From positions 1 through 29,148 of IMG/VR virus record IMGVR_UViG_3300014720_000131: a stretch of DNA of 29,148 nucleotides; one strand, 5' to 3'. The notes under the pieces were generated by a model. The model made no database searches and had not been told where the DNA came from. It saw nothing but the letters and a program-made list of their open reading frames with translations. This DNA is from a virus. The position numbers were made by a program, and so were the translations under genes. Below are positions 1 to 29,148 of this stretch, one piece after another. The number at the start of each line of letters is the position of its first letter. Position 1 is the first letter of the stretch.

Positions 1-102
1 GAGGCCGCGTGCTGTGGAGACTCTGTCCCAGGGCTTGAAAATTTTACCATTGATTTTGATGGTAGTGTATTTGACATGGATATAAGTATCACGTACCGAG
101 CA
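1..102 (-). other. Putative intein, N-terminal fragment, inserted in helicase P-loop
   Basis: Directly after the Walker A lysine the frame reads Cys-Ser-Val-Arg-Asp-Thr-Tyr-Ile and then a strand-rich stretch containing KYTTIKINGK. A Cys at position 1 with Asp-Thr a few residues later followed by hydrophobic residues is the usual block A of inteins. GK|S/T inside P-loops is a well-known intein insertion point in RecA-fold ATPases. A real helicase would have Ser or Thr and an amphipathic helix here. Only 34 residues are visible, so splicing block B, any endonuclease domain, and the C-terminal His-Asn plus +1 Ser/Thr cannot be checked. Confidence 0.65.
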
Positions 103-747
103 TTTTCCTGATCCACTCGCGCCGACAACGCAGAGGAGTTCGCCTTTACCGGATCCGCCATTGAGGATCTCTTTCTTGTCGAGCTCCGGTAGGCGAGTTG
201 GAATGGTGTCACGCTTCAGACGCGTGAATCGAGCGTCCATCTCATTGAAGAAGTCGTGGCCGACGGACGGAGCCGTGCCGACCTGAACAGCCTTCTTGAT
301 CGTCTCTACGATGGACTCATACTTATTGGCCTGCATCTGATCGACAGCAGACTCTAGTGCCTTCTTAAGAGCCTGCTTACGACAGAATTCGAGAGACTTC
401 TCTTTGACATACTGAAGATCACCTGCGTCAGGATTTGACTTCATCCTCTGAAGATAATCGATGATTTGATCGCGTAGAATGACGTCGGTTCCTGACTTCA
501 GGTCATCCTTAATAATTGTGACAAGTAATTGAAGGGTAGGAAATACCTTGTATTTCTTCGAATATGCGAAATACCTGTCAGCCAAAAACTTAAGATAGTT
601 GACCTCGAAGTAGGAGATATCAACAACTTCCATCATTTGTTCGGCGAACTTATGATCGACAAGCAATGCCTGGCACAACTTCTCTTGAAAGGACTTTCCA
701 AATTGACCGAAGGAAACTCCGTTGAGTCTGTTTTCGTTTTCTTGCAT
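1..747 (-). CDS. DnaB/gp41-like replicative helicase, N-terminal part, interrupted by putative intein
   Basis: The frame begins at an ATG that overlaps the stop of the upstream nuclease gene (TAATG) and stays open to the left edge, giving 249 visible residues. Residues 1-190 look like the helical N-terminal domain of phage DnaB/gp41 helicases. A stretch reading PTRLPELDKKEILNGGSGKG then leads into the Walker A motif GASGSGK at residues 209-215, preceded by the strand ELLCVV. This layout fits the hexameric RecA-fold helicase that unwinds the phage replication fork. Instead of the expected Ser/Thr and helix after Lys215, the protein continues with Cys-Ser-Val-Arg-Asp-Thr, which looks like an intein start and is listed separately. 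The 5' nuclease gene directly upstream supports a replication role. The rest of the helicase lies outside the window. I am fairly sure of the RecA-fold helicase and less sure of the exact subfamily. Confidence 0.8.
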   Translation of the reverse strand, partial: MQENENRLNGVSFGQFGKSFQEKLCQALLVDHKFAEQMMEVVDISYFEVNYLKFLADRYFAYSKKYKVFPTLQLLVTIIKDDLKSGTDVILRDQIIDYLQRMKSNPDAGDLQYVKEKSLEFCRKQALKKALESAVDQMQANKYESIVETIKKAVQVGTAPSVGHDFFNEMDARFTRLKRDTIPTRLPELDKKEILNGGSGKGELLCVVGASGSGKCSVRDTYIHVKYTTIKINGKIFKPWDRVSTARGL

Positions 748-1724
748 TATTGATTCTCCGAAGCGAACCTCAGTCCATCGACACATGAGAGATCGTAATA
801 GAACCCCTCATAGTCAAAGTCACTGATCCCTTCCTTCAGTAACAACTTGATGAGTCCCATCTTATTGACAGTCGGTTTAAATGTATCTACAACGTGTTCC
901 ACACGTTTCATCTGATCGCCCGACAACATGCTTCCGTCCAAATGGACGAGCTGCCAGTTCCTATTGACAACATCGACCTCTTCGACGAGACGTTTGAACA
1001 AGACGCCTTTCTGTGTATGGGCGAAATTGATGATGTCTTGTAGAATGATCGTGTCATCGCTTCCAAGCATGGGAAATTTCTTGGCGACGCTTTTGAAACC
1101 AAAACCCTGAACGCCGGGAATGTTGTCAGAATCGTCGCCACAGAGACACTTTGCTAGTGCGAAGTTGTGTGCCTTGATTCGGAACTCCTCGAATAGGTCT
1201 TCATCGGTGATGAACTTCTTTCTATAGAGAGAGTAGATCTTCACTTTAGGACCTAAGAGTTGGTACATGTCCTTGTCGGCAGACACAATGACGGTGTCCT
1301 TGTCTCTGAAGGAACCTCTGACGAGGAATGCGACAATGTCGTCACCTTCACAATCGGAAACGTACACCTGACAGACAGGAACATTCTTTAAAGCACCGAG
1401 GAGAGTCACCAGTTGATGCTGCTTGTTCTCTTCGGTGTCAGGAATGTCGTCCCCGTAAAATCGATTTAACTTACCGGGTTTCCTATTGGCCTTATAATCG
1501 GGATATATCTTACGTCTTCGCTGTGATCCTCCACCTTCCCACGTGACATACACCATAGTTGGATGGTATTCTCTACAGAGTTTTTGCAAAGACTTGAGAA
1601 ATCCTACAGCGCCTCCCATCTGATATCCGTGCGAAGACAACTGAGGATACGCTGCATAAGAACGGAGGAACATATTGAGTCCATCAATCACAAAGATGGG
1701 TCTATCGTCTGACATAGAAGTCAT
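747..1724 (-). CDS. 5'-3' exonuclease, T4 RNase H / FEN-type
   Basis: This 325-residue protein belongs to the FEN/PIN-fold 5' nuclease family, whose T4 member removes RNA primers from lagging strands. The acidic metal-binding residues are visible in order: Asp14 (FVIDGLN), Glu126 with Asp128/Asp129 (SDCEGDDIV), Asp150 and Asp152 (VSADKDMYQLL), and the helix-hairpin-helix region with Asp197, Asp198 and Asp200 (CGDDSDNIPGVQGFG). A Lys/Arg-rich arch segment (QRRRKIYPDYKANRK) follows the first strand. An AAGG about four bases before the ATG supports the first start; a second Met at residue 4 is an alternative. The stop overlaps the helicase start, so the two are probably cotranslated. The length is close to that of T4 RNase H (305 residues). 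Confidence 0.9.
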   Translation of the reverse strand: MTSMSDDRPIFVIDGLNMFLRSYAAYPQLSSHGYQMGGAVGFLKSLQKLCREYHPTMVYVTWEGGGSQRRRKIYPDYKANRKPGKLNRFYGDDIPDTEENKQHQLVTLLGALKNVPVCQVYVSDCEGDDIVAFLVRGSFRDKDTVIVSADKDMYQLLGPKVKIYSLYRKKFITDEDLFEEFRIKAHNFALAKCLCGDDSDNIPGVQGFGFKSVAKKFPMLGSDDTIILQDIINFAHTQKGVLFKRLVEEVDVVNRNWQLVHLDGSMLSGDQMKRVEHVVDTFKPTVNKMGLIKLLLKEGISDFDYEGFYYDLSCVDGLRFASENQ

Positions 1725-1748
1725 TCTACCTTAAGTGGACTACGTTTG

Positions 1749-2108
1749 TCAAGCTAGCACGACATTGCCATACCAGTATTTACCGATGCCCTCACCTACT
1801 TCGAACTTTGCTTCTACTCTCACGACACCGTCACCATACAGTTTTGTCTTGAGGAGTTTGAAATGTTCGAATTCGGTTATAGCCTTGTGGCAATATGTGT
1901 CGAACTCTTTCCCCTTGATCAAGGTGTGACCCTCGGTCAACAACATCAGCTCACACACCTTATGCGGTGCGAAAACTTTGTACTCGGCGATCTTTGCTGA
2001 CCCGAACTTGGCGAAACAATTCTTCGTCAGTTCCCGTTTGCAGTTAAGAATGGCCTCGAGAAGACCATTGACGTCTTCCGAGACCTTCCATGTTACTTCA
2101 GCGTCCAT
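1749..2108 (-). CDS. Hypothetical protein, 119 aa
   Basis: I do not recognise this protein. The start is placed at the ATG whose A is shared with the stop codon of the actin-like gene (TAATG), because a longer frame would need a start inside that gene. It begins MDAEVTWKVSED, is a mixed alpha/beta soluble-looking protein with four cysteines and no CxxC pair, and has no signal peptide or membrane segment. A C-terminal stretch RVEAKFEVGEGIGKYWYGN looks like beta strands. It sits between an actin-like ATPase and the 5' nuclease in the replication block, and tight coupling to the actin-like gene suggests co-expression. No function is assigned. Confidence 0.7.
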   Translation of the reverse strand: MDAEVTWKVSEDVNGLLEAILNCKRELTKNCFAKFGSAKIAEYKVFAPHKVCELMLLTEGHTLIKGKEFDTYCHKAITEFEHFKLLKTKLYGDGVVRVEAKFEVGEGIGKYWYGNVVLA

Positions 2109-3112
2109 TAGAGGATTTGCGATGCGATGAGGCAACCACGGGCGACTGCGTGGAGTGGATCGGAGGCGTGGCGGACTTCCTTAACAGGAAGCGGGAAACC
2201 GTTCTCGACCAGCTTCTTCTCGAAGTGTTTCACGAACCCCTTGGCCTTGGTGGTACCACCGGCGACGACGACAGGCAGGGGATCCTTGAATTTCGGGAGT
2301 GCCTTGTGACCATCCATTGCTGCAGTCAGTTGTTTCGTGGTGTAGTCGATGAGACGATCGTAGTATGTGGCTACCGCAGCGAGGACCTGATTGTCGTTGG
2401 GTTTCGCGATTGTGAAATCGCCCTGCTCTTTTTCGGCCTGCACGATGGAATCGGTCTCACCTGTTGCTACGGCGGCCATGCGGTCGACCCAATCACCAGA
2501 CTTCGTGGTGGAGAACTTAACGACAGGTTCACCGCTCAGCATGACACAAACGTTAACCATACCCGCGCCCCAAGACAGGGCCACACCGGTATAGTCATCG
2601 TCCGCAAGCTCCGAGTAACATAGCGCTTCTGCCTCATTAATGGCCCGAGCTTCATAACCACATTCTTCGAGGACCTTCTTGACGACGTCCTCATGGTAGC
2701 CAACATCAAAATCATCGTCTTCCTGATCTACTGGTTGGGCAGGAACACAGAAGACGAGCTTCTCGCCCTTCTTCGTGGCCTTTCCAGCAACTTCCTTAAG
2801 TATGTAGGACAGGATTCTTCTAGCGTCCTTCTCCTTGGAGGAGACGACACCTCGATACATCGGACGCTTCGCAGAGTCGTTACGCTCCACTGCTTTTTCA
2901 ATGGCATCCTTACCTAGGATGATGTAGGAGCCGTCTGTGTCTTTTACGAAAACTTTTCCGGTGAGGCCCTTTTCGATCATTTTGGAGGCGATCGGAGTCG
3001 TAGGCTTGATCACGTAGAAAGCATCTCTGAAATCCTTATACTCAACGGTACCACCCTCGCCCTCAGATGAGAGGACGATGAATGACGTACCGACATCTAA
3101 ACCTTTTGCCAT
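2108..3112 (-). CDS. Actin-like ATPase (ParM/MreB/Hsp70 fold)
   Basis: The 334-residue product has the spaced motifs of the actin superfamily. A phosphate-1 loop lies at the very N-terminus (KGLDVGTSFIVLS), a phosphate-2-like loop near the middle (ALSWGAGMVNVCVM, with Ser-Trp-Gly-Ala-Gly instead of Asp-x-Gly-x-Gly), and an adenosine motif near the C-terminus (PVVVAGGTTKAKGF). A connect-like helix precedes phosphate-2 (ARAINEAEALCYSEL), and a Cys/Ala-rich C-terminal helix (DPLHAVARGCLIASQIL) resembles connect-2. Known members are filament-forming ATPases used for plasmid segregation or cell shape, or Hsp70-type chaperones; a few phages carry one. It lies amid replication genes and is coupled to the small gene downstream. 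The altered phosphate-2 loop leaves ATPase activity and polymerisation unproven. The fold is fairly certain and the role unknown. Confidence 0.75.
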   Translation of the reverse strand: MAKGLDVGTSFIVLSSEGEGGTVEYKDFRDAFYVIKPTTPIASKMIEKGLTGKVFVKDTDGSYIILGKDAIEKAVERNDSAKRPMYRGVVSSKEKDARRILSYILKEVAGKATKKGEKLVFCVPAQPVDQEDDDFDVGYHEDVVKKVLEECGYEARAINEAEALCYSELADDDYTGVALSWGAGMVNVCVMLSGEPVVKFSTTKSGDWVDRMAAVATGETDSIVQAEKEQGDFTIAKPNDNQVLAAVATYYDRLIDYTTKQLTAAMDGHKALPKFKDPLPVVVAGGTTKAKGFVKHFEKKLVENGFPLPVKEVRHASDPLHAVARGCLIASQIL

Positions 3113-3120
3113 GTCTATAA

Positions 3121-3426
3121 CTATCCTTTCATCTTCTTAAGTTGCGCAAGCTTGTTTGCAGCTGATGATATGTCATCGTTGGTTTGAGAAACCACACCGA
3201 GTTTCCCACCCTTCGACTCCAGGTCGTCTGTGGAGATGTCAGTGACGTACTTAGCTTCATCGATGCTGATCTTCTTCCGTGCCTGCTGTTTCTGTTCTCT
3301 CACCACCTCAGAAACGAAAGAGGTGGAACCAGAACCCTTCAAAGATCTTCTAATGTTGTCGAGCGAACCAATCGCATATCCGACTCCAAATGACAGCACT
3401 GCAAGAAGGGTCTGGTCCATGTTCAT
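3121..3426 (-). CDS. Hypothetical small protein with N-terminal membrane segment, 101 aa
   Basis: The ATG overlaps the dUTPase stop (ATGA). Residues of about 6-21 (LLAVLSFGVGYAIGSL) form one hydrophobic segment suitable for a membrane anchor, followed by a basic stretch (RRSLK) and then a polar, probably helical tail rich in Lys, Ser and Asp. A second Met at residue 3 is an alternative start. It ends just before the actin-like gene. Family unknown. By topology it would be a single-pass inner-membrane protein with a hydrophilic cytoplasmic tail, which is an inference only. Confidence 0.65.
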   Translation of the reverse strand: MNMDQTLLAVLSFGVGYAIGSLDNIRRSLKGSGSTSFVSEVVREQKQQARKKISIDEAKYVTDISTDDLESKGGKLGVVSQTNDDISSAANKLAQLKKMKG

Positions 3427-3848
3427 CTACCTGTGCTTCCGAAGCCGCCCTCACCACGATCGGTCGCCGTGAGTTGATCGATCAACTTCATTTGTACCTG
3501 GACGACAGGCATAAATACAAGCTGTGCAATCCTATCACCCTTTTTTACGGTATATCTGAGTGAATCGTGGTTAACAAGAAGTACCTTTACCTCACCTCTG
3601 TAATCGGAATCAATGACTCCGGGAGCATTGAGGACAGAGACACCATGTCTTAGAGCAAGTCCCGATCGTGGACAAATTTGAGCGACATAACCTCTGGGAA
3701 TCTCCAGATAGAGACTCGTACTGACTGCTGCCCACTTGCCAGGTGCAAGTGTGACTTCTTCACTGGCAATTAGGTCACAACCTGCAGAACCGGGTGTTGC
3801 ATAAAGTGGGGCTACTTGATTCTTGTAACCTACGACAATTTCACTCAT
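3423..3848 (-). CDS. dut: Trimeric dUTPase
   Basis: The 141-residue product is a homotrimeric-type dUTP pyrophosphatase, which hydrolyses dUTP to dUMP and PPi, keeping uracil out of DNA and supplying dTMP synthesis. All five family motifs are present: AGCDL (about 22-26), PRSGLAL (60-66), the uridine-binding/catalytic region APGVIDSDYRGE with the presumed catalytic Asp at 80, RIAQLVF (106-112), and the C-terminal RGEGGFGSTGR (131-141). The start is the ATG inside the end of the recombinase gene, because it is preceded by AAGAGGAG about nine bases upstream; a longer frame starting seven codons earlier lacks this and adds unconserved residues. The two genes overlap by 8 bases. Confidence 0.95.
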   Translation of the reverse strand: MSEIVVGYKNQVAPLYATPGSAGCDLIASEEVTLAPGKWAAVSTSLYLEIPRGYVAQICPRSGLALRHGVSVLNAPGVIDSDYRGEVKVLLVNHDSLRYTVKKGDRIAQLVFMPVVQVQMKLIDQLTATDRGEGGFGSTGR

Positions 3849-5022
3849 CAGATGTAATCTCCTCTTCAATTAACTGTTCGATGGTGCCAGGATTGATAGC
3901 CAAGGCAGCATCGATAACAGCGTCGACATATTTCTTGTACTTCTCGTCCTTCATCACTTCACCAAAGTCTGCCTTGTAGAACTTCTTGGTGATGAGCACC
4001 TCGCCTGTCTTTTCGGATGAAATAGTGAGTTCCTTCCACGCACCGTCACCGGTGATGGAGACTTTGTTGCCTTCAAAAGATACAGAGCCATTGTCCTTGC
4101 ACCAAGTACGTACTTCATCGAAGATGTACTCGTGCTCGACGATGCCCTTGCCGAAGATGATGTCGAATTCACACTTCTTGAAAGGAGGAGCCACCTTGTT
4201 CTTCTTGAGCGTGCAGATGACGTGGATACCAATGATGTTTCCATCCTTGTCCTTCACGGGCATGCCACTAGTGAGAGAAATTCTCACAGAAGCATGGAAG
4301 GGAATGGCCTTGCCACCAGGTGTGGTAGTGGGATCGCCATACATGACACCGATCTTCTCACGGATCTGGTTGATGCAGATGAGAGTTACGTTGTTCTGAC
4401 CAATGACACCTGTGATCTTGCGCATGCCCTTGGAGATGACACGAGCCTGCAGACCAATCGTGTTGTCCTCATATTCTCCATCGAGTTCTGCTTTTGGAGA
4501 TGTGGCGGCCACAGAGTCCCAGATCACGACGATGGGAACGTTCTTTTCAATGATCTGCTTTGCCTTGGTGATCGTAGACTCGATGATGGAGAAAACCTCC
4601 TCGGTCATGTGAGAATCGCAATAGACGAATCTCTTCTTGACGTCGATGCCCATGTCAGCAAGTTTAGCGACAGGAGTGGCATTCTCGGTGTCTACATAGA
4701 CTACAAGACCTCCAAGTTTTTGTGCAACAGCAGCGGCATGATAAGCTAAGTGAGATTTGCCACTCGACGGCGCACCGCTAATCTCGATGATTCGACCTTC
4801 AGGATATCCGCCGTGGGCGGCATTTCTGATAGCGTAATTGAGCTGAATGGATCCTGTATCGATCCATCGTTTCACAATCGTTGGAGCGTCCATCTCGGAG
4901 AGGTTATAAGCCACTCGTGTTCCGAATTCCTTATTGATCGACGAAATGAGATCTTTCATCATGTCGTCAACTTCAGACTTCTTCAAAGGAGACAGCTCCG
5001 TATCTTTTTCTTTCTTCGCCAT
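3841..5022 (-). CDS. uvsX: UvsX/RecA-like recombinase
   Basis: The 393-residue protein is a RecA-fold strand-exchange ATPase of the UvsX type, which coats ssDNA and drives recombination and recombination-dependent replication. Walker A is GAPSSGKS at residues 83-90, a conserved acidic strand follows (VVYVDTENA), Walker B is IVVIWDSVAA, and the L2-region pattern CINQIREKIGVMYG plus the TTPGGKAIPFHASVRI motif is typical of RecA/UvsX. The length matches T4 UvsX (about 390). AGGTGA five bases before the ATG gives a good ribosome site. It follows the SSB gene across a hairpin and overlaps the dUTPase start. The acidic C-terminus (IEEEITSDE) is also common in the family. Confidence 0.92.
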   Translation of the reverse strand: MAKKEKDTELSPLKKSEVDDMMKDLISSINKEFGTRVAYNLSEMDAPTIVKRWIDTGSIQLNYAIRNAAHGGYPEGRIIEISGAPSSGKSHLAYHAAAVAQKLGGLVVYVDTENATPVAKLADMGIDVKKRFVYCDSHMTEEVFSIIESTITKAKQIIEKNVPIVVIWDSVAATSPKAELDGEYEDNTIGLQARVISKGMRKITGVIGQNNVTLICINQIREKIGVMYGDPTTTPGGKAIPFHASVRISLTSGMPVKDKDGNIIGIHVICTLKKNKVAPPFKKCEFDIIFGKGIVEHEYIFDEVRTWCKDNGSVSFEGNKVSITGDGAWKELTISSEKTGEVLITKKFYKADFGEVMKDEKYKKYVDAVIDAALAINPGTIEQLIEEEITSDE

Positions 5023-5045
5023 TAAATCACCTGTGGTTAAAGAAT

Positions 5046-5069
5046 GAGGGGACGGTTGCCCGTCCCCTC
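5046..5069 (-). terminator. Perfect 10-bp hairpin between SSB and recombinase genes
   Basis: Bases 5046-5055 pair perfectly with 5060-5069 around a four-base loop, giving a GC-rich 10-bp stem. On the minus strand the stem lies 7 bases after the SSB stop codon and is followed by ATTCTTTAA, a weak T-rich tail. It probably acts as an attenuating terminator or an mRNA 3' stabiliser, giving more SSB than recombinase. Whether it truly terminates cannot be read from sequence. Confidence 0.6.
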
Positions 5070-5076
5070 CTCACGA

Positions 5077-5916
5077 TCAGTCCTCGCCGATTAGATCGGC
5101 GAATGCATCGTCAAGTGACTGCTTCTTGGCCTCTGGCTTATCGGACTTCTTCGCTGCAGGCTTCTTGTCTGCCGCCTGCTTCACCTCTGCGACGAGGTTA
5201 TCCAACTCGTCGACCGGGGACGCACCACGAGTAGCGCCACCATCCTGAGATGGTTCACCACCACCGCCGCTGAGCCAGTTGTTGAGGACCGTCTCGATCT
5301 CTTGCGTCGACTTGAGGCGATACATGTCGTCGATGCTTGGAATGTTGTCGAGCCACTTCTGTGCGGTGGCTGCATCGCTGTGCAGCGCTGTAGACTTGCG
5401 AGCAGGATCGACGGTCGTATCGTTGAATTGCTTGCCTGGTTGCTTTGAGATCGTCACCTTGAGGTCGAAGCCCTCCGTCGGAGAGAGGATGTCACCAACC
5501 TCCTCATCGAGGAAGAAGCCGAGCATGCGCTGGTAAACTAACTTGCCGAAGGCCCAGATCTGTACGCCCTTGTCCTCCTCACCACGAACGATGACGGGAG
5601 CATAACAACGCATCTTCGGTGCGAGCTTCTTGGCGAGAACTCGATCGTCAGGCTTGCCGCTGCTGTAGAGCTTACGAATGAGATCGTCGATGGGATCCGA
5701 CTTGCCGAACTGCTTCGGTGTCAGGATGCCTGCGTTCTCACCGATGTAGTAGAACCACCTCTCTGCGAATGGCTGACCATCCGGCATGTTCTTCCAAGGC
5801 AGACAGCGGACCTTGTGCTCACCAAGACCCGGCTTCCAGAGTTGGATCGAAGACGTCTTCTTGACACCACTGAGCTCTGCCACACGACGCTTAATTGCTT
5901 CTAGATCGATTGCCAT
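5077..5916 (-). CDS. gp32-like single-stranded DNA-binding protein
   Basis: The 279-residue protein resembles T4 gp32 and its relatives: a basic N-terminal region (AIKRRVAELSG), an OB-fold-like core rich in aromatic and basic residues (LWKPGLGEHKVRCLPW, ERWFYYIGE, KMRCYAPVIVRG), and a low-complexity Gly/Ser/Lys/Ala linker. It ends in an acidic tip (DDAFADLIGED), the tail that gp32-type SSBs use to recruit partners. Only two cysteines are seen, so the gp32 zinc module appears to be missing. It would coat ssDNA at the fork and during recombination. AGGAAGAGGAATAGGAA upstream is purine-rich and serves as ribosome site. The recombinase gene follows after a hairpin, a natural partnership. Confidence 0.85.
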   Translation of the reverse strand: MAIDLEAIKRRVAELSGVKKTSSIQLWKPGLGEHKVRCLPWKNMPDGQPFAERWFYYIGENAGILTPKQFGKSDPIDDLIRKLYSSGKPDDRVLAKKLAPKMRCYAPVIVRGEEDKGVQIWAFGKLVYQRMLGFFLDEEVGDILSPTEGFDLKVTISKQPGKQFNDTTVDPARKSTALHSDAATAQKWLDNIPSIDDMYRLKSTQEIETVLNNWLSGGGGEPSQDGGATRGASPVDELDNLVAEVKQAADKKPAAKKSDKPEAKKQSLDDAFADLIGED

Positions 5917-5958
5917 GTTTATTCCTATTCCTCTTCCTAATTTCGCCTATCGACGATT

Positions 5959-5984
5959 CCATGACACCGTGCCATGGACACCGT
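5959..5984 (-). repeat. Short tandem direct repeat in SSB leader
   Basis: Two near-identical units lie side by side, CCATGACACCGT (5959-5970) and CCATGGACACCGT (5972-5984), about 45-70 bases upstream of the SSB start in its mRNA leader. Each unit could pair with other leader sequence. Because T4 gp32 represses its own translation through its mRNA leader, an operator role is conceivable but unproven. Confidence 0.35.
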
Positions 5985-6049
5985 CTCCATTTGAATCCTC
6001 AAACTATCACAAGGAGGACTGACTGTTCAATTGTTTGTCACAACAGAGA

Positions 6050-6349
6050 TCACTTCCAGCGAACAAAGTTCTTCTTGTTCTTCTTTAGCTTCTGACCCGG
6101 CTTCGTGGGCTCTGCACCCATGTCCGCCGAAGAAGCACCAAGAGGTGCTGTGTAACCTGCAATGTTGGCGACGACATTCATTTCGTCCACGTCTTCCTCC
6201 TTGTCCTCTTCCGAGTCCTTATCCGTTGTGTTCGTTGTCCTCGGATTCTTCACGCCTGATTTTCTTGAAATGAGTTGATTACCAACCGCAGGGTTGCTAT
6301 TCATCTCAAGTAAGATCGCAGAAATGTAGTCCCGTAACAACGAGGTCAT
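6050..6349 (-). CDS. Hypothetical protein, 99 aa
   Basis: I do not recognise this protein. It starts MTSLLRDYISAILLEMN, an amphipathic helix, followed by a long polar and acidic stretch (DKDSEEDKEEDVDEMN), a small Gly/Ala-rich patch (ANIAGYTAPLGASSADMG), and a strongly basic end (KLKKNKKNFVRWK). This suggests a largely disordered protein with one N-terminal helix. It lies between the HD hydrolase and SSB genes. No clear Shine-Dalgarno sequence is seen, and the start is the first ATG after the upstream stop. The N-terminal helix is loosely like the leaders of two other small proteins in the window. Confidence 0.6.
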   Translation of the reverse strand: MTSLLRDYISAILLEMNSNPAVGNQLISRKSGVKNPRTTNTTDKDSEEDKEEDVDEMNVVANIAGYTAPLGASSADMGAEPTKPGQKLKKNKKNFVRWK

Positions 6350-6368
6350 GCAGATAAGTATTCAGGAA

Positions 6369-6956
6369 CTAGAGATTCTTCTCTTGCTTTGTTGAGATGA
6401 GATCTGCCATGTGGACGACATCGACGAGAGTAGGCTCCTTCATCTTGTAAGGAGCATTTTCATCTGCGTACTGTCCGTCATTTAACTTGATGGCCAACCA
6501 CTCCGGTTGTGTCAGACGGAGTCCAAAATGCTGACACAACCAAACTCCACGATCAGGGACCGTCATGAACTGTAGCTCTTTGTTGTGCTTGTACATCTCA
6601 CCAAGCTTCTCGATGTGCCAACTGGAATCTTGAGGAACGTAGTAATCGTTCTCATGGTCGCCGACCTTGCCGAGGTCATGGAGGAGGCAACCGATGATGA
6701 GAGAATCTTTCGGCAGATCCCATCCAAACGCCTTGGCAAGCTTCAGCGCATTGCTAAGGACACGAAGAGAATGGTCGACAAGACCACCTGGGATCGCATG
6801 GTGGTAATCCTTACGAGACGAAGCGGGACAGAGCGCCAGCCTCTCACCAAGGTGGTCAACGAGGGTAAGAGCAGGTTCTGCTCTATCACCAAGCTTCTCC
6901 ATGAAGCCGCGATACTTTTCGAAGTTCTCTGTGATCTGTTCCGGTGTGAGTTCCAT
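6369..6956 (-). CDS. HD-domain phosphohydrolase
   Basis: The 195-residue protein carries an HD-superfamily metal-dependent phosphohydrolase signature: paired His at 52-53 in YHHAIPGGLVDHSL, His62, the defining His93-Asp94 (CLLHDLGK), and a distal Asp in HMADLIS. The HHAIPGGLxDHSL pattern is common in HD proteins that cleave nucleotides or single-stranded nucleic acid, but the substrate cannot be read here. Its place among replication genes fits nucleotide metabolism or nucleic-acid processing. The start is uncertain: the ATG beginning MELTPEQITENF is chosen, while an upstream TTG overlapping the previous stop would add 12 residues with no conserved look. Confidence 0.8.
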   Translation of the reverse strand: MELTPEQITENFEKYRGFMEKLGDRAEPALTLVDHLGERLALCPASSRKDYHHAIPGGLVDHSLRVLSNALKLAKAFGWDLPKDSLIIGCLLHDLGKVGDHENDYYVPQDSSWHIEKLGEMYKHNKELQFMTVPDRGVWLCQHFGLRLTQPEWLAIKLNDGQYADENAPYKMKEPTLVDVVHMADLISTKQEKNL

Positions 6957-6988
6957 AGATTGGACTCTACAACACGAAACGTCGTTGT

Positions 6989-7336
6989 TCAATTGGCGTA
7001 GTTCTTCTTGATCTTTCGCAACATCTCGTCGAAATCGATGTCACCGGCTTCGGGTGCTGCATACACACCACCAGGACTTGAAGAAGTGAAGTGCTTCTCA
7101 AGAGGCAGGTTGTGGAGAGCTATCAGGAGACGCTTGTCGTCTCCTCTACCCTTTATCGTCATCATCAAGTCGCCGAAGTCTCGCTTTTCACTGGGCGTCA
7201 GAGTGTACCAATCAAAACCGAGGATGTCGGCCAGTTCTTCAGAGCCTGTGTTTCTTGACCCTGCATCCAACTCGCTGAGGGTCTCTTCGATCGACTCCCT
7301 AATGATCTGCCTTAATCTACCTATCGTCAACTTCAT
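6989..7336 (-). CDS. Hypothetical protein with MKxTxxxLRxII leader, 115 aa
   Basis: No known family is recognised. The protein opens with an amphipathic basic helix (MKLTIGRLRQIIRESIEETL), then a predicted helical and polar body containing IKGRGDDKRLL and, near the end, GDIDFDEMLRKIKKNY. The leader, the IKGRG motif and the GDID motif also occur, in the same order, in the 125-residue protein beside the tail sheath, so the two are likely diverged paralogues. It starts four bases after the polymerase stop and was probably cotranslated with it. Its location between replication genes and its paralogue's position beside tail genes leave the role open. Confidence 0.65.
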   Translation of the reverse strand: MKLTIGRLRQIIRESIEETLSELDAGSRNTGSEELADILGFDWYTLTPSEKRDFGDLMMTIKGRGDDKRLLIALHNLPLEKHFTSSSPGGVYAAPEAGDIDFDEMLRKIKKNYAN

Positions 7337-7340
7337 GAGT

Positions 7341-8552
7341 TTAACTATTGGTCACGAACTCAAACTTCAGTGGAAAAGGTTTGTCGTATGTTGGGACGAC
7401 GACGTTCTTTATGGCTTGAAGGTCAGGCAGTCTGTCACCTCTAACGTCGATGATTATTGCATCGTGGAGGATGAAAAGTGGCCTCACACCCTCGTTACCG
7501 AGGATCGATAGGACTCTGTCGAAGCCAAGAAGCGATATGTCGACGCCTGTCGACTGAGCGTATGTGTTGATGAGTAGGTTGTCTTGCGCTTGTGGAACCT
7601 CGAGTCGACGTCCAAACCTGTTCTTGAGGTGGCCCTCCTCATACAGCTCGTCTTTCAATCGTTGTTTCAGATTTTCGACATCGAAATAATCTTTGATGGA
7701 ATCGATGAAAGAATCGACCTTCTCGTCCGACAGGCCCAGCTTCCACTTCAGCGTGTTCTTTGAGACTCCATATAACTCTGCGAGGACAGCGACCTTGACG
7801 ACATCACGCGGGATCATACCTTTGAACTGGGTGTCCGATATGTCCTTATAAATGTCCTCGGCGTCGGAAGTCTTTCCTGCCTCCGCCAAAACGATTCGTG
7901 ACTCCAACGCCTTAAAGTCGAGGGAGACGACGTGACCATCCTCGAAGGATGACGTCAGCATCTTCTTGAAGTCTTTCTTGAGGACGAGAATGTTTGGTCC
8001 ATCGATCACCGTCAAACGACCGGTTCTTGTGGCGAAGCGATCGTACTCGATAGGTTGGGTGAATCCGCTTCGTTTCGGTCTAAAGCTTTCAAGACCGGGT
8101 GAAGAAGGATTGTTTTCGATGAGTGACGTGAATTTAAAGACGTCGACCTTCGCGGGTTTTAAAGAGTTGATGACCCTCGATCCTGCCGTCCAGACCGTCT
8201 CGTAGTAGTCGAAGGGCAATTCATCGAAAATGTCTGAGGTTACCTGCACAAGGTTTTTGAAGTAATTCTTGAATTCGATCTGAGGTAACACGTAACGCCA
8301 CGGGATGGCCTGGGAGCCTGTCACGACGTGTCTCATGGCTGTTAGGTACCTCTCAGGTACAGTGGGCACTTCTTTGTGAGACAACTTCAAGAGAGTGTCG
8401 AGACACTTCGCGGTCGCAAAAATCTTGAATTCACCCGTCATGTGCCACGAGTCCTTCGGCACCGAATCAGACCAAGTGTAACCCTCAGGATCACAGACGA
8501 TGTGTTTGTCTGCGCCGATGATGGATGAGTCGATGGTGAACCTTTGCACCAT
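7341..8552 (-). CDS. Family A DNA polymerase domain, lacking 3'-5' exonuclease
   Basis: The 403-residue protein holds the polymerase half of a family A (Pol I/T7-type) enzyme. The TGRL motif is at 177-180. Motif A is LDFKALESRI with Asp212 and Glu217. Motif B is RDVVKVAVLAELYG with Arg249, Lys253 and Tyr261. The late RR(L) and NTYAQSTGVDI helix is at about 315-340, and motif C is LFILHDAIIID with His363-Asp364. Both catalytic aspartates are present. Three features are odd: no 3'-5' exonuclease domain, Leu257 where E. coli Pol I has Phe762, and HDA in place of the usual HDE in motif C. It follows a large baseplate-type gene by 37 bases. It could be the replicative polymerase's catalytic subunit or a repair enzyme. 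Confidence 0.85.
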   Translation of the reverse strand: MVQRFTIDSSIIGADKHIVCDPEGYTWSDSVPKDSWHMTGEFKIFATAKCLDTLLKLSHKEVPTVPERYLTAMRHVVTGSQAIPWRYVLPQIEFKNYFKNLVQVTSDIFDELPFDYYETVWTAGSRVINSLKPAKVDVFKFTSLIENNPSSPGLESFRPKRSGFTQPIEYDRFATRTGRLTVIDGPNILVLKKDFKKMLTSSFEDGHVVSLDFKALESRIVLAEAGKTSDAEDIYKDISDTQFKGMIPRDVVKVAVLAELYGVSKNTLKWKLGLSDEKVDSFIDSIKDYFDVENLKQRLKDELYEEGHLKNRFGRRLEVPQAQDNLLINTYAQSTGVDISLLGFDRVLSILGNEGVRPLFILHDAIIIDVRGDRLPDLQAIKNVVVPTYDKPFPLKFEFVTNS

Positions 8553-8589
8553 GCGATATTAACACCGTCTCGTGCAACATTACACAAGT

Positions 8590-11500
8590 TTAGGGGCGCG
8601 CGCGCTCCGGTGCCTTTTCAGGTGGAGTCAACCTCTCGGCGGTGGCGGAGAGTTCCTTCGTCAGAACAGATTGGACGGTCGGGGGATTGCCGAACTTACC
8701 ATATCCACCGACGTACATGAACGTCCACGATGTTGTGAACTTACCTGGCGTTATGGAGTGCTGTATCTGGTTGCAACTATAGATGTTGTCCAACGACGTG
8801 TTCGTTCCAAAGTCGACGAAGAACGTTTGATACAGGTTGGCGATAGGAACTCCCATCGTCGACATCGTCAACTGAACGGGTACGACACGGAGGGGCAATC
8901 CACCTGCGCCTTCAAGATTGGTCGCTGTCGCTGCGGCTGTCGTGGAGTTGTTTGCTTTCGCCGCGTTGAAGATGTTGGATGCAGCCATCAGACCTTCTGT
9001 CTTTGAAGATACGTTGACGTTGATGATCATGCTACCGTTCGTACCTGGCACGATGCACGGCATTCCTCTCATTAGAAACTTTTTTAATTCTCGAGGATCT
9101 TTTGGAATCTTTATTATGTCTCCGTCCGGGCGCTTTATCTCTTCGAGATCGTACAAATCGCTCGGATTGATTTGTGTGTTCGTCTCTCGGGCGTATTTTT
9201 CAAGAGCTAATTTATAATTCGTCTTCTCTGCGTTGAGCTGTTGCTTCAGGAAATTGAGTTTCTTTGGCTTGCCTTCAAGTATCTTGGTGAAAGTTGCCGC
9301 CGCAAGGTTTGTATTAACTGATCCCACGACGTAGGAATCACCAGCGTCTATGATCTGTTGCTCGAGCTTGTAAGGATTATGCTGCTTATCATATATGTGG
9401 ATCCTCTTGATGAGCCTCTTGTCTCCACCATTGGCCTTGGCGTCGTTTCGTTGATCTTGAAGCCTCGAGGCACCTGATTTCAGGTTGTTGGTGACTTGTT
9501 TTGTGGAAACTCCTTCTTCACCTGCCTCCACGAACATCTCGATCATGGGTGGCCTCCAACCGCCGTATTTGGCCTGCCACGCTATCATTCCTTTTTCTGA
9601 GGCGGCATCGTCGGCACGTTCTGCAGGTTTTGAATCCGACGACAGAGGTTTGAAAAAACTGGTCATTCCGTAACCAATTCCTCTTTGATCTGCGAAGTTG
9701 CTGTCGATGATTAGTTTAAGAAAATCATGAATACTGAGGACTTCGACGTTCATCTGCTTCAGTTTCTCTGCGTAAGCATAGGCCAAGGCGGTCATGTTGA
9801 TGGGAAATTCTGCGATGCTGTGCATGCTTGCAGGTCCACACTCACCATTGAGGCCATAAAATATGACCTGAAGCTCATCACATTTATTGCTATTCTTTAG
9901 CGCAGGCGCTATGAAATGCAAGAAAAGTTTTCCAAAAGAAACGACAGAAGGAATTCCTCGCATGTCTATTGGAATTCTACCCTTTTCTGCTTTTAGAGCC
10001 TTATTACGTGCATCGGCTGTTTTGTTGAATTGCAAGATGGTGTTGGCGAATTCCTCGCCAAAGACGCCAGCACGTTCCAAAGTCGGAAGGAAGGGATCAT
10101 CACCGTTGTTAAGACTTACAAAATCATCATGCACGGCAGTTGCAATCATGGTCTTCACCTTGTCTGCGGTGTATGCACTCTTCTTGCCGACCAGCTTTCC
10201 AAGGTTGTCCGACAGGTTTTTTGCGTCGGTTGGATCGACAGCGCTGTTGTTCAGGCCAGCTTGCAGATTGTTAATGATGGTTTGTACGTCTTTGATATCG
10301 GAGATCATGCCCGTCGATGTGGCTTCGTTGAGCACTTTGGCAGAAGAAACGTTGATGGAGAATTTACTCTCATCTATATCACCTCTGATCCTTCGCAATT
10401 GCTGAATGATCTTATGGAAGTCCATGAGATTTTGATGAACAGTAGTGATGACAGGAATGTCAAGCAAGGTCGATGCAGCCTTTGACAGGAGTTCCAGGTT
10501 GAAATTAACCTGCCCCGTCTGGTCGAACGAAAATTGAGAGTTGGCGACGGTCCAACACTCTCTGACCATCATTGTGTCATTAATGAATTTGCCATATTCG
10601 TATGTGTCTCCCATATTAAGAGGTGACAGCCAACCGTAAGTCGTCCAAATGACAGTATGATTGTAACCTGAAGAACCTTTGATGAAATCGGCGAATTCTG
10701 CTATTCTTGCTTTATCGTGTAAACGTAACTTGAGGGTCGCCTTCTTGTGTGAGAACTTTCCGGCGCCGGCATTGTTGATGCTTATGTCCATGCCAAGGAG
10801 AGAAGCGAATGGTAAAAAAGGTTTTGCTTTGGCCAGTCTAATTCCTGTGACGGGTTCGAGTCCATCCATGTTGGTGAGACTCTGCGGCATCATGAACATT
10901 TCCATTCCCATGACGGAAGAGTACAGTTCTTTTTGACTGACAGTGCCGTCCTTGTTGGTGGTTTTTGTCGTCACATTTGATGCGGAATCACCTTCTGCCA
11001 AAATTTTATCATATGCGTTTAAGTTGCTCTTGGCCTGCGTTCCCAAGAGGAACCTCATTGGACTTGGAACATTCAGAAATTCTTTTGATGTTGATGTCAA
11101 TTTGAATTCGACGTCGAGGTATGGAACCAGTTGATTCGCCACGATTGGTGGAGTGTAATTGAGGAAAAAATCAATAGAGTCAACCCCTCTGACGGAGGGG
11201 CTCAGATAAGGGCTTCTAACGAGGACAGCTGATGTCACAAAATTGCTGGAGGGCGTATTGGAGGAATCGTTCAACTTCGGAACTATTTCTTTAATTGAAT
11301 TGACAACTTTGTTACCAATCTTCCAATAATCTTGATCATTCATGTTAGATTTGACGTTTGATATGTAGTGAAAGGCGAGGTTGAGGCTCTTCTTTTGCTC
11401 TGCGGTGACGTCAGCTCCTGCAAGATAGGTGTTGATGTTGCTTCTTATAGTTTCGTCGGTGTACATCATGCCATCGCTACTGAGGAGCATCGACAGCATG

Positions 11501-11607
11501 ATGTCATACAGGTCCCTTGGTTGCGACGGATTCTGTAGCTTTAATGTTCTCACAAGATCAGAGGGAGACAGATACTTGTATATGTTTTCGAGCTTACTGA
11601 AATCCAT
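8590..11607 (-). CDS. Large virion structural protein, probably baseplate, 1005 aa
   Basis: No precise family is recognised. The start is the ATG one base after the stop of the LysM-like gene; an upstream TTG would add ten residues. The protein begins MDFSKLENIYKYLSPSDLVRTL. The middle (FLPFASLLGMDISINNAGAG, KKATLKLRLHDKARIAEFADF, HTVIWTTYGWLSP) looks like beta-rich virion domains of large marine myophage baseplate or tail proteins. The C-terminal third (LRVVPVQLTMSTMGVPIANL, QIQHSITPGKFTTSWTFMYV) resembles the closing domain of baseplate/tail-tip proteins. A Lys/Gln-rich helical linker (KLNFLKQQLNAEKTNYKLAL) separates them. Its size and position beside LysM-like and tape-measure genes argue for a baseplate or tail-tip part. 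No enzymatic motif was seen. Confidence 0.65.
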   Translation of the reverse strand: MDFSKLENIYKYLSPSDLVRTLKLQNPSQPRDLYDIMLSMLLSSDGMMYTDETIRSNINTYLAGADVTAEQKKSLNLAFHYISNVKSNMNDQDYWKIGNKVVNSIKEIVPKLNDSSNTPSSNFVTSAVLVRSPYLSPSVRGVDSIDFFLNYTPPIVANQLVPYLDVEFKLTSTSKEFLNVPSPMRFLLGTQAKSNLNAYDKILAEGDSASNVTTKTTNKDGTVSQKELYSSVMGMEMFMMPQSLTNMDGLEPVTGIRLAKAKPFLPFASLLGMDISINNAGAGKFSHKKATLKLRLHDKARIAEFADFIKGSSGYNHTVIWTTYGWLSPLNMGDTYEYGKFINDTMMVRECWTVANSQFSFDQTGQVNFNLELLSKAASTLLDIPVITTVHQNLMDFHKIIQQLRRIRGDIDESKFSINVSSAKVLNEATSTGMISDIKDVQTIINNLQAGLNNSAVDPTDAKNLSDNLGKLVGKKSAYTADKVKTMIATAVHDDFVSLNNGDDPFLPTLERAGVFGEEFANTILQFNKTADARNKALKAEKGRIPIDMRGIPSVVSFGKLFLHFIAPALKNSNKCDELQVIFYGLNGECGPASMHSIAEFPINMTALAYAYAEKLKQMNVEVLSIHDFLKLIIDSNFADQRGIGYGMTSFFKPLSSDSKPAERADDAASEKGMIAWQAKYGGWRPPMIEMFVEAGEEGVSTKQVTNNLKSGASRLQDQRNDAKANGGDKRLIKRIHIYDKQHNPYKLEQQIIDAGDSYVVGSVNTNLAAATFTKILEGKPKKLNFLKQQLNAEKTNYKLALEKYARETNTQINPSDLYDLEEIKRPDGDIIKIPKDPRELKKFLMRGMPCIVPGTNGSMIINVNVSSKTEGLMAASNIFNAAKANNSTTAAATATNLEGAGGLPLRVVPVQLTMSTMGVPIANLYQTFFVDFGTNTSLDNIYSCNQIQHSITPGKFTTSWTFMYVGGYGKFGNPPTVQSVLTKELSATAERLTPPEKAPERARP

Positions 11608-11608
11608 G

Positions 11609-11905
11609 TCACTGCACCACTGATAAGGCGTCTTCAAGTCTGATGATGTTTATGACCGTGCCAGCAGGAATTTGCAATCCCCATCCAATTCCACTGGCGA
11701 CAGATAACACCCACCAATACTTGGCTTCACCATAAATAACTGCGGCCAACGTGTCCAACCTATCATCACCTGTGGCAATGATTTGTCTCACTATCGGTAT
11801 GATTCCATCACGAATGGCTGCCTTTAACTGCAATGACGCGTTGGAAGTGCCCAACTGACGACCAAGGTTGATTCGAGAATCGCGAGAGTATCTACTGACT
11901 GCCAT
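11609..11905 (-). CDS. LysM-like / gp53-type baseplate protein
   Basis: The 98-residue protein ends in a LysM-like fold of the kind seen in T4 gp53 and P2 gpX-type tail proteins: DDRLDTLAAVIYGEAKYWW, then VASGIGWGLQIPAGTVINI. The Asp-Thr-Leu, the Tyr-Gly and the final Pro-Ala-Gly-Thr-Val-Ile match the LysM strand-helix-helix-strand layout. In virions these small proteins sit in the baseplate wedge or tail terminus and bind the tail or cell-wall glycan. Basic N-terminal residues (SRYSRDSRINLGRQ) precede it. The stop lies one base before the next gene's ATG and its start lies 3 bases after the preceding stop, so it belongs to the tail operon. Confidence 0.75.
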   Translation of the reverse strand: MAVSRYSRDSRINLGRQLGTSNASLQLKAAIRDGIIPIVRQIIATGDDRLDTLAAVIYGEAKYWWVLSVASGIGWGLQIPAGTVINIIRLEDALSVVQ

Positions 11906-11908
11906 GGA

Positions 11909-14900
11909 TCATTCTCCTTCTCCTTGTGGTGCCATTGGGCCGATAGGATATATTGGTGCCCTGTTGAAACCCACGTGGTCAAGGCCTGGTGTGATGTCAT
12001 GGAATGGTGCGAAGGATATCGTTATCTTGCACATTTTTGGTGCCCTATGTTCATATGGATTCTCCTCGTCGCGAGTGTTCCATGTGACCTTGTCATACCA
12101 ATCGAATTCCAAAGACTCTATGAAACCAGGAAGACCTTTTCCACCGACTGATTTAAAAGATTTGGAGATCGCATTCCCGTTCGTTTCATTCATGAATTTT
12201 TTTACATTATCTCCATATGAGGCATTTGCATCAGCAGGTTTTGATGCCGTTATGGCTGCTTGTATCTTTCTCTCAGTTTCAGCAGTCGGTATTAAAGAAT
12301 TCTTTTCGATCTTGAATTGTCTGCCAATCAAAGAATCAGAGCCGGTGGTGGGTAGCTGCTTTTTTAGCACATCGCCTGCTCTTTTTATTTGCGCTCCAAT
12401 TGCCGATACGGCGTTTGCAACAGGACCTGATGCGTTAGTGGAGTCTGTTGTTGTCGCAACTTTCTCTACAACAGTACAGATGCAAAAATTGTCTTCGTTA
12501 TTTACTTCTTTTATCTTTAACTCAGCGTTCGGAGGCAAAGTTAAGGTGTGAATTAACTTGGATAATTCTTTTGACAGAGTTCTTTGCTTCAACAGATTTG
12601 CTGCGTCAATTTTTTCAGTTGGTAGAAAACAACCTGTTTTTAGTAAAAAAGTATTGCCTTCTTTAAGCTGTTCCTTGAAAGCTTTTTCATAAGTCTTCTC
12701 AGGTTTAGTGCCATTTGGAGTTTTTCCATCAAGAACTGAGTCTGAATAGTACATTCCAAAGAGACGAGCAAGGGCAAACTTGGAGTAGTTGGACTGTATC
12801 AAGTCTCCTATTCTCACTCTCACAAGAGGCGCAGCAGATATTGATTGACTGAAAGGCGCCGAGATAGAATAATTGCCCTGAGTTAACTTTCTACCCTCGG
12901 TAAACTGAGGATAAACCATCGTCGATAACTTATTGATTTTCATCCACATGACTTGCTCATCTTCTGGTGAAAATGCTGCCAGGATGAAAGAAAAACCTAT
13001 CTTTCGTGTTGTTCCCTTGTAAGTCTTTATTGGCTCAACCCTGCCTATCGCCTCTGTTGACTCATATGAAACAGTGTAACCGTCAGACAATGACGTTAGA
13101 AATGCATGAAAACTAATGATCTCATTCGTACGAATGTCATGAAGGTAAAAAGGAACATACTCTGATTCAAGAGATGCTTCCATCGATTTCCTAGTATCGG
13201 AAGAAATTCTTCCTTCCGTCGCCAACAGCCTTCCGTCAAAGGAAGCATTGTCTTCTGTGGTCAAAATAACTTTCTTGACAGGATTAACGGGTGTAAACCG
13301 AGGGTCGTCTAAAAATTTTTCTTTATAAATGTTAGGCATTAACAACAGGTCAGGGGCAAGATACGCGGAACGAGCCTGCGTCAGCGAAGCACATTCGCCT
13401 AACTTGATACGACCTTTCCCGGCGGCAGTTGCTGCAGCCTTATCTATGTCCGATATGAACTTTTGGCCAAATCCTCTTACTCCTTGTTCAATCTCGGCGG
13501 GACCAAAAGGGTTTTTAGCCAGACCTGGCCCTATATTTTTATCCCCTAACTGTCCAAAAATATTCAAAAATTTGATGAATTTAGAAGATCTAAGAACATC
13601 TATGATAGAGAATATCTGAGTAATTCCTGCAACGAATCCCGATCCAAATGCAGCTGCCAAGTTCTTAAAATAATCTGTCAGTAGAACGAAAGACCTATTG
13701 AATGATCTCGCCATAACAGCATAGAAACCTGGATTTTGAGCTGCCGAAATGAGACCTTTTGAGGCCACTTCACCTGCAAAATCTGTAAAAGATATTTCAC
13801 TGCTGTTGGAAGTAATTCCAAAGAACTGTAAGGCTCCTACAGGCAGGCACTTTTCAAACTTGTTAAATGTGGGTTGTATTCCAAGCAATTGCCAGATACT
13901 CAATTGACCGGACAATAATCTGCGTGCTATCTCTGTGACACCACCGGCGCCAGGATCACTTGGGCTAACTGCTGATGCACCATAAAATCTCTGTCCTGTA
14001 AATTCAGCTCTTTCAAAATCCGTATCACCTCTGAAAGAAAAGAGCAACATGAACCCAGCGACAGCGATGCCCAGCGCGGCGACTAAGGCAACCGATAAAA
14101 GTTGCATGCCGAAGTTAGAGATGCCTGCATAGTGATCTAGAACGTTATTGAGCGTGCCCCAAGACTCAGCGGCCGGATCTATCAACAGGTCGGTGTCAAT
14201 GCTGTCGAAGAGACCATCATCGATGACACTACGAGCCGTCAACGTGTCTCTTTCAATCCTCATGACTCCGAGCTGCGCTGCGCCGGGGAGGAAGGCCGCA
14301 GCAGTGGCGGCGTTTCCCGTAGGATTGTTGTTCTCCTGAGTCGACGTCAATTCGAGACCGGCTCTTATAGATAACGCGTTGCCTATCTGGGCGAGGCGTC
14401 CGTGTGACATGTTCCTGTCAGCTTCGCTGGTTCCCATACTGTACTTGGAGGCGAACTGGAACTGAGTGAGGCCGGCACCCTTCTCGGAGTAAGTGTTGCC
14501 GTTATCAGCATTGAACCTGTTATAGATAACGGAATTGCTCAGCGTCCTCGAGTCACCGTAGTAATTCCCAATAATGGCAGCAGACTCATTGGGATAATTT
14601 CCCTTGTCATCCTTCACGAATGGTTTGCTCGTCTTCATTGAAGGTGTGAACTTGCCACCAATTGCAGAGGCTGCAGGAGCAGTAGGTGTGGCATCCTTAA
14701 GCAGCGTGTGACCTTTTAATTTTTCAGGTAAGTTGGTCGCCGCATCAGATTTACCCGTGACTGTCTTGCCATCGATGAACTTCTCGATGTTACTCGTCTC
14801 AGAAGGTCTTGTTGGACGACCGTCGATGTCTTGAAGAGAGAACAGAGTGGGATCGACATTCTCTCCATGTCGCACGGCATAGGCGTTCTTGGCCTGCGTT

Positions 14901-15154
14901 GGAGAAGATTCAGTGCTACCAAGTGTCGTCCTACTGAGATAGGACGCCATCGTTTTCATTGTTCCCTTTGAGAGATCTTTGTTGGCGTTGTTGACCTTCA
15001 CCTGACCAGAAGACCAGCTGGGTCGTGGGCCTGTGCCGTCGTCATCAACTCCAACGTCATACGAATACAACTTGTCGTCAATAGGAAAACCACCGGTTCC
15101 TGTATCAAGACCGGACCCTGAGCCACGACTGGGAGAATCATTGTTCTGGGACAT
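11909..15154 (-). CDS. Large virion structural protein with internal hydrophobic segment, 1081 aa
   Basis: No named family is certain. The first ~250 residues are Gly/Ser/Thr/Asn-rich and probably extended. One strongly hydrophobic stretch lies at about 345-371 (LLSVALVAALGIAVAGFMLL). A central domain (VPFYLHDIRTNEIISFHAFL, LSDGYTVSYESTEAIGR, GTTRKIGFSFILAAFSPEDE) resembles a conserved module of large myophage virion proteins. The C-terminus (WYDKVTWNTRDEENPYEHRA, ITISFAPFHDITPGLDHVGF) looks like a baseplate/tail-associated end domain. It overlaps the preceding small gene by 17 bases and precedes the LysM-like gene. I infer a baseplate or tail-tip component; the membrane-like helix could serve in cell-envelope passage. 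Confidence 0.65.
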   Translation of the reverse strand: MSQNNDSPSRGSGSGLDTGTGGFPIDDKLYSYDVGVDDDGTGPRPSWSSGQVKVNNANKDLSKGTMKTMASYLSRTTLGSTESSPTQAKNAYAVRHGENVDPTLFSLQDIDGRPTRPSETSNIEKFIDGKTVTGKSDAATNLPEKLKGHTLLKDATPTAPAASAIGGKFTPSMKTSKPFVKDDKGNYPNESAAIIGNYYGDSRTLSNSVIYNRFNADNGNTYSEKGAGLTQFQFASKYSMGTSEADRNMSHGRLAQIGNALSIRAGLELTSTQENNNPTGNAATAAAFLPGAAQLGVMRIERDTLTARSVIDDGLFDSIDTDLLIDPAAESWGTLNNVLDHYAGISNFGMQLLSVALVAALGIAVAGFMLLFSFRGDTDFERAEFTGQRFYGASAVSPSDPGAGGVTEIARRLLSGQLSIWQLLGIQPTFNKFEKCLPVGALQFFGITSNSSEISFTDFAGEVASKGLISAAQNPGFYAVMARSFNRSFVLLTDYFKNLAAAFGSGFVAGITQIFSIIDVLRSSKFIKFLNIFGQLGDKNIGPGLAKNPFGPAEIEQGVRGFGQKFISDIDKAAATAAGKGRIKLGECASLTQARSAYLAPDLLLMPNIYKEKFLDDPRFTPVNPVKKVILTTEDNASFDGRLLATEGRISSDTRKSMEASLESEYVPFYLHDIRTNEIISFHAFLTSLSDGYTVSYESTEAIGRVEPIKTYKGTTRKIGFSFILAAFSPEDEQVMWMKINKLSTMVYPQFTEGRKLTQGNYSISAPFSQSISAAPLVRVRIGDLIQSNYSKFALARLFGMYYSDSVLDGKTPNGTKPEKTYEKAFKEQLKEGNTFLLKTGCFLPTEKIDAANLLKQRTLSKELSKLIHTLTLPPNAELKIKEVNNEDNFCICTVVEKVATTTDSTNASGPVANAVSAIGAQIKRAGDVLKKQLPTTGSDSLIGRQFKIEKNSLIPTAETERKIQAAITASKPADANASYGDNVKKFMNETNGNAISKSFKSVGGKGLPGFIESLEFDWYDKVTWNTRDEENPYEHRAPKMCKITISFAPFHDITPGLDHVGFNRAPIYPIGPMAPQGEGE

Positions 15155-15404
15155 CGTTATTGTTTTCTAAACTTCCACTGGTAATTAATTGGTCGTCGAG
15201 CTCCGCTGCCACTTTGTTTAACAAGTCAGGATCCTTTTCGATGGCAGTCTGCAGTGGACCGAGGACATTGTTGTAGAAATTTATCAGGAAGTCTTCGGTG
15301 TACGCCTTGATGGCCTGTCGTTCCTTGTCGGACGTGGCCTGTGACAGGGCCTTCTTGAAAACTTCGTTCTGTCGTAGAGACTTCAGGTAATCTTCTTTCT
15401 TCAT
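15138..15404 (-). CDS. Hypothetical small protein between tape measure and virion gene, 88 aa
   Basis: No family is recognised. It is a mostly helical, charged protein (MKKEDYLKSLRQNEVFKKAL, SDKERQAIKAYTEDFLINFY) ending in a polar tail. GGTGA lies just before the ATG as a ribosome site. Its start is 23 bases after the tape-measure stop and its last 17 bases overlap the next gene. Position alone suggests a tail assembly or baseplate accessory part, but no motif supports a specific role. Confidence 0.65.
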   Translation of the reverse strand: MKKEDYLKSLRQNEVFKKALSQATSDKERQAIKAYTEDFLINFYNNVLGPLQTAIEKDPDLLNKVAAELDDQLITSGSLENNNDVPEQ

Positions 15405-15427
15405 GTTTCACCGCCTAATGCATTATC

Positions 15428-18400
15428 TTACGCTGATCCTGCGGCTTTTGATCCAAAAGATGTGTCTACGTTTGCTTCAGGTCGTGGCTTGACTGCGGCG
15501 GCGGCGGCCTGTGGGTCTTTCGACATGGCTCCATCGAGGATGAAGTTGATTCTGTCACGAATGACAGACTCCTTGCGACCGATGATGACCTTCTCCACTT
15601 CACCGGCATCCATCGTGACAGTAAGGTTGATGGTGACCGCGACTTCTTTACCGTTGACGGTATAGACCTTGGAGGATCCGAGGCCGACGGCGTTGGCGAC
15701 AGAACCAAGTTTTGCAGTCAGGTCGATGGCCTTTATCTGCGACAGGGCCGTATCCATCTGCTGCACCGCTGCGACCATGTCACTGACGGCGAGGAGTGAC
15801 TTCTGGATGCCTGTGTTTAGGACGCTTGTCGACAATTTAGAGTTAGACTCGGCATATGCCGTTATCGATCCCGTCATTATCGACATCTTGTCAAACATCT
15901 CACCTATCTTTGCGGCGCGATCAGGACCTGCGGCTATTAAGGTAGGGTCATGGTAGTTGACCGCAATGAGGGCTGCGGTTATAACCTGTTGCAAATGAGA
16001 CAGATAACCTGTTTTCCCAGAAGACGAGTACATTAAGGGCAGAGCAGGCGCCACCTTCTGCATCTTGTCATCAAACTTTGACAGGTTATTGACTATCTCC
16101 GAAATTGACGAGAACATGGAAGATATGTCGCGTGATCTATCGGGACTCAATTTAACTTTTTCTTGATCCTGATTGCTTACTGTGTTGAGCGCCTTGGTGA
16201 TAATAGGTTCAAGCTTGTCATAACCAGAAAAGATCTTGTCCTTGTCTACTTTTTCCAAGGCAACTTTTGTAGAATCAATGTAACCAGCTATCTCAGATGT
16301 GTTCTTGAATATGGACTGAACCCTCTGCATCTGATCTGTTGCTCGAAGGAGCTGTTCTTCTTTTGTAGAATCCATCAGGTTAAAGTCGACGTCAGACAAC
16401 TTTTTCCTTATATCTTCCATCTTCGCCTTGAGGTTAAAATCTGTGCCCATGACCTTCTTAGAAAGCTCCTCTATCTTCTTAAACTTTTCTTCAGCGTTGT
16501 CGAAAGTTATGTCGCCAACCATTTTAAGATTTCTGTCCTGAGCTTCTTTTAAAGCTTTCTTACGCTGTTCTTCTTGTACGGCTGCTATCTTTGCTTGACC
16601 TTTGGCTTCTTCCTCTTTGACACGTTTTTGATACGCTTCATCAAATTCGTTCAACATAGCTTTGCTGGCATCGGCCGCTAACTGGGCATTTAGTTTGGCG
16701 TTACCTTTGCCATAAAGCATGTCCATGTGCTCGGTCCACCATCCTGTATTTTCTTCAACAACTTTCTGTTGCGCAGCTAGCTGCTCTTCCAACTTTTTCT
16801 TTCTTTCTGCAGCTGTTAAATCATATAATTTGCTATTTGAATCCTCTATCTTTTTGGCTTCTTCCTGAGCTTTCTTATTGGCAGAATCGAATCTGTCGGA
16901 TATAATTGCGTCGATTCCGGCTCCGAAAGCTACTCCAAAAGCACCACCAACTATGCCAACTGTTCCTACAACCAACGCGCCGCCTAACGCAGTAATACCA
17001 GCGGTAACTGCTGCGAAGCCACCAGTTATCGTCGTTCCCAGTGACGTAAGGAATGCGGTGCCGCCAGCAGTACCTGCTGTTGCACCGGCAGCGGCAGCTT
17101 CAATTCCCATCATTGCAGCCAACTTAGGAAAGAATGCGAGGAGACCTGCCTTCACTAGACCCAATGTTAATGGACCAAAAAGTGACTGTACTAAGGCTGG
17201 ACCCCACTTAGCCACCATAAACTTGAATTTTACCGAGTCTGGTACTTGATCCCAGGCCCACTCAAGCATCTCGAGGAGCTTTTTGATTATGGTTTTTCCT
17301 AATTCTTTAAGTGGTTCTTTGAGTTCGACCCACGCGTCACGCAATGCTCCACCTAATGGTGTGAAAACATCGATTGCAAATTTTTTCATTTCCGACATGT
17401 CCGGAACGGCTGCTGAGAGTCCCTTAAGACTCGCAGGTTTCAACCATTCCGTGAATGCAATGATTGCGTCCTTGGTAAAAGGTACAAAGGCGGTTTTTAT
17501 CCAACCTGCCAAATCTTGAGCTCCCTTTGTAACGGCATTCATCATTGCACGTGTGGTAGGACCAGGATCTTCTATCTCTTTTATGAAATCACGGTATAGC
17601 GATTTCAGTTTCTCCCATGTCCAAGCGGCGATTCCCTTGACAATACCGAAAAGTACCTGTCCAAATTGTGAGAAGCCGTTCATTATCTTCTTGCCGGGAC
17701 CTTTACCTGCATCGAAGAAATCAAAGAAGACTTTGTGCAAGTTCTCCATGAAGTCTTCCATCTTTCCGGTGCCACCAGTCTTGAAGACGTCGAATGCCTT
17801 AAGAACACCATCGAACATCTTTCTGAATCGAGCAGGATCGAAGAGCTCGGACAGACCTTGGAAGACGTCTTTGACACCTGGGAATAGGTCAACGAACATT
17901 CGACCTAACTTGTGACCTGCCCAGAAGGCGTCCCTGAAGACCTGACGGATGTTCTCCATCAGTCTGATGAATTCAGGTGATCTCTCGATTCCGTGACTGA
18001 TTCCTTGCAGGAACCTGTCGAGGATGCCGCCCTTGCCCATGTCACCGGACGGTGTCAACCTCTTGATGGAGTCGGCGAGCTCCTTCATGGCGTCTGCCTG
18101 GGTGAGAGTCTTCTTCTCGTTCTTGTCACCCTGACGTTGCATTGCGGCGAAGTCGACGGACATGCCCTTGGCGGAGAGTGAGGCGTTGAGGAGTTCATCT
18201 CCCATGAATCCGGTACTCTTGATGAGTTCCTTCTCAAAGCGGTTCATAGTTGAGACGTCGCGACCTGCGGCTTGGAATGCCTTCTGCAGGATTGCAACCT
18301 GCTGGGCAGGATTCTCGGCAGTCATCAGTTCGGTCGCATCGATGTTGAGATTGAACTGCTCATTGAGTTTGCTGACGCCCTCCACGGTCTGGTCGAACGT

Positions 18401-19441
18401 CTTCGTCGCGTCCATCGTGGCGGTCAATTTGTCGATGGAGACACCCATCTTCTGAGCGAAAGCAGCAGTGACTCCCATCTCCTTGGATGACAAGTGACCG
18501 AAGTGAGCGAGGTCTGCCATGGCCTTCGCCATGTCCTTTGAGAGAACCTTGGCGTTAAGACCGAACGCCTTCGACATGCCGAGGGCCTGCTTCGTCATCT
18601 CATTCTGGACGGTGGCAATGTCCTTGCCCATTCTCATGGCCTGGTAGCCGATCTTCTCCATCTGCTCATCGGTGATTCCGAGTCCACGCTGGTAGTTCAT
18701 GATGGCGACGCCATTCTTCATGATCTCGTCCTGGAAGACGCTGAAGGTGGCACCCATACCCTTGGCAAGGGCTGTGACTGCTTTAACTCTCTCTGCCAAG
18801 TTACCGTAGACGCGATAGGCGTTGACACCTGTCTCGTTCATCTTGTCCATGTTCTTGGCGACATTTATGATGGTCTGAGACGATTCAGACTTGAGGCTGC
18901 CGAACTCCTCTCTGACATCCTCCAAGGCCGCGGCCAATGCGTTGTCGCCGCCTCGGGACGCCATGTTGAAGAGGACGTCCATCATCTTGAAGGGAATTGA
19001 TAGGATGGACCTGCCGACTGACATGAAGCCGTTGACGACTCCACCTATGAAGCTGAGGACACCCTTGGTGATGCCGACGACGCTCTTAAAGATTGAGAAG
19101 AGTCCACCAATGGCAGCGGTCGCCATTCCTGCTGCCTTGACGAAGGGATTCTTGAAGAGGTCGAGGAGACCCTTCGACTCTTTTTGGGTGAGTGTGGTGA
19201 CGTGCCGGACCTGATCAAGCTTCTTGGCGGCCTCGTCGAGAACTTTCGGATCGATCATGTTCGACCCCTTGTCACCGACGTCTTTCATCGTTCCGGCCAT
19301 CTGAGCCATGACGTCACGCATCTGTGTGACGATCTTGAGCTGCTCCTGAAAGACACGAGTTGTATCGGTGGCCGCCGCCTTCAACGCAGCGACCGCCTTG
19401 GCGGTCTCCTCCATCGCCTTAGGGTCCGTAGTGTCAGCCAT
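15428..19441 (-). CDS. Tail tape measure protein
   Basis: This 1337-residue protein is long, helical and Lys/Ala/Gln-rich, with hydrophobic Gly/Ala-rich segments at about residues 100-160 (FVKAAGMATAAIGGLFSIFK) and 770-850 (a Gly/Ala/Thr-rich block), the usual signature of tape measure proteins that set tail length and pass into the cell envelope. A conserved-looking central region (KNGVAIMNYQRGLGITDEQM, IMKNG) and a helical tail are typical. The family's length relationship (about 0.15 nm of tail per residue) would predict a tail near 200 nm, which is an estimate. It follows the gp26-like chaperone and a small membrane-type protein. No strong ribosome site is visible before the ATG, so translation may be coupled. 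Confidence 0.9.
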   Translation of the reverse strand: MADTTDPKAMEETAKAVAALKAAATDTTRVFQEQLKIVTQMRDVMAQMAGTMKDVGDKGSNMIDPKVLDEAAKKLDQVRHVTTLTQKESKGLLDLFKNPFVKAAGMATAAIGGLFSIFKSVVGITKGVLSFIGGVVNGFMSVGRSILSIPFKMMDVLFNMASRGGDNALAAALEDVREEFGSLKSESSQTIINVAKNMDKMNETGVNAYRVYGNLAERVKAVTALAKGMGATFSVFQDEIMKNGVAIMNYQRGLGITDEQMEKIGYQAMRMGKDIATVQNEMTKQALGMSKAFGLNAKVLSKDMAKAMADLAHFGHLSSKEMGVTAAFAQKMGVSIDKLTATMDATKTFDQTVEGVSKLNEQFNLNIDATELMTAENPAQQVAILQKAFQAAGRDVSTMNRFEKELIKSTGFMGDELLNASLSAKGMSVDFAAMQRQGDKNEKKTLTQADAMKELADSIKRLTPSGDMGKGGILDRFLQGISHGIERSPEFIRLMENIRQVFRDAFWAGHKLGRMFVDLFPGVKDVFQGLSELFDPARFRKMFDGVLKAFDVFKTGGTGKMEDFMENLHKVFFDFFDAGKGPGKKIMNGFSQFGQVLFGIVKGIAAWTWEKLKSLYRDFIKEIEDPGPTTRAMMNAVTKGAQDLAGWIKTAFVPFTKDAIIAFTEWLKPASLKGLSAAVPDMSEMKKFAIDVFTPLGGALRDAWVELKEPLKELGKTIIKKLLEMLEWAWDQVPDSVKFKFMVAKWGPALVQSLFGPLTLGLVKAGLLAFFPKLAAMMGIEAAAAGATAGTAGGTAFLTSLGTTITGGFAAVTAGITALGGALVVGTVGIVGGAFGVAFGAGIDAIISDRFDSANKKAQEEAKKIEDSNSKLYDLTAAERKKKLEEQLAAQQKVVEENTGWWTEHMDMLYGKGNAKLNAQLAADASKAMLNEFDEAYQKRVKEEEAKGQAKIAAVQEEQRKKALKEAQDRNLKMVGDITFDNAEEKFKKIEELSKKVMGTDFNLKAKMEDIRKKLSDVDFNLMDSTKEEQLLRATDQMQRVQSIFKNTSEIAGYIDSTKVALEKVDKDKIFSGYDKLEPIITKALNTVSNQDQEKVKLSPDRSRDISSMFSSISEIVNNLSKFDDKMQKVAPALPLMYSSSGKTGYLSHLQQVITAALIAVNYHDPTLIAAGPDRAAKIGEMFDKMSIMTGSITAYAESNSKLSTSVLNTGIQKSLLAVSDMVAAVQQMDTALSQIKAIDLTAKLGSVANAVGLGSSKVYTVNGKEVAVTINLTVTMDAGEVEKVIIGRKESVIRDRINFILDGAMSKDPQAAAAAVKPRPEANVDTSFGSKAAGSA

Positions 19442-19455
19442 CGATCACGATCCGA

Positions 19456-19749
19456 TCAGAGAGGCCACTTGACTCCGAGGACTCTCTCGAACTCAGAGGC
19501 CGACATCTGCTTGACGCGAAGCTTCTCAATGACTGACTGAACAGACGCACCAGGCTTGTTTAGTTCATCCTGAAAACGTCTGGATGCCATCAGGGCATTT
19601 GAGACGGCCGATATCTCATCTTGATTTCCACGAATTTTTGTGTTGACAACCTTGCCAACCAACCATGCACCAAGAGATGCAAGAAGCAACTTGCCTGTCA
19701 AGTTGACGTACAGTCTCTCATTTAAGGCGTCTTCTTTGTCGGACTCCAT
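19456..19749 (-). CDS. Hypothetical small protein with one hydrophobic segment, 97 aa
   Basis: I do not recognise it. TAGGAGACATTC before the ATG is a good ribosome site. One hydrophobic helix lies near residues 17-33 (LTGKLLLASLGAWLVGKVV), and the rest is polar and helical, ending VLGVKWPL. It sits between the chaperone and the tape measure with 14 bases to the latter. A tail-assembly role by context is plausible, but a holin or membrane function cannot be excluded on topology alone. Confidence 0.65.
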   Translation of the reverse strand: MESDKEDALNERLYVNLTGKLLLASLGAWLVGKVVNTKIRGNQDEISAVSNALMASRRFQDELNKPGASVQSVIEKLRVKQMSASEFERVLGVKWPL

Positions 19750-19804
19750 GAATGTCTCCTACTCGTCAAGTAAATAAAGGTACAGTCGGAAATGTACTCA
19801 CAAT

Positions 19805-20074
19805 TTACGTGAAACGTCGCAATCTCGATGGAGAAGACTCACGTGTGCGTCCCTGCATCGCTCGTGTCTCTGCGGAGTTCTGGTGCACTGCACGACTCTG
19901 CGTCTGACCGTTCTCCGACGTCCTCGACAGTTCCTTACTGATACGCTCGATGAACCACTTCTTGTAGGCGACCGGTAGAAGCCGTGTCTCCGACCAGGTG
20001 AATCCTCCGTAGTATATCAGTAGGAACGATGGTTCGAGGACGAGTGCTTCTCTGTCCTCAGGTCGAAGGCCAAA
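19805..20074 (-). CDS. Start-less +1 extension frame of gp26-like chaperone
   Basis: An 88-codon open frame continues from inside the last codons of the gp26-like gene but in the +1 frame, and ends at a TAA. It has no ATG, GTG or TTG in its usable upstream part. The protein it spells (LRPEDREALVLEPSFLLIYY, then GGFTWSETRLLPVAYKKW and FIERISKEL) is a convincing helical, Trp/Pro-containing chaperone-like sequence, and resembles the short W-LP-RRW-type helices encoded beside gp26-like chaperones and in contractile-injection clusters. The likely product is a fusion of 284 + 88 residues. A sequencing indel is the alternative. Confidence 0.65.
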   Translation of the reverse strand, partial: FGLRPEDREALVLEPSFLLIYYGGFTWSETRLLPVAYKKWFIERISKELSRTSENGQTQSRAVHQNSAETRAMQGRTRESSPSRLRRFT

Positions 20075-20075
20075 G
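20036..20075 (-). promoter_or_regulatory. Candidate +1 frameshift site with downstream hairpin
   Basis: At codon 284 of the gp26-like gene the mRNA reads CUU UGG, so a Leu tRNA in the P site could slip one base onto UUU; CUU-U is also the slip step of the bacterial prfB +1 site. A hairpin with a 6-bp stem (GAGGAC pairing with GUCCUC, 12-base loop; plus-strand 20054-20059 with 20036-20041) begins 13 bases after the CUU, at the zero-frame stop. A strong AGGAGGTGA lies some 26 bases before the slip site, which is too far for the prfB arrangement. Confidence 0.5.
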
Positions 20076-20924
20076 AAAGCTGACGCCGAGGGGCATGTTC
20101 ACCTCCTCTGCATGCCCACAAGAACTACAGGTCGTCTCCTGCTTCATGATGATGCCGGGTTCATTGTCACGCATGTAGTTGCGGAGTGCGAGAGAATCGC
20201 GGGCGGGCATCATCTTAATGAAGTTGGCGATCTTGGAGCGATCCTCGACGCCGTCTACAGACACGATGCTGTAGAGCAGAGACGTCGTCACAGATGAATC
20301 GACTGCAACGCCGAGCTTCTTCTGCCTCTCAGCCATGACAGACATCTCTTCCTCATCGCGGCCCGTCATGAACTTGAATTTGACAGTCTTGCCGCTCATC
20401 GGAAGCTTGAAGTCGAAGAGGTTAGTGCCAGGAATCACTGGCTCGATCTCAAGTCTCTTGATGGGAAGCGCACCGAGGTCGAAGTCGTGAGGCGACTTGA
20501 CGCCACATTCCCTACACTCCAACTCGACTGCGTACTCAGGACCATAGCCTGTGATACGAATGGCGACCATCAGAGCATTCCTGTCGCCAGAGAGAAGGTC
20601 AAGAGGATTGATAGACGTGTCCATGAGACACGACCTAATGAGCTCAGTGACGACAGTTCCCTTCTTGAGAAGAGACCTGGAGGTGAGGATGTCCTCCTCG
20701 CGGGCAGTCATCGCATGGATCTCAACCACTTCATGGTCATAGAGGCTGGACTCCTGAGAATAGACCTTGCCGTTGGAGGGAAGAGGCACGATCTCGTGGG
20801 GTATCTCAAGGCCGAAGTCTGCCTTGGCCTTGTCGGCCTGTGAGATGCGTGGCATTCTCGGATCGACGCCGGCTGGTCCCTGTTTTGCAAATATAGCGTT
20901 CTTCTGCTCTCTGTCGTCTGACAT
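20058..20924 (-). CDS. gp26-like baseplate hub chaperone / tail assembly protein
   Basis: The 288-residue protein resembles the T4 gp26 family, which helps assemble the baseplate hub. It starts with a disordered head (MSDDREQKN...), then a helical body (EIHAMTAREEDILTSRSLLK, LMDTSINPLDLLSGDRNALM). Two Cys-x-x-Cys pairs at 137/140 (LECREC) and 266/269 (CSSCGH) probably bind one zinc ion. The zero-frame end FLWPST is replaced by FLGLRPED... if a +1 shift occurs at codon 284. TAGGAGAGAG before the ATG is a strong ribosome site. It stands at the head of the minus-strand tape-measure operon, transcribed away from the plus-strand cassette. Assignment to gp26 is moderate; the tail chaperone role is supported by neighbour order. 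Confidence 0.75.
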   Translation of the reverse strand: MSDDREQKNAIFAKQGPAGVDPRMPRISQADKAKADFGLEIPHEIVPLPSNGKVYSQESSLYDHEVVEIHAMTAREEDILTSRSLLKKGTVVTELIRSCLMDTSINPLDLLSGDRNALMVAIRITGYGPEYAVELECRECGVKSPHDFDLGALPIKRLEIEPVIPGTNLFDFKLPMSGKTVKFKFMTGRDEEEMSVMAERQKKLGVAVDSSVTTSLLYSIVSVDGVEDRSKIANFIKMMPARDSLALRNYMRDNEPGIIMKQETTCSSCGHAEEVNMPLGVSFLWPST

Positions 20925-21054
20925 ATGATACTCTCTCCTACATTTAAGATAAACAAACTGATGATCACGTAAATAAAAGACACCAAAATTTCATGTCCGT
21001 ATTTCGGAAGCAGTATTGCTGGATTAAGATACTTAAATGTGATAAGGTGTATCA
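20925..21054. promoter_or_regulatory. Divergent intergenic region, likely promoters both ways
   Basis: This 130-base AT-rich gap separates the minus-strand tail operon from the plus-strand cassette, so it should hold a promoter in each direction. Each side carries CTTAAATGT shortly before its ribosome site (ATACTTAAATGTGATAAGG on the plus strand, TATCTTAAATGTAGGAG on the minus strand), a shared motif that may be a phage promoter or operator element. No textbook sigma70 pair or T4 TATAAATA box was found. Confidence 0.4.
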
Positions 21055-21450
21055 ATGGCTCTAAATCATCCCGTACAAGGCGAAGGCTACGTCTCAGCGT
21101 ATCAAATCTCGGCAACACCCTACGTCACGTCTTCGACAGTGGCCCTGGGCTCCATCAGAGAGATCGTGTTTCCACAGGTAACGAGGTTCATCACCCTCAA
21201 GAACACGAGCACGTCGACAAACACCATCTCTGTAGGTTTCACGAGACTTGGTCTCACGACAGGCAACTCGAACTACTTCATTCTCAGCGGATCGGAGTCG
21301 TTTTCAGGTGAACTACGAACAGATAGGATCTTCGTGTCAGGAAGCTCTGGGGCGACGAACACGTTCACGCTGCTTGCAGGTCTCACATTCATCCCCTCAC
21401 GAATGCTGACACCCATCACTGGATCGAATGGATTCAGTGGCGTAGGATGA
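21055..21450 (+). CDS. Hypothetical structural-type protein of plus-strand cassette, 131 aa
   Basis: The family is not recognised. The protein is Thr/Ser/Gly-rich with regular hydrophobic alternation (REIVFPQVTRFITLKNTSTS, NTISVGFTRLGLTTGNSNYF) and looks like a small beta-sandwich. It ends ITGSNGFSGVG, a Gly/Phe tail related to the Gly/Phe heads of the next two genes. AAGGTG six bases before the ATG is the ribosome site. It opens the only plus-strand operon of the window. A virion decoration or fibre-associated role is an inference from composition and company. Confidence 0.65.
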   Translation: MALNHPVQGEGYVSAYQISATPYVTSSTVALGSIREIVFPQVTRFITLKNTSTSTNTISVGFTRLGLTTGNSNYFILSGSESFSGELRTDRIFVSGSSGATNTFTLLAGLTFIPSRMLTPITGSNGFSGVG

Positions 21451-21454
21451 GGGC

Positions 21455-21938
21455 ATGGCCGGTGGTAACGGTTTCGATTCAGGATTTTCCAGCGACATAG
21501 GAGGAACCGGATTCAATTAGGGGTTCTCCAAGAGAAGATCAATTGGTGTTGCAGGATTAGCTGGTTGACGATGACTGGTGATGACATGGACGCTGTTCTC
21601 ACGGTCAAGTCTGTGGATCGATAAACGGCGGAGCGCTGACGACAAAAACGTTCGCAACTAACTCCAAGGTGAGGTCGGCGACTAGGACTACGCCATTTAC
21701 GGTCAACACCCTCCTGAGTGAATACGACATCTACACCGTCTATGATACCAATGCAGTCACTCTGACGGCAGGGACTTACAACGTCGTATATCGATCTGTA
21801 TCGACACAAATAGGTGTCGCCCTCATGTGGAAGGCTAACGTACCGATTCCCACGACTACAGACATCTATTCCGACCCTGCAGATGCAGCGAACGCAACTT
21901 ACTATCCCGTCATTGAGGTATTGAGCTCTGCGCCATGA
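21455..21938 (+). pseudogene. Broken paralogue of the Gly/Phe-headed cassette proteins
   Basis: The ATG follows AGGATGAGGGC, a good ribosome site, and encodes MAGGNGFDSGFSSDIGGTGF, which aligns with the head of the downstream PA14 protein. Frame 1 meets TAG at 21518-21520, where the paralogue has Ser, and TGA at 21566-21568. Frame 2 (21571-21624) reads DDMDAVLTVKSVD before a TAA. Frame 3, from at least 21669 to 21938, reads TVNTLLSEYDIYTVYDTN and on to VIEVLSSAP. One-base losses at about 21570 and 21620 would rejoin all three into a beta-rich protein of about 160 residues. It is either a decayed gene, or the product of readthrough, or an assembly error. The frame-3 part has a GTG at 21669 that could start an 89-residue product. 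Confidence 0.65.
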
Positions 21939-22522
21939 GCACTACTCAAGGATTTGGAGGCGGATTCTCTAATTCTCTTGGGGGAGACGGATTTGGAAGC
22001 GGTTTCCAGCGGCCTCGGTCCGTGGCTCCCAACGTAGTCGCCGGCATCAAGAACGACCTGTACACCAGCGGTTACTTCAACGATGACATGGCGTGGTTCG
22101 ACGGCAGAGAACCTGATACCACCACGTACCCGACAGACGTGATACAGGAACCTGGGACAGACGACGGAAGCAACTTCAGCCGCCGCTGGACGGGATACTT
22201 CCGGGCTCCCACGTCGGAGACGTACACCTTCTACACTTTAAGCGATGACTCATCGCTGGTGTGGGTGGGAGACGCGGCGCTGTCGGGCTGGACGATAGAA
22301 AATGCCACTGTGGACAACAGCGGAGTGCACGGTCAAAAAGAGGAATCGGGTGCGGTGGACCTCGTCGCGGGTCAGTACTATCCCATTCAAGTGTTCTTCG
22401 GCGAGATGAGTGGCGGAGACATCCTCACCTTCTCATACTCGACAGGGACGATATCGAAGACCACCGACCTGACAGGACTCATCTACTACAATCCTGACAC
22501 ACCGAACGGCAAGGGATTCTGA
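21935..22522 (+). CDS. PA14-like domain protein with Gly/Phe-rich head, 195 aa
   Basis: Residues 1-25 form a Gly/Phe head (GFGGGFSNSLGGDGFGSGF). From about 40 to 175 the sequence matches the PA14/GLEYA beta-barrel pattern: RWTGYFRAPTSETYTFYTLS, DDSSLVWVGD, a variable loop with GVHGQKEESG, and LVAGQYYPIQVFFGEMSGGD. PA14 domains often bind carbohydrates in adhesins and glycosidases. Asp-Asp pairs at 104-105 may be ligand or calcium contacts. Its ATG overlaps the stop of the broken gene (ATGA). It ends 3 bases from the convergent homing endonuclease gene. A virion-surface, sugar-binding role is the natural inference, but attachment to the particle is not shown. Confidence 0.75.
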   Translation: MSTTQGFGGGFSNSLGGDGFGSGFQRPRSVAPNVVAGIKNDLYTSGYFNDDMAWFDGREPDTTTYPTDVIQEPGTDDGSNFSRRWTGYFRAPTSETYTFYTLSDDSSLVWVGDAALSGWTIENATVDNSGVHGQKEESGAVDLVAGQYYPIQVFFGEMSGGDILTFSYSTGTISKTTDLTGLIYYNPDTPNGKGF

Positions 22523-22525
22523 GAC

Positions 22526-23425
22526 TTAAAAAGAGCAAATAAAAGGATGAGTCTTTTCTGTCCATATTTCAAACAACATACCGATGCTAGTTGAAAAATT
22601 TCTAGCTGCATTAAATTTTGCAATGTTTTTAGGATCCTTTGTGTGACAGCTTGGCTTAATTTCAATTAATGTCTTTTTACCGCTTGCATACTCAACCAAA
22701 CAATCAATGACATAATTCCTAATTTTACCGTCATACTCATATTGAATCCGATGTGGTTCCATTTCGTATGAAATGATATCATCATTGTTCTCAAAGTAGA
22801 GGACGGCATTAAGCTCGAACAAAGACCTGTAATAGACAGCCTTTGTCGATTTCTTTGGATTCTCAAAGTAGCCATGGACTCGAGTTGCCTTTGTCAACAT
22901 TCCGTTTTTAACGCACTCAGCCTGTCTCAAACTTTGTTTTGCCCTGTTGTCTTCATTAGACCAATAGGTCTGCATTTGCTCTTTTATTTTTGCCTTGTGA
23001 TCATCAGACTTTTTCTTGCCGGAGAGAGAGTCTGAGATCTTCTTCGCTCTTTCAGGAGTATTCATCTTCTTCACTATCGAAGCAATTCTTGGATCTTCTT
23101 TCGTCAATCCAGCACACCAGCCTTTTATCTCTCCTCTTTCCCACATTTCTTTGCGAGTCTTAAGGCTCTTTTCTTTGGCCAACTCATTGTTGCCCCAGTT
23201 GTTGTTGATCTTTGCTGCGTGTCCCCATGCGTATTCAGAATATCCTCGTAGAGGACCGTGAAACTTGGTTGCAGTTCCACATCCACATTTGCATGTAGGT
23301 TTGACACCCTTTAGCACAACTTCGATATAAAGATCTTCACTGCTTACATCATGCTTCTTTGAGGCATGAATTCTAAGCGAATTCATATTGTTAATTTCAT
23401 AATCACATTTTGGACACTTAAACAT
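22526..23425 (-). CDS. Free-standing homing endonuclease, zinc finger + NUMOD3-like + PD-(D/E)XK
   Basis: The 299-residue protein has a C2H2-like finger (Cys4, Cys7, His20, His25), a second Cys-rich module of the kind found in phage endonucleases (CKCGCGT...GH, 45-69), and a NUMOD3-like DNA-binding region (about 100-165, ERAKKISDSLSGKKKSDDHK). The C-terminal nuclease domain of PD-(D/E)XK type shows YRSLFE (Glu204), Asp241 (YVIDCLVEY), and Glu255-x-Lys257 (LIEIKPS). Such enzymes cut cognate DNA and spread their own gene. The second Met is chosen as start because GGAGG lies 5-6 bases before it; a first Met four codons earlier overlaps that site. Codon use is more AT-rich than in the tail genes, consistent with transfer. 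It sits between the tail tube gene and the convergent cassette. Confidence 0.82.
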   Translation of the reverse strand: MFKCPKCDYEINNMNSLRIHASKKHDVSSEDLYIEVVLKGVKPTCKCGCGTATKFHGPLRGYSEYAWGHAAKINNNWGNNELAKEKSLKTRKEMWERGEIKGWCAGLTKEDPRIASIVKKMNTPERAKKISDSLSGKKKSDDHKAKIKEQMQTYWSNEDNRAKQSLRQAECVKNGMLTKATRVHGYFENPKKSTKAVYYRSLFELNAVLYFENNDDIISYEMEPHRIQYEYDGKIRNYVIDCLVEYASGKKTLIEIKPSCHTKDPKNIAKFNAARNFSTSIGMLFEIWTEKTHPFICSF

Positions 23426-23430
23426 AAAAA

Positions 23431-23455
23431 CCTCCACAGGTTAATCCCATGGAGG
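23431..23455 (-). promoter_or_regulatory. Hairpin sequestering the homing endonuclease ribosome site
   Basis: On the minus strand CCTCCA (from plus 23455-23450) pairs with TGGAGG (from 23436-23431). Two further GG/CC pairs inside the loop make a stem of eight pairs with a small internal mismatch. The right arm contains the GGAGG ribosome site, 5-6 bases before the chosen ATG. Folding would hide it from ribosomes. T4 homing endonuclease genes such as I-TevI are known to be repressed this way. Confidence 0.65.
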
Positions 23456-23467
23456 TAATTATACTTC

Positions 23468-23482
23468 ACCGAATGATTCGGT
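23468..23482 (-). other. Small hairpin after tail tube gene
   Basis: ACCGAA pairs with TTCGGT around a three-base loop, 13 bases past the tube stop codon. There is no T-run after it, so it may be an mRNA 3' stabiliser or a weak terminator, separating the tube gene from the homing endonuclease. Confidence 0.3.
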
Positions 23483-23494
23483 ATAAGACTTCTA

Positions 23495-23986
23495 CTAAAA
23501 CTGAAGCACGCAATTATCAAATCGGAGCGTGAGAGAGATCTCGGTGGGTCCACCGTCTTCGTACGTCACTTCACCAAAGTTGGCCTCAGTGATGAATGCT
23601 CCCTTGATGTCCCAGAGTTCCACCACGGTGCCGACGGGATCGAGGAGCTTCAACTGAATGTCGCGCTTGTAGAAGTCGGCGTAACCTGAGCGACCTGAGA
23701 CAGACTCGAAGTGGGTGCGGACCCACTCCATGACCTGCTGTGCGCCCGAGGGGGCGATTGGATCGTGGAGGGTGACGGCCATCGTCGAGAACGTCGTCTT
23801 GCCGGCGAGGTAGCGACGCGAGTTAATGAAGGGGACTTCAACTTCCTCTGTCTGGATGGTCGGGCGTGCCGTCGTCTTGATGATGTAGGCGTCGATGCCC
23901 TCTACCATTAATATCCAGCGATTTTTACGCTTGGGTTCGAACTTGGCAGGTATCATCGATGTTACGTCTAGTGTCTCTGCGGCCAT
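23495..23986 (-). CDS. Tail tube protein (gp19-like)
   Basis: The 163-residue protein matches the T4 gp19 tail tube family in length (163) and in sequence flavour: RKNRWILMVEGIDAYIIKT, VEVPFINSRRYLAGKTTF, TMAVTLHDPIAPSGAQQVME, then DIQLKLLDPVGTVVELWDIK and ISLTLRFDNCVLQF. Hexameric rings of this protein stack into the inner tube through which DNA and tape measure travel. AGGAG six bases before the ATG is a strong ribosome site, as expected for a highly expressed protein. It follows the sheath and small leader gene and precedes the homing endonuclease. Confidence 0.92.
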   Translation of the reverse strand: MAAETLDVTSMIPAKFEPKRKNRWILMVEGIDAYIIKTTARPTIQTEEVEVPFINSRRYLAGKTTFSTMAVTLHDPIAPSGAQQVMEWVRTHFESVSGRSGYADFYKRDIQLKLLDPVGTVVELWDIKGAFITEANFGEVTYEDGGPTEISLTLRFDNCVLQF

Positions 23987-24043
23987 GGTGGTCTCCTATT
24001 ATCCTGTTCTAAGTATTCTGTCTGTCGAAAATTGTTGTTGAAA

Positions 24044-24421
24044 TCAGCGATTCGCTCTGACTGCAGCGGCAAAAGTGCCGTCGTCTTCTTCGTCGTCGTC
24101 GGTTTGAGCAACCGCAAGAGCTTCTTGAAAGTACGAATCGATGTCTCCGTAGCCGCCGAAGATGTTCTGTACGGCCATGACATCGTTCATGTGATGGTTT
24201 TCTCCTCGGCCCTTGATGACATCTTTGAGAACCGAGATCAGTTCTTTGTCTTCTCTGTACGTATTGAAATACTTCTGCGCAAATTCCAAGAACTGGGATG
24301 CAGGCGTGGAGTCTTGATGCTCCTCGACCTCCTCCAGGAGACGCCTATTCTGACGTTCCAGGAGGGCCGAGGATATCTCTTCGTTAATGAGGTCTGATAG
24401 CTGTTGGCGAGTTATTCTCAT
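24044..24421 (-). CDS. Hypothetical protein with MRITRxxL leader, 125 aa
   Basis: No family is recognised. It starts with an amphipathic basic leader (MRITRQQLSDLINEEISSAL) followed by a Glu/Arg-rich helix (LERQNRRLLEEVEEH). The body contains KDVIKGRGENHH and YGDIDSYFQEALAV, then an acidic patch (QTDDDEEDDG) and a short end. The leader and the IKGRG and GDID motifs are shared, in the same order, with the 115-residue protein near the polymerase. It lies between sheath and tube, where virion or assembly proteins are expected. GTGAGAATAA just before the ATG includes a weak ribosome site. Confidence 0.7.
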   Translation of the reverse strand: MRITRQQLSDLINEEISSALLERQNRRLLEEVEEHQDSTPASQFLEFAQKYFNTYREDKELISVLKDVIKGRGENHHMNDVMAVQNIFGGYGDIDSYFQEALAVAQTDDDEEDDGTFAAAVRANR

Positions 24422-24427
24422 TTATTC

Positions 24428-27400
24428 TCACTGTACTTGGGTAAGGTTGTTGGCGACCACGAAGTCGAGCGACACGAACTCGATGGTCTTGGTGGGCTGC
24501 ACGAATATCTTACCGCGTATCGTGTTGTTTTCAATGTCCGTCTGCGTCGTCGTTGACGAGTCGATGACGACACGGAACCTCTCGAGTCCTGCGAGTGCCT
24601 GGATCCTTTGGAGGCGTGGTGTGACGGCCGCCGAGAAGCGGGCGAGGGTGGCCTCACGGTTGGCCTCGAAGAGGATCGTCTGGGCGATCTCGCGGACCTG
24701 ACGACGGATGTCGATGAGGAGGCGGCGAACGTTGACGCGATCGAGGGCCGAAGCGGCCGTCTGCAACGTCTTCTGACCCCACACCACGATGCCACCGCGT
24801 GGGTTGGTGCCGCTGCGGGCGGCGCCTGGGAAGGCGACGATGGGGTTGATGGAGTTGTCGTAGAGCTTGTCCATGTCGGCCTGTGCCAACCTGACGCGGG
24901 GCTCGAGGGCGACCTCGGGGAGAGCTCCACGCGAGAAGCCCGCGGGGGCGAACCATGGGTGACCGACGGAGTCGTTGAGCGCCAAGGCACCGAGGACGAG
25001 GACCGAAGGCGGCACGTTCATGTTGGTTCCCTTGGGGTCACGGTAGAGGACGTCTGGGAAGTAGGCCGCGGCGAAGGACGAGTCGACGGAGCGGTTGACG
25101 AACTGGTTCATCGAGTTGGTGACGGACGGCAGCTGCGAATCGAGCTTCACTTCAGATCCATTCTCGTCGAGCTGCTCGATGTCCATGATGTAAAGGGCGT
25201 CGAAGCGTTCCTCCACAGCGAGGGTCGCTGCGTCTGTGACGATCGGCTCACGGATGCCTGGGATGGCGAGGAGCTGAATGTCGACGTTGGTCGTGTTCTT
25301 CATCACGTCGAGGGCCTTGAGGTATGTACGGACGTTGGGTCCGTTCTGAAGCCCACGGCCTGCGGCAGCGTCCATGTCAGACGACACGGCGTTGTTGTTG
25401 ATCTCGGACTCGTCGGTGTTGAAGACGTTGACGCCGTCGAAACCGCCCTGTATCAGGAAGGTGAACTTGGCGTACTGCTTGTTTCCTGGGATGTCGTCGA
25501 CCTTGAAGGCACGAAGCTTCGTCTCGTCGCCGGAGCTGTCGGCCGCTATCTCGGTGAGGTTCTTGTTGCCGACGCTACCGTTTCTGACGTAGACAGCCTT
25601 GGCCCACTTGGATGGGTCCGCGAGGCCGTTAGATCCGGTGACGACCTGGATGTTCTCGAGTGAGAAGAAGTTGTTGCAGAATGCGTCGGCATCGATGACG
25701 CCCCAGGCTGCAGAAGAAGCCTGACCATCGTTGCTGCCCGTCACAAACTTGGCGGTACCGACTGCGAAGTTCGGGAAGTACTTGGCGAATGCCTTCAGCG
25801 AGTTGTTTGGCAACACGCTGTCGTTCTGCTTGTTGACTGTCGATGGATGCTCGAACTGAACGCCCCAGTAGAAGCGTGAGTTGACCTGCTCCACAGCAGA
25901 CCAACGATCCATGTTGGTGATCTTGCCACGCAAAGGAAGCGGAGGAGTGACGGCCCTGTTCGTTGGGCTGAATGTCGTGGAGGCCATGGCGGCCAACTCG
26001 AACCCACCGAAACCGGCGAGTGGAGCAGATCCGGAGGTGACGAGGTGGTCGATGCCTCTGAAGCCCATTGGGAGCGCCTCGGGATCGACGTATCCGTTCT
26101 CGACGTCTGCATGGACTTCCACTCTGACGTAGTTGGATCTGTTCTCGTAGTTACCCTCGACGACGAGCTTCTGCTCCGATTCCTGACGGTCGAAGTCGAA
26201 GTATGCGTAGACGTCACCGATGACCTTGGCGATGTAGCGATCAGACGTTGGATCGAGGTTGACACCACGATAGATCTCATTGGGGAGGTTCTTCTTGTCC
26301 TGGTCCCTGTCGGTCCAGTCGCGGAGGACGACGTCGAAGGAGCCATACTTGTTGAGTGGATCGGTCGAGACGGTGATGTTCTCGACAGAGACCTTGAAAC
26401 GTGTCGAATTGCCTGCACCGTCGTCGAGGGCATGCAGTCTGAAGAGGTTCTGCGACTTTCCACCGAACTTCTGTGAGACGACCCACGGAGACTTAGCGTG
26501 ACCAAAGCGATCTTCGAATGTCTCGTAGTCAGGTACGGTGGCGCTGCCGACGTGACGACCCAGCGAAGAGGTCACCAAGAACGCAGATGGTTCACCATAG
26601 CTGTTGACGGCAGAACCGCTGGCTGTCGATATGAGACCTGAACCGGTGATGACTGCGAGGGTGGGGTGGACTTCCCAGTCAGCGTAGAGATAGTGGCCGG
26701 CCTCTTGAAGCTTCAAGGGGTCGGTGTTGAACATCTTGCCGAAGTAGTTGTTGGATGTAGGATCGAAGGATGCGACGACGTAGTTGGGATAACGTGGATC
26801 GAGACCCTTGTGACCGTTGAGGTACATCGTGAACTCTTGCTTCGTCTGTCCCGTGCTGGTCGTGAGGACGACGGAACCGAGCGAGGCGCCGCGGACCGAT
26901 GAATGTCCGTCGCGACCGATGGCTGTCGAAGCAGGAACTGCACTGTTAATGCCAGTCACAGACGATGAAAGTGTCAGGAGGACTCCCGAAGGAGCCATGA
27001 CGACACCTCTGACGATGGGGAGTGCTGTCGTCGATCCAGGGGTCACCGAACCAGGTCCTTGAAGACCTGCGTCGCTGAAGTACGTGGAACCTACAGACTC
27101 CGACATAAAACAACCGAGGAAGTAGAGACGACCGAGAGCACCATCGGAAGAAGCGTTCGTGTTCGACGTGATGTAACCGGTAGCAGAGCTGGGCTGCTGC
27201 TCACCGACGACGAATCCTGCCGACGTGACAGAACCGTCTGCGTTACGCTCACGACCGTCGCCGACGCCGAGGACCTTCAAGTAAGTGACAGACTGCGCAT
27301 TACGCAGCCACTCGACGACGGCAAGGGGTCCAAATTTCTTGCCGTCTGTCTGTCCGAACTTAGAGTACCAATCAGACAAGTTACCGACAGTGATTGGGAC

Positions 27401-27529
27401 GAACGCCGGACCCTTTAAAGAGGTTCCCACGATTCCGGCAGGTACGCCGACAGGCTGTTGCGTGGTTGGACCCGAGATGTCAATCTCTCTTGCCGTGACG
27501 CCTGCGCTTCCAAATTTCAGTTGTGCCAT
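24428..27529 (-). CDS. Tail sheath protein, 1033 aa
   Basis: The product is a contractile tail sheath protein. The N-terminus (FGSAGVTAREIDISGPTTQQ, GVPAGIVGTSLKGPAFVPIT, VGNLSDWYSKFGQTDGKKFG) and the C-terminus (LDRVNVRRLLIDIRRQVREI, then RIQALAGLERFRVVIDSSTT and GKIFVQPTKTIEFVSLDFVV) match the gp18/sheath family end domains that form the handshake between subunits. At 1033 residues it is much longer than T4 gp18 (659); the middle holds extra outer domains that would project from the tail surface. GGGAGCAG before the ATG is a strong ribosome site. The C-terminal half is clearly related to the neighbouring second sheath-like gene. Confidence 0.92.
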   Translation of the reverse strand: MAQLKFGSAGVTAREIDISGPTTQQPVGVPAGIVGTSLKGPAFVPITVGNLSDWYSKFGQTDGKKFGPLAVVEWLRNAQSVTYLKVLGVGDGRERNADGSVTSAGFVVGEQQPSSATGYITSNTNASSDGALGRLYFLGCFMSESVGSTYFSDAGLQGPGSVTPGSTTALPIVRGVVMAPSGVLLTLSSSVTGINSAVPASTAIGRDGHSSVRGASLGSVVLTTSTGQTKQEFTMYLNGHKGLDPRYPNYVVASFDPTSNNYFGKMFNTDPLKLQEAGHYLYADWEVHPTLAVITGSGLISTASGSAVNSYGEPSAFLVTSSLGRHVGSATVPDYETFEDRFGHAKSPWVVSQKFGGKSQNLFRLHALDDGAGNSTRFKVSVENITVSTDPLNKYGSFDVVLRDWTDRDQDKKNLPNEIYRGVNLDPTSDRYIAKVIGDVYAYFDFDRQESEQKLVVEGNYENRSNYVRVEVHADVENGYVDPEALPMGFRGIDHLVTSGSAPLAGFGGFELAAMASTTFSPTNRAVTPPLPLRGKITNMDRWSAVEQVNSRFYWGVQFEHPSTVNKQNDSVLPNNSLKAFAKYFPNFAVGTAKFVTGSNDGQASSAAWGVIDADAFCNNFFSLENIQVVTGSNGLADPSKWAKAVYVRNGSVGNKNLTEIAADSSGDETKLRAFKVDDIPGNKQYAKFTFLIQGGFDGVNVFNTDESEINNNAVSSDMDAAAGRGLQNGPNVRTYLKALDVMKNTTNVDIQLLAIPGIREPIVTDAATLAVEERFDALYIMDIEQLDENGSEVKLDSQLPSVTNSMNQFVNRSVDSSFAAAYFPDVLYRDPKGTNMNVPPSVLVLGALALNDSVGHPWFAPAGFSRGALPEVALEPRVRLAQADMDKLYDNSINPIVAFPGAARSGTNPRGGIVVWGQKTLQTAASALDRVNVRRLLIDIRRQVREIAQTILFEANREATLARFSAAVTPRLQRIQALAGLERFRVVIDSSTTTQTDIENNTIRGKIFVQPTKTIEFVSLDFVVANNLTQVQ

Positions 27530-27576
27530 TTATCTGCTCCCAATTTGATTTCTAACTATGTGCCTGACGACGAATT

Positions 27577-29148
27577 TCAGACGAATTGCACGCCGCTATT
27601 TGTGATGATGAAGTCGATAGCGATGTATTCCACCACACGGGTTGGAACCACGACGATTCGACCATTGAGTCTGTTGAGGTCGACGTCTTCCACCGTGTTA
27701 TTCGACTCGTTCATCACGACCTGGAACGCTTCGACACCGGCCTGGGCCTGGATGAGACCGAGCTGGAATGAAGCGTCAGCAACGAATTTGTTACGAACTG
27801 CAGGTGTATTCTGCTCGAATACCAACCTCTGTGCAATTCCAACGATTATTCTCTTGATCTCCAGCATCAACCTGCGTACGTTGACGCGGTCGAGGGCTGA
27901 CTTGTTTATCTGTAGCGTCTTCTGTCCGTAGATCACGTAGCCCAACCTCGGGAAGGAGGCGATGGGATTGATGCGTGATTCGTAGAGACGATCCTTGTCT
28001 GCTCCACCGAGGCGGACCGTGACGTTGGAGACGAAGTCGAGTGCTGCACGATTGAAGCCGGCGGGCGCAAACCAAGGATACGTGACCCTGTCATTGAAGG
28101 CAAGGGCGCCGACGGCCGGGACCGAAGCGGGGACCTTGACACGACGGCGGTTCGTTGCGTCGTCGATGAAGACGTCAGGGTAGTAGACAGCTGCGTAGTT
28201 GTTGTCGATCGAGCGGCCGTCGAACTGAGCGGCCGTCGTCGTGACGTTCGGCTTCGCTGCCGAGTTGTCATAGAGTCTGTTGCCATCGTCGTCGTAGGAT
28301 GGAATGTCCATGACGTACATCGCCAATCCGTAGTCGCGGACCTTTGCCATCGTCTGATCGGTGATGTAAGGTTCACGGATACCCGGGATGGTGAGGATGT
28401 TGTTGTTGGCCTCGAGAGGATTCGTGAGGATGTCGACGGCCGTCAAGTAGGATGCGACGCCGTTGTTGCTCGTCGCTCTGCCCGATGGGTTGGTTGCGAA
28501 ACCGCTGATCGAGTTGCTCGTCGAGGCACCGCCCGATGTGCCTGCATCGAATGAGACCGACTTATCGTTGAGGCGACGTGCGTCTCTGTCAAGGAAGTTG
28601 GTGCCGTCGAAACCACCACACATGAAGTTGGTGAACTTGGCATACGACGAGAACCTATTGAATGTCGAAGCGGGTGCTGTCGAAAGAAGAGACGCGAAGG
28701 TGAGTCTTCTGCGAGAGTTCTCTGTCCACGTGTAATCGGTGGCGTCGAGCGTCGCGTTCCTGATGTACGCTGCTTCCTTCATGTGATCGTTGACAGAGCT
28801 GGTGAGATCCGTCAGCGATGCGTTGAACAGCGCGACCTTCGCAAGAGTGAACTTGTTGTTGTGGGTCGTGTCAGCCTTGGAACCAGAGACGAGGGCGTCG
28901 AGCTTCTCTATTCCGACGAACTTGGTGAAGGACTCGAGGAGAGAGTTCTTCTCGGCGACGACGTTGGGGTTGAGGACATCATTGGATGTCGGATCCGACG
29001 ATGTCGAAGCTCTCTCGAACTTGACGCCCCAGTAGTAGGAGACGTTGGCCTGTTCGGATGGACCTGGTTGACCTGAGAACGTCTGTGAGCCTGTGATCTC
29101 ACCGCGGGTGACCTTGAACCTGAAGGGAACAGGCGGAAGGAACGATCC
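27577..29148 (-). CDS. Second tail sheath-like protein, C-terminal part, runs off right edge
   Basis: The frame is open across the right edge, showing 523 residues up to the stop. The C-terminal domain (SALDRVNVRRLMLEIKRIIV, LIQAQAGVEAFQVVMNESNN, GRIVVVPTRVVEYIAIDFII) and the domain before it (NILTIPGIREPYITDQTMAK, YPWFAPAGFNRAALDFVS) match the neighbouring sheath almost segment by segment, and the visible left part (NVSYYWGVKFERAS) matches the sheath's NSRFYWGVQFEHPS. It is therefore a tandem paralogue of the sheath. It may form a mixed sheath or a specialised terminal ring. The start and N-terminus are outside the window. Confidence 0.88.
   Translation of the reverse strand, partial: GSFLPPVPFRFKVTRGEITGSQTFSGQPGPSEQANVSYYWGVKFERASTSSDPTSNDVLNPNVVAEKNSLLESFTKFVGIEKLDALVSGSKADTTHNNKFTLAKVALFNASLTDLTSSVNDHMKEAAYIRNATLDATDYTWTENSRRRLTFASLLSTAPASTFNRFSSYAKFTNFMCGGFDGTNFLDRDARRLNDKSVSFDAGTSGGASTSNSISGFATNPSGRATSNNGVASYLTAVDILTNPLEANNNILTIPGIREPYITDQTMAKVRDYGLAMYVMDIPSYDDDGNRLYDNSAAKPNVTTTAAQFDGRSIDNNYAAVYYPDVFIDDATNRRRVKVPASVPAVGALAFNDRVTYPWFAPAGFNRAALDFVSNVTVRLGGADKDRLYESRINPIASFPRLGYVIYGQKTLQINKSALDRVNVRRLMLEIKRIIVGIAQRLVFEQNTPAVRNKFVADASFQLGLIQAQAGVEAFQVVMNESNNTVEDVDLNRLNGRIVVVPTRVVEYIAIDFIITNSGVQFV

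Follow-up and report, generated by a model that had tools for sequence, protein, structure and literature searches.

The question raised by this locus is what interrupts a replicative helicase gene inside its Walker A motif, and whether the interruption belongs to a mobile element. The window analysed, which is a virus fragment of 29,148 bases starting at base 1, carries on its minus strand an open frame (786..1) that runs off base 1, and nothing can be read to the left of this base because the record is a fragment beginning there. In translation, the frame reads ELDKKEILNGGSGKGELLCVVGASGSGK followed directly by CSVRDTYIHVKYTTIKINGKIFKPWDRVSTARGL (in a longer form of the same reading, GGSGKGELLCVVGASGSGK followed by CSVRDTYIHVKYTTIKINGKIFKPWDRVSTARGL). 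GASGSGK is thus continued by CSVRDTYIHVKY at the position where GASGSGK/SHWLTMIG is expected of an uninterrupted helicase, and the record ends after 34 residues of the inserted block. The Cys codon occupies 102..100, so positions 1-102 are exactly the intein part (Table 1). Judged from sequence matches, the interrupted host protein is a gp41/DnaB-like replicative helicase: the first 228 residues of the frame match the DnaB-like helicase family phrog_19 (E 3e-19), the corresponding half in the related contig L086 matches the gp41 helicases of T4-like phages in tblastn, and DnaB_C matches the C-terminal half of L086 at 1e-14. The neighbouring genes encode a 5'-3' exonuclease, dUTPase, UvsX, SSB and DNA polymerase. 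Beside these replication genes lies a phage actin homologue of the Volactin family (2108-3112, minus strand; PF25216, E 1.3e-67). Two tandem tail-sheath-like genes (24428-27529 and 27577-29148, minus strand), the first of which is unusually long at 1033 aa, were also observed in the window.

Table 1. Features of the interrupted helicase gene in the window
Feature	Position	Strand	Basis
N-terminal intein fragment, first 34 residues (47 in relatives), CSVRDTYIHVKYTTIKINGKIFKPWDRVSTARGL	1..102	-	Translation; alignment to 19 relatives with 47-residue N-fragments; Cys1 conserved in all; cut by the record end
Walker A / P-loop GASGSGK of the helicase	103..123	-	Translation and relatives; 21 nt left of the insertion identical in the window and L002 (putative left co-conversion tract); same 21-nt boundary in L105/L094 and L094/L095
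N-terminal half of gp41/DnaB-like replicative helicase (N-extein)	103..747	-	phrog_19, tblastn; ATG most likely at 747, ORF readable from 786
123-nt tract 100% identical to L002	1..123	-	Pair 85.4% identical over 4.3 kb; same end base in both contigs

The interruption of the helicase after GASGSGK by a block opening with Cys, as read in the initial annotation, was confirmed by translation and by the relatives. The junction is not due to chance: of the 80 best viral relatives, 75 contain GSGK/SH[WF]L[TV]M[IL]GANAL or a very near sequence, and the Cys-block stands at exactly this point in the remaining five. After scans with alignments of the N- and C-fragments, 21 distinct contigs were obtained with the same Cys-block at GK/S and a readable continuation. 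Three further records with this block are cut short, namely, the window, L002 and L105, and a search for a record continuing the window revealed no contig overlapping its end besides L002, which stops at the same base.

The nature of the block can be read in the relatives and not in the window itself, where the missing part is unreadable; the 34-residue fragment alone matched no intein HMM. Cys1, the nucleophile of a class 1 intein, is present in the window and in all relatives. The C-terminal intein part of the relatives (IntC) contains block B (C/A-x-x-H), block F (..L[CYF]D[LMIF]QV), a terminal ..SHN and Ser+1, and residues H93, D143, H160 and N161, which lie beyond the readable part of the window, are invariant in the alignment of the relatives (A8). 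The IntC profile placed gp41-1 (6qaz, 4.4e-9), NrdJ-1 (3.6e-8) and VidaL (2e-6) at the top of the PDB list, and TIGR01443 intein_Cterm (NCBI) scored above its cut-off in L086 and L106, with DnaB_C behind it. The AF2 model of the unsplit L106 intein, for which the input alignment consisted of split fragments, was obtained with a pLDDT of 93.5 and a pTM of 0.84; it has the Hint fold, with Z 19-20 against solved inteins over residues 1-191, and its best Foldseek match is VidaL (E 1.7e-8). By sequence and predicted fold, the element of the relatives is a class 1 intein, and the proposal of an intein at the GK/S point of the P-loop was thus upheld, including the helicase C half that resumes behind it.

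In most of the relatives, this intein is divided between two genes. The N-terminal fragment (IntN) is exactly 47 residues long and is followed by a stop, mostly after a conserved D-E-L-x, in 19 of the 21 readable relatives (L006, L045, L047, L054, L084, L086, L087, L090, L094, L095, L096, L100, L101, L103, L112, L113, L114, L115 and L116), and in the same 19 the two halves lie in separate ORFs, each fused to one extein. The second ORF, which starts with M[LP]xI... and consists of an IntC of 140-161 aa and the helicase C half, was found in 18 of these 19 split relatives, L054 being cut short and the only one without readable IntC; in all 18, IntC ends with SHN, and SH[FY]L and the helicase C half follow. 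An unsplit intein occupies the same site in the other two contigs: it is complete in L106 (183-kb contig) and partial in L104, where it is unsplit as far as readable. In the latter (L104:6001-6415), the sequence VYARDLSTDE resembles the end of a split IntN fused with IntC, so that this copy is possibly a re-fused split intein. Relatives of IntC were absent from 84,980 bacterial and archaeal genomes; cultured phages possess helicase homologues, and none of their best matches listed covers the intein.

The intein proposed in the initial annotation was supported by way of the relatives, but the annotation had missed that the intein is split in nearly all of them. It had also taken a quick end of the frame left of base 1 as speaking against an intein, an expectation that would have rejected a correct finding because the frames of the relatives end 13 codons on. 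The window phage could still carry the same intein in contiguous, cis-splicing form, as L106 and L104 do; its record ends before the diagnostic stop, and the 34 visible residues fit the split and unsplit forms alike. However, the closest readable IntN relatives of the window, L086 and L006 (76% and 68% identity over 34 aa), are both split, like the large majority of the readable relatives, and a contiguous copy in the window is unlikely. By analogy with these relatives, the window's own copy is most likely split.

Between the two halves, an open ORF of about 300-400 codons is located in 11 relatives (L047, L086, L094, L095, L096, L100, L103, L112, L114, L115 and L116). The ORF is broken in L006 and L113, and only remnants, with spacers of 152, 63, 366, 268 and 206 nt, are found in L045, L084, L087, L090 and L101, respectively. 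In all three of these endonuclease ORFs that were tested, NUMOD3 (E 1.4e-9) scored above its cut-off; a Vsr-like match (TIGR00632 vsr) was obtained at 1e-4 and 4e-5, below the curated cut-off, and zinc-finger and DUF559 signals were also detected. The pairwise pN/pS of the ORF (0.27-0.59) agrees with a protein under selection. At each of its ends, the ORF overlaps the intein: in L047, its ATG lies within GATGAAC, which encodes D-E-L, and the final codons of the ORF, AAT GCT TAC AAT CGA, are read as ATG CTT ACA ATC GA in the IntC frame. In L086 and L087, ACG stands instead of ATG at the usual endonuclease start. Since the split persists where the endonuclease ORF has been lost, trans-splicing would be enough to keep the helicase working.

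When the endonucleases of L094 and L096 were compared by eye, their N-terminal parts were alike, and the nuclease region of L094 resembled that of L047 and not that of L096, giving a mosaic appearance. The window itself contains an endonuclease-like ORF just beyond the tail tube gene (22526-23437, minus strand), with a TnsA-like N domain (5e-14), a zinc-finger start and a match to the endonuclease family phrog_15427. From its sequence, it looks like an independent free-standing homing endonuclease; a role of this ORF in serving the helicase intein was considered and set aside, as no link was found.

A single polypeptide would nevertheless result if the stop and the inner ORF were part of a group I/II intron, or if they were bypassed by readthrough or frameshift. 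Phage introns with similar endonucleases exist (PMC12350094), and IntC is in frame or out of frame, varying by locus. At the same time, Rfam revealed no intron between the halves in eight loci, and the shortest spacers, those of L084 and L045, are too short for group I/II introns. In L084, readthrough is further opposed by another in-frame stop shortly ahead of the IntC start; IntC also possesses an ATG of its own, which an AGGA-like site often precedes. So, the production of one polypeptide by any of these routes is highly improbable, and two separately translated halves are the preferred reading. A group I intron (RF00028, 79 bits) was observed elsewhere on one intein-bearing contig (L006:1394-1809).

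The initial annotation conjectured that the insertion could delay replication or mark a mobile element. The second of these suggestions was supported: the relatives carry the homing-endonuclease ORF, and diverged phages share identical intein DNA. The tract shared by the window and L002 comprises 102 nt of intein and 21 nt of Walker A sequence, and L105 and L094, which are 89% identical, share a terminal identical tract of 126 nt, of which 21 nt lie left of the insertion. Other identical runs of 104 and 107 nt occur in the window/L002 and L105/L094 pairs, and the 123-nt identity alone is therefore suggestive and weaker than a uniform-rate (simple binomial) estimate would make it. A stronger case for homing is the pair L094/L095 from different metagenomes, in which the flanks differ by about 10% and a 1.94-kb block (L094 1721-3656) has 7 mismatches; this near-identical block begins 21 nt left of the intein, takes in the endonuclease and IntC and ends about 220 nt past IntC. 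When L113 is compared with L114/L115, the identity of the intein (0.79-0.84) exceeds that of the flanks (0.73-0.76), the usual trend being the opposite. Moreover, the identity at third codon positions between the window and intein-free relatives is 0.30 in the last 60 nt and 0.5-0.7 farther away, and in intein-free pairs no such third-position drop was found on average. These sequence patterns indicate recent homing between phages, with a probable short left and long right co-conversion tract. That a chance open frame or an assembly chimaera merely truncated the helicase or joined it to foreign sequence has a nearly negligible probability, even though the feature is terminal in a fragment record and the break falls at nearly one position in three contigs (the window and L002 at the same base): for the relatives, this was rejected by the same conserved junction in about two dozen contigs, two of them long (L086, 162 kb, and L106), and the shared break is what a graph assembler (k near 127) would give on meeting an element with 123-126 identical nt in diverged genomes.

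Loci of gp41 helicases, such as gp41-1 and gp41-8, are reportedly among the fractured genes. According to Dassa et al. (2009, NAR 37:2560), as cited in PMC12350094 and PMC13014065, fractured genes are split inteins with a free-standing EDxHD/Vsr homing endonuclease (HEN) between the halves. The loci of the relatives are like them in the phage-type helicase, the split intein, the putative Vsr-like endonuclease between the halves and the best match of the IntC profile, which is to gp41-1. The P-loop insertion also has precedents. DnaBi1 of Mycobacterium smegmatis (site b, PMC6195587) likewise interrupts a DnaB-family helicase at the P-loop, whose Ser is the +1 residue, but it is a class 3, cis-splicing mini-intein without HEN, whereas the intein considered here is a Cys1 class 1 phage intein, HEN-associated and split in most relatives. 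The TerL1-a inteins of mycobacteriophages (PMC5050341) share the "classic" P-loop insertion between Lys and Thr/Ser of a phage ATPase and the phage-to-phage spread, but they reside in a different gene, and in the helicase it is a HEN gene of its own that divides the intein. Phage helicases with a split intein and a free-standing Vsr-like HEN are already known, as is insertion in the P-loop; to the extent that this could be checked, the new features are the break after 47 residues, the endonuclease frame overlapping the intein on both sides, and the succession of states found at a single site. Among the relatives, L087 has a second intein (intein_Nterm above its cut-off) in the neighbouring ribonucleotide reductase gene (L087:4363-6500), whose halves are separated by an ORF in another frame, so that two fractured genes, helicase and ribonucleotide reductase, stand side by side. 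Downstream ribonucleotide reductase genes with intein-like starts at different points (CITGDSL.. and CFEGSTL..) were also observed in L112 (5134-8152) and L113 (5165-6049).

Canonical split inteins have an IntN of about 100-130 aa and an IntC of 35-50 aa (PMC13014065), in contrast to the break near the N end and the 47-aa IntN and 140-161-aa IntC of the present relatives. In the known natural atypical splits, the break follows strand 2 (S1) or helix 1 (S2), and IntN is 15-37 aa long (PMC13014065, PMC11766414); examples are VidaL (16) and PolB16 (15) for S1 and AceL-TerL (25) and GOS-TerL (37 aa) for S2 (PMC13014065). These four resemble the helicase intein in the short IntN and long IntC, VidaL being both its best Foldseek and a strong profile match. 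However, the IntN length in all 19 of 19 split relatives falls outside both the 15-37 and the 100-130 aa ranges (PMC13014065), the break is situated between strand 2 and helix 1, and some 30 additional residues (KINGxxYKPWDRxxTxRG...) are present in IntN. In the L106 model, strands are located at 7-17, 20-22 and 38-47, and helix 1 at 48-54. According to our interpretation of sequence and model, IntN would end directly behind the strand that precedes helix 1, and IntC would open with a replacement of that strand, the register, as we read the alignment, being HIVEARNTVERKVQMGELF in L106 against MLTIEYSDVEEKIKIGDLF.

Taken together, the window very probably contains the start of a class 1, naturally split intein at the Walker A Lys/Ser of the helicase, in a fractured gene that would serve as a homing cassette. 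The predicted gene layout is helicase-N with IntN (47 aa, stop), a Vsr-like/NUMOD3 endonuclease ORF, either intact or decayed, and IntC (140-161 aa) with helicase-C. IntN and IntC produced from the two ORFs would associate into one Hint domain, in which Cys1 would attack and Asn cyclise, with GSGK being joined to SHWL, so that the ATP site would exist only after trans-splicing. In a co-infecting phage whose helicase gene is free of the intein, the endonuclease would cut this gene close to the P-loop codons; repair would copy the whole IntN-HEN-IntC cassette along with about 21 nt of left and 220-270 nt of right flank. Both splicing and cleavage presumably occur.

As to the origin of the split, there is about an even chance that an out-of-frame endonuclease gene landed in a contiguous intein and divided it at an unreported site. 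The start codon of the endonuclease (in GATGAAC) would then have become part of the conserved D-E-L at the end of IntN, and its final codons (..NAYNR), read in another frame, the MLTIE with which IntC starts, with a beta-strand in both halves, and the site would keep unsplit, split with HEN and split with decayed HEN forms, as well as the possibly re-fused L104.

The significance of the locus is that unsplit, split with endonuclease and split without endonuclease forms occur at one codon of an essential gene, the origin of split inteins being rarely visible at one site, and that homing tracts are readable in the DNA of relatives. The 18 fully readable split pairs are candidate split inteins with an unusual break for protein ligation work. 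A replicative helicase that would exist only after the joining of two proteins is a testable case for conditional splicing. If the proposed origin is true, these phages would document, in a natural series, the rise and persistence of split inteins and would add a new split-intein family.

Follow-up and report, generated by a model that had tools for sequence, protein, structure and literature searches.

Long-tailed phages other than T4 widely make two forms of a tail assembly chaperone by the frameshift of the G/GT type, and the gpG and gpGT proteins of phage lambda and their role have been reviewed (PMC5009743). The shift in the chaperone gene is by −1 in lambda and in T4-like, Vandenendeviridae and Andersonviridae phages (PMC5009743, PMC12846349), and −1 poly-T signals have been described in T4-like chaperone genes (PMC12846349). 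Shifting by +1 has been described in the tail of halovirus HSTV-2 and in the capsid and tail of Listeria phage PSA (PMC5009743). Among 2,718 frameshift cases used for training, 350 were forward, nearly all in actinophage chaperone genes (PMC10885494). The T4 proteins gp26 and gp51 are hub assembly chaperones, gp51 being absent from the particle (PMC3004832). As cited in PMC12846349 and PMC10885494, Vladimirov, Gautam and Davidson (2022; Virology 566:9–15) identified gp26 and gp51 as T4-like tail assembly chaperones; in later work, as cited in PMC10885494, two genes account for the short and long forms of T4. A short gene together with a fused longer gene is found in some phages (PMC10885494).

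Prior work covers the two chaperone forms, their production by frameshifting, −1 sites in T4-like phages and +1 shifts in other systems. What appears to be new is a deeply conserved +1 site across a very large T4-related group. In the literature that we covered, to which Vladimirov et al. (2022) did not belong, we found no +1 site reported for the gp26/gp51 family.

The window is the whole stretch of DNA that was analysed, 29,148 nt forming positions 1 to 29,148 of IMG/VR record IMGVR_UViG_3300014720_000131. The zero-frame gene lies on the minus strand at 20058–20924 and encodes a gp26-like protein of 288 residues, predicted from its family matches and a structural model to be a short tail assembly chaperone (TAC-N). 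The gene ends with the codons AGC TTT CTT TGG CCT TCG ACC TGA, with the TGA stop at 20060–20058. The candidate shift site, TTT CTT TGG CCT (20067–20078, minus strand), was recognized by codon invariance in relatives and consists of TTT at 20078–20076, CTT at 20075–20073, TGG at 20072–20070 and CCT at 20069–20067. When one base is skipped after CTT, reading resumes at GGC (20071–20069) and continues for 88 codons to 19808, followed by TAA at 19807–19805. This +1-frame extension (19805–20071, minus strand; 88 residues plus stop), which would complete a predicted long form, was assigned from its +1 homologues and from a dN far below dS; the fused product has 372 residues. No stop interrupts the +1 frame between a point nine codons upstream of the shift and the TAA. 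On recheck, the coordinates and frame of the start-less 88-codon frame that a preliminary description had placed after the gp26-like gene were right, and the lengths of 288 and 372 residues claimed for the two products agreed with the reading frames.

The zero-frame protein scores 56.1 bits with PF12322 (T4 base plate protein; E = 5e-15), above the curated cut-off of 24.5, and also matches phrog_150 (E = 1.9e-19). Both families are also matched by T4 gp26 and gp51, which are paralogues (BLASTP E = 2e-6); gp26 covers profile positions 14–235 and gp51 positions 13–280, the latter having 45 more profile positions. In phage Konradin, gp26/gp51 are annotated as tape measure protein assembly chaperones. 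The T4 pair and the window share the PF12322/phrog_150 family and, as predicted for the window, a short form accompanied by a long form with a C-terminal tail, but the short and long forms are two separate genes in T4, whereas the window has one gene with a +1 site. A profile built from the fused protein matched gp51 (E = 7e-5) collinearly to its C-terminus, and a profile of the extension alone gave a weaker match (E = 0.02). On iteration, the extension profile matched the gp51 C-termini of JSE and PSTRCR (E about 1e-4) and T4 gp51 (E = 3e-3) and did not match gp26. In S-PM2, P-SSM2 and HTVC008M, phrog_150 is matched in two frames, with the second part in −1; this second part spans phrog_150 position 227 or earlier to 278 or later (227–281 for the cyanophage extension), and the −1 site of S-PM2 and P-SSM2 is T TTT TTC. 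The extension profile of the window's lineage matched the cyanophage −1 extensions (E about 5e-4) and the extensions of SP-15, GXN1, BF and LR756511 (E from 1e-4 to 7e-4), and these matches outscored all 200 shuffles; the extension is tied less strongly to T4 gp51 directly. No match was returned by tblastn with the extension alone against annotated phages, and the window's extension by itself matched neither a Pfam nor a PHROGs family.

The zero-frame protein and the extension were modelled separately. The AlphaFold model of the zero-frame protein has a pLDDT of 87, and its residues 40–136 best matched two structures, 3fgx (Z = 6.0, r.m.s.d. 3.8, 82 residues) and HK97 2ob9 (Z = 5.9, r.m.s.d. 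7.8, 90 residues), a Z of about 6 being middling and below the level that would prove a shared fold by itself. The next match had a Z of 3.1. Both 3fgx and 2ob9 are named as chaperones in PMC9603447. Foldseek returned nothing significant for the core against the PDB, and the tail assembly chaperones surfaced with the second aligner only. The model of the extension is helical (pLDDT 74.6), and no structural match to it was found.

Searching IMG/VR with the zero-frame protein gave 20 loci, and 18 of these cover the junction. The preliminary description had proposed comparing the CTT-T and the overlap of the two frames in related genomes, and this comparison came out in its favour: all 18 carry TTT CTT TGG CCT together with the +1 extension of the window, which ends in SPSRLRRFT or a close variant, an agreement far greater than chance would give. 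Neither a single uninterrupted frame nor a separate start for the second part, which had been named as signs to the contrary, was seen in the window's lineage. Profile searches gave 195 further, partly overlapping loci. Of 198 distinct loci, among them annotated phages, 183 have the extension in +1 and ten in −1, and in five no extension was recognised, with +1 homologues reaching down to about 25–40% identity; a +1 site in a gp26-like gene, earlier called unusual, is rather the rule in this large group. Because the relatives share ancestry, these locus counts are not counts of independent events. Among the ten loci scored automatically as −1, L214 has the +1 arrangement at its junction and breaks frame further downstream, and the distant relatives L028 and L034 have a separate overlapping start.

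The most frequent +1 sites are TTT TTT TGG CCT (92 loci), TTT CTT TGG CCT (30, with L048), TTT TTT TAC CCT (22) and TTC TTT TGG CCT (six); more distant groups have TTT CGT or TTT CAC at the junction. Isolates with the +1 arrangement include Flavobacterium phage immuto, Microcystis phage Mel-JY01, Bacillus phage SP-15, Listeria phage LIS04 and Streptococcus phage GXN1, and a similar arrangement was judged by eye in BRock and RM378. Extensions of RM378, BRock and Vi01 were assigned by position and eye only, profile recognition of those of RM378, Vi01, BRock and XacN1 being absent or weak. Conserved-looking extensions that are not annotated follow the gp26-like gene in −1 in Salmonella phage Vi01 (L244/L253) and in +1 in Listeria phage LIS04 (L033). 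None of the GenBank records examined joins both frames. In an SP-15-like clade (L220, L223, L224, L225, L229 and L230) the junction reads TTA TTT/TTC AAT CCC AGT with the extension in +1, and there the slip may occur at CCC.A instead of TTT.

Codon use at the site was compared in 88 distinct loci. The slip codon is CTT in 29 and TTT in 59 with no others, TGG occupies the A site of the zero frame in all 88, and the codon after TGG is CCT in 86; in the same genes, CTT makes up about 29% of Leu codons and TTT about 59% of Phe codons. A codon alignment of 26 homologues contains 97 columns in which the amino acid is invariant and has more than one codon. Just three of these columns hold a single codon in all 26 sequences, namely TTT, CTT and CCT of the shift site, and codon identity averages 0.54 elsewhere. 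The extension has dN values of 0.03–0.26 against dS values of 0.7–3 where these could be estimated; judged by these ratios, it is under purifying selection. YTT TGG occurs once elsewhere in the 8,839 codons of the window against about two expected, which is not significant avoidance.

The +1 frameshift of prfB (RF2) uses a P-site CUU that re-pairs with UUU (CUU.U). The window resembles it in having a candidate slip codon CUU followed by U (CTT TGG, 20075–20070), with CTT or TTT in all 88 loci. It differs from RF2 in having UGG rather than UGA in the A site, in having no adjacent Shine–Dalgarno-like stimulator and in a predicted outcome of two products rather than autoregulation. The +1 shifts of PSA, HSTV-2 and actinophages are like that predicted for the window in affecting a phage structural or tail-assembly gene, but they use different slip codons (a proline codon in PSA) and lie in genes that are not known as members of the gp26/gp51 family. 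Lambda G/GT, T4-like phages, S-PM2 and P-SSM2 share with the window one gene before that of the tape measure and, as predicted for the window, a shift near its 3′ end that gives a short and a C-terminally extended product, and the T4-like −1 cases also share T-rich shift codons. Unlike these −1 systems, the window would use a +1 slip of a single tRNA on YUU.U and has no X XXY YYZ heptamer: its extension is in +1 and the site reads TTT CTT TGG, so that a −1 slippery heptamer is not what is found here.

The position of the slip was placed with the help of the six relatives that read TTC TTT TGG. In these the first codon is unable to re-pair at +1 and UUU.U is able to, which points to a slip at the codon before TGG (CUU or UUU to UUU); with tRNA-Leu, CUU.U to UUU would be an equivalent step. 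The CUU-to-UUU slippage at CUU-UGG put forward in the preliminary description is supported by these six loci and by the conservation of the site. A shift one codon earlier, in which tRNA-Phe moves from UUU to UUC and the following UUU is read as Phe, is a sub-variant that overlaps the explanation preferred here. TTT C does precede the site in the window, and slippage on UUU.C fits the distant relatives BRock (TTT CGC), GXN1 (TTC TTT CGT) and LR756508 (TTT CTA). Slippage on UUU.C of the preceding codon was our first idea, and it was ruled out for the window's lineage by the six TTC TTT TGG loci, in which that codon has no +1 re-pairing, whereas CTT and TTT are the only codons seen before TGG; as an account of this site, the earlier slip is improbable. 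L111 (TTT TTC TGG) and L178 (TTC TTC TGG), which carry the extension in −1, bear on whether the site is used. UUC.U is unable to re-pair at +1, and both sites are able to slip by −1 on U. Both loci are nested in +1 groups on a FastTree tree from which the last 12 residues were left out and whose long branches are unsure, and they represent apparent independent switches of the direction of frameshifting. If the site were not in use, it would be difficult to account for an extension whose frame switches along with the slip codon. From these comparisons, the best-supported reading is that the site would serve +1 slippage of a P-site CUU to UUU with UGG in the A site.

It is very unlikely that the second frame is instead an independent small gene that has a start of its own and is translationally coupled to the first. 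Arrangements of this kind do occur in the family: gp51 of S-PM2 is annotated as a separate 57-residue gene directly after gp26, and in Serratia phage BF and LR756511 the second frame starts at an overlapping TAATG. An ATG is present somewhere before a conserved YYGG motif in 62 of 88 relatives, and many relatives, the window excepted, have one at extension codon 11 or at 17–18. Only two of the 88, however, combine an ATG with a Shine–Dalgarno-like run, and the conserved residues G, L, E and F precede the points at which an ATG usually occurs. A separate gene also does not account for a frame that is almost always +1 and site codons that are frozen, and the window has no ATG, GTG or TTG in the +1 frame between the upstream stop and the YYGG motif.

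The same frame would be reached by a −2 ribosomal slip or by transcriptional slippage on the T run. Many relatives have seven consecutive T, and by our reasoning a −2 move could bring the Leu-tRNA on CUU into pairing with UUC. Re-pairing at −2 is not possible at the TTC TTT TGG loci, though, where it would meet UCU, and TTTCTTTGG and TTCTTTTGG contain no long homopolymer on which a polymerase could slip; slippage of either kind has just as slender a chance as a separate gene. That a sequencing error or a disrupting mutation split one reading frame has the change of frame itself and nothing else in its favour and can practically be dismissed, the same split with the same codons being present in more than 180 separate contigs and in isolate genomes.

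Taken together, the conserved site, the +1 extension, the direction, the protein family and the fold match make it highly probable that the locus encodes a short and a long tail assembly chaperone from one gene by programmed +1 frameshifting. From these comparisons we infer that shifting takes place, its rate, the tRNA that slips and the roles of both products. Most ribosomes would read the zero frame to the TGA and release the 288-residue short form (TAC-N). In a minority, peptidyl-tRNA-Leu on CUU, awaiting the tRNA for the single-tRNA codon UGG, would slip by +1 and re-pair with UUU; these ribosomes would read GGC and then the +1 frame to give the 372-residue long form (TAC-NC). By analogy with lambda gpG and gpGT, many short copies and a few long ones would coat the tape measure protein, the helical tail of the long form would recruit tail tube subunits, and both forms would leave before the virion is complete.

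Possible stimulators were sought on both sides of the site. The 6-bp downstream hairpin of the preliminary description is present in the window, but its role as a signal did not hold up: no relative keeps all six pairs (2–5 of 6 are kept), and as a feature of the window only it was dropped as a stimulator. The 3′ flank folds no better than shuffled sequences (z = −0.85), and RNAalifold detected almost no covariation around the site, with one pair showing a two-sided change. No Shine–Dalgarno-like run adjoins the site in 15 aligned relatives. A GGAGGUG run about 20 nt upstream was rejected as a stimulator, being too far away for the RF2 type and, judged by eye, incompletely conserved. The +1 site of the window has a sense codon as its A-site codon and lacks an obvious stimulator.

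For the wider family, it is likely that most T4-related tail chaperones outside T4's own group make their long form by +1 slippage at YUU.U or UUU.C followed by a conserved UGG, UAC or CGU, and that the direction is switchable: at least two lineages within +1 clades would have turned to −1 through UUC, cyanophage-like members use −1 and T4 would have exchanged shifting for two genes. If so, the same codon pair serves +1 shifting, −1 shifting or no shift in one protein family. The direction in the wider T4-related family is mostly opposite to the textbook one. With members that use +1, −1, a separate start or two genes, the family would offer a natural series in which the steps between decoding modes can be tested. 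The conserved shift has been missed by gene callers or annotated as stray small genes, GenBank isolates included, and its recognition corrects tail gene annotation in many environmental phages.

The chaperone gene lies between the tail tube and probable tape measure genes, with one gene of 97 residues intervening, and the order is the same in relatives. This small gene (19456–19749, minus strand) was found by tblastn in most of the 32 relative loci searched and has no convincing Pfam family. The probable tape measure protein (15428–19441, minus strand; 1337 residues) was assigned from its size, position, hydrophobic stretches near the N-terminus and conserved order in relatives, and phage immuto has an annotated tail tape measure protein at the equivalent place. 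Upstream of the chaperone gene are a gp19-like tail tube protein (23495–23986, minus strand; 163 residues; PF06841, E = 8e-4, below the curated cut-off), whose homologues in relatives are 58–96% identical and also lie upstream, and a tail sheath protein (24428–27529, minus strand; 1033 residues) with matches to PF17482 (E = 2e-5) and PF04984 (E = 0.002), both below the curated cut-offs. The upstream position of the sheath gene is conserved in relatives. A second tail-sheath-like gene adjoins it on the minus strand (27577–29148) and runs off the window.

Three further reading frames lie between the tube and chaperone genes. The first (22526–23437, minus strand) encodes a protein of 303 residues whose N-terminus resembles a zinc finger and which contains a TnsA-like endonuclease domain (PF08722, E = 5e-14). 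Near-full-length homologues (63–69% identity) were found in only L011, L016 and L040 among the relatives searched, and for this reason it is probably a mobile or homing-type endonuclease gene. The second (21935–22522, plus strand, opposite to the tail genes) encodes 195 residues with an adhesion-type GLEYA/PA14 domain (E = 1.5e-21) and was not found at the same place in the relatives searched. The third (21055–21450, plus strand) closely precedes the chaperone gene in the opposite orientation; it encodes 131 residues, has no Pfam family and is 50–89% identical in 17 relatives.
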